Below are positions 1-55,890 of a stretch of 55,890 nucleotides of DNA, piece by piece. Numbering within the stretch: position 1 is the stretch's first letter; every line of letters starts with the position of its first letter. The notes under the pieces are model-generated. The model saw only the letters and a program-made list of their open reading frames with translations. It was not told where the DNA came from and ran no database searches. Source of the DNA: Roseospira goensis (lineage in GTDB: Bacteria; Pseudomonadota; Alphaproteobacteria; Rhodospirillales; Rhodospirillaceae). The stretch spans positions 1 to 55,890 of the forward strand of contig NZ_JACIGI010000024.1 of the NCBI RefSeq assembly GCF_014197795.1. Reading direction: 5' to 3'. The translations under genes and the position numbers were made by a program.

Positions 1-86
1 AGGTCATCAAGCGGATGGCCTACGGCTTCCGCGATGACGCCTACTTCTTTCTCAAGATCCGCGCCGCCTTCCCCGGAATTCCGTGA
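1..86 (+). CDS. 3' end of a probable transposase (partial)
   Basis: An open frame enters from the left edge (first whole codon at position 3) and stops with TGA at 84-86. The visible 27 residues, read as VIKRMAYGFRDDAYFFLKI and on, resemble the C-terminus of DDE transposases, where a basic K/R-R-x-A-Y-G-F-R stretch precedes a short hydrophobic tail. The IS family cannot be fixed from so little; the ISL3/IS204 group is one possibility. The body of the gene and the left end of the element lie outside the window. No inverted repeat was identified in the 34 bases before cobA. Confidence 0.5.
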   Translation, partial: VIKRMAYGFRDDAYFFLKIRAAFPGIP

Positions 87-120
87 TGAACCAAATATAA
101 GGGCGCGATCCGGGCCGCGC

Positions 121-972
121 CTATTCCGCCGCCGTCTCGGCCTCCGGCGCCAGCAGGTCGGCCGGGTCCCACCAGCAGCCCAGCGTCTCGCGCAGCCGCA
201 CCACCTCGCCCACGACCACGATCGCCGGCGCTTCGACTCCCTGGGCGTCGCGGTCGGCCACCGCCCGCCCCAGGGTCGAGACCACCACCCGCTGGCGCGC
301 GGTGGTGGCCGAGCACAGGAACGCCAGCGGCTCGTCCGGCGACCGGCCGCCGGCGATCAGGCGCGCGACGATGGCGCCCAGGTGCTTGACCGCCATGTAG
401 ATGACCAGCACCGACGCGCTCTTGGCCAGCGCGGTCCAGTCCACGTTGTCGGGCACGTCGCCGCTGGCGGCGTGGCCGGTGACGAAGGCGATGGCGGCGT
501 TGGTCTCGCGCGTCGTGGCCGGGACGCCGGCGTAGGCCAGCCCGCCGATGCCGGCGGTGATGCCGGGCACGACCCGGAACGGCACCCCGGCCGCGACCAG
601 GGCGCGGGCCTCCTCGCCGCCGCGGCCGAAGATGAACGGATCGCCGCCCTTCAGGCGCAGCACCCGGCGGCCGGCGCGGGCCAGCGCGATCAGGCGCTGG
701 CTGATGTCGGGCTGACTGGCCGACGGCTTGCCGCCGCGCTTGCCGGCGTAGATGATCTCGGCGCCCGGGCGCGCCAGGGCCAGCACGTCGGCGTCGACCA
801 GGGCGTCGTGGACCACCACGTCGGCCTCGGCCAGGGCGTGCACGGCATGCAGCGTCAGCAGGCCGGGGTCGCCGGGGCCGGCGCCCACCAGCCACACCCA
901 GCCGGGCCGGAACGGCGGCAAGGGGATCGGCACGCCACAGGACCGGCGCTCTGTCGGGAACGGGATCGGCAT
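121..972 (-). CDS. cobA: uroporphyrinogen-III C-methyltransferase
   Basis: The 283-residue protein uses S-adenosylmethionine to methylate uroporphyrinogen III at C-2 and C-7, giving precorrin-2 for cobalamin and siroheme synthesis in the cytoplasm. The tetrapyrrole methylase fold is clear: VGAGPGDPGL at residues 29-38, GKRGG near 78-82, RLKGGDPFIFGRGG at 106-119 and VVPGITAGIGG from 134. Length fits single-domain SUMT; there is no CysG-type dehydrogenase part. The ATG at 972 has no strong ribosome site, and a GTG at 933 would remove a basic leader and begin just before the core, so the start is uncertain. The gene stands alone, read away from pgi. Confidence 0.93.
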   Translation of the reverse strand: MPIPFPTERRSCGVPIPLPPFRPGWVWLVGAGPGDPGLLTLHAVHALAEADVVVHDALVDADVLALARPGAEIIYAGKRGGKPSASQPDISQRLIALARAGRRVLRLKGGDPFIFGRGGEEARALVAAGVPFRVVPGITAGIGGLAYAGVPATTRETNAAIAFVTGHAASGDVPDNVDWTALAKSASVLVIYMAVKHLGAIVARLIAGGRSPDEPLAFLCSATTARQRVVVSTLGRAVADRDAQGVEAPAIVVVGEVVRLRETLGCWWDPADLLAPEAETAAE

Positions 973-1004
973 GGGCTCGGTTCTACACCCGAACGGCCGG
1001 TCCC

Positions 1005-1040
1005 GCCAAGGGGCTGCCCAAGGGGCTGCCTAAGGGGGCT
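1005..1040. repeat. 12-bp direct repeat, three copies
   Basis: The unit CCAAGGGGCTGC occurs at about 12-bp spacing three times, the last copy with small changes. It lies in the gap between the divergent cobA and pgi genes, close to where their promoters must be. Confidence 0.7.
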
Positions 1041-1162
1041 CCAGCCGCCGGCCCGGGTCGGGCGGCCGGTTCCCCCAGGCCCGGATCTGCTCTAGACTGC
1101 GTCCCGTTTTCGCGATCCCCGACACCCGCCCGTTCTCGCCCCTCGCCGCCTGTGGAGGTTCC

Positions 1163-2851
1163 ATGGCCCGCGCGCGCTCTTCTGCGACAGCCGCCGCCGC
1201 TGCCCCGTCCCCCGTCCTGCCCGAGGGTCCGGCCTGGCAGGCCCTGGCCCGTCACCGCGACGCGCTGGCCAACACGACCATGCGCGACCTGTTCGCCGCA
1301 GACCCGGACCGCTTTGCCCGCTTCTCCGGGCGGCTCGGCGACCTGCTGGTGGACTATTCCAAGAACCGCATCACCGCCGAGACCATGGATCTGCTCTGCG
1401 ATCTCGCCCGCGAGACCGGGGTGGAGGCCAGGCGCGACGCCATGGTCGCGGGCGAGGTCATCAACACCACCGAGGGCCGGGCGGTGCTCCACGTCGCCCT
1501 GCGTAACCGGTCCGACCGGCCGATTCGCGTCGACGGCGAAGACGTCATGCCGGAGGTCAACCGGGTCCTCGACCAGATGCGCGCCTTCTGCGCCGCCGTG
1601 CGCGACGGCACCTGGACCGGGGCGACCGGCAAGCCGGTGACCGACGTGGTCAACATCGGCATCGGCGGCTCCGACCTGGGACCGGTGATGGTGGCCGAGG
1701 CGCTCAAGCCGTACTGGCACGACCGCATCCGGCCGCACTTCGTCTCCAACGTCGACGGCACCCACATCGCCGAGACCCTGCACGGCCTCAACCCCGAGAC
1801 CACGCTGGTCCTGGTGGCGTCCAAGACCTTCACCACCCAGGAGACGCTGACCAACGCCCACACCGCCCGCGCCTGGCTGACCCGCGCCCTGGGCGAGGGC
1901 GCGGTGGCCAAGCACTTCGCCGCCCTGTCCACCAACGCCGAGGCGGTGGCCGCCTTCGGCATCGACACCGCGAACATGTTCGAATTCTGGGACTGGGTCG
2001 GCGGCCGCTATTCGGTGTGGTCGGCCATCGGCCTGCCCGTCGCCATCACCATCGGCTTCGACCGCTTCGAGGCGTTCCTGGACGGCGCCCATGCCCTGGA
2101 CGAGCACTTCCGCACCGCCCCCCTGGCCGAGAACCTGCCGGTGATCCTGGGGATGCTGGGGGTGTGGAACATCACCTATCACGGCGCTGCCGCCCACGCC
2201 CTGTTGCCGTACGACCAGTACCTGCACCGTTTCGCCGCCCACTTCCAGCAGGTGGATATGGAGAGCAACGGCAAGCGCGTGCGCCTGGACGGCAGCCCCG
2301 TGGTGGGCGACACCGGCCCGGTGATCTTCGGTGAGCCCGGCACCAACGGCCAGCACAGCTTCTACCAGCTCATCCACCAGGGCACGCGGCTGATCCCCTG
2401 CGACTTCATCGCCCCCGCGCTGAGCCACAATCCGATGGGCGAGCACCACCCCATCCTGCTGTCCAACGTGTTCGCCCAGGCCGAGGCCCTGATGATGGGC
2501 AAGACCGCGGACGAGGCCCGCGCCGAGCTGGAGGCCCAGGGCAAGACGGCCGAGGAGATCGCCGCCCTGCTGCCGCACAAGGTGTTCCCCGGCAACCGCC
2601 CGAGCAACACCCTGCTGGTCAAGCGCGTCGACCCGTACACCCTGGGGATGCTGATCGCGCTCTACGAGCACAAGGTGTTCGTCCAGGGCGCCGTCTGGGG
2701 GGTGAACAGCTTCGACCAGTGGGGCGTGGAGCTGGGCAAGCAGCTCGCCAAGGCCATCCTGCCCGAGCTGGCCGGCGACGCCCCGGTCACCGGCCACGAC
2801 GGCTCCACCAACGGCCTCATCAACGCCTACAAGGCCCTGCGCGACTCGTGA
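1163..2851 (+). CDS. pgi: glucose-6-phosphate isomerase
   Basis: The 562-residue enzyme interconverts glucose 6-phosphate and fructose 6-phosphate. Family landmarks are present in order: [13 protein letters not shown] early in the sugar-phosphate isomerase core, the GGRYS signature near residue 279, [14 protein letters not shown] near 360 and the C-terminal [14 protein letters not shown] near 513. Length matches the long bacterial form. An ATG at 1163 follows GGAGG at 1154-1158, a short 4-base spacing. The stop codon overlaps the GTG start of mutL (GTGA at 2848-2851), so the two genes are probably translationally coupled although functionally unrelated. Confidence 0.97.
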
Positions 2852-4731
2852 CCGGCGGCGCCCCTTCGGTGATTCGGGCGCTGCCGCCGACCCTGGTCGA
2901 CCGCATCGCCGCCGGCGAGGTGGTCGAGCGCCCGGCCAGCGCGGTGAAGGAGCTGGTCGAGAACGCCCTGGACGCCGGCGCGACCCGCATCGACGTCACC
3001 CTGGAGGACGGCGGCAAGGGCCGCATCGTGGTGGTCGATGACGGCTGCGGCCTGGGGCCGGAGGACCTGCCGCTGGCGGTGCGCCGGCACTGCACCAGCA
3101 AGCTCGCCGACGACGCCGGCCTGGCCGCCATCCGCACCCTGGGCTTCCGCGGCGAGGCGCTGCCGTCCATCGGCTCGGTCGCCCGCCTGACCCTGACCAG
3201 CCGCCCGCCGGGCGCGGACGGCGCCTGGCGGCTGGTGGTGGAGGGCGGGGCCGTCGGCGCGGTCGAGCCGGCCGCCCATCCGCCGGGCACCCGGGTGGAG
3301 GTGCGCGATCTTTTCTTCGCCACGCCGGCGCGGCTGAAGTTCCTCAAGGCGGCGCGCACCGAGCAGGGCCACGCGGTGGACATTATCAAGCGCCTCGCCC
3401 TGGCCCATCCGGAGGTGGCGTTCACCCTCTCGGACGGGGCGCGGACGCCGCTGCGGGCGCCGGCCCTGACGGCCGACCTTCTGGACGACCGCCACGGCGC
3501 CCGGCGGGCGCGTCTGGGGGCGGTGCTGGGGCGCGAGGTGGGCGAGAACAGTGTCGCCGTGGACCTGGAGCGCGAGGGCGTGCGGCTCAGTGGGCTTGCC
3601 GGGCTGCCCACCTTCCACCGCGCCACCAGCCAGGACCAGTTTCTGTTCGTCAACGGCCGCCCGGTGCGGGACCGCCTGCTACAGGGCGCGGTGCGGGGCG
3701 CCTATCAGGACTTTCTGGCCCGCGACCGTCATCCCGTGGTGGTGCTCTACCTGGATATCGACCCCGCGGCCGTCGACGTGAACGTCCACCCCGCCAAGGC
3801 CGAGGTGCGGTTCCGCGACGCCGCCCTGGTGCGCGGGCTGATCGTCTCCGGCATCCGCCACGCGCTGGCGGCGGCCGGGCACCGCGCCAGCACCACCGTC
3901 GCCGCCGGCATGCTGGGGCGGGCGCGGCCCGAGGGCCAGGAGCCGCCCGCCGCGCGGCTGCCGTTCGCCGGGGGCGGCGGCGGACGGGGCGGGGGCGGCT
4001 GGAGCGGCCCACCCCGGCCGGCGCCGGACGCGTTGGCGGCGGCGCGGGCCTGGCAGGCCCCGGCCGAGTCGCCCCCGGACTCCGGGTTTCGCGAGACGGC
4101 GGCCCCCACGCCGCCCGTCTCGGAGCCCGACTCCGATCCCGAGCCTGAGGCCCCGCCGCTGGGCCGTGCCCGGGCGCAGCTCCACAGCACCTACATCGTC
4201 GCCGAGACCGCCGACGGCCTGGTGATCGTCGACCAGCACGCCGCCCACGAGCGCCTGGTCTACGAGCGCATGAAACAGGCGCTGGCCGAAGGCGGCATCG
4301 CCCGCCAGGGGCTGTTGCTGCCCGAGGTGGTCGAACTGGACGAGACGGCGGCGGCGCGGCTGGTGGCGCGTGCCGAGGAACTGGCGACCCTGGGGCTGGT
4401 GCTGGAGGGCTTCGGCCCCGGTGCCGTGGTGGTGCGGGAGGTCCCCGCCCTGCTGGGCCATGTCGACGCCGCCGGGCTGGTGCGCGACCTGGCCGACGAC
4501 CTGGCCGAATGGGGCCAGACCCTGGCGCTGAAGGACCGGCTGGCCGACGTCTGCGGGACGATGGCCTGCCACGGCTCGGTGCGCGCCGGGCGGCGGCTGG
4601 GGACGGCGGAGATGGACGCCCTGCTGCGCCAGATGGAGGCCACGCCGCACAGCGGGCAATGCAACCACGGCCGCCCAACCTATGTGGAGCTGCGCCTGGC
4701 GGATATCGAGCGGCTGTTCGGGCGGCGGTAG
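2848..4731 (+). CDS. mutL: DNA mismatch repair protein MutL
   Basis: The 627-residue protein links mismatch recognition by MutS to strand removal. The N-terminal GHKL ATPase shows [10 protein letters not shown] near residue 36 (metal-binding Glu/Asn), DDGCGL and GFRGEAL near 97. A Pro/Gly-rich linker covers roughly residues 355-435. The C-terminal dimerisation domain carries [12 protein letters not shown], which fits the endonuclease motif DQHA-x2-E-x4-E, plus ACHGSVRAG and QCNHGRP, so this is the nicking type of MutL expected in a bacterium without MutH. GTG at 2848 is chosen because the conserved start of the family ([21 protein letters not shown]) follows directly and it overlaps the pgi stop. 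Confidence 0.96.
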
Positions 4732-4812
4732 GGCGGAAGTCTGCGACTGTGGCGCGATCCGCTCCAGGCTTCGATGGTCGGGCCGATCAAACACCGCCCC
4801 CGGCGGACCGAA

Positions 4813-4836
4813 CCCGGAGGCCCGAGGGCCTCCGGG
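4813..4836. terminator. bidirectional hairpin between convergent genes
   Basis: CCCGGAGGCCC at 4813-4823 pairs perfectly with GGGCCTCCGGG at 4826-4836 around a 2-base centre. It lies between the convergent ends of mutL (4731) and the RTX gene (4910). There is no U-run on either side, so it may act only as an mRNA 3' stabiliser or a weak terminator. Confidence 0.6.
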
Positions 4837-4909
4837 GCGGTGCGTCAACGCTCGATCCTGTGGCGCGTGACCGGATGGGCCGGCGGCCCAACCCGCGGGC
4901 GCCGCGCGC

Positions 4910-6418
4910 TCAGGCGAAGAACAGGTCCGCGCCGCTGAAGCCGGGGGTCAGCGCCTCGACGCCGACCGTGTCGATGCCGACCAGCACCACCGCCTCCTGT
5001 TGCACGCCGTCGGCCGCGTCGCCGTCCCACAGCACCAGCAGGTCGGCGTTGGAGGCGTCGTCGGTGGTGCCGTCGCCGACCGTGAACACCCCCGTATCGG
5101 AGTCGTACGATCCCGCGACGAACACCGCCTCGTTGGCCTCGACCCGACCGGCGGTGCCCGCGTCGGCGCCGATGCCGGCGTTGGCGACCGTCATCGTCCC
5201 GCCGCCGCCGGTGTTGAAGTCGGTGATGACCTCAAGGGAGGTGTAGCTGTCGCCGGCGGACGGTGCGCTGGCGTCGGCGCCCACGGTCGCCCCTTCGAAC
5301 GCGTACTGGCTGCCGTCGCCGACCGCGTAGATGAACGTGTCGGCGCCGCTGCCCCCGGTCAGCAGGTCGGCGTCGACCCCGCCGGTCAGGTTGTCGTTCT
5401 GCGTGCCGCCGGTCAGGCGCTGGATGCCGTCGCCGCCCACCAGGGTGACCGAGCCGGCCGCGCTGGCGTCGACCGCGCCGACGAAGCCGCCTTCGGCCGA
5501 GACGTCGAACGTGCCGGTCTCGCCCGCCGCCACGGTCAGGCCGATCACGCCCAGGTCGACGGTGATCTTCGCCAGGTCCGTGGTCAGCGCCGCCTGGGTC
5601 ACCCCGGAGACCTCCACGATGGCCCCGCCGCTGCCGATGACGTTGGTGACCAGATCGAGCTGGGCCTTGGTCAGCGCCAGCCGCTGGTCGGTGGCGACAT
5701 TCAGGGTCGCCACCTCGTCGAGGTCCGGGTTGGTCGTAGCCGTGACACCGCCGCGGCTGATGGTGGCCACGTTGTCTCCGTCGAGGGTCATGGAGATGGT
5801 GCCGCTGGCGGTGCCGCCGAAGTCCAGCGTCTGCTCCGGTGCGTCGCCGGTGACGGTCACGGTGAGGGTGGCACCGCTGGCGGCATCGATCGCTGCCTTG
5901 GCGGTGTCAACGCTGGCGCTGGAGTCCGTGACCCCGTCCAAGACGCTCTGGAGTTCGGCCAGCGTGTCGGCGCTCTGACCGCGCTCGATGCCATAGTAGG
6001 CCGCGACCTCCACCTTGTTGGCGAGGGTCTGGGCGGCGGTGTCGAAGATCGCGGCGCGCGAGGTGCTGTTGAGCAGGTAGTCGGCGGCCGAAACGATGAC
6101 GGTCCCGACGGGCGTGCCGGCTTGCAGCAGATCCCGGAACGCCGCCTGTGCCTCTGTGTAGGCGTCCGTGCCGTTGGTCAGTCCAAGGTTGGTGAGGACA
6201 AGCCCGATCTGGGCATCGAGGGTGGTCAGGCCATCGAATTGGGTGACGAACAGCTCCGTCGCGGTGAGGGCGTTGGCCAGGGCATCGATCGAGGTGCCGG
6301 CACTGACGGCGGCCGCCCATTCATCGAGTACCGTGGCCCCGGGGGCCGCGTTGAACATCGCGACGCCGAGCGCGTTGAGATTGGTCTGCTGCTGGGCCGT
6401 AAGATCACCAATCGCCAT
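4910..6418 (-). CDS. RTX-type, probably type I-secreted protein with an N-terminal DUF4214-like domain
   Basis: The 502-residue protein has no Sec signal. Residues about 10-145 are helical and resemble the DUF4214-like module of S-layer and RTX exoproteins, ending in the typical LANKVEVAAYYG. A Thr/Ala/Gly-rich beta region follows. Around residues 335-370 are calcium-binding nonapeptide-like repeats (GGDGIQRLTGG, GGVDADLLTGGSGADTF). The last residues are ADLFFA, a hydrophobic tail like those of type I secretion substrates. ATG at 6418 is preferred over one seven codons upstream because AGGAG lies six bases before it. The composition is Asp/Ala/Gly-rich and acidic, with almost no Lys or Cys. 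No transporter genes are in the window. Residues 55-140 match the C-terminal half of the serine protease at 26204-27424. Substrate and function are unknown. Confidence 0.8.
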   Translation of the reverse strand: MAIGDLTAQQQTNLNALGVAMFNAAPGATVLDEWAAAVSAGTSIDALANALTATELFVTQFDGLTTLDAQIGLVLTNLGLTNGTDAYTEAQAAFRDLLQAGTPVGTVIVSAADYLLNSTSRAAIFDTAAQTLANKVEVAAYYGIERGQSADTLAELQSVLDGVTDSSASVDTAKAAIDAASGATLTVTVTGDAPEQTLDFGGTASGTISMTLDGDNVATISRGGVTATTNPDLDEVATLNVATDQRLALTKAQLDLVTNVIGSGGAIVEVSGVTQAALTTDLAKITVDLGVIGLTVAAGETGTFDVSAEGGFVGAVDASAAGSVTLVGGDGIQRLTGGTQNDNLTGGVDADLLTGGSGADTFIYAVGDGSQYAFEGATVGADASAPSAGDSYTSLEVITDFNTGGGGTMTVANAGIGADAGTAGRVEANEAVFVAGSYDSDTGVFTVGDGTTDDASNADLLVLWDGDAADGVQQEAVVLVGIDTVGVEALTPGFSGADLFFA

Positions 6419-6753
6419 GACAGTCTCCTGGGTTATCATCGCGCCGCCGCGACCGGATCAGGAGCGCGGATGTGGGAGGGCGCAGGGCCTCGGCCTGTTC
6501 CATCCACTGCTCCGTCACTCCGTATCGCGAAGACCTGGATATGCGGTGGCTAGGGTGGCTAGGGGGGACGTGTGTTCCGGTTCGGCCGCAGGCCGAGGGT
6601 CCGGAGGCGGTCATTATGCCGTTTCGCCTCGCGCGGGTTCGTTCGAGCGGCCAAACCGGCATACGCGCCGCGTGCCTGGGCATGATGTGACGGTGCCGTC
6701 CGCTTGTCCACATTGCTGCAAAGGCAATTGGGGGCCGGCTGAGCCCTCCGGCC
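6419..6753. other. 335-base intergenic region upstream of the RTX gene
   Basis: This gap holds the upstream region of the RTX gene and the 3' flank of the HAD gene. A small hairpin, TCGGCC-GCA-GGCCGA, sits at 6582-6596 and a near-repeat of TGGCTAGGG at 6548-6565. Directly after the HAD stop codon, GGCCGG and CCGGCC (6733-6753) can pair on the minus strand as a weak terminator without a U-run. No convincing gene or promoter was seen. Confidence 0.4.
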
Positions 6754-7629
6754 TTACCAGGCCAGCGCCGGGATGGCGGCCAGCGGCGCCACGCCCTCGG
6801 CCGCGCACAGCGCCGCCACCCGCGCCGGGTCCGGCATTTCGCCGTGCGCCGTCAGCCCCAGGGCCTCGGCGTACAGTCCGCCGGTGACGAACACGGCGTC
6901 GAGGCCGGCGGCGGCCGCCCCCCGGATGTCGGTCTGCAGGCCGTCGCCCACCGCCAGCACGCGGCGGCGGTCGGTGATGCCGAGCCGCGCCAGCGCCAGG
7001 TCGTAGATCGCCGGGTCGGGCTTGCCGCGGTCGATCACCGTGCCGCCGCTCTCGGCGTAGTGCACCGCCAGGGCGCCGGCGCAGATCACCCGGCGGCCCT
7101 CGCGGATCACTTCGATGTCCGGATTGGCGCACACCATGGGCAGGGCGCGCGCCCGGCAGCGCGCCAGCCGGTCGGCGTAGTCCGCCACCGTCTCGTCGAA
7201 CGACCACGGCCCGGTGTTGAGCACGAAGTCGGCCTCCTCCGGCGTCTCCACCAGGGTCAGGTCGAGACCGTCGAAGATGCTGCGGTCACGCGCCGGTCCC
7301 AGGTGCCAGCAGCGCGGCCCGAGCGCGGCGAAGGCCGGATCGGTGCGGTCGCGCAACGCCTGGTGCACCGCGTCGCCCGACGACAGGATGCCGCCGTAGA
7401 GGTCGCGGCCGATGCCCATGTCCGCCATGGTGTCGGCGATCGGGCCGGACAGGCGCGGGGCGTTGGTCAGCAGCACGGTGGCCAAGCCGGCGTCGCGCAG
7501 GCGGGCCAGGGTCTCGGTCACGCCGGGGTAGGCGCTGTGGCCGTCGTGGATGACGCCCCACAGGTCCAGGATCAGGCCGTCCCGGTCGCCCACCAGCGGC
7601 GCCAGGCCGGGCAGCAGGGGCAGGGTCAT
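6754..7629 (-). CDS. HAD-superfamily class IIA hydrolase (TIGR01459-like)
   Basis: The 291-residue protein belongs to the haloacid dehalogenase phosphatases. The nucleophile motif LILDLWGVIHDG lies at residues 19-30 (Asp22), the Thr motif LLTNAPR follows, and the late motifs GKPDPAIYDLAL and GDGLQTDIRGAAAAGLD supply the Lys and the acidic metal ligands. This resembles NagD-like enzymes with a class IIA cap between motifs 2 and 3; the substrate is unknown. Its ATG shares the sequence ATGA with the pyrD stop codon (7626-7629), so it is the last gene of the DUF952-pyrD-HAD operon and probably depends on pyrD translation. Confidence 0.88.
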   Translation of the reverse strand: MTLPLLPGLAPLVGDRDGLILDLWGVIHDGHSAYPGVTETLARLRDAGLATVLLTNAPRLSGPIADTMADMGIGRDLYGGILSSGDAVHQALRDRTDPAFAALGPRCWHLGPARDRSIFDGLDLTLVETPEEADFVLNTGPWSFDETVADYADRLARCRARALPMVCANPDIEVIREGRRVICAGALAVHYAESGGTVIDRGKPDPAIYDLALARLGITDRRRVLAVGDGLQTDIRGAAAAGLDAVFVTGGLYAEALGLTAHGEMPDPARVAALCAAEGVAPLAAIPALAW

Positions 7630-8711
7630 GCGGCGGCGCTGCCCTTGAGGTCGGCGCCGATGGCCTCCTCGACGGTGGCGAAGCCCTGCTCCTGGAGCAG
7701 CGCCAGCAGGTCGGTCTTCAGGCGTGGCACCAGGCGCGGCCCGAAGTACGCCAGCACGGTGTAGATCTGCACCAGGCTGGCCCCGGCGCGCAGCCGGGCG
7801 AGGATGTCCTGGGCGGTCTCGATGCCGCCCACCGAGATCAGCGGGACGCGCCCGTACAGCTTCGCCGCCAGCACCTGCAACACCTCCAGGGCGCGCGCCT
7901 TGAGCGGGGCGCCGGACAGCCCCCCCGCTTCCGCCTTGGCGGGGTGGGTGAGGCTCTCGGGGCGGGCCGTGGTGGTGTTGACGCACACGATGCCGTCGAG
8001 CGGGTTCTCCGGCTCCAGCGCCACGTCGGCCAGCGCCTCCAGTTCGGCGTTGGTCAGGTCGGGCGAGACCTTCAGGCACAGCGGCGGGCGCGCCCGCGTC
8101 GGCATCGCCGCCCGCACCCGGCGCACGATGGCGCGCACCGAATCGGGGGACTGGAGCTGGCGCAGCCCCTCGGTGTTGGGCGAGGACAGGTTGAGCACCA
8201 GGAAATCGCAGTGCGGCCCGAGCACGCAGGCCAGGGTGGCGTAGTCGTCGGCGGCGTGCTCGATGGGCGTATCGGCGTTCATCGCCAGATTGGCGCCGAC
8301 CAGGCCGCGGTCCTCCCAGCGCGGGCGCCGCGACAGCCGGTCGTAGGCCACGATCATGCCGTCGTTGTTCAGCCCCATGCGGTTGATGACGGCGCCGTCG
8401 TCCTGAAGGCGGAACAGACGCGGGCGCGGGTTGCCCGGCTGCGGCCGCGGCGTGATGCCGCCGACCTCGACGAAGCCGAAGCCCATGCGCAGGCAGGCGT
8501 CCGGCACCAGCGCGGTCTTGTCGTAGCCGGCCGCCAGCCCGAGCGGGTTGCGGAACGGCCGGCCCCACACCGTGACCGCCAGTGCCGGGTCGTCCGGTGG
8601 CGGCAGCGAGGGACCCAGGCCGCGCGCCAGGGTGCGGATGCTGAGGTCATGGGCCTTTTCCGGGTCCATGGCCTGCAACAGACCGAGAAACATGGAATCG
8701 ACGCGGCTCAT
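7626..8711 (-). CDS. pyrD: dihydroorotate dehydrogenase (quinone), class 2
   Basis: The 361-residue FMN enzyme oxidises dihydroorotate to orotate in pyrimidine synthesis and passes electrons to membrane quinone. Class 2 assignment rests on the N-terminal amphipathic extension (residues 1-30), NPLGLAAGYDK near 55-65, GFVEVGGITP and the catalytic serine segment LNLSSPNTEGLR around residues 173-184. The FMN-phosphate loop ISVGGIETAQDILARL is near the C-terminus. Both ends overlap neighbours by four bases (ATGA with the DUF952 stop upstream and with the HAD start downstream), indicating one co-translated transcript. Confidence 0.96.
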   Translation of the reverse strand: MSRVDSMFLGLLQAMDPEKAHDLSIRTLARGLGPSLPPPDDPALAVTVWGRPFRNPLGLAAGYDKTALVPDACLRMGFGFVEVGGITPRPQPGNPRPRLFRLQDDGAVINRMGLNNDGMIVAYDRLSRRPRWEDRGLVGANLAMNADTPIEHAADDYATLACVLGPHCDFLVLNLSSPNTEGLRQLQSPDSVRAIVRRVRAAMPTRARPPLCLKVSPDLTNAELEALADVALEPENPLDGIVCVNTTTARPESLTHPAKAEAGGLSGAPLKARALEVLQVLAAKLYGRVPLISVGGIETAQDILARLRAGASLVQIYTVLAYFGPRLVPRLKTDLLALLQEQGFATVEEAIGADLKGSAAA

Positions 8712-9103
8712 GGTCCCAGTTCTCCAGGCGAGTTCGACAGGGTGGGGAACATCAACAGGCCCTCGCGGTCCTCGGCAAGGGGCAGGGCGGACAACACCGC
8801 CTCCAACGGGATGGTGCCGTACAGGTGCGGGAACAGGGCGCCGCCGCGGCTGGGCTCCCAGCGCAGCTCGCCATCCAGACGGTGGCTGTCCACCGCCAGC
8901 AGCATCAGCGGACGCACCCGGGCGTAGTGGCGGTCGGCGGTCTCGATCACCTGATCGGCGGACGACAGGTGAATGAAGCCGTCGCGGGTGTCGTCGGCCG
9001 TGCCCCGGAAAACGCCGTCACGCACGGCGGCGCGCCAGTCGTCGGCGTGGCACAGGCGGTAGACCAGGCGGGGCGGCTCCTGCGCGGGCGGGGCGGCGGT
9101 CAT
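8708..9103 (-). CDS. DUF952 domain-containing protein
   Basis: The 131-residue cytoplasmic protein matches the small DUF952 family: LVYRLCHADDWRAAVRDG at the start, DGFIHLSSADQV in the middle and FPHLYGTIPLEAV near the end. The family's biochemical role is not established; the fold is related to ADP-ribosyltransferase-like domains. It is the first gene of the operon, and its TGA overlaps the pyrD ATG. The start at 9103 gives the usual family length. Confidence 0.85.
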   Translation of the reverse strand: MTAAPPAQEPPRLVYRLCHADDWRAAVRDGVFRGTADDTRDGFIHLSSADQVIETADRHYARVRPLMLLAVDSHRLDGELRWEPSRGGALFPHLYGTIPLEAVLSALPLAEDREGLLMFPTLSNSPGELGP

Positions 9104-9736
9104 GCGACTCCATGGGGTCTGGGGTCGGGGGTCGGGAGATCGGCGGGCGCCCGGTCCGGTGCGGCGGTGGGCCCCCGAGTCGGGTCTCGGGTCTCCTCTC
9201 GTGTGGGCGGGAGACTAGCCCATTTGCCACAATCCGCGAAAGCCCTCTGCGTGGCACGGTCCGGGCAATCGGGTGAACGGGGTCGTAAGCCGTTTCCCGG
9301 TCCTGCCGGCCCGACGTGGCGCCCCGTGATCCTGGCCGGCTCCTGTCCTGACTTGTCGGGACAAGGGCCAGGCGCCCCGAAGCGCGACGCCATATTACGA
9401 ATTCGTCATGGCGCCGTAGGACGGACGTCAGGTGCCGGGTGCTACCTTCAAATCATCGGAAGCGGGCAAGGCCATGGCCCCTTCCACCCTCCGCAAGGCA
9501 AAGAGCAACCGACCCCGGATCATCCGTCCTAATCAGCCAGCCAACCCTCGGACCTCAGCGACCCCGGAGCCCTCAGCCAGCATCCCGTGTCGCACCCGAC
9601 CAAGGGCCACACGCCTCAGCCACGTGATGGACCCACCGAATTCAGACCGGACCGGCCGCCCCACCCCCTCGGGCGGCCGGTTCGTCGTTGTGCGGTCCGT
9701 CGCCGATCCTGCGTCGCCGATCCTGCGTCCGACCAG
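9104..9736. other. 633-base intergenic region with dyad sequences, no gene recognised
   Basis: No convincing gene is present although frames remain open by GC bias. Three symmetrical elements stand out. TGTCCTGACTTGTCGGGACA at 9344-9363 is a near-perfect 20-bp palindrome. An imperfect dyad at about 9386-9415 is centred on ACGAATTCGT. A hairpin CCGGCCGCCC / GGGCGGCCGG lies at 9652-9680 with a 9-base loop, 57 bases past the stop of the GNAT gene, and may be its terminator. Confidence 0.5.
9344..9363. promoter_or_regulatory. 20-bp palindrome, candidate operator
   Basis: The arms TGTCCTGAC and GTCGGGACA pair over nine positions (one T-G) around TT. It lies about 240 bases upstream of the DUF952-pyrD-HAD operon start. 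The binding protein is unknown; it does not fit the alphaproteobacterial LexA box. Confidence 0.35.
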
Positions 9737-10267
9737 TCATCGCCCATCCCCGGCGGCGTCACGCCCCGCAACCGACGCCACCGTCTTGCGCAGCGGCACC
9801 GTGAACAGCCCGTCGTCGGTCTCGGTCGGGCCGCTGCGCCGGAACCCCACGGACTCGTAGAACCGGACCGCGTTGGTCGAGGCGTTGACCGTCAGGGCCG
9901 CGAGCGGGGCCGCTGCCGCGTGGCCGTGCCGGATGGCGGCCCGCAGCAGGCCGCGCCCGATGCCCTCGCCCTGGTGCGATGGATCGACGAACAGCAGGGC
10001 GATATGCCCCTCGCGCCCTGTCGCCGGCGTGCGCTCCACCGCGATCACGCCGACCGGGCGATCCTCGTAGGCGGCGACCAGCACGCACGAGCCGGGCGCC
10101 GTGGCGGTGCGCCCCAGCCAGTCGTAGGACAGCAGGCCAAGGAAGGTCGTGATCCCGCGCGCACTGGTGCCGGGCGCGATCGCGGCGCGGAAGGCCCGCA
10201 GCACCAGGTCGCAGACCGCGCCCGCCTCGCCGGGCCGCATCGGGCGGTAGACCAGCGCGCCGGTCAT
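9737..10267 (-). CDS. GNAT-family N-acetyltransferase
   Basis: The 176-residue protein has the GNAT fold, starting with LVYRPMRPGEAGAVCDLVLRAF-type beta1-alpha1, a central beta4 (HIALLFVDPSHQGEGIGRGLL, about residues 96-116) holding the acetyl-CoA pyrophosphate loop Q-G-E-G-I-G-R, and a C-terminal NASTNAVRFYESVGFRRSG. Such proteins acetylate amines or protein N-termini with acetyl-CoA; the substrate cannot be read from sequence. It is apparently monocistronic and 112 bases downstream of the fructosamine kinase gene, which is on the same strand. Confidence 0.88.
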   Translation of the reverse strand: MTGALVYRPMRPGEAGAVCDLVLRAFRAAIAPGTSARGITTFLGLLSYDWLGRTATAPGSCVLVAAYEDRPVGVIAVERTPATGREGHIALLFVDPSHQGEGIGRGLLRAAIRHGHAAAAPLAALTVNASTNAVRFYESVGFRRSGPTETDDGLFTVPLRKTVASVAGRDAAGDGR

Positions 10268-10379
10268 GCCGGCCGCTCATGCGGCGCGGGACCCGGCGGG
10301 CGGCGGCGGCCGCCGGCGGAGACGACTCGCAAGGCAGCCATCCGGCCCTCCCGGGTTCGATCGGCCGCTGGGACGCCGG

Positions 10380-11231
10380 TCAGTACCCCAGCCGACGCAG
10401 CGTGCGGTCCACGCCGCCGAGATAACCGCCGCCGAACAGCCGCACGTGCACCAGCAGCGGATAGAGATTGTAGAGGTCGCGGCGTTCCTCGAAGAACCCC
10501 GGCCGGATCGGCCGCAGGTCGTGATAGCGGTTGAAGAACACCTCGTTGAAGGTGCCGAACAGCGTGCTGAACGCGAGCTCGATCTCGGGATGACCCCAGT
10601 AGATGGCAGGGTCGATCAGACCGGAGACTCGGTTGTCCTGCGCCAGCACATTGCCGGTCCAAAGGTCGCCGTGCAGTAGGCTGGGGTGTGCGGGCTCCTC
10701 CAGGTACGCGTCGAGGTTGGCCGCCAGGGCCTCCAGGCGGCGCAGGTAGGCCGGGGGCAGGCGGCCGGCGCGGGCGGCCTCGCCGGCCATGAACAGCAGC
10801 CGCTGGTCGCGGAAGAACGGCACCCAGCGGTCGGCCGCCGGATTGGGCTGGTGCAGACCACCGATGACGGTGTCGTACGGATAGCCGAACTGCGGGCCGG
10901 CGACGTCGTGCAGGGCCGCGATGACATGGGCGGCGTGGTCCTGGACGCGCGGCCCCAGGGCATCGCCGCCGGGCAGCGCGGTCATCAGCAGCAGCGACTC
11001 GTCGGCGTACAGCACCGCCGGCACCGGCGCGCCGGCCTCGGCCAGGTCGCCCAGCATGCGGCCTTCGAGGTCCAGGCCGCTGCCCGGTCCCCCCAGCTTG
11101 GCGACCAGATCGCGGCCGTCTTCGAGGCGGACGCCGTAGACCTCGCCGACGCAGCCGCCGCCCAGGGGGCGGCTGGAGTCGATCCGTTGGCCGGTCGCCT
11201 CGGCGATGCGGGTGCGCGCGGTCTCGCGCAT
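10380..11231 (-). CDS. fructosamine kinase family protein
   Basis: The 283-residue protein resembles fructosamine-3-kinases, which phosphorylate sugars bound to protein lysines so that the adduct falls off, a form of protein deglycation. The aminoglycoside phosphotransferase-like fold is visible: a Gly-rich GGGCVGEVYGV loop near residue 23, AKLGG with the ATP-binding Lys, the catalytic loop LLHGDLWTGNVL and the metal site LIDPAIYWGHPEIELAF. ATG at 11231 is chosen because GAGGAG lies three to nine bases before it and the family begins here; longer upstream frames run through a 14-bp tandem array and are not credible. Confidence 0.9.
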   Translation of the reverse strand: MRETARTRIAEATGQRIDSSRPLGGGCVGEVYGVRLEDGRDLVAKLGGPGSGLDLEGRMLGDLAEAGAPVPAVLYADESLLLMTALPGGDALGPRVQDHAAHVIAALHDVAGPQFGYPYDTVIGGLHQPNPAADRWVPFFRDQRLLFMAGEAARAGRLPPAYLRRLEALAANLDAYLEEPAHPSLLHGDLWTGNVLAQDNRVSGLIDPAIYWGHPEIELAFSTLFGTFNEVFFNRYHDLRPIRPGFFEERRDLYNLYPLLVHVRLFGGGYLGGVDRTLRRLGY

Positions 11232-11330
11232 CGGCTCCTCCCGTGACGCGGTGCCAGGGGGATGAGGCTTCACGCCCGGGCCGGCGCCGTCAAGGCGTCC
11301 CGCGACGATCCAGCCGTCCCCCCGGGCGCC

Positions 11331-11421
11331 GGTCTGGGGGCGCCGGTCTGGGGGCGCCGGTCTGGGGGCGCCGGTCTGGGGGCGCCGGTCTGGGGGCGCC
11401 GGTCTGGGGGCGCCGGTCTGG
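11331..11421. repeat. 14-bp G-rich tandem array, six copies plus a partial seventh
   Basis: The unit GGTCTGGGGGCGCC starts at 11331, 11345, 11359, 11373, 11387 and 11401, with a partial copy at 11415. The copies are identical. Because 14 is not a multiple of three, a coding role is unlikely. It lies about 100-190 bases upstream of the fructosamine kinase start. The G5 tracts alternate with GCC, so stacked or quadruplex structure on one strand is possible. Confidence 0.93.
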
Positions 11422-11550
11422 ACCCTCTGGCCGATCCGCCGCACGGGCCGCGGCCACCCCGGTCCAGCATGGGGGGCGGAGGCGGGCGGGGGGCTCGGAC
11501 GAAGAAGACCGCATGGGGCGCGCGGCACGCGCCCGGCGGGGGCGGCAGGC

Positions 11551-11620
11551 CGCGTTACAGCCGATTGCGACAACCCGGACTCGCGGCGCGATGTCGGAGT
11601 GTCGCGATAATCGGCTGCGA
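11551..11620. repeat. dispersed repeat, copy A (hairpin-forming)
   Basis: Bases 11551-11585 match copy C (32946-32980) at 33 of 35 positions. Bases 11575-11597 match copy B (19571-19593) at all 23 positions. Bases 11554-11570 match copy D at all 17. CAGCCGATT-GCGACA at 11558-11572 can pair with TGTCGCGATAATCGGCTG at 11599-11616, giving an imperfect stem. Confidence 0.8.
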
Positions 11621-11681
11621 CCCATACATGTGGCGCGGAGTCACGCGATCCCTCCGAACCACGTCGTGGTGCCGACTGATC

Positions 11682-11696
11682 GCGATCCGCGCTAGG
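11682..11696. repeat. dispersed repeat segment spanning a stop codon
   Basis: GCGATCCGCGCTAGG is identical to 34426-34440. In both places the CTA is the reversed TAG stop of the adjacent minus-strand gene (XRE gene here, aminotransferase there), so the repeat abuts and includes the gene end. Confidence 0.7.
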
Positions 11697-11994
11697 CGGC
11701 GGCCTTGGTCCAGTAGGAATCGAACGGCAGCGGGTCGTACAGACGGCCGAGCGCATCGGCCAGCGCATCGTGACGCAGCCCCAGGGCCAGCGCCCAGCGG
11801 CCCGTCAGCTCGGCCGGCACGCGGATGTGCCCAGCCTCGACATCGGCGACGAAGGTTTCGGTGACGCTCAGGAGGTGTTCGGCCAGCTCGGCCCGGGTGA
11901 TCTCGCGGCTCTCCCGCAGCAGACGCAGGTGGCAGCCCCCCGCGCGCTGGCGCGCCCGCGCCTCCCCAGTCAACATGAAACCCTCTTCGGTCAT
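11692..11994 (-). CDS. XRE-like helix-turn-helix transcriptional regulator
   Basis: The 100-residue protein carries an XRE/Cro-type DNA-binding domain: LRLLRESREITRAELAEHLL then TETFVADVEAGHIRVP and a WALALGL helix, the usual five-helix pattern in which the second and third helices contact DNA. No effector domain follows. ATG at 11994 has GAGGAGG eleven bases upstream; a GTG at 12057 would add 21 residues without a clear ribosome site, and an ATG at 11976 is also possible. A cluster of GTCATGC half-sites 85-118 bases upstream of the ATG is a plausible self-operator. Targets are unknown. Confidence 0.75.
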   Translation of the reverse strand: MTEEGFMLTGEARARQRAGGCHLRLLRESREITRAELAEHLLSVTETFVADVEAGHIRVPAELTGRWALALGLRHDALADALGRLYDPLPFDSYWTKAAA

Positions 11995-12078
11995 GCCCAC
12001 GGCATCCTCCTCGAACGGCGGCTCGAATGTGCGATGAAAACAATAGGACACGGTCACAGTACGGCGTTCCGCCGCCGG

Positions 12079-12112
12079 CTGTCATGCACGGCTGGGGCAT
12101 GACTGTCATGCA
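12079..12112. promoter_or_regulatory. three GTCATGC half-sites, candidate operator of the XRE gene
   Basis: GTCATGC at 12081-12087, its reverse GCATGAC at 12097-12103, and GTCATGC again at 12105-12111. The two direct CTGTCATGCA copies are 24 bp apart. The cluster is just upstream of the XRE-like gene on the minus strand. Confidence 0.5.
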
Positions 12113-12225
12113 TTGGAAACATTTCTACGGCCGCCCTGACCCGCGACCTGCGTGACCGGGCGGCACTGTTGCAGTTTTCTGACCGGGGCGCAATCCGACC
12201 TTCGTCGAGGGGGCGGGGCCGGCCG

Positions 12226-12633
12226 TCAGCGGATTCCCAGGATCAGGCGCACGTTCTCGGCACTGATGGAGCGGATGATGGTCGTGAACCGCTCCAGCAG
12301 CAGGCGGATGACCGGGTCGGTGCGGGCCAGATGGAACTGGAACGCCTCCTTGGGCACCACGGTGAGGCGGGCGTCCTCCATGGCGCGCACCGTCGCGCTG
12401 CGCGGGTGGTCGTCGATCAGGGCCATCTCGCCCAGGATGGTGCCGGGTCCCTCGACGGCGATTACCACCTCGGCGCTGCCGATGCGGCGCGAGACCTCCA
12501 ACCGGCCGGAGCGCACCACATAGGCGCGGTCGCCGAACTCGCCCTCTCGGAACAGAATCTGGCCCGCGTCCAGCTGGATCTCGTGCTGGTCCAGGGCCCC
12601 GCCGGTCAGGGCCCCCGGCTGCTGGTCGCTCAC
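12226..12633 (-). CDS. cyclic nucleotide-binding domain protein
   Basis: The 135-residue protein is essentially one CNB domain of the Crp type: DAGQILFREGEFGDRAYVV, SGRLEVSRR, then the phosphate-binding cassette GTILGEMALIDDHPRSATVRA. The cassette Arg is present, so cAMP or cGMP binding is possible. No helix-turn-helix or enzymatic domain follows; a helical tail with LLLERFTTIIRSISAENVRL ends the protein. GTG at 12633 is chosen because AAGGAG lies eight bases before it; an ATG at 12657 lacks such a site. It may be a soluble sensor acting on an unlinked partner. Confidence 0.85.
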   Translation of the reverse strand: MSDQQPGALTGGALDQHEIQLDAGQILFREGEFGDRAYVVRSGRLEVSRRIGSAEVVIAVEGPGTILGEMALIDDHPRSATVRAMEDARLTVVPKEAFQFHLARTDPVIRLLLERFTTIIRSISAENVRLILGIR

Positions 12634-12696
12634 GGCTCGCTCTCCTTGCTCACCCATCGCACTGCCCACCCGGCCCCAGAGTAGGCGTCCGGGCGG

Positions 12697-12735
12697 GGGC
12701 TGACCAGGGGGCTGACCAGGGGGCTGACCAGGGGG
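12697..12735. repeat. 12-bp tandem repeat, three copies
   Basis: GGGGCTGACCAG occurs three times at 12-bp spacing in the 128-base gap between the DUF882 gene stop and the CNB gene start. Confidence 0.8.
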
Positions 12736-12761
12736 AGGCGGACGACGGCCCGAGCGGGGGG

Positions 12762-13511
12762 CTACCAGGTGCGCGGCGGGCCGACGTCGACGTGGACGAA
12801 GCCGGAGCGCGGATAGTCGCCCACCCCGCCCCGCCCCATCGCCACCGCCACCTGGCGTAGCGTGGCGACGCTGCAGCCCGGCACGGCGATATCCGCGGCC
12901 ATGCCGCGGGTGTGATAGCTCTTGCGGGCCACGGCGCGGTCGCGCTGGCGCATGCGGGCGTTGGTCTCCGGGGCGCGGTAGCCCGAGATGAGCTGCAACG
13001 GCTGGGCGGTCTCCAGCCGCATGCGGATGTCGCACAGCAGATCGAACAGGGCCGGGTCGATGGCCGCGACCGCATCGGTCCGGCGGTCCCGCATGAGGTG
13101 GTTGAGCGCGGCCAGCGCGTCGGGCAGGTAGCGGCCGTTCTCCATGTAGGTGACGGTCAGCCGCTCCCCGGTGTTGATGTTGTCCAGCGTCAGCGTGCGC
13201 TGGGCCGGGCCGCCGGTCGGCGCGGGGCGGAGCGCGGCGGGCGTCGCCGCGCCGTCGGGTCCCGGACGCGCGGGCGGGGTGGGCTTGCGGCCCAGCCGGT
13301 ACAGGAACGGTGCCGCCGGCTTGGCGCCCGGCGGCACAGGCATCGCCGCGGCCGCGCCGGCCAGCGGCGCGGCGGCCGTGGCGAGGAGGGCGGCGCCGCC
13401 GAGCAGCAGACCGCGCCGGCTGGCGCCGGTCCTGTCGGCGGGGGCACGGGGAGCGGGGTCGGCGACGTCCGGGTCGGGGGACGACTCGCAGCTACACACG
13501 GCGATCCTCAC
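12762..13511 (-). CDS. DUF882 (YcbK-like) family protein with twin-arginine signal
   Basis: The protein of about 249 residues has a Tat-type signal (ASRRGLLLGGAALLATAAAPL), a Pro-rich linker and a C-terminal DUF882/peptidase M15-like domain. That domain shows SGYRAPETNARMR, SYHTRGMAADIAVPG and GFVHVDVG, matching the zinc ligands His/Asp/His of VanX-like and D-Ala-D-Ala carboxypeptidases. The family is thought to act on cell-wall peptides in the periplasm. The start is uncertain: GTG at 13511 gives a plausible n-region, ATG at 13583 gives a longer one, and neither has a strong ribosome site. Confidence 0.85.
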   Translation of the reverse strand: MRIAVCSCESSPDPDVADPAPRAPADRTGASRRGLLLGGAALLATAAAPLAGAAAAMPVPPGAKPAAPFLYRLGRKPTPPARPGPDGAATPAALRPAPTGGPAQRTLTLDNINTGERLTVTYMENGRYLPDALAALNHLMRDRRTDAVAAIDPALFDLLCDIRMRLETAQPLQLISGYRAPETNARMRQRDRAVARKSYHTRGMAADIAVPGCSVATLRQVAVAMGRGGVGDYPRSGFVHVDVGPPRTW

Positions 13512-13821
13512 GCTGGTCTCAAGACGGGCGGGCCTCTGCCGGACCCTGTGGCCACGGCCGGGAGCGGCCGCGTCGCGCCCCATGAATGCGGACTTCGGGC
13601 GCGTGGATTCAAGACAAAAATCGGCCGCGCCGGGAAAACACCGCGAGGTTTCGGAAACAGCAAGGGAAATCGGCGGTACAGTAACAGTTATACACGGCAT
13701 TGCCGGCCGCGATCTGCGGCCGACGCCGCCCGGTTCGCGCCAGGCGTCGCGTCCGATTTGCGCGGCCGGCCCGTCGCTCCGGGGACTGCTTCGCAATACT
13801 GAGGTGGGTGAACCATTTGTT
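13512..13821. other. 310-base intergenic region upstream of the DUF882 gene
   Basis: This lower-GC stretch must hold the DUF882 gene promoter. An 11-bp palindrome, GTTTCGGAAAC at 13648-13658, is a possible operator. AT-rich patches occur near 13612-13622 and 13680-13695. No gene was recognised. Confidence 0.4.
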
Positions 13822-14703
13822 TCAAAGCCGAATGGGCGGCCAGATCCGCTCGGGCGCCGCCAGCCGGTGGCGCGCGGTCAGCAGCGCCAGTTCCGGCCCG
13901 CCGGCGCGCCGGGTGTCCTCCAGCACCGCGAACAGGCCCGAGACCGCCGCGCTCAGCGCCACCTGGGGGCGGCGATCTTCCAACCAGTGGTGCAGGAACA
14001 GGGCTGCCAGCACGTCGCCGGCGCCGTTGGGGGCGCGCCGAAAGCGCAGCCGCGGCGTCGCCACCAGCCACACCCCGGTGCCGTCGGTGACCAGGCAGCG
14101 CGCGCCGTCGGCCTCGGGGCCGTCGGGCACCTCGACGCTGGTCACCACGACGATCCGCGGCCCCCTGGCCCGCAGCGCCTCGGCCGCCGCGATCACGTCG
14201 GCGAGGCTGTCGCAGCGGTGGCCGGTGAGCAGGCCGAGTTCAAACTGGTTGGGCTTGGCGATGGTGGCGCGCGGGATCAGGAGCTCCGCCATGGCCGGCG
14301 GAATCGCGGGATCGACGTAGAGCCCGGGGCCGACGTCGCCGGCGATGCCCGGTCCGGTATCGCCCATCACCGGGTCGCACAGATAGGGCAGGTCGGGGCG
14401 GTCCGCGCGGGCCTGGTCGACCGCGTCGGCGACCGCCCGGGCGGTTCCGGGGGCGCCAAGGTAGCCCGACAGGACGGCGACGCGGTGCGGCCAGTCCACA
14501 TGCGCCGCCAGGCCGTGCAGGCAGTCGGCCACCGCATCGGGGTCGACCGCCCGTCCGCGCATGCGGCCGTAGCCGGGGTGGTTGGAGAACAGCACGGTAT
14601 GGACCGGCCAGACGGCGCGCCCCACGGCGTGCCAGGCCGGCACGGCGGCGGCGTTGCCGACGTGGCCGGCGCAGACATGGCTTTGAATGGACAGGATCGG
14701 CAT
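13822..14703 (-). CDS. pdxY: pyridoxal kinase
   Basis: The 293-residue ribokinase-fold enzyme phosphorylates pyridoxal for vitamin B6 salvage. It begins MPILSIQSHVCAGHVGNAAA, typical of PdxY/PdxK, with FSNHPGYG following, YLCDPVMGD for the metal-phosphate site and the anion-hole motif APNGAGDVLAALFL near residue 232. The catalytic Asp is in NGAGD. ATG at 14703 fixes the conserved N-terminus; the ribosome site is weak. The neighbours are unrelated. A G-rich 11-bp array lies 68-143 bases upstream. Confidence 0.93.
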   Translation of the reverse strand: MPILSIQSHVCAGHVGNAAAVPAWHAVGRAVWPVHTVLFSNHPGYGRMRGRAVDPDAVADCLHGLAAHVDWPHRVAVLSGYLGAPGTARAVADAVDQARADRPDLPYLCDPVMGDTGPGIAGDVGPGLYVDPAIPPAMAELLIPRATIAKPNQFELGLLTGHRCDSLADVIAAAEALRARGPRIVVVTSVEVPDGPEADGARCLVTDGTGVWLVATPRLRFRRAPNGAGDVLAALFLHHWLEDRRPQVALSAAVSGLFAVLEDTRRAGGPELALLTARHRLAAPERIWPPIRL

Positions 14704-14770
14704 GACAACGACAGGCAAGAGGGAACGGGACCGGCCGCCGGCGGCACGCCGGCATGGCGCGCGGGCGACC

Positions 14771-14846
14771 GGACGGGTGCGGGACGGGTGCGGGACGGGT
14801 GCGGGACGGGTGCGGGACGGGTGCGGGACGGGTGCGGGACGGGGCG
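14771..14846. repeat. 11-bp tandem array, six copies plus a partial seventh
   Basis: GGACGGGTGCG repeats at 14771, 14782, 14793, 14804, 14815 and 14826, with a degenerate start at 14837. It is in the divergent gap between pdxY and the mcl-mch operon, 40 bases before the candidate mcl promoter. Its period is close to one helical turn. The gap (14704-15049) holds nothing else recognised besides the promoter. Confidence 0.92.
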
Positions 14847-14885
14847 GGTGACGGGAGGACCGATGTGTGCGCTGCGGCACCCAGC

Positions 14886-14913
14886 TTGCCACGCCCGGGC
14901 TTTGATTTATAGT
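14886..14913 (+). promoter_or_regulatory. sigma-70-type promoter for mcl-mch
   Basis: TTGCCA at 14886-14891 and TATAGT at 14908-14913 are separated by 16 bases, close to housekeeping consensus, in one of the few AT-rich patches of the gap. The transcript would start near 14920 with a leader of about 130 bases. Confidence 0.5.
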
Positions 14914-15049
14914 GTGCCGCCTCGCGCCCCCGGGCTGCACCAACGGGCGGTTCCGGCCTGACCGTTGGCGTGGCCCCGGGGACCGCCCGTCCGTCCGCCC
15001 ACCGTCGAGGCCCGCCGTCCCGGGCCGCAGTCCAGGGAGGTTCCGCGTC

Positions 15050-15943
15050 ATGGCCGCACCCGCCCGTCCCCGCCGCAGCGTGCTCTACATGCCCGGCTCC
15101 AATACCCGCGCGCTGGAGAAGGCGAAAACGCTGGCCGCCGATGGCCTCATCCTTGACCTGGAGGATGCCGTCGCCCCCGACGCCAAGGTGCAGGCCCGCG
15201 CCAACGTGGTGGATGCCGCCGCCGCCGGCTACGGCAAGCGCGAGGTGCTGATCCGTATCAACGGCCTCAACACGCCCTGGGGCTATGCCGACCTGCAGGC
15301 CGCCGCCACCAGCGGCTGCGACGGCGTGTTGCTGCCCAAGGTCGAGAGTGCCGACACCGTGCGCCAGGTCGAGACCCTGCTGGCGGCCCACGGCGCCCCC
15401 GAGCACACCCGCATCTGGTGCATGATGGAAACGCCGCGGGGCATGCTGCGTGCCGAGGAGATCGCCGGCGCGTCGGCCCGGCTGGGCGGTTTCGTCATGG
15501 GGACGTCGGATCTGGCCAAGGACCTGCACTGCCTGCACACCCCGATGCGGCTGCCGATGATCACGGCGCTCGGGCTGTGCCTGCTGGCGGCGCGGGCGCA
15601 CGGTCTGGCGATCATCGATGGCGTCTACCTGGATCTGAACGACGACGCCGGCTTCGAGGATGCCTGCCGCCAGGGGCTGGAACTGGGCTTCGATGGCAAG
15701 ACCCTGATCCACCCCAAGACCGTGGCCACCGCCAACCGGGTGTTCGCCCCCGGCGAGGACGCCGTGGCCTGGGCGCGCCGCATCATCGAGGCCCACGCCG
15801 AGGCGTCGCGCGCCGGCCAGGGCGTCGTGGTCGTGGACGGCAAGCTGATCGAGAACCTGCACGTCGAGGATGCCCGCCGCCAGGTGGCGCTGGCCGAGGC
15901 CATCGCCGGGCTGGAGGCCGACCTCGCCCGGACGGACGCCTGA
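15050..15943 (+). CDS. malyl-CoA thioesterase/lyase (CitE-like CoA ester lyase)
   Basis: The 297-residue TIM-barrel protein belongs to the CitE/malyl-CoA family. It opens RRSVLYMPGSNTRALEKA and has LILDLEDAVAPDAK (metal-binding acidic pair), VLIRINGLNTPWG (CoA-binding Arg), LLPKVESADTV and METPRGMLRAEEIA. The N-terminal wording is closer to the (3S)-malyl-CoA thioesterase (Mcl2) type than to the longer Mcl1 lyase as I recall them, but the two activities cannot be separated by eye. Being 41 bases upstream of mch places it in the ethylmalonyl-CoA pathway, cleaving or hydrolysing malyl-CoA and possibly beta-methylmalyl-CoA. The ATG follows AGGGAGG by nine bases. Confidence 0.88.
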   Translation: MAAPARPRRSVLYMPGSNTRALEKAKTLAADGLILDLEDAVAPDAKVQARANVVDAAAAGYGKREVLIRINGLNTPWGYADLQAAATSGCDGVLLPKVESADTVRQVETLLAAHGAPEHTRIWCMMETPRGMLRAEEIAGASARLGGFVMGTSDLAKDLHCLHTPMRLPMITALGLCLLAARAHGLAIIDGVYLDLNDDAGFEDACRQGLELGFDGKTLIHPKTVATANRVFAPGEDAVAWARRIIEAHAEASRAGQGVVVVDGKLIENLHVEDARRQVALAEAIAGLEADLARTDA

Positions 15944-15984
15944 ACGCCCGCCGCCCTGCCCCGTCCCCCGCTGGAGCGCCCCCC

Positions 15985-17070
15985 ATGACTGGCGACGTCA
16001 TCCCCCGGAGCAAGACCAACCCGGGCCACTACTTCGAGGACTTCCGCATCGACCAGGAGATCGTGCACGCCACGCCGCGCACGGTCACCGAGGGCGACCA
16101 GGCCCTGTATCTGGCCCTGTACGGCTCGCGCTACCCGCTGCACTGCTCGGCCGACTTCGCCATGGACCTGGGCTTCGAGGACATGCCGCTGGAGGACCTG
16201 CTGGTCTTCCACATCGTGTTCGGCAAGACCGTCCCGGACATCTCGCTCAACGCCGTCGCCAACCTGGGCTACGCCGAATGCGTCTTCGGCGTCCCGGTCT
16301 ACGCCGGCGACACCCTGCGCGCCGTCTCGCGGGTGATCGGGCTGAAGGAGAACTCCAACCACCGGTCCGGCGTGGTCTGGGTGCGCACCACCGGGTTCAA
16401 CCAGGACGACGACATGGTGGTGGACTATGTGCGCTGGGTCATGGTGCGCAAGCGCGAGCCCGGCGGCGACGGCGCCGCGGTGGCGCCGCCGGTGATCCCC
16501 ACCCTGGCGCCGGTCGTGCCGGCCGCCGACCTGACCGTGCCCGACGATCTCGACCTCGACGGCTACGACACCGACATGGTCGGCCAGCCCGACCTGTGGG
16601 AGGACTACCAGGTCGGCGAGCGCATCGACCACCGCACCGGCCAGACCATCGAGGAGGCCGAGCACCAGATGGCGACGCGCCTCTATCAGAACACCGCCAA
16701 GGTGCACTTCAACCGCTTCAAGCAGGTGCAGAGCCCGATGGGCCGGCGGCTGGTCTACGGCGGGCACATCATCAGCCTGGTGCGGGCGATGTCGTTCAAC
16801 GGGCTCGGCAACGCGTTCCGCGTCGCCGCCATCAACGCCGGGAGCCACTCCAAGCCCAGCTTCGCCGGCGACACCATCCATTGCTGGTCCGAGGTGCTGG
16901 ACAAGATGGAGATCCCGGGCCGCTCCGACGTCGGCGCCCTGCGGCTGCGCAGTGTGGGGGTCAAGGACCAGGTTTGCGCCGACTTCCCCCGACTCGACGA
17001 GGCCGGCGACTATCTGGAGACGGTGGTGCTGGATCTGGACTATACCGTGCTGATCCCGCGCCGGGTGTGA
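15985..17070 (+). CDS. mch: mesaconyl-CoA hydratase (beta-methylmalyl-CoA dehydratase)
   Basis: The 361-residue protein is built of two MaoC-like hot-dog halves. The first holds NPGHYFEDFRIDQEIVHATPRTV-type sequence near residues 12-34, and the second starts near DLWEDYQVGERIDHRTGQTI with KVHFNRF and VYGGHIISLVRAMSFNGL. Family members hydrate mesaconyl-C1-CoA to beta-methylmalyl-CoA in the ethylmalonyl-CoA pathway for assimilating acetyl-CoA. Pairing with the malyl-CoA enzyme upstream is the known arrangement and supports the call over a generic dehydratase. The two genes are one transcript from the promoter near 14886. Confidence 0.92.
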   Translation: MTGDVIPRSKTNPGHYFEDFRIDQEIVHATPRTVTEGDQALYLALYGSRYPLHCSADFAMDLGFEDMPLEDLLVFHIVFGKTVPDISLNAVANLGYAECVFGVPVYAGDTLRAVSRVIGLKENSNHRSGVVWVRTTGFNQDDDMVVDYVRWVMVRKREPGGDGAAVAPPVIPTLAPVVPAADLTVPDDLDLDGYDTDMVGQPDLWEDYQVGERIDHRTGQTIEEAEHQMATRLYQNTAKVHFNRFKQVQSPMGRRLVYGGHIISLVRAMSFNGLGNAFRVAAINAGSHSKPSFAGDTIHCWSEVLDKMEIPGRSDVGALRLRSVGVKDQVCADFPRLDEAGDYLETVVLDLDYTVLIPRRV

Positions 17071-17096
17071 CACCCGCGCCCCGGTCGCACGTGTTC

Positions 17097-17125
17097 TTGC
17101 GGGGGGCGCGGTTCGCGTCTAGGAT
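17097..17125 (+). promoter_or_regulatory. possible bioY promoter
   Basis: TTGCGG at 17097-17102 and TAGGAT at 17120-17125 lie 17 bases apart, about 110 bases before the bioY ATG. The -10 is weak. Confidence 0.3.
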
Positions 17126-17233
17126 CCGGCCCTATCCGCGTTCCACCGTGCGACCGATGTTGCGCCGGCCTGACCGGTCCCCATCCCCCGCCCCGGCCCT
17201 CGGGCCCGGGGGCGCGCCACAGAAGGACGACCC

Positions 17234-17845
17234 ATGACTCCAGCGACTGTGACCCACGACACCCTGGCCCAGGCCCTGTGGCCGACCCGCGCCGGCGCCG
17301 GCCCGCTGTCGCCGGCGTTGCGCGCGCTGCTGCTGGCGGTGCTCGGCAGCGCCCTGCTGACCGTCTCGGCCAAGCTACAGGTGCCCATGTGGCCGGTCCC
17401 CATGACCATGCAGACCTTCGCGGTGCTGGTGATCGGCGCCGCCTACGGCTGGAAGCTGGGGGCGGCCACCGTGGCCCTGTACCTGGCCCAGGGGGCGCTC
17501 GGCCTGCCGGTGTTCGCCAACACGCCCGAGCGCGGCATCGGACTGGCCTACATGATGGGCCCGACCGGCGGCTACCTGATCGGCTTCCTGGTCTCGGCGG
17601 CCGTCCTGGGCTGGCTGGCCGAGCGCGGCTGGGACCGCACCGTCGCCCGCACCCTGGCCGGCATGGCGCTGGGCACGGCGATCATCTTCGGGCTCGGGTT
17701 CGTCTACCTGACCGGCCTGATCGGCGCCGAGGCGGCGTTCCTCAACGGCGTGCTGCCGTTCCTGGTCGGCGCCGCCCTCAAGATCGCGCTGGCCGCCGCG
17801 GTGCTGCCGCTGGCCTGGCGCCTGGTGAGCCGCCGCCGCGCCTGA
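17234..17845 (+). CDS. bioY: biotin transporter BioY
   Basis: The 203-residue integral membrane protein is the substrate-binding S component of a biotin ECF transporter. It shows about six hydrophobic segments and the family segments VPMWPVPMTMQTFAVLVIGAAYG-type near residues 52-74, YLAQGALGLPVFA, and MGPTGGYLIGF. No bioM or bioN energising genes are nearby, so it either works alone, as described for some BioY proteins, or shares a module encoded elsewhere. Its own terminator follows at 17882-17906. I saw no BioR-type box upstream. Confidence 0.93.
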   Translation: MTPATVTHDTLAQALWPTRAGAGPLSPALRALLLAVLGSALLTVSAKLQVPMWPVPMTMQTFAVLVIGAAYGWKLGAATVALYLAQGALGLPVFANTPERGIGLAYMMGPTGGYLIGFLVSAAVLGWLAERGWDRTVARTLAGMALGTAIIFGLGFVYLTGLIGAEAAFLNGVLPFLVGAALKIALAAAVLPLAWRLVSRRRA

Positions 17846-17881
17846 CGGCCGACCACCCCGACCACCCCGACCAGACCGGCG

Positions 17882-17906
17882 AGGACCCCCCGCGTGGGGG
17901 TCCTTT
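17882..17906 (+). terminator. rho-independent terminator after bioY
   Basis: AGGACCCCC (17882-17890) pairs with GGGGGTCCT (17896-17904) around CGCGT, and the right arm runs into TTT at 17904-17906. It is the clearest intrinsic terminator in the window. Confidence 0.85.
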
Positions 17907-17945
17907 GCTGTCCGGAGTACCGCATCCCCAGCCCAGGAGCCGCCG

Positions 17946-19532
17946 ATGGCCGCCGATCCGCAGACCCCCGCCGACACCCGCTCCGACGAGCAGACGCCGC
18001 GGCTGGTGGTGCGCCGCGCCGCACTGGACGACATCGCGGCCATTCGCGCCTTGTGCGCCAAGGTGTACACGGACGTGCCGCCGTACAGCGGGGCGCACCT
18101 GCGCGGCCAGATGCAGAACTTCCCGGATGGCCAGTTCGTGGCGGTCTACGACGGTCGCGTGGTGGGCTACTGCGCCACCTTCCGCATCGGCGAGGCGGCC
18201 GCCTTTGCCCCCCACACCTGGATGGAGATCAGCGGTGGCGGATTGGCGTCGCGCCACGACCCGGACGGCGAGTGGCTGTACGGCATGGAAGTGTTTGTCG
18301 ATCCGGACTACCGCGGCTTCCGCATCGGCCAGCGCCTGTACGGCCAGCGCAAGGCGCTGTGCCAGCGCCTGGGCCTGAAGGGCATCGTGTTCGGCGGCCG
18401 GCTGCCCGGCCTGCACCGCCGCATCCGCAAGGTGGGCTCGGCCGAAGCCTACGTCGAGGCGGTGCGGGCCAAGAAGATGCGCGATCCGGTGCTGTCCTTC
18501 CAGATGCGCAACGGCTTCGAGCCCATCGGCGTGCTGCCCGCTTATCTGCCGTCGGACCGCGAGTCGCTGGGCTACGCCGCCCACATGGTGTGGCGCAACC
18601 CCAAGCACAGCGGCGCGGGGGCCGGCGGGCGCTCGGCGCGCTCGCGCTACTCGCAGCGCACGGTCCGCGTCTCCATCGTGCAGTACCAGCAGCGCCGGGT
18701 GCGCTCGTTCGAGGAGTTCGGCCACAACGTCGAGTATTTCGTGGACGTGGTCGCCGACTACCGCGCCGACTTCGTGGTGTTCCCGGAGCTGTTCACCCTC
18801 CAGCTCCTGTCGATCGAGAACCAGCGCATCCCGTCCACCGAGGCCATCGCCACCCTGACCCGCTACACCGAGCCGCTGAAAGAGCTGCTCAGCCGCCTCG
18901 CCGTCAGCTACAACATCAACATCATCGGCGGCTCGCACCCGACCCGGGGCGAGGACGGCCGCATCCTGAACATCTGCTACGTCTGTCTGCGCGACGGCTC
19001 GGTGCACCAGCAGGTCAAGGTCCACCCTACGCCGAACGAGCGCTACTGGTGGAACATCGACGGCGGCAACGACGTCGACACCATCATGACCGACTGCGGG
19101 CCCATCGGCGTGCTGATCTGCTACGACAGCGAGTTCCCGGAGCTGTCCCGGCACCTGGTGGACCAGGGGGCGCAGATCCTGTTCGTGCCGTTCTGCACCG
19201 ACGAGCGCCAGAGTTACCTCCGGGTGCGCTACTGCTGCCAGGCCCGGGCGGTGGAGAACCAGTGTTACGTCGTGCTGTCCGGCAACGTGGGCAACCTGCC
19301 CAACGTGGAGAACATGGATATCCAATACGCGCAGAGCTGCATCCTGACGCCCTGCGACATGCCGTTCGCGCGCGACGGCATCGCCGCCGACACCACGCCG
19401 AACGTGGAGATGGTCGCCTTCGCCGACCTGCGCATGGAGGACCTAGCGGCGGCCCGTCAGGGCGGCACGGTGCAGAACCTGCGCGACCGCCGCTTCGACC
19501 TCTACTCGGTGGCCTGGAAGAGCAAAGGGTAG
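17946..19532 (+). CDS. GNAT acetyltransferase / carbon-nitrogen hydrolase fusion
   Basis: The 528-residue protein has an N-terminal GNAT domain (about residues 15-205, with MEVFVDPDYRGFRIGQRL as the acetyl-CoA loop region) joined to a nitrilase-superfamily amidase domain (about 235-528). The nitrilase triad is intact: Glu281 in VFPELFTL, Lys358 in QVKVHPTPNE and Cys392 in VLICYDSEFPEL. This two-domain architecture is known in Proteobacteria and Actinobacteria, but substrates are not defined. One suggestion is paired deacylation and acetylation of an amine. The gene is monocistronic, starting just after the bioY terminator. Confidence 0.92.
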   Translation: MAADPQTPADTRSDEQTPRLVVRRAALDDIAAIRALCAKVYTDVPPYSGAHLRGQMQNFPDGQFVAVYDGRVVGYCATFRIGEAAAFAPHTWMEISGGGLASRHDPDGEWLYGMEVFVDPDYRGFRIGQRLYGQRKALCQRLGLKGIVFGGRLPGLHRRIRKVGSAEAYVEAVRAKKMRDPVLSFQMRNGFEPIGVLPAYLPSDRESLGYAAHMVWRNPKHSGAGAGGRSARSRYSQRTVRVSIVQYQQRRVRSFEEFGHNVEYFVDVVADYRADFVVFPELFTLQLLSIENQRIPSTEAIATLTRYTEPLKELLSRLAVSYNINIIGGSHPTRGEDGRILNICYVCLRDGSVHQQVKVHPTPNERYWWNIDGGNDVDTIMTDCGPIGVLICYDSEFPELSRHLVDQGAQILFVPFCTDERQSYLRVRYCCQARAVENQCYVVLSGNVGNLPNVENMDIQYAQSCILTPCDMPFARDGIAADTTPNVEMVAFADLRMEDLAAARQGGTVQNLRDRRFDLYSVAWKSKG

Positions 19533-19570
19533 GGGGCCAAGACCACGCCTCGATGGCCGCTTGCGGCACA

Positions 19571-19593
19571 CCGGACTCGCGGCGCGATGTCGG
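19571..19593. repeat. dispersed repeat, copy B
   Basis: All 23 bases are identical to 11575-11597. The copy lies in the 86-base gap between the convergent ends of the GNAT-nitrilase gene (19532) and the UMF1 gene (19619). Similarity to copy A continues weakly on both sides. Confidence 0.8.
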
Positions 19594-19618
19594 TTCGTCG
19601 CCAGCGCGCGGATGGCGA

Positions 19619-20923
19619 TCAATCCGCCGCCGGCCGGTCGCGCACCGTCAGCATCAGCAGCAGCCCCGGCACCAGGAACAGCAGGATCGAGGCCATGCCC
19701 AGGCGCTGGCTGTCGGTCAGCGCCACCACCCAGCCCAGCACCAGCGGCCCCAGGAAGGCGGTGATGCGCCCGGACAGCGCGAACAGCCCGAACATCTCGG
19801 CCCGCAGCTCGGGCGCCGCCAGGCGCGCCATCAGGGTCCGGCTGGGGGCCTGCACCGGGCCGAAGAAGACGCTCATCGCCAGCCCCAGGACCCAGAACCA
19901 GGTGACGTCCTCCACCAGCAGGATGCCGATGCCGAAGCCGGTCAGACCCACCAGCCCCAGGAGCACCGTCGCGCGCGAGCCGATCCAGTCGTCCACCCAC
20001 GCGAAGCCGGCGGCGCCCAGGCCGGCGGCGACGTTCATGGCGATTCCGAACATCACGATCTCATCGAAGCCCATGCCGAAGGTGCCGGCGGCATAGATGC
20101 CGCCGAAGGCGAACAGCGTGTTGAGACCGTCGGTATAGAGCATGCGCGCGATCAGGAACCGCAACAGGTTGGGATCGCGCCGCGGCAGCGCCTTCAGGGT
20201 GGTCCACAGCGTCGCCAACCCCTGGCGCACCGCCGCCGGGGCCGACAGGGCGGCCACCGTCCGGGGCTCGTCCGGCGCCCGGTCCGGCACCCACACGAAC
20301 AGCGGCCAGGCAAAGGCGGCGTACCACACCGCCACCAGCAGGCAGGTGGCGCGGATGTGCTCCAAGGCGTCGTCGCCAGGGTCGAGCCCGAACGGCGGCG
20401 GGTCCGCCTGCACCAGCCCGAACAGCGCCAGCACCAGCCCGGCCAGCCCGCCGGCGTAGCCCAGGCCCCAGGCCCAGCCCGACACCCGGCCCAGCCAGGG
20501 CCGGGGGGCGACCGCCGGCAGCAACGCGTTGTAGAACACGATGCCGACCTCGAAGCCGGTGTTGGCGATCACCACCAGCGCCAGCCCCAGCAGGGCGAAG
20601 GCCGGGTCCGGCTCCACCAGGTACAGCAGGCCGGCGGCCACGATGGTCAGCAGCGAGAACGCCGCCAGCCATGGCTTGCGCCGCCGGCCGCGGTCGGCGA
20701 TGGCGCCCAGCGTCGGGCTCAGCACCGCGATCAGCAGGCCGGACAGCGCCGTCGCCCAGGCCCACAGCGTGGTGCCCTGCTCCGGGGTCTCCGCCACCGC
20801 GGTGGTGAAGTAGGCCGAGAAGACGAAGGTGGCGATGACGGTCGGGAAGGCCGAGTTGGCCCAGTCATACAAGCACCACGCGGCCACCGGGGCGAACCGG
20901 GGCGCGGCGCCGGGCGCGGCCAT
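19619..20923 (-). CDS. MFS transporter, UMF1 family
   Basis: The 434-residue protein has about 12 hydrophobic segments and the UMF1/Atg22-like hallmark CLYDWANSAFPTVIATFVF at residues 14-32, GAIADRGRRRKPWL in the first cytoplasmic loop, and NTGFEVGIVFYNALLPAVA. The family is related to vacuolar amino-acid effluxers of yeast; substrates in bacteria are not established. ATG at 20923 is selected because the family N-terminus follows and it overlaps the stop of the SH3 gene by one base (TGATG), so translation is coupled. Longer upstream frames run through the SH3 gene. Confidence 0.9.
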   Translation of the reverse strand: MAAPGAAPRFAPVAAWCLYDWANSAFPTVIATFVFSAYFTTAVAETPEQGTTLWAWATALSGLLIAVLSPTLGAIADRGRRRKPWLAAFSLLTIVAAGLLYLVEPDPAFALLGLALVVIANTGFEVGIVFYNALLPAVAPRPWLGRVSGWAWGLGYAGGLAGLVLALFGLVQADPPPFGLDPGDDALEHIRATCLLVAVWYAAFAWPLFVWVPDRAPDEPRTVAALSAPAAVRQGLATLWTTLKALPRRDPNLLRFLIARMLYTDGLNTLFAFGGIYAAGTFGMGFDEIVMFGIAMNVAAGLGAAGFAWVDDWIGSRATVLLGLVGLTGFGIGILLVEDVTWFWVLGLAMSVFFGPVQAPSRTLMARLAAPELRAEMFGLFALSGRITAFLGPLVLGWVVALTDSQRLGMASILLFLVPGLLLMLTVRDRPAAD

Positions 20924-21549
20924 CAGTCCACGTAGTCCGTGGGATGGACGCCCCACAGCGCGGCGCGCAGCAGCCAGCCCTGGAACCGCCCGGCCTCGAC
21001 CCGGCAGTGCCGGCCGTCGCGCGGGCATTGCAACAGCTTGACGATGACCCCCGGCTCGACCTCGGCCACGCCCTCGGCCGCCGGCTCGGGCCGGCGCAGC
21101 AGGATCTGGCGCGTCTCTCCGGTGACCAGCGCCATGCGGTTGCTGTGCGACAGCATGGCCTTGTGCATCCAGCCCTCGGCGCCGTCGGGGTCGCGCACCT
21201 CGCGCCAGTCCTCGGTCTCGCGCGTCACCTCGACCGGCAGGCCGCGGCGCTTGTAGACCCAGGTGACGGGATAGCGGGTGCCCGGCCCGGTGCGCATGTT
21301 GATGTGATCGGAGCCCAACGCGGCGAAGCGCGGCAGCGGCCGGCCGCTCGGCCCCACCCGCACGGCCTCCTCGGGGGCGGGCGTGGCGGGCGCGGCGTCC
21401 GGGGCGGACTCAGGTTCGGTCCCCTGGGCCCGCGCCGGTCCCGGTCCCGCCAGCACCAGGGCGGCGGCGAGCCCGACGGCCAGGGTCGCCACGAGGCCGC
21501 GAGCGCGCGGCGGCGCGGGGAGGGCGGGGCGGGGGGGCTGCGCCGTCAT
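20923..21549 (-). CDS. SH3-domain secreted/periplasmic protein
   Basis: The 208-residue protein begins with a Sec-type signal (RGLVATLAVGLAAALVLAG, cleavage probably after ARA). The mature part has two bacterial SH3-like repeats. The first opens FAALGSDHINMRTGPGTRYPV and includes VYKRRGLPVEV, the second includes PGVIVKLLQCPRDGRHCRVE and GWLLRAALWGVHPTD. Such SH3b proteins bind envelope components such as peptidoglycan. ATG at 21549 gives a good signal peptide; an upstream ATG at 21609 does not. Translationally coupled to the UMF1 transporter. Confidence 0.87.
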   Translation of the reverse strand: MTAQPPRPALPAPPRARGLVATLAVGLAAALVLAGPGPARAQGTEPESAPDAAPATPAPEEAVRVGPSGRPLPRFAALGSDHINMRTGPGTRYPVTWVYKRRGLPVEVTRETEDWREVRDPDGAEGWMHKAMLSHSNRMALVTGETRQILLRRPEPAAEGVAEVEPGVIVKLLQCPRDGRHCRVEAGRFQGWLLRAALWGVHPTDYVD

Positions 21550-21746
21550 CGCGGGATCGCGTGCTCCTGTGCCTGCGCGCGGACAACCGGAAGGGGCGGG
21601 GCCGGCCATCGGGCCGGCCCGCCGACGGGGAGGTCCGTCCTCCCGTCGGCCGATATAATAGAGGCGTCACGCCGCCAGGGGTCAAGGGGCGGACCGACGA
21701 TCCCGCGCCGCGGCATGGCCCCGAGACGCGGGAGTCGCCTGCGTGC

Positions 21747-22451
21747 TCAGCCGGGCGCGTCGGGGCGGTCGCCGAAGGTCCACTGGCGCACGCAGTGCTC
21801 GACCACGCGGGCGACGAAGGACAGCAGGTCGCTGGCCTGGTCCTCGTCGAAGGCCCCGTCCCGACGCGAGCCCAGCGCCAGCAGCCCCGGCGGGTGACCG
21901 TTGCCGGGCTCCAGGCGGGCCAGGGCATCGCTCGCCACCAGTCCGGCGCCGGGGCCGAACACGCGGGCGTCCCCGCTGGCCTGGGGCCGCAGCGCGATCG
22001 GCCGCGCCCGCGGCGCGACCTGGTCGACGTAGCCCGCCGGCAGCGTCGCCAGGGGAGCCGCCCGGGCCGGCAGACGGCCCGCGTTCTCGAACCGCAGCGC
22101 CGCCACGTCGACGTCGAGCAGCAGCGGCAGGTCGTCGGCCACGGTCTCGCCCAGCGCGCCCTTCTCGTCGCCCGCCAGCACGGTCAGCACCGCCTGGTGG
22201 GTGCGCTTGAGCAGCGACATGTTGATCCGCGTGGTCTGGATCAGCGCATCGGTGCCGTCGCGCATGTCGCGCAGCTCCTCCTGCAGGCGGCGGATGGCGA
22301 AGTCGCGGATGTCCACCACGTCGGCGCCGTGCCGGGACGCCGGCATGACGAGATGCAGGATCGCCTCCGGATGCCGGTCCAGGAAGGCCGGATTCTCGGC
22401 CAGGAAGGCCAGCACGTCGTCGTCGGTCAGGGGCGGGCTGTTGTCGTTCAA
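21747..22451 (-). CDS. DUF484 family protein
   Basis: The 234-residue protein starts LTDDDVLAFLAENPAFLDRHPE, the diagnostic DUF484 N-terminus, followed by a coiled region (RRLQEELRDMRDGTDAL) and a GAF-like C-terminal domain ending in LLSFVARVVEHCVRQW. The function is unknown; in many proteobacteria the gene sits beside xerC. Here it follows fsa by 48 bases on the same strand, and xerC is not in the window. Confidence 0.88.
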   Translation of the reverse strand: MNDNSPPLTDDDVLAFLAENPAFLDRHPEAILHLVMPASRHGADVVDIRDFAIRRLQEELRDMRDGTDALIQTTRINMSLLKRTHQAVLTVLAGDEKGALGETVADDLPLLLDVDVAALRFENAGRLPARAAPLATLPAGYVDQVAPRARPIALRPQASGDARVFGPGAGLVASDALARLEPGNGHPPGLLALGSRRDGAFDEDQASDLLSFVARVVEHCVRQWTFGDRPDAPG

Positions 22452-22499
22452 GACGGCCTCCGGCCGGCACGGGTCGTCGGATCGGGCGGGCGCGTCACG

Positions 22500-23162
22500 T
22501 CACGCCTCCGGAATGGTCTGGCCGGTCTTCGCCCAGTCGGCCAGGAAGGCGGCCAGACCCGTATCGGTCAGCGGATGGGCGCAGAGCTGGCGCAGCACCT
22601 TGGGCGGCAGGGTGACCACGTCGGCCCCCAGGCGGGCGGCCTCGACCACGTGAATCGGATGCCGTACCGAGGCCACCAGCACCTCGGTCGAGAACGCCGG
22701 GTAGTTGCCGTAGATCTGCACGATATCAGCGATCAGGGCCATGCCGTCGTGGCCGATGTCGTCGAGACGGCCGACGAAGGGCGAGACGAAGGTGGCGCCG
22801 GCCTTGGCGGCCAGGATGGCCTGGGCGGCGGAGAAGCACAGCGTGACGTTGACCATCGTGCCCTCGTCGGAGAGGGTCTTGCAGGCGCGCAGGCCGTCCG
22901 GCGTCAGCGGCAGCTTGATGGTGACGTTGGGGGCGATCTTGCGCAGGGCGCGGGCCTGGCGCAGCATGCCGTCGGTCTCGGTGGCCACCACCTCGGCGCT
23001 GACCGGCCCCGGCACCAGGGCGCAGATCTCGGTGACGATGTCCAGGAAGTCCCGCCCGGTCTTGGCGGCCAGGCTGGGGTTGGTGGTGACGCCGTCCACC
23101 AGGCCGGTGGCGGCAAGATCGCGGATCTCGGCCACGTCGGCCGTATCGACGAAGAACTTCAT
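22500..23162 (-). CDS. fsa: fructose-6-phosphate aldolase / small transaldolase
   Basis: The 220-residue protein has the short TalC/FSA length. It begins [17 protein letters not shown], continues GVTTNPSL and carries the Schiff-base lysine in [12 protein letters not shown] (Lys83). FSQ-like [20 protein letters not shown] and [10 protein letters not shown] are present. Members either cleave fructose 6-phosphate or act as transaldolase; sequence alone does not decide. The gene is divergent from priA with 90 bases between and is probably co-transcribed with DUF484. Confidence 0.92.
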
Positions 23163-23252
23163 GACGCGGAGGGGTCCTCTGGTTTCATCCCGCTGGCCCG
23201 GCCGACGCGGGCCCCGTCGCGCCCGTCGCGGGCGCCGGGCGGAGTGTAGCCG

Positions 23253-25535
23253 ATGACATCCGGGCGCGCCAGTTCACCCCCGGACGGCCCCCCGGCGCCG
23301 CCGGGCTCCCTGTTCGGGGCCGCGCCCCGGGTGGCGGTGCGGCTGCCGGTGCCGGTGGACGCGCCCTACGACTACGCCGTGCCGCCGGACTGGGACCCGC
23401 CGCCGCAGCCGGGCGCTTTGGTGCGGGTGCCGCTCGGCCGGCGGGTCGAGGTCGGCGTGGTGTGGGGCGAGGGCGCCGCCGACGTGCCCGAGCACAAGCT
23501 GCGCCCGCTGCTGGAGCGCCTGGCCGTGCCGCCGATGCCGGCCGCCCTGCGCGCCCTGATCGACTGGTGCGCGGCCTACACGCTGGCCCCGGCCGGGCAG
23601 GTGCTGCGCATGGCGCTCAGCGTGCCGGAGGCCCTGGAGCCGCCCAGGCCGCGCACCGGCTATGCCGCGCGGGTGACGGACCTGAGCGAGACCGCCCTGC
23701 GCGCCACCGACGCCCGCCGCAAGGCCCTGGCCGCCGCCGCGGCCTGGCCGCCAGCCGCGCCGCCGCCGACCGCCGCCGACCTGGCCCGGCGCGCCGGCGT
23801 CGGGCCGGCGGTGGTCAAGGGCCTGGCCGAGGGCGGCGCGCTGGCCCCGGTGCCGGTGGTGGAGGAGCCGGCGGTCCCCCAACCCGACCCGCGCCACCCC
23901 GGCCCGACGCTGTCGCCCGATCAGGCGCACGCGGCGGACGCGCTCCGGGACGCCGCCCGGCGCGGCTTCTCGGTCACCCTGCTGGAGGGCGTGACCGGCT
24001 CCGGCAAGACCGAAGTCTATTTCGAGGCCATGGCCGAGACCCTGGCCCAGGGCCGCCAGGTCCTGGTGCTGCTGCCGGAGATCGCGCTCACCGCGCGCTG
24101 GCCGGAGCGGTTCCAGGCCCGCTTCGGCGCCCCGCCGGTGCCCTGGCATTCCGACCTGCCGCGGGCCCAGCGCCGCGACATCTGGCGCGCGGTGGCCTTC
24201 GGCCGCGCCCCGGTGGTGGTGGGGGCGCGCTCGGCCCTGTTCCTGCCGTTCCCCGACCTGGGGCTGATCGTCGTCGACGAGGAGCACGACGGCGCCTACA
24301 AGCAGGAGGACGGGGTGCCCTACAACGCCCGCGACATGGCGGTGGTGCGCGCCCGTGCCGGCGGGCTGCCGGTGGTGCTGGCGTCGGCCACGCCGTCGCT
24401 GGAAACGGTGCTGAACGCCCGCGCCGGGCGCTATGCCCATGTGGGGCTGTCGCGGCGCCACGGCGGCGCGGAAATGCCGACCCTGGAAACCGTGGACCTG
24501 CGCGCGCAGGCGCCGGAAAAATGGGACCGTCAGGGTGTGCCGGCCCAGAGCTTCCTGGCGCCGCCGCTGCTGGACGCCATGGCAGCCACCCTGGCGCGGC
24601 GCGAACAGACGCTCTTGTTCCTGAACCGGCGCGGCTACGCCCCGCTGACCCTGTGCCGGGCCTGCGGGCACCGGTTGCAGTGCCCGAACTGCGCCGCCTG
24701 GCTGGTGGAGCATCGCCAGCGCCGCGAGCTGCGCTGCCATCACTGCGATTTCCGGCTGCCGTTGCCGGAGCGCTGCCCGGCCTGCGACGCCCCCGACGCC
24801 CTGGCCGCCTGCGGCCCCGGGGTGGAACGGCTGGCCGAGGAGGTGGCGGCGCGCTTTCCGGCGGCGCGGCTGGCGGTGGCGGCGTCGGACACCCTGACCG
24901 GGCCGACCGCCGCCGCCGCGCTGGTGGAACGCATCGAACAGGGGGCGGTCGACATCGTCATCGGCACCCAGGTGATGGCCAAGGGCCACCACTTCCCGCT
25001 GATGACCCTGGTCGGAGTGGTGGACGCCGACCTGGGGCTGGCCGGCGGCGACCTGCGCGCGGCCGAGCGCACGTTTCAGTTGCTGCACCAGGTGGCCGGC
25101 CGCGCCGGGCGGGCCCAGCGACCGGGCCGGGTGCTGTTGCAGACCTGCGACCCCGACCACCCCGTCATGCAGGCGCTGGCCGCCGACGACGCCGAGCGGT
25201 TCCTGGCCCTGGAGGCCGAGACCCGCCAGGCCCTGCGCATGCCGCCGTTCGGGCGGCTGGTGGCCCTGATCGTCTCGGGGCTGGACGAGCAGGCCGTGAT
25301 CGCCGCCGGCAAGGCCCTGGGCCGCACCGCGCCCCAGGCCGAAGACGTCGAGGTGCTGGGGCCGGCACCGGCGCCGCTGGCCGTGCTGCGCCGCCAGCAC
25401 CGCCACCGCCTGCTGCTCAAGGCGGCGCGCTCGGTGCGGGTGCAGCCGCTGGTCCGGGCCTGGCTGGAGGCCGCCGCCCCGCTGCCCCCGGGGGTGCGGG
25501 TCAAGGTGGACGTGGACCCGTATGGATTTTTGTGA
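23253..25535 (+). CDS. priA: primosomal replication restart helicase PriA
   Basis: The 760-residue superfamily 2 helicase reloads the replisome at stalled forks. It has an N-terminal 3'-end-binding domain ([20 protein letters not shown]), a winged-helix linker with an Ala-rich insert near residues 155-180, Walker [14 protein letters not shown] near residue 250, DEEHD near 342, and a zinc region (about residues 468-512) with [13 protein letters not shown] and CHHC-x-CPAC cysteines. Motifs [13 protein letters not shown] and QVAGRAGR close the helicase core. The length is normal. The gene is transcribed alone. Confidence 0.96.
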
Positions 25536-25731
25536 GGCGGCGCGCCCGGGGAGGGGGCGACGGGCCGGCCCGTATCAAGGCGCGGCCCCGGTGCTGGCCG
25601 CGCGCCGCGCGCTGGGGTAGGTTGAGCCCGACACCCCCGCCGCAGGGCGGTCGGTCCGGCCGGCCGCCCGCCCACGCGGCCGCAGGCTTGCGACATCATA
25701 CCGGCCGGTATCACACAGGGAGACTCCGACC

Positions 25732-25965
25732 ATGGCCATGGACCCCGGCACGCTCGAGACCATGATCAAGGAGGCGTTCCCGGACGCTCAGGTGGCGATC
25801 GACGACATGATGGGTGACGGCGACCACTACGCGGCGCAGATCGTCTCCGAGCAGTTCCGGGGCAAGACCCGGGTGCAGCAGCACCAGATGGTCTACGCCG
25901 CCCTGAAGGGGAAGATGGGCGGCGAACTGCACGCCCTCGCGTTGCAGACCCGGGCGCCCGACTGA
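25732..25965 (+). CDS. BolA/IbaG family protein
   Basis: The 77-residue protein fits the short BolA-like class: helix LETMIKEAFPDAQVAI, DGDHYAAQIVSEQFRGKTRVQQHQMVYAAL and a C-terminal GELHALALQTRAP. The invariant His in GGELHALAL is the residue used with monothiol glutaredoxins to hold a [2Fe-2S] cluster. Alphaproteobacteria often place this gene next to grxD; here it stands alone between priA and a protease. ATG at 25732 is preceded by GGGAG at a normal distance. Confidence 0.92.
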   Translation: MAMDPGTLETMIKEAFPDAQVAIDDMMGDGDHYAAQIVSEQFRGKTRVQQHQMVYAALKGKMGGELHALALQTRAPD

Positions 25966-26203
25966 GCCGACCCCCGGTTTCGGCCGTCGCGCACCTCGCC
26001 CCCCCTCCCGGGCGTCTCCCGGGTGTCTCTCGGGCGTCTGTGGGGCACGACGGCCCGGAGTCGGGCGCGGGCGGGGGCCGGGTCCGTCCAGCCTCGCGCC
26101 GGCCCGCCCAGGGTGGCGGCGCGCGGCGGGGGAGCCGGTTGACCGGGCCGAAGGATGGGCGCAACCTTCCCGGGCCCAGATCGGCCGCCAGGGGATCGGC
26201 GTC

Positions 26204-27424
26204 ATGACCTATCAAGCCGACGACGACCAGTATCCGGCCCGCGCCGTGGTCTTCATCGAGTCCACCTGGGGCACGCAGACCTTCACGGGCACCGGGTTCC
26301 TGGTCGGGCGCAACGATATCGTCACCGCCTCGCACGTCCTGTACGACCAGACCCTCGGCGGGACGCCCGATTATGTCCGTGTCGCGCCGTCGTACGAACC
26401 CGGCGCGCCGGACAACGTATTCTACGACGACTTCCAGTATCACTACTACCCGGACTTCGACCCGGACGGGGACGGCCTGCTGGAGACCGGGGACCTGCGG
26501 CTGAATACCCTGCGCGGCTCCGAGTACGACATGGCGCTGATCTCGCTGCGCGAGCCCGTGGGCGACGTGTACGGCTGGTTCGGCGTCGACCCCGGGTTCT
26601 CCGGCGGGGCCGTCGGGCTGCTGGGCCATCCCGCCCTGTACGGCCGCGCCCTGATGTACGACGGCGGCTCCGTCTGGCATCACAGCCAGGACAGCGTTCT
26701 GTACTACAACAACGACCTGGAGGTGAACCCGGGCAACTCCGGCGGTCCGGTGTACTACGACTACGGCGACGGTCCGTTCGCCGTCGGGGTGGTCTCCACC
26801 GGGCTGGTCGCCACCTCGTTCCGGGATCACTGGTGGTGGATCAGCGACGTGATGACGGAGAACGACGCCCTGCTGGCCGACGGCTCGGCGCCCGACGACG
26901 ACCCGCCGTCCGATCCGTTCGACTCCGCCGATATCGCCGTGTTCAACCTGATGCTCGGCCGCCCGCCGGACGACGCCATCGCGGCCGAGGTCTCCGCCGC
27001 CGCGTGGTCGACCGTGACGGGCACCGCCGCGGTGCTGTCCGCATGGTCGGAGTTCCAGGGCCAGTTCAGCGGCCTGTCCACGCTCGGCGCCAAGATCGAC
27101 GTGATCGTGGTCGGCCACATGGGGCTGTCGCCACAGAGCGCGGGCTACGCGGGCGCGGTCGACTACTTCGAGAGCAGCCTGACGGCCGGGCGCAGCGTTC
27201 CCGACGTGATGGCCGAGGCGGTGCTGTACCTGCTGGACGATGCGCGGCGCCAGGATGCCTACGACGGCGCCGCCGCCACGGTGCTGGAGAGCGGGGCGGG
27301 CTTGGCCGCGCCCCTGCGCCTGGCGGGGGCCGACGCGATCGTCGACGACGGCGGGGTCGCGGTGGTTGGCGCGCGCGATCCGGCCGGCGCGGCGCTGGAG
27401 GGCGCGGACGCGCTGTTCGGCTGA
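26204..27424 (+). CDS. trypsin-like serine protease with a DUF4214-like C-terminal domain
   Basis: The 406-residue protein has an S1-type protease domain in residues 10-215 with an intact triad: His44 in VTASHVL, Asp109 in SEYDMALI and Ser179 in NPGNSGGPV. Residues 84-97 hold a DxDxDG loop like a calcium site. There is no Sec signal. Residues 283-369 align with residues 55-140 of the RTX protein at 4910-6418, and the protein ends ADALFG, similar to that protein's ADLFFA. This suggests type I export without classic RTX repeats. The composition is very acidic. It stands alone; ribosome site GGGGATCGG is weak. The target is unknown. Confidence 0.85.
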   Translation: MTYQADDDQYPARAVVFIESTWGTQTFTGTGFLVGRNDIVTASHVLYDQTLGGTPDYVRVAPSYEPGAPDNVFYDDFQYHYYPDFDPDGDGLLETGDLRLNTLRGSEYDMALISLREPVGDVYGWFGVDPGFSGGAVGLLGHPALYGRALMYDGGSVWHHSQDSVLYYNNDLEVNPGNSGGPVYYDYGDGPFAVGVVSTGLVATSFRDHWWWISDVMTENDALLADGSAPDDDPPSDPFDSADIAVFNLMLGRPPDDAIAAEVSAAAWSTVTGTAAVLSAWSEFQGQFSGLSTLGAKIDVIVVGHMGLSPQSAGYAGAVDYFESSLTAGRSVPDVMAEAVLYLLDDARRQDAYDGAAATVLESGAGLAAPLRLAGADAIVDDGGVAVVGARDPAGAALEGADALFG

Positions 27425-27454
27425 CGCGCTGTTCGGCTGACGCGCTGTTCGGCT
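27407..27454. repeat. 16-bp tandem repeat, three copies, covering the protease stop codon
   Basis: GACGCGCTGTTCGGCT occurs at 27407, 27423 and 27439. Each copy is followed by GA, giving TGA at 27422, 27438 and 27454, one in each reading frame. Each frame therefore ends D-A-L-F-G-stop. Confidence 0.92.
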
Positions 27455-27496
27455 GACCGCGGCGGCCCCTCGCGGCTCCCGCGCCGGCGGCCCCGC

Positions 27497-28381
27497 TCAG
27501 GACCCGGCGGCGGCGGTCGCCCCCACCACGCGCGGTTGTGAGCCGACCTCGGCCAGGATATGCGCCGTCACCCAGGCCCGCAGGAACTCGGCCATGTCCT
27601 CGGTGAAGCGCGGCGGGCGCGGCGCCGCCAGGTGGCGGCTGCGGAAGTCGGTCATGTCCTTGAGCCAGCGCCAGCGGCTGGCGGCCAGCGGCTCGCCGGC
27701 ACCGCGGCCCCAGCGGCCGTCCTCGCGGTCCATGTGGCAGACCGCGCTGGCCAGCAGGCGGTCGAACAGGCGCGCGATCTCGTCGCGGCCGGCGTTGGCG
27801 GCCCAGCGGTCGTGCAGGCTGTTCACCAGGGTCACCAGTTCGCGGTGTTCGGCGTCGGTCTCCGGATCTCCCAGCGCGTAGGCGGCGCGCCAGCGCAGCA
27901 GCGGCCCGGTGGGGCGCTCCGGCTCGGCCACCACCGCGACCACGTCGGCCTGAAGGCCCTTGGGACCCTCGCTGACCGTCATGCGCACCGTCTGGCCCTC
28001 GACCAGATCGAACAGCCCGCATTGTTCCAGCGTGCGCACGTGCACGAACACGTCGGCCTGGTCGCTGTCCCGGGTGACGAACCCGAAGCCTTTGTATGCG
28101 TTGAAGAACTTCACCACGCCGGTGAGGCCCTCGTTCAGCGTCTCCGGGTCGGCGGCACAACTGGGTTCGGGCACCTCCAGCACCGCGTCGATGGTCTGCA
28201 CCTCCCAGCCCTTCGGTCCCTCGATCAGGGTGCAGGTGAGCTGGGTGCCCTCCGGCAAGCGGTCGAGACCGCGGGCCTCGACCGCGGAGACATGCAGAAA
28301 CGCGTCCGGCAGTCCCTCTTCCGGACGGACGAAACCGAAGCCCTTTTTCGGGTTATACCATTTGACGGTGACCTTGGTCAT
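27497..28381 (-). CDS. double cold-shock-domain protein fused to a degenerate hemerythrin-like domain
   Basis: The 294-residue protein has two cold-shock domains, residues 2-68 (KWYNPKKGFGFV, DAFLHVSAV) and 85-152 (VKFFNAYKGFGFV, DVFVHVRTL), each with both RNP motifs for single-stranded RNA or DNA. From about 163 a four-helix hemerythrin-like domain begins: WRAAYALG, DAEHRELVTLVNSLHD, CHMDRED and WVTAHILAE. Of the seven usual iron ligands, His179, His216, Glu220 and His274 are in place. The His-x3-His pair of the third helix and the terminal Asp appear lost. ATG at 28381 follows GGAGGGGG by a normal gap. The combination suggests an RNA-binding protein with a sensor or structural domain. Confidence 0.85.
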   Translation of the reverse strand: MTKVTVKWYNPKKGFGFVRPEEGLPDAFLHVSAVEARGLDRLPEGTQLTCTLIEGPKGWEVQTIDAVLEVPEPSCAADPETLNEGLTGVVKFFNAYKGFGFVTRDSDQADVFVHVRTLEQCGLFDLVEGQTVRMTVSEGPKGLQADVVAVVAEPERPTGPLLRWRAAYALGDPETDAEHRELVTLVNSLHDRWAANAGRDEIARLFDRLLASAVCHMDREDGRWGRGAGEPLAASRWRWLKDMTDFRSRHLAAPRPPRFTEDMAEFLRAWVTAHILAEVGSQPRVVGATAAAGS

Positions 28382-28699
28382 GGTCGTCCCCCTCCGCCCA
28401 CAAAAGGCGCGCTCCAGCACCAAGCGCCTATGAACTATGCAGGGGCACCAGGGATGCTGGCAACCCCACACGCTGGGTAAGCCCGAAAAACCGAGCGGCT
28501 ATGCTACCTCAGGGGAAGCGTTCGGCCGGGCAATGTCAACGCCCAACGGAGGAGATCTCGTTCGTTGGTATAGCGCCTGCGGGACGGACCACCCGCCCCG
28601 GCCACAGCCTCCGGCGTCACGCACCTATGGCCGTATCACCGTCCTTTGGCCTGCTTTCGGGTGTGTCCGGGGGCGAATCGGGTGTCGGTCGCCGCGGCG
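28382..28699. other. 318-base intergenic region upstream of the cold-shock fusion gene
   Basis: This AT-richer stretch should carry the promoter and leader of the cold-shock fusion gene (minus strand). TTGACA reads on the minus strand at 28539-28534, but no good -10 lies 16-18 bases on. The leader can form small stems such as GGGGTTGCC / GGCACC variants near 28445-28470. No gene was recognised. Confidence 0.35.
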
Positions 28700-29371
28700 C
28701 TACCGGGGCACGAAGCGCACCGGGCCGTACCAGGCCCGCCAGGTCCCGCCGCGGTCGTCGCAGTCGGTCATCAGGGCCACGGCGTCGATCGCGTCCACCG
28801 CCAGGTCGTGGAAGCGGCGGAAGTCGGCCCGCACGTCGCGGCGGGCGGTCACCCAGGCGCCCGGCGCGGCCGGTGGCCCGGAGGCCACCGCCACCATGTG
28901 GGCCTGATCGGCGTAGGCATTGGGCCAGTCGGCCCCGGCGGGCTCTCCGGCCGCCCAGACGTAGTTCACCGCCCGCGTGCGCCAGGGCAGCAGACCGCCG
29001 TCCCGGATCACGTACAGCCGTGCCACGTAGTCGTCGCCGGCCTTGGTGCGCTCGCTCGGGCCGGCCGCGGGAACCGCCTCGACACGCCACGACCATTCCA
29101 GGATCGGCGTCTTGGTCAGGTCGACGGTCTGGCGCCGGACCAGGCCGGAGGCGCTGTCGCGGCACGTGGCCCGCAACGCCGGCCGGCCCGCCACGTGGTC
29201 GAGGGCGTAGGCCGTCGTGCCGACGAAGACCTGACGCTCCCAGGCCAGCAGGTCCGCCGGCGCGAACGCGGTCTGCTCGGTTTCTGCGCCGGCCGGCGCG
29301 AGGAGGCCCGTCGCCAGCAGGGCGACGACGGCGGGGACGACTCGGCGCATGACAGGGGCGACTCGGCGCAT
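28700..29371 (-). CDS. DUF3047 family exported protein
   Basis: The 223-residue protein begins with a signal peptide (MRRVVPAVVALLATGLLAP, ending near AGAE) and continues with the DUF3047 pattern: LRATCRDSASGLVRR, PILEWSWRVE, GDDYVARLYVI, AVNYVWAAG and CDDRGGTWRAWYGPVRF at the end. The family is found in periplasmic proteins of unknown function. ATG at 29371 has AAGGA upstream. A second ATG at 29350 lies in a duplicated segment (CGACTCGGCGCATGAC twice, 20 bp apart), so the start was probably created or moved by a small tandem duplication. Confidence 0.85.
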   Translation of the reverse strand: MRRVAPVMRRVVPAVVALLATGLLAPAGAETEQTAFAPADLLAWERQVFVGTTAYALDHVAGRPALRATCRDSASGLVRRQTVDLTKTPILEWSWRVEAVPAAGPSERTKAGDDYVARLYVIRDGGLLPWRTRAVNYVWAAGEPAGADWPNAYADQAHMVAVASGPPAAPGAWVTARRDVRADFRRFHDLAVDAIDAVALMTDCDDRGGTWRAWYGPVRFVPR

Positions 29372-29966
29372 GACCTGATCCTTACGACGGGGACCACCGC
29401 CCGGACACGTGGCGATGCAAGACCCGGGCGCCCAGGGGGGGCGGCGCAGGAGCGACACGAAACCGTCACCGGCCCGCCCCGACCCCGGTCCGGGGTGCCC
29501 GGATTCACTTGAGAACCGGGCGCCCGGTCTCGTTCGCCCGATCCGTCATGGACCGAAAGTTGGAACACGGGCCTAGAACCCGCGCCCCGGTCCGTGTACG
29601 CTGTGCAGCGCGAACGGACGGCCGCGCCCCACTCAACGACGCCACCCCGCGTCGGCGGCCGCCTCCACCCTGGCCGGCGGCGCCATTCCGGCGCGTCGGT
29701 CCGATTCGGCGTGGGTTTACTCGCGTCCCTGTCGTGCACCGCCGAAGGCGCGGGCCGCAGGGCAACTCTGCGCGCCGCAGTCACGGCGGCGCGCCCGGGA
29801 CAGCAGTGTGTCGTTTTCTGCCGGCGGCGGGCCACGGGTCCGTGCGTCCGTTTGTCCCACGGCTCGCGACCGACCGATCACCGTGCCTGCGGGCGCCGTG
29901 CCCGACCGATCCCTTGCGTCGGTCGCGGACGCGCACCCGCGGCCCTGACCAGGGAGACCGAGCGTC
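29372..29966. other. 595-base intergenic region with the metK leader
   Basis: Divergent gap between the DUF3047 gene and metK. It contains a 14-bp perfect palindrome ACCGGGCGCCCGGT at 29515-29528 and a strong hairpin at 29770-29794 (GCGCGCCGC / GCGGCGCGC). Near metK, CGACCGATC recurs at about 29870 and 29912 with TCGGTCG complements that can pair. None of the known SAM riboswitch consensus sequences was recognised by eye. Confidence 0.45.
29770..29794 (+). promoter_or_regulatory. hairpin in the metK upstream region
   Basis: GCGCGCCGC (29770-29778) pairs perfectly with GCGGCGCGC (29786-29794) around a 7-base loop, about 170 bases before metK. It may be part of a structured leader or a terminator element. 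Confidence 0.4.
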
Positions 29967-31142
29967 TTGACCGACAGCTATATCTTCACCTCCGAATCGG
30001 TGGGTGCCGGACACCCCGACAAGCTCGCCGACAGCATCTCGGACGCCATCCTGGACGCCATCCTGGCCCAGGACCCCGCCGCCCGCGTGGCGTGCGAGAC
30101 CATGGTCAACACCGGGATGTGCATCCTTTCCGGCGAGATCACCACCACGGCCCACGTCGACTACGCCCAGGTGGCCCGCGATACCATCCTCGACGTCGGC
30201 TACGACGACCCGCGGTATGGATACGACGGCCGCTCCTGCGCGGTTCTCGTGGCACTGGACAAGCAGTCGCCGGACATCGCCCAGGGCGTCGACGAGGGGC
30301 GCGGCCTCGACCTGGAGCAGGGCGCCGGCGACCAGGGCCTGATGTTCGGGTTCGCCTGCCGCGAGACCGACGACCTGATGCCGCTGCCGATCCAGCTCGC
30401 CCATCGTCTGACCGCGCGCCAGGCCGCGGTGCGCCAGAGCGGCACGCTGCCGTGGCTGCGGCCGGACGTGAAGAGCCAGGTCAGTGTCCGCTACGAGGGC
30501 GGCCGGCCGGCCGGCATCGACGCCATCGTGCTGTCGACCCAGCACGACGAGGACGTCGACCACGCCACCCTGCGCGCGGCGGTGATCGAGGAAATCGTCA
30601 AGCCATGCGTGCCGGCGGCGTTCCTCGACGACGCCACCACCTATCACATCAATCCCACCGGCCGCTTCGTCATCGGCGGTCCGGTCGGCGACTGCGGCCT
30701 GACCGGCCGCAAGATCATCGTCGACACCTACGGCGGCATGGGCCGCCACGGCGGCGGCGCCTTCTCGGGCAAGGACCCGTCCAAGGTCGACCGATCCGCC
30801 GCCTATGCCGCCCGCTACGTGGCCAAGAACGTGGTGGCGGCCGGCCTGGCCGACCGCTGCGAGGTCCAGCTCGCCTATGCCATCGGCGTCGCCCAGCCGG
30901 TCTCGGTGCGGGTCGACACCTTCGGCACCGGCACCATCCCCGAAGCCCGCATCGAGACCCTGGTGCGCACCCACTTCGACCTGCGGCCCAAGGGCATCAT
31001 CGCGATGCTCGACCTGCTGCGCCCGATCTACCGCCAGACCGCCGCCAATGGCCACTTCGGCCGCGCCGGCGTGCCCTGGGAGGCGACCGATCGCGCCGCG
31101 GCGCTGGCCGATGCGGCCGGCACCCGCCCCGCCGCCGAATAG
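29967..31142 (+). CDS. metK: S-adenosylmethionine synthetase
   Basis: The 391-residue enzyme makes SAM from methionine and ATP. Signatures: [17 protein letters not shown] at residues 11-27, [12 protein letters not shown] near 116-127 (hexapeptide GAGDQG), and [19 protein letters not shown] near 261-279 with the P-loop-like GGGAFSGKD. The start is TTG at 29967, ten bases after AGGGAG; no ATG or GTG is better placed. The downstream methyltransferase is 23 bases away on the same strand, so the SAM made here probably feeds glycine methylation to betaine. Whether this is the only metK of the genome cannot be seen. Confidence 0.96.
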
Positions 31143-31165
31143 GCCGAACAGGAGGACCCCCGACC

Positions 31166-32845
<1,680 letters not shown>

Positions 32846-32851
32846 TCCCGG

Positions 32852-32887
32852 GCCGCCGGGCGTCGGCGTCGTCCGGCGCCCGGCGGC
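32852..32887 (+). terminator. hairpin downstream of the betaine methyltransferase
   Basis: GCCGCCGGGCG (32852-32862) pairs perfectly with CGCCCGGCGGC (32877-32887). There is no U-run, so it may stabilise or terminate weakly. Confidence 0.5.
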
Positions 32888-32899
32888 GCATCCCCGCGA

Positions 32900-32934
32900 A
32901 GCCGCCCCATCCCGCCCGCCGGGGTGGGGCGGTT
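32900..32934 (+). terminator. second hairpin downstream of the betaine methyltransferase
   Basis: CCGCCCCA (32902-32909) pairs with TGGGGCGG (32925-32932), extended by outer pairs into TT at 32933-32934. With the previous hairpin it forms a tandem 3' structure between convergent genes. Confidence 0.5.
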
Positions 32935-32945
32935 GCGCGTTCGGG

Positions 32946-32992
32946 CGCGTTTCAGCCGATTGCGACAAACCGGACTCGCGCGGCGAGTCCGG
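32946..32992. repeat. dispersed repeat, copy C
   Basis: 32946-32980 matches copy A at 33 of 35 bases. The copy ends in its own hairpin, CCGGACTCGC / GCGAGTCCGG (32970-32992) with loop GCG. It lies between the convergent betaine methyltransferase and sensor kinase genes. Confidence 0.8.
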
Positions 32993-33008
32993 AGGCGCGG
33001 GGACCGCG

Positions 33009-34079
33009 TCAGGTCACCGCGGGGAAGCGCAGGGTGACCGTGGTGCCCTCGCCAACCAGGCTGTCCACGTGAACCGTGCCGCCGTGGCGGGCCATCAACG
33101 TGTTGACGATGGCCAGGCCGAGCCCGACCCCGGGCTCCGCCGCCGTGGTCGTGCCGGCGCCGCGCTCGTAGGGCAGCAGCATGCGCGGGATGTCCTTGCG
33201 CGGGATGCCGATGCCGGTGTCCGAGACGCTGATCTCGTAGCGCGCCGGGGTCACCGTGCCGGCCCGGATGACGATGGAGCCGCCGGGCCGGTTATACTTG
33301 ATGGCATTGGTGACGAGGTTGGTGATCATGCGCAGCAGCGCATGGGCGTCGGCCCACACCGTGCCGTCGTCGTCGGCGATGCGGACGCTGATGTGCAGGC
33401 GCCGCTCGCGGGCGCGTTCCCGAAGGGTGTTCAGGCAGCGGTCGACCACGGGGCGCACCGCCACCGCTTCCAACGTCAGCGTGGTGCGGCCGGCCTCGAC
33501 CTTCGAGATGTCAAGCAGGTCCTCCAGGATGGCCAGCAGGTCGGTGGTGCTGCGATGAATATCGCCGGCGTAGGTCGCGTAGGTGTCGAGGTCGGCGTTG
33601 GGGATGTGGCGGTCGCGCATAATCTCCGCGAAGCCGAGGATGGCGTTGAGCGGGGTGCGCAGCTCGTGGCTGGTGGCGGCCAGGAAGTTCGATTTGGCCT
33701 TGGTGGCGGCCTCCGCTTCGGTCCGCAACCGGTCCGACAACGCGACGGCCTCCCGCAACTCGTATTGGGTGCGCTCCAATCGCCGCAACACCCGCGTCAA
33801 CTGCACCATGCGGGAGATGGAAAAGACCAGCAGGAACCCGGCCATGACGATGGCGGCGGTGAAAAACTCGTCGACCTCGTAGTCCTCGTAGCGCCGGGTA
33901 TACGCGGCCAGCCACTCGAAGGCGTCCAGGTCGATCGCCACAAGGAACACCGTCAACCCGGTGAACAGCAGCACCAGGGCCTCGATCCGCGCCCAGCGCC
34001 GGTCGGCCCTGACGGAGGGCTCGGTGCCGTCATCCGGGGCGCTGGAGGGGGGACGGGGGCGGGGGCCTGACGGGGTCAT
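33009..34079 (-). CDS. orphan membrane sensor histidine kinase
   Basis: The 356-residue protein has two membrane segments (residues about 32-50 and 72-92) enclosing only a short periplasmic loop, then a coiled linker and the HisKA domain with the phosphorylated His138 in ATSHELRTPLNAILGF. The HATPase domain shows NLVTNAIKYNRPGG (N box), VSDTGIGIP (G1) and GVGLGLAIV (G2). All catalytic boxes look intact. No response regulator is adjacent, and the signal is unknown; the small loop suggests a membrane or internal cue. ATG at 34079 is chosen; longer frames upstream lack family similarity. Confidence 0.92.
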   Translation of the reverse strand: MTPSGPRPRPPSSAPDDGTEPSVRADRRWARIEALVLLFTGLTVFLVAIDLDAFEWLAAYTRRYEDYEVDEFFTAAIVMAGFLLVFSISRMVQLTRVLRRLERTQYELREAVALSDRLRTEAEAATKAKSNFLAATSHELRTPLNAILGFAEIMRDRHIPNADLDTYATYAGDIHRSTTDLLAILEDLLDISKVEAGRTTLTLEAVAVRPVVDRCLNTLRERARERRLHISVRIADDDGTVWADAHALLRMITNLVTNAIKYNRPGGSIVIRAGTVTPARYEISVSDTGIGIPRKDIPRMLLPYERGAGTTTAAEPGVGLGLAIVNTLMARHGGTVHVDSLVGEGTTVTLRFPAVT

Positions 34080-34435
34080 CGCGGGGGCCTGCGGCAGAAG
34101 ACGGGACGGGGCCCGTCCGCCGTGGTACGGCGGACGGTGAACGCGGCACCGGCGCCTCAGCGGCGCGGACCGGTTGGAGGCTGCGATCGCGGTATCCGCG
34201 AGACGAGGCTCCAAAAAACGAAGGGCGCAATGCGCGAATAAACCCGGAGACTATACACCTGGGGATAGCCGGACCATTCTTCACGCGCAGACTATCACAC
34301 TGACCGAGATTGGGCACGGTCTTCCTTGTGGTGATCAGAAGTGGTGTCAGGTCTTGAGGGTCGCATGCGAATAGCTGGACTCGTCCGGAGTGGGGGGCGT
34401 TGGCCGCCCCCGGTTACAGCCGATTGCGATCCGCG
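34080..34435. other. 356-base intergenic region upstream of the sensor kinase
   Basis: The gap separates two minus-strand genes. Near the kinase it has lower-GC DNA with TATACAC and TATCACAC at 34251-34300 that could hold its promoter. Near the aminotransferase it has a terminator-like hairpin (34393-34411) and dispersed repeat copy D. No gene was recognised. Confidence 0.4.
34393..34411 (-). terminator. hairpin after the aminotransferase gene
   Basis: GGGGGCG (34393-34399) pairs with CGCCCCC (34405-34411) around TTGGC, 25 bases past the stop of the minus-strand aminotransferase. Confidence 0.5.
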
Positions 34436-34440
34436 CTAGG
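34413..34440. repeat. dispersed repeat, copy D
   Basis: 34413-34429 is identical to 11554-11570 (17 bases) and 34426-34440 to 11682-11696 (15 bases). The copy runs into the stop codon of the aminotransferase. In copy A these two segments are about 110 bases apart, so D looks like a deleted or minimal version. Confidence 0.75.
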
Positions 34441-35767
34441 GTACTGCCCGGATCGCCTCGGCCAGCGTGCCGAAGAGCTGGTCGATCTGCCCGGGCTCGA
34501 TAATGAGCGGCGGCGACAGCGCGATGATGTCGCCTGTGACCCGGATCAGCAGGCCCATCTCGTAGGCCTTCAGGAACACCTCGAAGGCCCGCTTGCCCGC
34601 CTCGCCGGGGCGCGGTTCCAGCTCGATGCCGGCGATCAGGCCCATGCAGCGCAGGTCGATGACGTGGGGCAGGCCCTTCAGCGAGAACACCGCGTCGGCC
34701 CAGGCCGCCTCCAGGTCGCGGGCGCGGGTCAGCAGGCCCTCGGCGCGATACAGCTCCTGGGTGGCCATGGCGGCGGCGCAGGCCAGCGGGTGGGCCGAAT
34801 AGGTATAGCCGTGGAACAGTTCGATGAGGTGGTCCGGCCCGGTCATGAAGGCGTCGTGGATGGCGCCGGTCACGAACGTGGCCCCCATGGGCACGGCGGC
34901 GTTGTTGATCGCCTTGGCGGTGGTCAGGATGTCGGGGGTGACGCCGAAGTGCTCGGCCGCGGTGGCGCTGCCCAGACGGCCGAAGGCGGTGATGACCTCG
35001 TCGAAGATCAACAGGATGCCGTGTTTCGCGGTGATCTCCCGCAGCCGCTCCAGGTAGCCCCGGGGCGGCAGCAGTACCCCGGTCGAGCCGGCCATGGGCT
35101 CGACGATGACGGCGGCGATGGTCTCCGCCCCGTGCAGCGCCACCAGCCGCTCCAGCTCGTCGGCCAGGTGGGCGCCGTGCGCCGGCTGGCCCGGGGTGAA
35201 GGCGTTCCGTTCCGGCAGGTGGGTATGGGGCAGATGGTCGACGCCGCCCAGCAGGCCGCCGAACAGGCGCCGGTTGTTGACGATCCCGCCGACGGAAATG
35301 CCGCCGAAGTTGACCCCGTGGTAGCCGCGCTCGCGCCCGATCAGGCGGGTGCGGCTGCCCTCGCCGCGGGTGCGGTGGTAGGCCAGGGCGATCTTGAGGG
35401 CGGTCTCCACCGCCTCCGAGCCCGAGTTGGTGAAGAAGACATGGTCGATGCCCTCGGGCATCCCCTGGACCAGCCGGTTGGCCAGGTCGAAGGCCAGCGG
35501 GTGGCCCATCTGGAACGCCGGGGCGTAGTCGAGCTGGCCGGCCATGGCGCGGACGGCCTCGACGATCTCGCGCCGCCCGTGACCGGCGTTGACGCACCAC
35601 AGGCCGGCGGTGCCGTCCAGGATCGCGCGGCCGTCGTGGCTGGTGTAGTGCATGCCCTCGGCCGCCACCAGCAGGCGCGGCGCGCCCTTGAACTGGCGGT
35701 TGGCGGTGAACGGCATCCAGAACGCGGTCAGGTCGTTGGCCACGGGGGCGTGCGGGTCGAAGGTCAT
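34436..35767 (-). CDS. class III aminotransferase, omega-amino acid--pyruvate type
   Basis: The 443-residue PLP enzyme resembles beta-alanine/omega-amino-acid pyruvate aminotransferases: it starts NDLTAFWMPFTANRQFKG, typical of that group, with GLWCVNAGHGR, FFTNSGSEAVETALK, GYHG, and LIFDEVITAFGRLG. The PLP lysine is near residue 285 in LTTAKAINNA. The reaction moves an amino group from a terminal amine, such as beta-alanine or taurine-like compounds, to pyruvate. The precise substrate cannot be settled. ATG at 35767 follows GGAG; an upstream ATG at 35809 would add a basic leader. Apparently monocistronic. Confidence 0.9.
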   Translation of the reverse strand: MTFDPHAPVANDLTAFWMPFTANRQFKGAPRLLVAAEGMHYTSHDGRAILDGTAGLWCVNAGHGRREIVEAVRAMAGQLDYAPAFQMGHPLAFDLANRLVQGMPEGIDHVFFTNSGSEAVETALKIALAYHRTRGEGSRTRLIGRERGYHGVNFGGISVGGIVNNRRLFGGLLGGVDHLPHTHLPERNAFTPGQPAHGAHLADELERLVALHGAETIAAVIVEPMAGSTGVLLPPRGYLERLREITAKHGILLIFDEVITAFGRLGSATAAEHFGVTPDILTTAKAINNAAVPMGATFVTGAIHDAFMTGPDHLIELFHGYTYSAHPLACAAAMATQELYRAEGLLTRARDLEAAWADAVFSLKGLPHVIDLRCMGLIAGIELEPRPGEAGKRAFEVFLKAYEMGLLIRVTGDIIALSPPLIIEPGQIDQLFGTLAEAIRAVP

Positions 35768-35848
35768 GGCGGGCGGGCTCCGGCGGACGGGGTCGAGACG
35801 CGATCGCAAGGATAGGCCGGCCCGACCCCGCTGGTCACCCCCCGCCGC

Positions 35849-36706
35849 TCACCCCCCGCCGGTCACGCCCGGCTGGTCCGCCGGCGCGGCCGCGCCGGGC
35901 CGTGCCGCGCCGTCGCGCGGCATGTGCACGCCGCGCAGCCGGCCGCCCATGACGTGGTGACGGACGTCGTGCAGCCACAGTTCCTCGGGCCGCGGCGCGA
36001 TCCGCCACCACCAGGTCGCGCCCTCCACGTCCGGCACGATACCGCACAGCAGGTCCTCGGCGGCGGTGGGGCGGTCGGCCGTCATCTCCTGGCGCTCGGT
36101 GTCGGTGACCAGGCAGACCGGACAGGGCGCCTCCATCAGCAGGTGCAGATGGTCGGCGATCAGGCGGCGGCGGAAGGCCAGCAGCGCCGCCTCGTCGGTG
36201 TCGTGGTGGCGCGCCAGCCAACGCGCCGGCAGCAGCGGCAATTGCGACAGCACGTTGCACGACACCACCAGGTCGGCGTCGGCCAGGCCCGGGATCACCG
36301 GCCGCGACGGCGGCAGCGGTGCCCCGCGCGGCAGGGTGCGCACCGCCTCCACCACGCCGGTGACGTCGCACGGGGCCAGCTCCACCGACGGGATGCGCAA
36401 CGCGGTCAGCCGCACCGACGGCATGAACAGCACATCCACCAGCACCACGCGGCGGAACAGCAGCGCCAGGGTGGCCACCGGCACGTCGCTGAGCAGGCCG
36501 GCGCCGACCACCACCACCTGGTTCCAGCGGTCGAGCTGGGCCACCTGGTCAAGGATCACGCTGTGCGTGGCCCGCAGGTGCGGCCCCCAGGCCCGCCGGT
36601 TGCGGCGGCGGCGGGCGTCCACGGCGATCAGTTCGCGCAGGTAGCCCATCCGGCGCAGCCCGCGCGGCGCCGGGGTGAGACGGTGACGGATCCATTCGAC
36701 GATCAT
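35849..36706 (-). CDS. uncharacterised protein at the end of the flagellar block, Rossmann/methyltransferase-like
   Basis: I do not recognise a named family. The 285-residue protein has a Rossmann-like order: NQVVVVGAGLLSDVPVATL (a glycine-rich loop), RRVVLVDVLFMPSVR, VELAPCDVTGVV and ADLVVSCNVLSQLPLLPA, which together look like a class I methyltransferase with an atypical motif I (G-A-G-L-L). It ends in a Pro/Ala-rich tail. The basic start MIVEWIRHRLTPAPRGLRRMG may contact membrane or RNA. It follows the FliK-like gene by 188 bases on the same strand, so it may share flagellar expression. Confidence 0.6.
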   Translation of the reverse strand: MIVEWIRHRLTPAPRGLRRMGYLRELIAVDARRRRNRRAWGPHLRATHSVILDQVAQLDRWNQVVVVGAGLLSDVPVATLALLFRRVVLVDVLFMPSVRLTALRIPSVELAPCDVTGVVEAVRTLPRGAPLPPSRPVIPGLADADLVVSCNVLSQLPLLPARWLARHHDTDEAALLAFRRRLIADHLHLLMEAPCPVCLVTDTERQEMTADRPTAAEDLLCGIVPDVEGATWWWRIAPRPEELWLHDVRHHVMGGRLRGVHMPRDGAARPGAAAPADQPGVTGGG

Positions 36707-36894
36707 CGGCGCGCGGCGCCTCGCGGCAGCAGGGACGGGGGACGCAGAGCCGGACGGCGGCGGCCGCCGGTCCCGGCCGGTCTGCCGTCCGGTCTTAGCA
36801 CGCCGCCGCCCGCTCTGGGCACCCGGGAAACGCCCGCGCCGCGTGGTCACGCCGGCGGGCCGACGATCCGGGGCCATCTCGTGGTCGGCCGGAG

Positions 36895-38907
36895 TCACGC
36901 GATCACGCCGCCCTTCGGGGTGACCGGGGCCGGGACGGCCTCCGGCACCGGGGTGAAGAACGCGCCGTCGGCCTGGAACGACAGCCCGCCCTCCAGGCCC
37001 AGCGCGCTCAGGCTGCTCTGGGCCAGCCCGAGCAGGTCGTGGCGCATGTCGGCCGGCAACGGCTGGGCGGTGCGCAGGATCAGATGCAGGCGCCGGGCCT
37101 TGGTCTGCATCAGGCCGTCGATCTGGAGCCGCCCCAGGCGCGACAGGGTGACGTCGACCAGGAACCGCTGGCCCGCCTCCGCTCCGCCGCCGCCGTCCTC
37201 CGGGTCGGTGCCGTCGGCGTCGCCGCGCCCGCCCATCACCCGGGTGATGATGGTGATCGGGCTGATCTCGGCATGGTCGGCCAGGGGCAGCGTCAGGGCG
37301 CGCCACTCGCCGCCGGGGCTCTCGCGAGTGCGGCCGGCCAGATCGCCCAGGTCGCGCTTCAGGGCCGCGGCCAGCCGGGCGCCGCCCGGGCCGGCGCGCT
37401 CCAGCGCGCGCAGGGTGGACTCGCCGGGCCACTGGCGGATGTCGCCGCCGGCGCGCAGCGCCCCCGACAGCGTGACCATGGCGGCGGCGAGCTGCGGTCC
37501 CGCACGCGGGATCGCGGCCTCCAGGGCGCGGCCGGCGGCTGGATCGGCCCGGCTCAGCGTCTCCACCGCCTCGCTCAGGGCCGGCCATCCGGTGGTGCCG
37601 CCCTGGGGCAGGCCCGGGGTCGCGGCGCCGGCCGTCCCCACGGCGGGCGGGGGCAGGCGGGCCGCGAGGTCGAGCGTGACCTGGCTGCCGGGCGGCGCGT
37701 CGAGCCGGACCGTCAGCGCCAGGGTGCCGGCCGGGGTGCGCAACAGGCTCTGGCCGGCCGGGCCGCCGCTCAACAGGGTGCCGCTCAGGCGGGCCGCGGC
37801 TGGTCCGGCGCTGGCGCCGTCGCCGGCCGCGCCCGGTGGCGGCGGGGGGGCGCCGGACGGGGTGGGCGCGGTGGCGCCGCCCCGCCCCGCCGTGGCCGTC
37901 GGGGACGGCCCGTCCGCAGCGGCGCCCGCGCTGGCCGGCGTGCCCGCCGGGGTGGGGGAAGCGGCGCCCGCCGTGGGCGCGGCCGTGCCGGATCCGCCGG
38001 CCCCCGTTGGTCCCCCCGTTGGTCCCCCCGTTGGTCCCGGTGTCGGTCCGGTTCCGGGGGCCGTGGTGGGCGCCAACCGGCCGGAGGCGGCGCCCGGGAC
38101 GGGTCCTGGGATGGCTCCTGGGGCGGGGCCCGGGGCGCCCGCGCCGCCGGCGGCCGGGGACGCCGACGCGGACGTGGCGGCCCCCGTCGTTCCGGCAGGG
38201 GTGACCGTCCCCGGGCCGCCCGTGCCGACGGGACCGGGGCGTGCGCCGCCGGCCGCCGCCGCACCCGACGCGGCCTGGCCCGGAAACTGGCCCGGAGATT
38301 GGCCCAGAGACTGGCTGGGGGACTGGCCGGGAGACTGGATGGCGACCAGCCGGACCCTGACGCGGGTCCCAACGGGGGCCGGCTCGCCCAGGATCGTCCC
38401 GGTGGCGGGCCCCGGGGTCCCCGGCTGGGCGGCCGTCGGCCCGCGCACCACGGTGGCGGTCAGCAGGCCGCGCCCGCCGGCGCCGCCGACCGCATCCACG
38501 GGGGCCTGCCCGGTCAAGGCGGCGGTCGGGGTCGCGGCGCCGCTCGGGGGCGTCGGCGGCGGGCTGGCGCCGCCCGAGGCCGGCGCAGGGGCGGCGAGCG
38601 GGCGGCCGTTCAGGGCGGTGATCTTGAGGAGCGCCTCGCCGCGGGCGATCGACAGCAGTTGCAGGGTGATGTCCGCGCCGGCCGGCAGCGCCACGCTGGC
38701 CCGCAGGGTGACGGGACCGAGCGCCGTCTGCACCTGGGCCGGCTGGCCACGCTGGGCCGCCTGCACCACCTGGGCCTCCAGCAGGGTGGCCGCCGGCAGC
38801 CGCGCCAGGGCCGGCGGCGGCGTGGTCACCGTGGCGGTGGCGGGTCCGGCGGGGGCCGGCGCCGGGGCCGGTACGGGCGGCGGTGCCGGGGGGGGAACGG
38901 TGCTCAT
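36895..38907 (-). CDS. FliK-like flagellar hook-length control candidate
   Basis: The 670-residue protein is dominated by Pro/Ala/Gly-rich low complexity (about residues 100-390), including PTGG and GQSP tetrapeptide runs encoded by 12-bp DNA repeats. A folded N-terminal part (ATLLEAQVVQAAQ to ALLKITALNGRPL) and a C-terminal part remain. The latter has ALTLPLADHAEISPITIITR and FLVDVTLSRLGRLQIDGLM, the layout of the FliK C-terminal domain that switches export specificity. This, plus its position 28 bases after fleN, supports the call. Hook-length proteins are typically poorly conserved, so it stays a candidate. The stop lies in a repeat shared with 11636-11650. Confidence 0.6.
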   Translation of the reverse strand: MSTVPPPAPPPVPAPAPAPAGPATATVTTPPPALARLPAATLLEAQVVQAAQRGQPAQVQTALGPVTLRASVALPAGADITLQLLSIARGEALLKITALNGRPLAAPAPASGGASPPPTPPSGAATPTAALTGQAPVDAVGGAGGRGLLTATVVRGPTAAQPGTPGPATGTILGEPAPVGTRVRVRLVAIQSPGQSPSQSLGQSPGQFPGQAASGAAAAGGARPGPVGTGGPGTVTPAGTTGAATSASASPAAGGAGAPGPAPGAIPGPVPGAASGRLAPTTAPGTGPTPGPTGGPTGGPTGAGGSGTAAPTAGAASPTPAGTPASAGAAADGPSPTATAGRGGATAPTPSGAPPPPPGAAGDGASAGPAAARLSGTLLSGGPAGQSLLRTPAGTLALTVRLDAPPGSQVTLDLAARLPPPAVGTAGAATPGLPQGGTTGWPALSEAVETLSRADPAAGRALEAAIPRAGPQLAAAMVTLSGALRAGGDIRQWPGESTLRALERAGPGGARLAAALKRDLGDLAGRTRESPGGEWRALTLPLADHAEISPITIITRVMGGRGDADGTDPEDGGGGAEAGQRFLVDVTLSRLGRLQIDGLMQTKARRLHLILRTAQPLPADMRHDLLGLAQSSLSALGLEGGLSFQADGAFFTPVPEAVPAPVTPKGGVIA

Positions 38908-38935
38908 GGGCGCGGGCCTCCGGCCGCCGCTCGGG

Positions 38936-39727
38936 TCACTCGGCCAGCAGACGGTCGGCCAGCGCCTCCACGTCCAGCGCCGCCTCGCTGTTGGGATAGC
39001 GGGTCAGGAGCGGAATCTGGTTGCGGATCGACTCGCGCACCCGGGTGTCGCGCCGCACCACGCCGGCCAGGGGCGGCGAGATGCGCAGGAAGCCCTGGCA
39101 CGCCTTCAGCAGGGTGCTGTAGGTCCGCTCGCCCTCGCGGGTCGAGTTGGCGGCGTTGACCACCACCTTCAGCGTCGCGTCCGGGCGTTCGATGGCGGTG
39201 ATCTTGATGAAGGCATAGGCGTCGGTGAGCGCGGTCGGTTCGTCCGAGGTCACCACCAGCAGCGTGCTGGCGGCGCGCGCGAGCTGGCGCACCGCCTTCT
39301 CGACCCCCGCCCCCAGGTCGATCAGCACATGGTCGTAGTCGCGCCCCATCAGCACCAGGTCGTCGGCCACCAGTTGCAGGCGGCTGGCCGGGATGTTGGC
39401 CAGGCTGCCGGAGCCGGAGCGGCCGGCGATGACGTCGAAGCCGCCGGTGTCGAACGTGGTCGCGGCCTGGTTCAAGGTCAGCTTGCCGGCAACCACGCTG
39501 CCCAGGTCATAGCGCGGCATCAGCCCCAACTGGATGTCGATGTTGGCGAGCCCCAGGTCGCCGTCGAACAGCAGCACCCGCTTGCCACGCTTGGCCAGGG
39601 CATGGCTCAGGGTGATGGCGAACCACGTTTTCCCGACACCGCCCTTGCCGGATGCGATGGCCAGGACATTGTGGCCGGACTCCGGAGCCGGCGCACGCGG
39701 GGCCATGGTGGGATCGAGGTTGGTCAT
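38936..39727 (-). CDS. flhG: FleN/FlhG-type MinD-like ATPase
   Basis: The 263-residue ParA/MinD-type ATPase controls flagellar number and works with FlhF. The deviant Walker A SGKGGVGKT is at residues 26-34 (signature Lys28), DGDLGLANID at 55-64, and VLIDLGAG supplies Walker B. It ends without a clear amphipathic membrane helix, though LDVEALADRLLAE is a candidate. Its ATG overlaps the flhF stop by ATGA (39724-39727), so the two antagonistic regulators are made in a fixed ratio. Also called FleN or YlxH. Confidence 0.92.
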   Translation of the reverse strand: MTNLDPTMAPRAPAPESGHNVLAIASGKGGVGKTWFAITLSHALAKRGKRVLLFDGDLGLANIDIQLGLMPRYDLGSVVAGKLTLNQAATTFDTGGFDVIAGRSGSGSLANIPASRLQLVADDLVLMGRDYDHVLIDLGAGVEKAVRQLARAASTLLVVTSDEPTALTDAYAFIKITAIERPDATLKVVVNAANSTREGERTYSTLLKACQGFLRISPPLAGVVRRDTRVRESIRNQIPLLTRYPNSEAALDVEALADRLLAE

Positions 39728-40782
39728 CGGGTTGCCTCGGCGACGGAGGGGGAGGACGGGTCCGGACCGTCAGCCGGATCTCCGCGGGTCTGTCCCGTCG
39801 GCGCTCCCTCCTGGGCGCGGCGGGGCAGGATCAGCTTGGCCAGGGACAGCGGGTGGATCGGCACCAGGCCGTTGGCGACGTGGGGACTGATCGTCACCTC
39901 GCTGAACATCAGTTGCCCGTGGTCGGCGGCGGCCAGGATGCCGCCGAGGCGGCGCGCCATGTCCAGCCGGGTCGCCATCAGGCGGGTGGCGCCGACGCGG
40001 GCGAAGCTCTCGCCGGCCTCGGCCCCCTCCATGGGGTCGATGCCGGCGGCGAGGACCAGGATGGGCTCGACGTCCGCGGCCTCGATCAGCTCGCGCAGGA
40101 ACGCGGTGTCGTGGGTCGAGAAGGGGTTGATGCCCGGACTGTCGATGAACACCAGATCGTGGACGCCGACGCTGTCGGCGACCTGGGCGCGCAGCGAGTC
40201 GGGACCGCGCGCCCGCTTGAGGTCCACCTCCAGGATGCGGGTGAAGGCGGCGAGCTGGGCGACCGCGCCGGCGCGCACGGAATCGGCGCTGATGACGCCG
40301 ACCGGGCGGTTGGCGAGGCGGGCGCGCGCCGCCAGCTTGGCGACCGCGATGGTCTTGCCGACCCCGGGCGGGCCGACGATCAGGAACGGGCGCGGCGACT
40401 TGCGTTCGGGCAGGGGGGCGAAGGCGAACACGGACTCCAGGGCGGCCGCGCAGGCCTCGACCGGGTCCGGCGACGCGGCGGCGCGGACCTGGGCCAGCAG
40501 GCGCTCGGTCAGGCGCTCGGGGGCGCCGTGGTACGCCAGGGCGGCGCGCGCCTCCAGCACGCGGCCGTCGCTGAGATCCTGGCCCGCGGCGCCGGTTTCG
40601 TCGGCGAGGGCGGTGCGCAGGTCGCCGTCGGAGCCGGGTTCCTCGACCGCCGCGGTGATCCGGATGCCGCCGTCGCCGGCCGCCCGCTGGGTGGAGACGA
40701 TGATGGCGTCGTCCCCCAGTTCCTGGCGGATCAGGGCCATGGCCTCGGCCATGCTGGGCGCGGAGTAGCATTTCAGCCGCAT
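39724..40782 (-). CDS. flhF: FlhF, SRP-type GTPase for flagellar placement
   Basis: The 352-residue protein starts MRLKCYSAPSMAEAMALIRQ, the FlhF N-terminus, and has an NG domain: G1 GPPGVGKT at 137-144, G2 region SADSVRAGAVAQL at 166-178, G3 DSPG at 214-217 and G4 TRLD at 271-274. Compared with the common D-T-Y-R, D-T-x-G and T-K-x-D, several positions are substituted. FlhF marks the pole and recruits FliF. A CtrA-like box lies about 150 bases upstream. A disordered Pro/Ser tail ends the protein. Confidence 0.92.
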   Translation of the reverse strand: MRLKCYSAPSMAEAMALIRQELGDDAIIVSTQRAAGDGGIRITAAVEEPGSDGDLRTALADETGAAGQDLSDGRVLEARAALAYHGAPERLTERLLAQVRAAASPDPVEACAAALESVFAFAPLPERKSPRPFLIVGPPGVGKTIAVAKLAARARLANRPVGVISADSVRAGAVAQLAAFTRILEVDLKRARGPDSLRAQVADSVGVHDLVFIDSPGINPFSTHDTAFLRELIEAADVEPILVLAAGIDPMEGAEAGESFARVGATRLMATRLDMARRLGGILAAADHGQLMFSEVTISPHVANGLVPIHPLSLAKLILPRRAQEGAPTGQTRGDPADGPDPSSPSVAEATR

Positions 40783-40932
40783 GAACCGGCGGTCCTCTCG
40801 TGATCCGGTCGGGCCGCGCCGGCGGCCCCGGCGATGCCGGGGGCACCGGGGGGTGGAGGCAGGGTCCCACGACCGGAGGAGGCGGCGGGCGATGCTTGGC
40901 CCACCCCTGCGCCGATGGTACGCACCCCTCCC

Positions 40933-40948
40933 TTAACTCTGTCCTAAC
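40933..40948. promoter_or_regulatory. CtrA-like box upstream of flhF
   Basis: TTAA at 40933-40936, seven bases, then CTAAC at 40944-40948, one mismatch from TTAA-N7-TTAAC. It is in the 202-base gap before flhF, in a notably AT-rich spot. Confidence 0.4.
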
Positions 40949-40984
40949 ATCGCTGGCCGTTTGACCAGGGGGGGGCCGGGACGC

Positions 40985-43165
40985 CTAGATCTGCCCCAGG
41001 GTCTTGATGCGCGCCTTGGGGTGGATCTCGTTCTGCGACATGACCACGGTGCTGGGCCGGAAGCGCTCGACGATGGAGCGCACGTAGGGCCGGATGCCGG
41101 GGCTGGTCAGCAGCACCGGCGCCTCGCCCTGCATGGCGAAGCGCTCGAAGGTCTGGCGCACCGTCATGATGAACTCCTGCAACCGCGACGGGGCCATCGA
41201 GAGCTGGCGCTCCTCGCCCTGGCCCACCAGCGCCTGGGCGAACTCCTGCTCCCACTGCGCCGACAGCGTGACCAGGGGCACGATGCCGTCGGCGTTGACG
41301 TTGGCGTCGCAGAGCTGACGCCCCAGGCGGGCGCGCACGTGCTCGGTCACCAGCAGGATGTTGCGGGTGGTCGCGGTGGCCTCGCTGATGCCCTCCAGGA
41401 TGGTCGGCAGATCGCGCACCGAGACCCGTTCGCCCAGCAGGTTCTGGAGCACACGCTGGACCCCGCTGGTGGAGATCTGGGTCGGGATCAGGTCGGCCAC
41501 CAGCTTCTGGTGTTCCTTGTCCAGTTCGTCGAGGAGTTTCTGGGTCTCCGCGAACGACAGCAGGTCGGCCATGTTGTCCTTGACCACCTCGGTCAGGTGG
41601 GTGGTCACCACGGTCGGCGGGTCCACGACGGTGTAGCCGCGGAACATGGCCTCCTCGCGGTTGGAGCGGTCCGACCACACCGCCGGCAGCCCGAAGGTGG
41701 GCTCGGTGGTCTTCTCGCCCGGCAGGGTGATGGACTCGCCGCGCGGATCCATGACCAGCAGCATGTTGGGGCGCAGCTCGCCGCGCCCCGCCTCGACCTC
41801 CTTGATGTAGATCACGTAGGTGTTGGCGCCGAGTTGCATGTTGTCCTGAATGCGCACCGAGGGCATGACGAAGCCCATTTCCATCGCCAGCGAGCGGCGC
41901 AATGCCTTGATCTGGTCGGTCAGGCGCGAGCTGGTGGCGTTGTTGATGAGCGACAGCAGGCCGTAGCCCAGCTCCAGCCGCACCAGGTCGATGCGCAGCG
42001 CGGTCGAGATCGGTTCCTCGGCCACCGGCGCGGGGGGCTCGGCGGGCGTCGCCTCGGCCGCCGTCCGGGCGGCGGTGCGGGCCTTCTGGTCCAGGTACAG
42101 CGCCGCCCCGCCGGCCGCCAGCGCCAGCAGCGTGAAGGGCAGGAACGGCGTGCCCGGCAGCAGCGCCAGGGCCATCGCCATCAGACCGGACATGCCAAGC
42201 GCGCGCGGATACGCCTTGAACTGAGTGACCAGCGTGGACTCGGCGCTGTCCTTCAGGCCGCCCTTGGCGACCATCAGGCCGGCCCCGACCGAGACGATGA
42301 GCGCCGGGATCTGCGACACCAGGCCGTCGCCCACGGTCAGGCGGGTGTAGACGTCGGCGGCCTCGCCGAAGCTCAGGCCGCCCTGGACCATGCCGATGAC
42401 CATGCCGCCGACGATGTTGATGACGGTGATCAGGATGCCGGCGATGGCGTCGCCGCGCACGAACTTCGACGCACCGTCCATGGCGCCGAAGAAGTCCGCC
42501 TCGCGCTGCATCTCCTCGCGCCGGGCACGGGCCTCGTCCTCGGTGATCAGGCCGGTGGACAGGTCGGCGTCGATGGCCATCTGCTTGCCCGGCATGGCGT
42601 CCAGGGTGAAGCGGGCCGAAACCTCGGCGATGCGGGTCGCGCCCTTGGTGATGACCATGAAGTTGACCAGCACCAGGATGGCGAAGACGATCACCCCGAT
42701 CACGAAGTTGCCGCCCATGATGAAGCCGCCGAAGGCCTGGATGACCTCGCCGGCGGCGTCGGGGCCTTCATGGCCGTTGGCCAGGATGAGGCGGGTCGAG
42801 GCCAGGTTGAGCGCCAGCCGGAGCAGCGTGGCGATCAGCAGCACCATGGGGAACGAGTTGAACTCCATGGACTTGCGCACGTAGATGACCGTCATCAGCA
42901 CCAGGGTGGAGAAGGTCAGCGACAGCGCCAGCATGATGTCCAGCAGCCACGGCGGCATCGGCAGGATGAGCACGACCAGGATCGCGATGACGCCGAGCGC
43001 CAGCCCGATCTCGCCGCTGTAGAGGGTTTCCTGGATGCGGCGCCCGATGGCGCCCAGCGCGCCCGCCCCGGCGCCACCGCCGCCGGTGCCTGCGGTGCCG
43101 TCCGGCACGCCGCCCTCGCCGTCGGCGGTCACCACCTGTCCCTGTGATCCGGTCTCTTCGGCCAT
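40985..43165 (-). CDS. flhA: flagellar export gate protein FlhA
   Basis: The 726-residue protein forms the nonameric ring of the flagellar type III export gate. The N-terminal half has about eight membrane segments (from [19 protein letters not shown] at about 52) with the FHIPEP-type loop [29 protein letters not shown] region. The C-terminal half is the cytosolic substrate-docking domain, including [17 protein letters not shown] and a conserved [15 protein letters not shown] near the end. It starts after a Gly-rich leader. It is 104 bases downstream of flbD on the same strand. Confidence 0.97.
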   Translation of the reverse strand: [726 protein letters not shown]

Positions 43166-43269
43166 CGCCGTCGTCTTTCGTTTCGCGGGGGCCGCCCGAG
43201 GGGGTCACGGGCGGTCGTCGGGGCCAACCGTCACGGGCTGCCGTCAGGGTCTGGCGTCGCGGGCCGTCT

Positions 43270-44757
43270 TCAGGCCCGGGGCGCCGTGGAGGTCTCGGGA
43301 CCGGCGCCGGCCGAGGGCGAGCCACCGCCGGGGGCCGGCACCGCGACGCCCTCGTCGGCGTACTGGCGCAGCTTGTTGCGCAGGGTGCGGATGGAAATGC
43401 CCAGGATGGTGGCCGCGTGGGTGCGGTTGCCCAGGCAGTGACGCAGGGTGTCGATGATCAGGTCGCGTTCCACGTCGGCCACCGTGCGTCCGACCAGACC
43501 GCCGACCCCGCCGCCCGTCCCCCCACCGGGCGTGGCCGCGTCGGAACCGGCCGCGGACGGCGCCGCCGGGTCGGCGCCGGGGCTGCCGTGTCCGCCGTGG
43601 CCGCCGTTCGCGCCCGGCGCCGCCGCGGCCTCCGGGCCGTGCGGGCTCAGGGGGCTGCCGTCGGGCTCGATCATGACCGCCTCCACGCCGATCTCGTCAC
43701 CGTCCGCCAGCAGCACGGCGCGGTGCAGGGTGTTCTCCAGTTCGCGCACGTTGCCCGGCCAGGGATGCGCCCTGAGCGCCGCCAGCGCCGGCGCCGCCAG
43801 CGGCCGGTCCGGAATCTGGTTGGCCTCGGCGTACTTGTGCGCGAAATGCCCGGCCAGCAGGTCGATGTCCTGCGGCCGCTGGCGCAGCGGCGGCAGCGCC
43901 AGGGTGATGACGTTGAGCCGGAAGAACAGGTCCTCGCGGAACCGCCCGGCCGCCACCTCGGCGCGCAGGTCGCGGTTGGAGGTGGCGACGATGCGGGTGT
44001 TGACCCGGACCGGCTGCTTGCCGCCGATGCGGTCGATCTCGCGTTCCTGGATGACGCGCAGCAGCTTGGCCTGCAGGCGCACGTCCATTTCGGAGATCTC
44101 GTCGAGCAGCAGGGTGCCGTTGTTGGCCTCCTCGAACTTGCCGATGCGCCGCGCCACGGCGCCGGTGAAGGCGCCCTTCTCGTGCCCGAACAGCTCGCTT
44201 TCCAGCAGGGCCTCGGGGATGGCGGCGCAGTTGACGGCGATGAACGGGCCGTCGGCGCGCCGGCTCTTGCGGTGCAGGTGGCGGGCGATCAGTTCCTTGC
44301 CGGTGCCGGACTCCCCGGTCACCAGCACGCTGGCGTCGCTGGGGGCGACCTGCTCGGCCATGCGCACCACGCGCGCCATGGCGGGGTCGCGGAACACCAG
44401 GGCGTGGCGCTCCTCGGCCACCGCCTCCAGCACGGCGGCGATCAGGGCGGGGTCGGGCGGCAGCGGGATGAACTCCTTGGCGCCGGCCTTGATGGCCCGC
44501 ACCGCGATGCGGGCGTCGGTGCCGACGCCGTAGGCCACCACCGGGGCGACGATGTGTTCGGCGGCGAGAGCGTCGATCAGGCCGGCGACGTCGAACTGGC
44601 CGTCGACCATCACCAGGTCGGCGCCGCGACCGCCGCGCAGCGCCTCCAGGCCCGCCGCCACGTCGTCGGCCTGCGCCACCTTGGCACCGCGCTGCACGGC
44701 GATGCGGGCGGCGGCGCCCACCTGGCCCTCCATGGCGCCGATGATCAGCACGCGCAT
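43270..44757 (-). CDS. flbD: sigma-54-dependent flagellar regulator FlbD
   Basis: The 495-residue NtrC-type activator has a degenerate receiver (residues 1-115), an AAA+ domain (about 130-365) with [14 protein letters not shown] for sigma-54 contact, and [10 protein letters not shown], and a Fis-type helix-turn-helix at the C-terminus ([18 protein letters not shown]). The receiver lacks the N-terminal acidic pair (VLIIGAME) and the conserved Lys, as known for FlbD, so it is probably not switched by phosphorylation. A Gly/Ala/Pro linker (about 380-430) precedes the HTH. FlbD activates middle and late flagellar genes; a trans-acting FliX partner is not in the window. Confidence 0.92.
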
Positions 44758-44784
44758 GGCTGGACCCGCGATGAGATGTGAGGC

Positions 44785-45624
44785 TTAGACATGGACCCGG
44801 CGCACCCGTTGATGCGGCGGCAGGACGCTGTTGAGCAGCATCTCCAGCCGCCGGGTGTTTTCCTTGCGGGCGATCGACACGACCCCCACGACATAAAGAT
44901 GATTCACGAGTTGTTCCTCGGCCGCGTTGCGTTCCAGCTTGCTGGCCAGGGGCGCGAAGACAACGTTGGACAGGATGGCGCCATAGAAGGTGGTCAGCAG
45001 GGCCACCGCCATGCTGGGGCCGATGCGCGCCGGGTCGTCCAGGTTGCCCAGCATCTGCACCAGGCCGACCAGGGTTCCGATCAGCCCCATGGCCGGCGAG
45101 ACCTCGGCCGCCCGGCGCAGCACCCCGACGCTGCGGGCGTGGCGGGCGGCGGTGGCGTCCATCTCCTGGCGCAGCATGGCCTCCACCTCGTCCTCGGCGG
45201 TGCCGTCGATGACCAGCGACAGGCCCTTGTACAGAAACGGCTCGTCGGCGGTGCCTTCCAGCGGCGCCCCCTGGAGCTTGAGCAGGCCGCGGCTGCGCGC
45301 CTCCTCGGCCAGGTCGAGCATGCGGTCGGCGGCGTCGCCGGCATCCAGGCGTGGATGCAGCACGGTGCGCGGCAGCACGGCGAAGGCGGCCGCCACCTCG
45401 TCGAAGGTGAAGGCGGCCAGGGTCACCGCCAGGGTGCCCAGGACCACGATCAGGATCGCCGGAATGTCCAGGAACGACCCCGGTGAGCCGCCCAGCAGCA
45501 TGGCCAGCGCGATCAGGGCCAGCGCGCCGCCGATGCCGATCACCGTGGCCAGATCGACCCCGGCGTGACTGTCCGCTGACAGCGCCCGGCGCGACCGGTC
45601 GAGAAAAGGACCGCCGTCGGCCAT
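44785..45624 (-). CDS. motA: flagellar stator MotA/PomA-type protein
   Basis: The 279-residue protein has four membrane segments, near residues 24-45, 50-72, 175-195 and 205-230, of the MotA/PomA class. The key SPAMGLIGTLVGLVQML holds the conserved Pro facing the ion channel, and the cytoplasmic loop (about 75-170) carries the charged residues that touch FliG. Length is PomA-like (about 255-285). It forms the stator with MotB/PomB, which is not in the window. It follows fliN by five bases. Proton or sodium use cannot be read from this subunit. Confidence 0.9.
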   Translation of the reverse strand: MADGGPFLDRSRRALSADSHAGVDLATVIGIGGALALIALAMLLGGSPGSFLDIPAILIVVLGTLAVTLAAFTFDEVAAAFAVLPRTVLHPRLDAGDAADRMLDLAEEARSRGLLKLQGAPLEGTADEPFLYKGLSLVIDGTAEDEVEAMLRQEMDATAARHARSVGVLRRAAEVSPAMGLIGTLVGLVQMLGNLDDPARIGPSMAVALLTTFYGAILSNVVFAPLASKLERNAAEEQLVNHLYVVGVVSIARKENTRRLEMLLNSVLPPHQRVRRVHV

Positions 45625-45629
45625 GCCGG

Positions 45630-45989
45630 TCAGCTCCGGTCCGTCTTGATGATCTCGGTCATGGTCACGCCCAGGCGCTCCTCGACGACCACCACCTCGC
45701 CGCGGGCGACCAGACGGTTGTTGACGTAGATGTCGATGGCCTCGCCGACCTTGCGGTCCAGCTCGACCACGGCGCCGCGGCCCAACTTGAGAAGCTGGTT
45801 GACCTGCATGTGGGACTTACCCAGCACGGCCGAGACCTGCACCGGGATGTCGTAGACCGCCTCCAGATCGGAGGCCGAACGCGGCCGGTCGGGCACGTGC
45901 GCGCCCATGTCCTCGGCGGCGTCCTCGGCGGCCTCGGCGCGCTGCGCATCGCCCAGTTCGTCGAGGCTGAAGTCGTTCTCGTCGGACAT
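45630..45989 (-). CDS. fliN: flagellar motor switch protein FliN
   Basis: The 119-residue protein has an acidic N-terminal leader and a C-terminal SpoA domain: DIPVQVSAVLGKSHMQVNQLLKLGRGAVVELD followed by VGEAIDIYVNNRLVARGEVVVVEERLGVTMTEII in separate strands. FliN forms most of the C-ring and binds FliH and CheY-P-related signals. It sits between fliH (48 bases upstream) and the stator gene (5 bases downstream). Confidence 0.95.
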   Translation of the reverse strand: MSDENDFSLDELGDAQRAEAAEDAAEDMGAHVPDRPRSASDLEAVYDIPVQVSAVLGKSHMQVNQLLKLGRGAVVELDRKVGEAIDIYVNNRLVARGEVVVVEERLGVTMTEIIKTDRS

Positions 45990-46037
45990 GCTGGTCTCCC
46001 TCTCGGCGGCCGACGGGCCGGCCGGTGGTGGCGGGGG

Positions 46038-46952
46038 TTACGCGGTCTCTGCCGGGGCGGCTTCGAGGGCCGGTCCGGACGGCCAGGTTTCGTTCGGAAC
46101 CGTGGCGGACGCTGTGGCGGACGCTGGGGCGGACGCTGCGGGCGGCGCCGGGGGCGTCTCGGTCGCGGAGGGGGCGGCCGCCGGCGCCGGGGGCACCGGC
46201 TCGCGCAGATGGCGTTCCACGGCGGCCTCGATTTCCTCCCAGAGTTGCCCGGTGTCGCGCTCGACCCCGCCGTCGCCCCATTCCAGGCGGCAGTCGGCGC
46301 GGCCCAGGGCATTGTCCGGGCGCACCACGATGCGGCCCTCATAGCCGCTGGTGGTCTGAAGGTCGCGCACGCCGGCGCGCACGGTCTCGGCGAGGGCGCC
46401 GTGCACCCGGATCACCAGCCGCGGCTGGTCCATCAGGTCCGGCAGCAGATGGGCGACCAGATGCTCCAGTTCCTCCGCCGCCACCCGCTCGGCGGTGGCC
46501 GGCAGCAGGCGCCGGGCGATCGCCAGCGCGAGACGCGTGGCGGTCTTCTCCAGGCCGGCCACATGGGTGGCATGGGCGGCGTCCATGTGGTGGACGGCCT
46601 CGGCGATGGTGCGCAGCGCGGTGGCGCTGACGTGCCCGTCGGCCGTGGCCGCCTCCTCCAGCGCCGCCGTGTGGCCCTTGATATAGCCCTCCTCGCGGGC
46701 CGCTTCGAGTTGCGCCGCCGTGTACAGGTCGGGGGGCGGCGGCGGCGGGTCGTCGCTGGCGCGCCGGCGCCGGTCGAGCCCGGCATAGGCTTCGCCGCTG
46801 TCCTCGTCGCCGCTGCGGCCGCCGTCGTCGCGGCGCCGGTGCTCGGCCTCGTCGTCGCGCGCCCGCGCGGCATCGAGCCGGCGTTCGGCGGCCCGGCGCA
46901 CGTCGGGATCGTCGAAGGAGCGGTCGAACAGGAACTTCTGCACGGTGGCCAT
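46038..46952 (-). CDS. fliH: flagellar export regulator FliH-like protein
   Basis: The 304-residue protein begins MATVQKFLFDRSFDD, typical of alphaproteobacterial FliH, then an Arg/Asp-rich region and a helical part, with AAREEGYIKGHTAALEEA and ATRLALAIARRLLP, matching the FliH/YscL stalk, which holds the FliI ATPase. A C-terminal Ala/Pro tail contains a 12-bp DNA repeat encoding ASAT. ATG at 46952 is chosen at the conserved start; the upstream extension is unlike the family. It is 109 bases downstream of fliG. Confidence 0.88.
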   Translation of the reverse strand: MATVQKFLFDRSFDDPDVRRAAERRLDAARARDDEAEHRRRDDGGRSGDEDSGEAYAGLDRRRRASDDPPPPPPDLYTAAQLEAAREEGYIKGHTAALEEAATADGHVSATALRTIAEAVHHMDAAHATHVAGLEKTATRLALAIARRLLPATAERVAAEELEHLVAHLLPDLMDQPRLVIRVHGALAETVRAGVRDLQTTSGYEGRIVVRPDNALGRADCRLEWGDGGVERDTGQLWEEIEAAVERHLREPVPPAPAAAPSATETPPAPPAASAPASATASATVPNETWPSGPALEAAPAETA

Positions 46953-47061
46953 GGACAACGGGCTCCGCTGGGATCGCGGGAACAAGGGGCGGGCGCAGGG
47001 GGGCGCCCGGGGGAACGGGACACGGAGGCAGGCCGACGCCCGCAGGAGTCGGGACGGGCGG

Positions 47062-48081
47062 TCAGTACACCAGCTCGTCGTCCTCCTTGCCATCGGAGAT
47101 GACGATCTGACCGCTGTTGGCCAGCTCCTTGGCGAGCGAGACCACCGAGTTCTGGGCCTCGTCGACCTCGCGCACCCGCACCGGCCCCATGGATTCCATG
47201 TCCTCGCGCAGCATCTTGCCGGCGCGTTCGGACATGTTCTTGAAGAACAGTTCCTTGACGCTGTCGGAGGCGCCCTTGAGGGCCAGCCCCAGCTTGTCCT
47301 TCTCGACGTGGCGCAACAGCACCTGGACGCCCTGCGAGTCCACCCGCACCAGATCCTCGAAGGTGAACATGAGCTGCTTGATGCGGTCGGCGGATTCGCG
47401 GTTGCGCTCCTCCAGGGCGGTGACGAACCGGTTCTCGGTGTTGCGGTCGAGGCTGTTGAAGATCTCGGCCATCATCTCGTGGGCATCGCGGCGTGCGGTG
47501 CGGGCCAGGTTCGACATGAATTCGGTCCTCAGCGTTTTTTCGACGCCGTCCAGCACCTCCTTTTGCACCGCCTCCATGTGCAGCATCCGCATCACCACTT
47601 CCATGGCGAAGTTCTCGGGCAACAGCGACATGACGCGGGCGGCGTGGTCGGGCTTGACCTTGGAGAGCACGACGGCGACGGTCTGCGGATACTCGTTCTT
47701 CAGGTAGTTGGCCAGAACCTGCTCGTTCACATTGCCCAGCTTGTCCCACATGGTGCGGCCGGCCGGGCCCCGGATCTCCTCCATGATGGCCTCGACCCGG
47801 TCCTTGGGCAGCGACCGGATGAGCAGGCGTTCGGTGGTGTCGTAGGACCCCACCAGCGAGCCGGTGTTGGAGATGGCGTCGGCGAACTCGACGAACAGGC
47901 GCTCGACCAGGTTGGAGCTGATGGTGCCGAGATTGGCCATGACCTGCGAAAGTTCGCGGATCTCCTCGTCGTCCATCATGGAGAACAGCTTGGCCGAGTA
48001 TTCCTCCCCCAGCGACAGCATCATGATGCCGGCCTTCTGGGGTCCGGTGAGGCTGCGGTAGTCTTCCTTGACGCGGGCCAC
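47062..48081 (-). CDS. fliG: flagellar motor switch protein FliG
   Basis: The 339-residue rotor protein has its N-terminal FliF-binding domain ([21 protein letters not shown]), the middle EHPQ-type FliM-binding region (around [20 protein letters not shown]) and the C-terminal torque domain with [19 protein letters not shown] and [20 protein letters not shown], whose charged residues face the stator. Length is typical. It lies 30 bases downstream of fliF, so the two rotor ring proteins are co-expressed. Confidence 0.97.
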
Positions 48082-48111
48082 GGCGCGACCTCCGTTGACG
48101 AATGGCGGGGC

Positions 48112-49758
48112 TCAGCTTTCCTGATAGAGCCAATTGCGGATGATGCTGAGGGCTTCCTCGGGGTGCTTCTCGACGATCTCGCCGATCTTGCGCAGGCTCG
48201 ATGCCTTCACCCGGCCCTCGACCTTTTCGATGTCGATCAGCTCGTCGGCGTCTTCCATGTCGTCGAGGCCCAGCCCGATGGGCACCGGGGCGGTGGCCGG
48301 TCCCGGAAGCTGCGGCGCGCCGGCGGCCTCGGCCGACAGCAGGCCCGTGCCGCCGCCGTCGGCGCCCGACGGCAGGCTTTCGAAGGCGCGGGTGACCAGC
48401 GGACGCACCACCAGCAGGATGACCAGCACCGCCACGACGGCCACGCCCAGGCCCTCGGCCATGCGCATGATCTCGTCCTTGGTGAAGCCCATGAACATCC
48501 AGGGCTCCTCGCCCATCATGTCGTCCATGGCGGCGAAGCGCTGGTTGGTCACCTCGATCTGGTCGCCGCGGGTGGCGTCGAACCCCACCGCCGAGCGCAC
48601 CAGGGCGGTGATCTGCTCCATCGCCTCGGGGCTGCGTGGCTCGTAGGTCACGGTGCCGTCGGCGGCCGTCACCCGGGCGTGGTCGACCAGGACGGCGATG
48701 TTGAGGCGGTCGATCACGCCGCCCTCGCGCACCTGGTTGGTGACCCGGCGCGAGATCTCGAAGTTCACCGTCTCCTCGGTGCGGTTCTCGCTGGTCGAGG
48801 TGCCGGCGCCGTCGGTCTGGTTGAACTGGCCCTCGGGCAGGTTCTGGCCCACGGTGACCGGTGCCGGCTCGCGGTCATTGCTCTGAAGGGTCTCCTCCAC
48901 GGTGACGGTGGACCGCGCCACCTGCTGGTCGGGGTCGTAGACCTCCTCGTTGGTGACCACGCGGTCGAAGCTCATGTCGGCGGTCACCACGGCGCGCACC
49001 GCCCCCATGCCCAGGGTCGCGCCCAGCAGGTCCTCGATCTTGCGGGCGTATTTCTCGCCCGTCGCCCGGCGCTGGTCCTCTCGGGTCAGCGCGGCCAGGC
49101 TGCCGTCGCTGTCCATGCCGCGGGTCAGCATCTCGCCGCGGTTGGTCACGATGGAGACGCGCTGGGTGGACATCTTGGGGACGGAGGCCGCGATCAGGTT
49201 CTGGATCGCCACCACCTGACTGGTGTCCAGGCGGCGGCCGTTGAGCGCCAGAGTCACGGAGGCCGAGGGATCGTTGGTCTCGCGCGAGAACGGTTCGCGC
49301 TGGGGCATGACCAGCATGACGCGGGCGTTCTGCACCCCGTCGATGGAGCGGATGGTGCGCGACAGCTCGCCCTCCAGCGCCCGCTTGAGGTTCACCTGCT
49401 GCATGAAGCTGGTGGAGCCGAGGGCGCTGGTGTTGTCGAACACCTCGTACCCCACCGAGGCACCGCCGCCGGCTGCCAGCTCCGCCGTTTGCAGGCGCAT
49501 GCGGTCGCGCTGGTCGGCGGGGACGCGGACCTCCGTGCCGTTGCCGGCGATCTGGTAGGGGATGTTCTGGTCCTCCAGGCTCTGCACGATGGCGCGCGCG
49601 TCGGCCTGGTTCAGCCCGCTGTAGAGCAACTCGTACTGCGGACTGGCGAAGCGGGTGGCGAAGAAGATGACAAGGCCGATCAGCGCCACCGCCACGCCCG
49701 CCATGGCGGCGAGGCGGGCCGGTCCGAGACCGCGCATCTGGTCCATGAAGCCGCTCAC
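48112..49758 (-). CDS. fliF: flagellar MS-ring protein FliF
   Basis: The 548-residue protein forms the MS ring. It has a first membrane segment (AAMAGVAVALIGLVIFFATRF, about residues 15-36), two ring-building motifs (YELLYSGLNQADARAIVQSL and VMLVMPQREPFSRE), and a second membrane segment (GVAVVAVLVILLVVRPLV near 440), then the FliG-binding C-terminus (EALSIIRNWL). GTG at 49758 is preferred because AGAGG lies seven bases before it; a longer upstream frame has no family similarity. It is the first gene of the fliF-fliG-fliH-fliN-motA run. Confidence 0.95.
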   Translation of the reverse strand: MSGFMDQMRGLGPARLAAMAGVAVALIGLVIFFATRFASPQYELLYSGLNQADARAIVQSLEDQNIPYQIAGNGTEVRVPADQRDRMRLQTAELAAGGGASVGYEVFDNTSALGSTSFMQQVNLKRALEGELSRTIRSIDGVQNARVMLVMPQREPFSRETNDPSASVTLALNGRRLDTSQVVAIQNLIAASVPKMSTQRVSIVTNRGEMLTRGMDSDGSLAALTREDQRRATGEKYARKIEDLLGATLGMGAVRAVVTADMSFDRVVTNEEVYDPDQQVARSTVTVEETLQSNDREPAPVTVGQNLPEGQFNQTDGAGTSTSENRTEETVNFEISRRVTNQVREGGVIDRLNIAVLVDHARVTAADGTVTYEPRSPEAMEQITALVRSAVGFDATRGDQIEVTNQRFAAMDDMMGEEPWMFMGFTKDEIMRMAEGLGVAVVAVLVILLVVRPLVTRAFESLPSGADGGGTGLLSAEAAGAPQLPGPATAPVPIGLGLDDMEDADELIDIEKVEGRVKASSLRKIGEIVEKHPEEALSIIRNWLYQES

Positions 49759-49993
49759 GGCATGGCCTCTCTGGTCGGGCGCGCCGGCCTGCGGGCAGGG
49801 CGGCGACGCGGAAAACCTGTGATCGGGCGGGTCGTGGCGGGACGGTATTCGGACCGCTCCGCACCGGGGGCGGGCGGCCGCAACCGCCGCTGACCCACGC
49901 ACAGGCTAGCCAGCGAGGCTGAAGAACTCCTTAACGGTAGGCAGAAGTTGCCGGGAGCGACGCGCGCGGGGCGCGCGCCGGGACGGGCGCGCG

Positions 49994-50767
49994 TCAGGTC
50001 TGGAGGAAGCGCAGCCGGTCGGCTTCGAACACCCCGCAGGTCAGGCGTCCGGTCTCGTGCGCGCCGGTGTCGAGCGCGATCCGGTTGGCCAGCACCAGCG
50101 GGCGCGGGGTGATGGTGTGGCCGTGCACCACCACGGCGCCGAAGTCGGCGGTGCTGGTCAGGAACGGCCCCCGGATCCACAGCAGGTCGTCGGTGGCCTG
50201 ATGCTCGGGCGTCACGCCGGGGCGCACGCCGGCATGGACGAAGAGGTAGTCGCCCTCGCGATGCATGAGCTTCAGGTTGCGCAAAAAGATCATGTGCCGC
50301 TCGGGCAGGGCATCCAGCAGGGCCGCCCTGAGGTTGTTCTCCGACTCGGCCGTCAGGTATCCGGTGTCCGGCACCGGCACGCCGTAGCTGGCCAGCGTAT
50401 CCATGCCGCCGTTGAACAGCCAGCCGGCGGGCTCGGCCTCGCCGTCCAGGAACGACAACACGAAATGTTCATGATTGCCCATCAGGAAGACCGTCTCCAG
50501 CCCCTTGGGCATGCCGTTGGTGATGATGTCCAGCACCCGGCGCGAACGCGGTCCGCGGTCGATGTAGTCGCCGAGGAACACGGCCACGGCCCGCTCCGGC
50601 TCGGCGCCGCTGCGGGCCAGGTCGAGATCAATGAGTCCGAGCAGCCGCTCCACCAGGTCGGCGCGGCCATGAATGTCGGGGATGGCATAAACCCTGACGC
50701 CCTCCGGAACCCGGCCGGGTGCCGGAATCCAGAAGTCGACAGGCCATGCTCCCTCCATCATCGTCAC
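49994..50767 (-). CDS. PPP-family metallophosphoesterase
   Basis: The 257-residue protein carries the PPP metal motifs in order: DIHG, GDYIDRGPRS, GNHEHFVLS, HAGVRPG and HGHTITP. The active site is therefore complete for a two-metal phosphatase of the Ser/Thr protein phosphatase or diadenosine tetraphosphatase group. The substrate is not predictable. GTG at 50767 is preferred because AGAGG precedes it by seven bases; ATG at 50761 is an alternative. A 15-bp tandem array 34 bases upstream reads in frame with it, so an N-terminal extension up to position 50992 is possible but unlikely. Confidence 0.9.
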   Translation of the reverse strand: MTMMEGAWPVDFWIPAPGRVPEGVRVYAIPDIHGRADLVERLLGLIDLDLARSGAEPERAVAVFLGDYIDRGPRSRRVLDIITNGMPKGLETVFLMGNHEHFVLSFLDGEAEPAGWLFNGGMDTLASYGVPVPDTGYLTAESENNLRAALLDALPERHMIFLRNLKLMHREGDYLFVHAGVRPGVTPEHQATDDLLWIRGPFLTSTADFGAVVVHGHTITPRPLVLANRIALDTGAHETGRLTCGVFEADRLRFLQT

Positions 50768-51242
50768 GTCTCGACCTCTCCCTCCCGGTCGTGTCCCGCT
50801 GGTCCATTGCCCGCCGGTCCATTGTCCCCCGGGCCTTTGTCTGCCGGGCCTTTGTCTGCCGGGCCTTTGTCTGCCGGACGTCCGTGACGGCCGTACCGGC
50901 GTCGCGCCCGGCCTGGGGATCGCGGGGCGGTCTGGTGCCTCGGGCCGTGCCGGACCCGTTGCGCGCGCCCAATCGCGCCCCGAATAAGGCATGGCACCCC
51001 ATCGTGCCGGATGCGCCAGCCCGTTTCCCCGGGTCCGTGCCGTGCCGCCGCCCCGGCCCCGACCCCAACTTCACCTCCACCTCCACCTTGAACGCCACTC
51101 CGGGTCCGGCCTGCACGCGGCGGGTCTGCATCTTGGCGACACCCGGCCGAACCATGATATCGTCGATGGTGTCGGCCTTGGGGCCAGCTCCGTGCGCGGC
51201 GAGCCGGCCGCAGACCCCTTCGACTTGGTAGCACTCTAGCAT
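50768..51242. other. 475-base divergent region between phosphoesterase and degenerate-EAL operon
   Basis: Holds the 15-bp array at 50801-50875 and a stretch of CACCTC repeats near 51069-51085. Promoters for both divergent transcription units must be here, but no clear -35/-10 pair was found. No gene was recognised. Confidence 0.45.
50801..50875. repeat. 15-bp tandem array, five units of two subtypes
   Basis: Two units of GGTCCATTG-type (50801, 50816) are followed by three identical GGGCCTTTGTCTGCC units (50831, 50846, 50861). The period is a multiple of three, so it could encode R-Q-R-P-G pentapeptides on the minus strand or AFVCR on the plus strand if translated. Confidence 0.9.
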
Positions 51243-52619
51243 ATGACACCCAGCAATTCCCTCGTCCATGGGGACCAGAGTCTTCTGGATGGCCTGGAGC
51301 GGCTGTCGCGGGCGCCCGAGGGCTGCCGGGCGGTCTACGTCTCGCTGTCCCGGCTGCGACCGGCGAACCGGACCTGGATCCGGCTGCGCATCGCCGCCCA
51401 TCTGTTCGCGCCCCTGGTCACGGGGTACGGCTGCGAGGTGTTTCTGCTGTCCAACGGCGATCTGGTGGTGGTCGGCCGCGACGTCCCGGCCAGCGCGCTG
51501 GAGACCCAGGTGGAGCGGCTGCGGGCGCTGTTCCGGGCCGATCCGGGCAGCCGCGCCGAGACCCCCGACGGGCGCGACCTGTTCGCGGCCGCCTACGAGC
51601 TGGAGCACGACGGCCGCACCCTGCGCGGCCGCATCGAGGCCATCCGCCAGGGCCGGGTGGATCCCTGGCGGGTGATCCAGCGCACCGTGCCGACGGAAGA
51701 CCGGGCGTTGGCGCCGCGCCTGCTGATCCGCGTGGCCGAGGCACTGGCGCAGCTCGACCCGCAGCCGTTGATCCAGCGCCAGGCCGTGGTGGAGATCGAC
51801 GAGGCCCGGCGCGGCCATCTGGTCCACGAGGAGGTCTTCGTCGCGCTGGCCGAAGTGCGCCGGCGCTGCGCCCCCGACCTCGACCTGACCGCCAACCGGT
51901 GGCTGTTTCAGGAGGTGTGCCGGCTGCTCGACCGCCGCCTGACCGACGCCCTGGCCCGCCTGGACCGCGCCCTGCTGCCGGAGACCATGGCGCTCAACCT
52001 GAACCTGGAGACGGTGCTCGGCGACGGCCTGGACGCGCTGGAGCGCGCCCTGCCCGCCCGCACGCGCCTGGTCGTCGAGGTGCGCGTGATCGACACCTTC
52101 ACCTACCTGGACCGACTGGCGGAGGCCGCCGAGCGGCTGCACGCGCGCGGCCACACGCTGGTGCTCGACGGTGTCACCCCGCGCACCCTCGCGCTGCTGG
52201 ACCCGGCGCGTCTGGCGGTGGACGGCCTCAAGCTGGTCTGGGATCCCGATCTGGCCGACCCGGCCAGCGTGTGGGACGGTCCCCATCCCGTGGTGCTGCT
52301 CCAGGCGCTCGGCCCGGACCGGGTGGTGCTGAGCCACGTCGAGGACGAGACCGCGCTGCTGTGGGGCCTGGGGCGGGGCCTGCGGCGGTTCCAGGGCTTC
52401 TTCGTCGACCGCGTGATCGGCGCCACCACCATGACCGGGTGCCCCAAGCGGGCGCTGTGCACCCTGACCCAGTGCGTCGAGCGCCGCCGCGCCGCCGCCG
52501 GCCCGACGCGGGCGAGCTGCCCCAACCCGCCGCGGCTCAACGCGGTGACCGAGTTGCGGGCCTTGCCGCGCCGGCTGGCGGAGATGGTCGATCCCCGCCC
52601 GGAGGCCGACGATGGCTGA
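51243..52619 (+). CDS. degenerate GGDEF-EAL protein 1
   Basis: The 458-residue protein has a GGDEF-like remnant (about residues 25-110, with EVFLLSNGDLVVVG where GGDEF would be) and an EAL-like half (about 180-400). EAL landmarks are eroded: EEV for E-A-L, LNLNLETVLG for V-N-L-S, LVVEVRVIDTF for L-E-L-T-E, and LDGVTPRTLALL where DDFGTG is expected. The metal-binding acidic residues are missing, so c-di-GMP hydrolysis is unlikely. It is paralogous to the next gene, overlaps its start by 8 bases, and is the first gene of the operon. The ribosome site is weak. Confidence 0.75.
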   Translation: MTPSNSLVHGDQSLLDGLERLSRAPEGCRAVYVSLSRLRPANRTWIRLRIAAHLFAPLVTGYGCEVFLLSNGDLVVVGRDVPASALETQVERLRALFRADPGSRAETPDGRDLFAAAYELEHDGRTLRGRIEAIRQGRVDPWRVIQRTVPTEDRALAPRLLIRVAEALAQLDPQPLIQRQAVVEIDEARRGHLVHEEVFVALAEVRRRCAPDLDLTANRWLFQEVCRLLDRRLTDALARLDRALLPETMALNLNLETVLGDGLDALERALPARTRLVVEVRVIDTFTYLDRLAEAAERLHARGHTLVLDGVTPRTLALLDPARLAVDGLKLVWDPDLADPASVWDGPHPVVLLQALGPDRVVLSHVEDETALLWGLGRGLRRFQGFFVDRVIGATTMTGCPKRALCTLTQCVERRRAAAGPTRASCPNPPRLNAVTELRALPRRLAEMVDPRPEADDG

Positions 52620-54114
52620 CCCGCCCGCCATCCGCTCCGGCTTCCTGCTGGCGGACTACGTGCGCGAGATCGCGGCCACCCACTTTGGCCTGCGCATGCT
52701 CAGGCTGAGGGTGGCCGAGCTGCGGCCGGACAACCGCGACGACGACGCCCTGCGCGCCCTGGAGGCGGCCCTGGACCCGCTGGTGCGCTCCGGGCTGGCG
52801 CGCGTCTTCCGGCTGCCGGAGGGGGACTACCTGCTGGGCTTCCCGCGCGACGAGACCGACCGGGTGCGGGCGCTGCTGGTGCGGCTGCGGTTCCTGATGC
52901 CGGAGGATCCGCTGGCGGTCCACTTCGACGACCCGCCCGGGCGCGACAGCCCGCTGTTGCAGTGGTGGGACCTGGAGACGGACTTCCCGCGCCTGCGGGC
53001 GCTGGCCGAGCATTACGAGTCCGACGCCATCGCCCAGGCCGAGGCGCGGGCGCGCCGCGACGGCACCCGCGCCGGCATGGCCAAGGGCGACGCCGCGCGC
53101 GCCGCCGCCGAGGCCGCCGAACAGGCCGCCGCCGCGCGGCTCGGCGTATCCGTGGCGGGCCAGCCGGCGCGCGCCGGCGGACCGGGCGATCGTCGCGCCG
53201 GCGCCGCCGACGGCGATGAGGTCGAGCCCGACTGGCGGCCGTTCGCCGCCGAGGGGCGCGGGCGGCCCGCAGCGGCGGGCGCCGGGGGCCGCCGGCCCAT
53301 CGACGCCGACATTCTCGACCGTCTGGAGAACGGCCTGGCGCGCGCCGACCTGTCGAACCACGTACGCCGCCAGGCGGTGTGCGCCCTGGTGGGCGCGGCG
53401 CCGCCGCATCCGCTGTTCTCCGAACTGTACGTCTCGATTCCGGAACTGCGCGACACCATTGCGCCCCGGGTCGACCTGATGGCCAACCGGTGGCTGTTCC
53501 AGCATTTCACCGAGACCCTGGACCGGCGCGTGCTGGCCTGGCTCAACCGCGAGGGGCCGCGCCTGACGAAGGGCGGCTTCTCCATCAACATCAACGTCCA
53601 GACCATCCTGTCGGAGGCGTTCCTGAAGTTCGAGCAGGCCCTGGCCGCCGGTCTGCACGGCACCGTGGTGCTGGAACTGCGGGTGGAGGACATTTTCGCC
53701 GACCTGGAGGCGTTCGCGTTCGCCCGCGACTTCGTGCACCAGCGCGGCTACCGGGTGTGCGTGGATTACCTGGACCCGCGTACCCTGGGGCTGCTGGACC
53801 GCGACCGCCTGGGGGTCGACCTGATGAAACTGTTCTGGCATGCCGGCCTGCCGGCGCAGATGGCGGCCGGCGACGGCCGCGCCCTTGCGGAGCGCCTGCG
53901 CCGCGGCGAGGGCGCCCGGACCATCCTGGCGCGCTGCGACGATCCGGCGGCGGTGGCGTTGGGCCGTGAGCTGGAGATCACCATGTTCCAGGGCCATCAC
54001 GTCGATACCCTGTTGGCCGGCGGGGTCGCTGGCTTCGGCGCCGGGAGCAACGCCGGGAGCAACGCCGGGAGCAACGCTGGGGCCGGCGCGGACGGGACGG
54101 GAGCGGAGCCATGA
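52612..54114 (+). CDS. degenerate GGDEF-EAL protein 2
   Basis: The 500-residue protein is a paralogue of the previous one. It has RVFRLPEGDYLLGF in the GGDEF position, an Ala/Arg-rich insert (about 145-225) and an EAL-like half from 235 on. Shared segments include DLMANRWLFQHF (DLTANRWLFQEV upstream) and DPRTLGLLDRDRLGVDLMKL. FSININVQTIL, VLELRVEDIF and LEITMFQGHHVDTLL echo EAL motifs, but D-D-F-G is V-D-Y-L-D. The C-terminus has a GSNA repeat from a 12-bp DNA repeat. The stop overlaps the ABC gene start (ATGA). Confidence 0.75.
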   Translation: MADPPAIRSGFLLADYVREIAATHFGLRMLRLRVAELRPDNRDDDALRALEAALDPLVRSGLARVFRLPEGDYLLGFPRDETDRVRALLVRLRFLMPEDPLAVHFDDPPGRDSPLLQWWDLETDFPRLRALAEHYESDAIAQAEARARRDGTRAGMAKGDAARAAAEAAEQAAAARLGVSVAGQPARAGGPGDRRAGAADGDEVEPDWRPFAAEGRGRPAAAGAGGRRPIDADILDRLENGLARADLSNHVRRQAVCALVGAAPPHPLFSELYVSIPELRDTIAPRVDLMANRWLFQHFTETLDRRVLAWLNREGPRLTKGGFSININVQTILSEAFLKFEQALAAGLHGTVVLELRVEDIFADLEAFAFARDFVHQRGYRVCVDYLDPRTLGLLDRDRLGVDLMKLFWHAGLPAQMAAGDGRALAERLRRGEGARTILARCDDPAAVALGRELEITMFQGHHVDTLLAGGVAGFGAGSNAGSNAGSNAGAGADGTGAEP

Positions 54115-54878
54115 GCGAGACGCCGGCCGCGATCGAGGCGCGCGGGCTGACCAAGGTGTTCGCGGGGCCGGCGGGCGAGACCGTGACCGCCGTCGCCGGC
54201 CTCGACGTCTCGGTGCCGCTGAACCGCACCGTGGGCCTGCTGGGCGGCAACGGCGCCGGCAAGACCACCACCATCTCCATGATCGTCGGCCTGCTGCTGC
54301 CCAGCGACGGCAGCCTGCGGGTGCTGGGGCGCGACATGCGGCACGAGCGCCACCTGGCGCTGGCGCGCATGAACTTTTCCTCGCCCTACGTCGATCTGCC
54401 GCACCGCCTGACCGTGCGCGAGAACCTGGTGGTCTACGCCCACCTCTACGGCGTGCGCGACGTGCGCGGGCGCATCCGCACGGTGGCCGAGGACCTTCAG
54501 TTGACCGGCCTGCTGAACCGCCCGGCCGGCAAGCTGTCCGCCGGGCAGAAGACCCGGGTCGCGCTGGCCAAGGCAATGCTGAACGACCCGGTGCTGCTGC
54601 TGCTGGACGAGCCCACGGCCTCGCTCGACCCCGACACCGGGGATTGGGTGCGGGGCTACCTCGACCGCTGGCGCCGGCGTGTCGGCGCCACCATGTTCCT
54701 GGCGTCGCACAACATGGCCGAGGTCGAGCGCCTGTGCGACGAGGTGCTGATCATGAAGGCCGGCCGCATCCACGACCAGGGACCGCCGGCCGACCTGATC
54801 GCCCGGTACGGCCGGCGCACCCTGGAGGAGGTGTTCCTGGACATCGCGCGCCGGCCCGACGAGGCCGCGCCGGCGTGA
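54111..54878 (+). CDS. ABC transporter ATP-binding protein
   Basis: The 255-residue ATPase is of the ABC-2/NatA-like class: Walker A GGNGAGKTT near 44, signature LSAGQKTRVALAKAM, Walker B LLLLDEPTASLDP and LASHNM with the H-loop. The Q-loop region reads MNFSSPYVDLPHRLTV, without the usual Gln. It shares ATGA with the degenerate EAL gene, so it is co-translated with it. No permease is next to it in the window; the next gene is on the other strand. It may power an unlinked permease or act in a non-transport role. Confidence 0.9.
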   Translation: MSETPAAIEARGLTKVFAGPAGETVTAVAGLDVSVPLNRTVGLLGGNGAGKTTTISMIVGLLLPSDGSLRVLGRDMRHERHLALARMNFSSPYVDLPHRLTVRENLVVYAHLYGVRDVRGRIRTVAEDLQLTGLLNRPAGKLSAGQKTRVALAKAMLNDPVLLLLDEPTASLDPDTGDWVRGYLDRWRRRVGATMFLASHNMAEVERLCDEVLIMKAGRIHDQGPPADLIARYGRRTLEEVFLDIARRPDEAAPA

Positions 54879-54891
54879 CGGCGGGCGAGGG

Positions 54892-55569
54892 CTACTCGGT
54901 GCGGTCGAAGAACAGGGTGAAGGTGGCCGGCACGGCGTGGCTGATGTGCTCCAGCCCGGCGACCTCGCGCAGCTTGCGGATGCCCTCGCCCAGGGCGTAG
55001 TCGTCGGCCTGCACCATCAGGACCTGGAGCGGCTGCACCATCACCCGGCCCTCGCCCAGGCGGGTGACCATGACCGGCATGGCGAGGTCGTTGCTCTCCC
55101 CGACCAACGAGAACTGGGCGGTGACGTCGCGCACCGCGCTGTCCCCCACCGCCAGGCTCTCCATGTTGTCCAGCGGCACCGACGCGGTGATGGTGGCGAC
55201 CGGGAACTGCGCCACGTTGAACAGCATGTCGCGCATGCGCTCGTTGCGGATGTCGATGCCGGTGTTGACCGAGCCCAGGTCGATCCGGACCGTGGCGGTG
55301 CCGTCCTCGGCCACGCCGCCGGAGAGGTCGCTGAAGCTGTGCACCTCGCCGATGTCGAAGGCCTTGATCGAGGCGAAGCTGAGGAACGAGGCGCCGTCGT
55401 CCAGCGTCCAGGTGGCGGCGCGGGCGGCCTGGGCCGCGGCCAGCGCCAGCAGCAGGCCGAGCCCGGCGGCGAGGACGACGCGAACGCGACGGGCGCCGGC
55501 GCCGGCGTCGGCGGCCACGGCCCGGGCGCGCCGGCGCGGACGGGGAGGGGAAGCGAGCGGGGTGATCAT
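54892..55569 (-). CDS. YceI-family exported protein
   Basis: The 225-residue protein has a long basic leader and a signal segment (VRVVLAAGLGLLLALAAA, cleavage near ARA), then a YceI-like beta-barrel: ATWTLDDGASFLSFASIKA, a DLGSVNTGIDIRNERMRDMLF stretch split by an NTGID motif, and TFTLFFDRTE at the end. YceI proteins are lipocalin-like and bind isoprenoid-type lipids in the periplasm. ATG at 55569 follows GGGAG at nine bases. Confidence 0.92.
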   Translation of the reverse strand: MITPLASPPRPRRRARAVAADAGAGARRVRVVLAAGLGLLLALAAAQAARAATWTLDDGASFLSFASIKAFDIGEVHSFSDLSGGVAEDGTATVRIDLGSVNTGIDIRNERMRDMLFNVAQFPVATITASVPLDNMESLAVGDSAVRDVTAQFSLVGESNDLAMPVMVTRLGEGRVMVQPLQVLMVQADDYALGEGIRKLREVAGLEHISHAVPATFTLFFDRTE

Positions 55570-55883
55570 CCTGGCGTCTCCCTGTGCGATCGTCTTTTGA
55601 TTGTGGTCGGGTGTGAGTCGGGGTGAGTGTGAGTCGGGGTGAGTGTCTGGGGCTGCAATCGGGCGGCGCCACGACGGCCCCGTGACGGCGCCGTGACGGC
55701 ATCCCGGGAGACATGGGAGCGCGGGCGCGCGCCGTCCAGGCTGGACCGATTCGGAGTCGCAATGGGAGCGGACGGGAGTCGGGCGGGGTCGTCCCCAAGG
55801 GAATCGCATTTGAGAAATCGGGGTAGCGGTCGAGCTTGAAATGGATTCTGTAGGGGACTCCCTTGCATCAAGTGGGAGGCCCC
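55570..55883. other. 314-base region upstream of yceI with a 16-bp repeat
   Basis: A 16-bp repeat, GTGAGTCGGGGTGAGT, occurs at 55613-55628 and 55629-55644, directly upstream of the YceI start. Near the edge, GGGGACTCCC at 55852-55861 and GGGAGGCCCC at 55874-55883 form an imperfect dyad. No gene was recognised in this interval. Confidence 0.45.
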
Positions 55884-55890
55884 ATGTCCT
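55884..55890 (+). CDS. possible start of a gene running off the right edge
   Basis: ATG at 55884 is preceded by GGGAGG at 55874-55879. Only two codons are visible, so this is a guess from the ribosome-site-like sequence. Confidence 0.2.

Follow-up and report, generated by a model that had tools for sequence, protein, structure and literature searches.

The window, i.e., the whole stretch of 55,890 nucleotides analysed here (positions 1 to 55,890 of contig NZ_JACIGI010000024.1 of Roseospira goensis), carries on its minus strand an open reading frame (27497–28381, stop codon included; ATG at 28381–28379) that encodes a protein of 294 residues. Profile matches place two cold-shock domains (CSDs) at the beginning of this protein, the first at residues ~3–66 (28184–28375, minus strand), with the motifs KGFGFV and DAFLHV, and the second at residues 87–149 (27935–28123, minus strand), with KGFGFV and DVFVHV; these hexapeptides are RNP1- and RNP2-like. 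A fast-evolving linker (residues 67–86; 28124–28183, minus strand) separates the two CSDs, and a short conserved junction (residues 150–165; 27887–27934, minus strand) leads from the second CSD to a C-terminal hemerythrin-like domain (residues ~161–279; 27545–27901, minus strand), so identified by Pfam, NCBIfam, a PDB profile search and hhalign. The Pfam CSD profile (PF00313) matches in two stretches with a score of 109.4 bits (cut-off: 27), which makes the protein a member of that family; it is not a tandem CSD protein over its whole length, since 138–142 residues follow the second CSD in the six complete copies known.

The assignment of the C-terminal part to hemerythrins is weak when it relies on the Pfam match of the window protein alone, but firm once the orthologues are considered, owing to the hhalign and PDB profile matches. 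PF01814 is matched at residues 175–278 with 25.7 bits, a margin of 0.4 bits above the cut-off (25.3), while the two NCBIfam profiles, TIGR02481 (E-value: 1.7e-11; 44.3 bits) and NF033749 (E-value: 5.8e-12; 45.9 bits), both fall below their curated cut-offs (51.75 and 84 bits, respectively). In all six orthologues scanned, both CSD and Hemerythrin were matched at E ≤ 0.01. When the six orthologous domains were aligned by hhalign to eight unfused bacteriohemerythrins, the probability reached 99.5% (E-value: 8.6e-23), and a profile of the orthologue domain returned four PDB sequences at E ≤ 0.1, all of them bacteriohemerythrins, the best being 4XPX of Methylococcus capsulatus (E-value: 9.2e-9). 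The homology with single-domain bacteriohemerythrins is domain-wide, those of the same order (L057–L069) being 30–34% identical to the fused domain, and we infer that the hemerythrin half has a helical-bundle fold. Five further hemerythrin matches were found in the same genome, each with all seven iron ligands.

The fused domain departs from these relatives at its iron site. The pattern across the seven ligand columns is H,H,E,-,R,H,- in the complete fused copies, and the copy truncated at the end of its contig agrees with it in H,H,E,-,R (the 20 fused rows of the alignment are repeats of seven genes, two rows being this cut G006 copy). In contrast, the 20 unfused relatives compared (five from the same genome, the other 15 taken from the best matches elsewhere) all retain six or seven of the seven ligands, as do the single-domain L057–L069, with H,H,E,H,H,H,D in 13 of them and a Q at the fourth column in seven. 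The four retained positions, all on the minus strand, are His179, the first conserved His (27845–27847), His216 (27734–27736), Glu220, the bridging Glu (27722–27724), and His274 (27560–27562); the first three are invariant, and the last is so in the six complete copies (6/6). Both His of the His-x3-His pair and the last Asp are absent from all six complete orthologues, the alignment indicating a loss by a 3-residue deletion combined with substitutions. Just after this deletion, Arg236-Trp237-x-Trp239 (27665–27676, minus strand) replaces the second His of the pair, with Arg236 standing about where that His was in the hhalign register, which is uncertain at the deletion. Leu232, Arg236, Trp237 and Trp239, all within the stretch that corresponds to His-x3-His of the relatives, are invariant among the fused copies. 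The place of the last Asp is taken, in the hhalign register, by Val279 (27545–27547, minus strand; Thr in one orthologue). The five His, one Glu and one Asp that define an O2-binding di-iron hemerythrin are thus incomplete in the fused copies, and without the three missing ligands this domain should be unable to build the classical di-iron O2 site. His179, His216 and Glu220 are presumably ligands of one iron (the Glu being bridging), the lost His having served the other, so that a one-metal (2-His-1-Glu) site is possible from the sequence. The codon of each of the four retained ligands shows synonymous variation among the six complete orthologues; however, 62 of the 119 core columns do not vary, so that a random draw of four would contain invariant columns alone in about 7% of cases, and the invariance of the four ligands is little above background.

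Seven of the 20 unfused relatives, all standalone bacteriohemerythrins (L061, L064–L067, L042, L043), have a Gln instead of the first His of His-x3-His, which suggests that erosion of the site can proceed from there. As for the initial annotation, it had described two intact cold-shock domains followed by a hemerythrin relative that keeps His179, His216, Glu220 and His274 and lacks the His-x3-His pair and the final Asp; this description is borne out by PF00313 matching twice with both motifs present in each domain, by the Pfam, hhalign and PDB profile searches all matching hemerythrin, and by the alignment of the ligand columns.

The fused gene is present in one frame in all seven genomes of the window's genus, its own included, and the six other orthologues are 75–83% identical to the window protein. 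Named carriers are Roseospira marina, R. visakhapatnamensis, R. navarrensis, Rhodospira trueperi and an uncultured Rhodospira MAG, Roseospira and Rhodospira both belonging to the Rhodospirillaceae. Pairwise dN/dS ratios, which are rough because dS approaches or exceeds 1 in many pairs, range from 0.17 to 0.41 in the hemerythrin half (15/15 pairs), indicative of purifying selection, from 0.03 to 0.13 in the first CSD, from 0.05 to 0.41 in the second CSD and from 0.20 to 1.87 in the linker between them (for each of these last three, 14 of 15 pairs were computable, one dS value being −1; the cut copy was excluded from the pairs). Whereas this linker is variable, the junction between the second CSD and the hemerythrin part hardly varies, 11 of its 16 positions being invariant, and its shortness and conservation suggest that the protein works with its two halves in a fixed relative position.

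Outside the genus, no open frame combining a CSD with a hemerythrin domain was found among the matches listed, be it in 99 relatives (own genome included; 92 of them outside the genus), in 385 genomes of the class (own included) or, at E ≤ 1e-20, a threshold reached by 61 of them, in 299 genomes of the phylum (own included). These three samples overlap; as matches are ranked by E-value, a fused protein should rank high, and a divergent one could be missed. Nearly all the listed matches outside the genus cover the cold-shock part, while a few (G018, G035, G094) cover the hemerythrin part alone. Some matches extend to residues 185–199 (G034, G080; also G425, G557) with internal stop codons, the frames ending 0–10 residues past the second CSD. 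A pattern scan of the contigs (239 stretches), which reaches close relatives only, gave five loci, all from Roseospira/Rhodospira. A search with the hemerythrin half alone across the order (318 genomes) placed its 23 best matches without a fusion in frames of 134–194 aa. Another 12 loci were chosen because their frames seemed long or their matches ran on; none of them had a hemerythrin match at E ≤ 1, 11 end 3–10 residues past the second CSD, and one (L090) is still open where its contig ends, 18 residues past it. As for plasmid-borne relatives, 0 of 1438 matching records cover 80% of the query at a single place. The initial annotation had pointed to other Rhodospirillales for the same architecture: it does recur, in seven of seven genomes of the genus, yet it was found only in that genus, so that the order is too wide a frame; the listed matches outside the genus include no other such fusion.

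Three listed places seemed to extend past the second CSD, two of which turned out to be single cold-shock ORFs of 71–79 codons. The third, a tandem cold-shock protein on a Mesorhizobium plasmid (L095:663–1475), has a C-terminal tail of 69 residues, without any hemerythrin match at E ≤ 1.

Unfused tandem CSD proteins of Alphaproteobacteria resemble the fused protein over residues 1–152, where their two CSDs align with up to ~50% identity, but they lack the hemerythrin part, the 39 proteins compared (39/39) all stopping 0–13 residues past the second CSD. In a tree of 46 tandem cold-shock proteins from the fetched loci, mostly best matches (15 loci repeating genes already present were skipped, while a length filter removed none), the CSD parts of the seven fused proteins form one group with a support of 100/99 at the end of a long branch, in line with a probably single origin of the fusion. 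The sister of this group is weakly supported (73/89), which makes the placement of the fused gene among tandem CSD proteins tentative. An ordinary tandem CSD protein without the fusion is encoded in the genus as well; its four copies on the tree fall elsewhere, so the fused gene is present in addition to it.

The 5' leader of the fused gene, also on the minus strand, shows a promoter-like TTGCCA-18-CATAGT (28434–28463), recognised by eye, with TTG[CT]CA in six and CATAGT in four of the six aligned leaders, and a ribosome-binding-like stretch, GGCGGAGGGGG (28388–28398), with GCGGAGGGG in 6/6 aligned leaders. A short hairpin of 5 bp (28409–28427), in which two pairs are changed on both sides among the six leaders, a small sample, is a weak signal and a lead only: the share of pairing cells (96.7%) and the covariation score (0.32) are each reached in 12 of 500 shuffles, while the count of pairs changed on both sides is reached by 99/500 and that of further pair types by 437/500. 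The hairpin is absent from some single-sequence folds, and a search of Rfam over 27400–28720 returned nothing at E ≤ 1. By eye, the four stretches upstream of the putative starts of the genus's unfused tandem cold-shock gene (L079–L082) have no obvious element in common with the leader of the fused gene.

Regarding the gene neighbourhood, the genes next to the fused gene in the window are not beside it in the five named relatives (flanks of ≤ 6 kb). Upstream DNA is common to two loci only (L045 and L047), which have in common a frame of 479 aa at 90% identity and perhaps a second gene; downstream, L045 and L048 (the flank of L047 being ~1 kb only) have related frames (~46% identity) on opposite strands. 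With so few common neighbours across the genus, an operon partner is unlikely to explain the fusion. In the window, the fused gene is adjoined by an open reading frame on the plus strand (26204–27424), likewise not beside it in the five named relatives, the predicted protein of which has a trypsin-like look, with the motif GNSGGP.

The explanation that we favour, and consider likely, is that of a tandem CSD protein that gained a C-terminal bacteriohemerythrin, which then lost its classical di-iron site while staying under selection, and which now most likely forms a helical module. A tandem CSD protein of the RNA- or ssDNA-binding kind would have acquired the domain in the ancestor of Roseospira/Rhodospira, probably once; the acquired domain would then have lost the His-x3-His pair and the last Asp by the deletion and substitutions described above, while staying under selection. 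The cold-shock half very probably binds RNA, most likely single-stranded RNA judging from its family, both single-strand-binding motifs being kept, whereas the hemerythrin half is most likely a compact helical module held near the second CSD by the short junction. This module may be metal-free, serving in packing, dimerisation or contact with a protein partner, or may hold a single metal in the half-site made of His179, His216 and Glu220.

Between these two possibilities, a structural or interaction module appears somewhat more likely than a one-metal sensor. That the domain has become free of metal, with Arg236 pairing with the leftover Glu220 and Trp237 and Trp239 filling the core, so that it would serve packing, dimerisation or protein contact only, is quite possible, though we hold it tentatively. 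It would fit the invariance of Leu232, Arg236, Trp237 and Trp239 where the relatives have their His-x3-His, as well as the replacement of the last Asp by Val or Thr; on the other hand, the register is uncertain at the deletion, the pairing of Arg with Glu is conjectural, and His179, His216 and His274 might be expected to drift once no metal was bound, while none has done so in the six complete copies. The same lack of drift, maintained despite synonymous changes in the codons, speaks for a metal-controlled RNA chaperone, in which His179, His216, Glu220 and perhaps His274 would form a 2-His-1-carboxylate site for a single metal, be it Fe(II), Zn(II) or another, with RNA binding by the adjoining CSDs responding to metal, oxygen or redox state. 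The short and conserved junction also speaks for it, as do three of the retained ligands (His179, His216 and Glu220), which occupy the positions of the ligands of one iron. Nevertheless, this reading strikes us as rather doubtful, for the invariance of the four ligands is near the background (~7%), and the invariant Arg236 and the two Trp, at or beside the ligand places of the other iron, may fill the pocket. Its most specific form, an RNA chaperone with nucleic-acid binding gated by a remodelled mononuclear-metal hemerythrin half-site, responsive to metal or redox and fixed in one purple phototroph lineage, we deem unlikely.

The initial annotation had also named the binding of one metal, the binding of a different ligand and a purely structural role, each of which may apply. 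It had gone further and suggested, as a possible role, an RNA chaperone tuned by oxygen or redox state. This proposal has found no support so far and is weakened with respect to oxygen, as the di-iron site should not form with the His-x3-His pair and the last Asp missing in 6/6 complete orthologues. In particular, a classical oxygen- or redox-sensing hemerythrin joined to an RNA-binding output would have parallels in the fused signalling proteins with hemerythrin domains described in PMC4919030 and PMC9388753, but it appears most improbable given the absence of three of the seven ligands from every complete orthologue. Finally, as the window genome is a draft assembly of 81 contigs, the fusion could be blamed on an error of assembly or annotation that merged two adjacent genes; this is refuted by the same frame in seven of seven separate genomes, with both halves under purifying selection, and its probability is practically nil.

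Altogether, the architecture is new and lineage-restricted while built from known families, the combination and this erosion of the ligands not being described in the literature searched. In a survey of O2-binding hemerythrins (PMC4919030), 56 architectures are counted in long proteins, fusions with MCP and GGDEF being the commonest, along with 106 single-domain sequences with altered ligands. As in the signalling fusions covered there (MCP, GGDEF and others), the hemerythrin of the present protein is an add-on domain, mostly found at a protein terminus; unlike in them, its partner is an RNA-binding fold rather than a signalling output, and its iron site is broken. Cold shock is not mentioned in the main text of that survey, insofar as it was accessible, nor do the words "cold" and "RNA" appear in the accessible part of PMC9388753. 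A dinoflagellate review mentions both a cold shock domain and hemerythrin, its hemerythrin passages, in the part available, concerning another protein. No report of the pairing of cold shock and hemerythrin in one protein was found in the literature searched, of which most subscription papers are not part, nor any paper on bacteriohemerythrin with cold shock protein or on hemerythrin with Roseospira, which agrees with the earlier statement that no described class pairs the two domains.

Through the fusion, the handling of RNA may be coupled to a metal or a protein partner. A metal-sensing domain would make RNA chaperoning directly dependent on iron or redox state. A metal-free one would be a clear example of how a di-iron oxygen carrier became a scaffold, and relatives with complete ligand sets are at hand to compare it with. 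As the protein is small and encoded by a single gene, either reading is testable at the bench.
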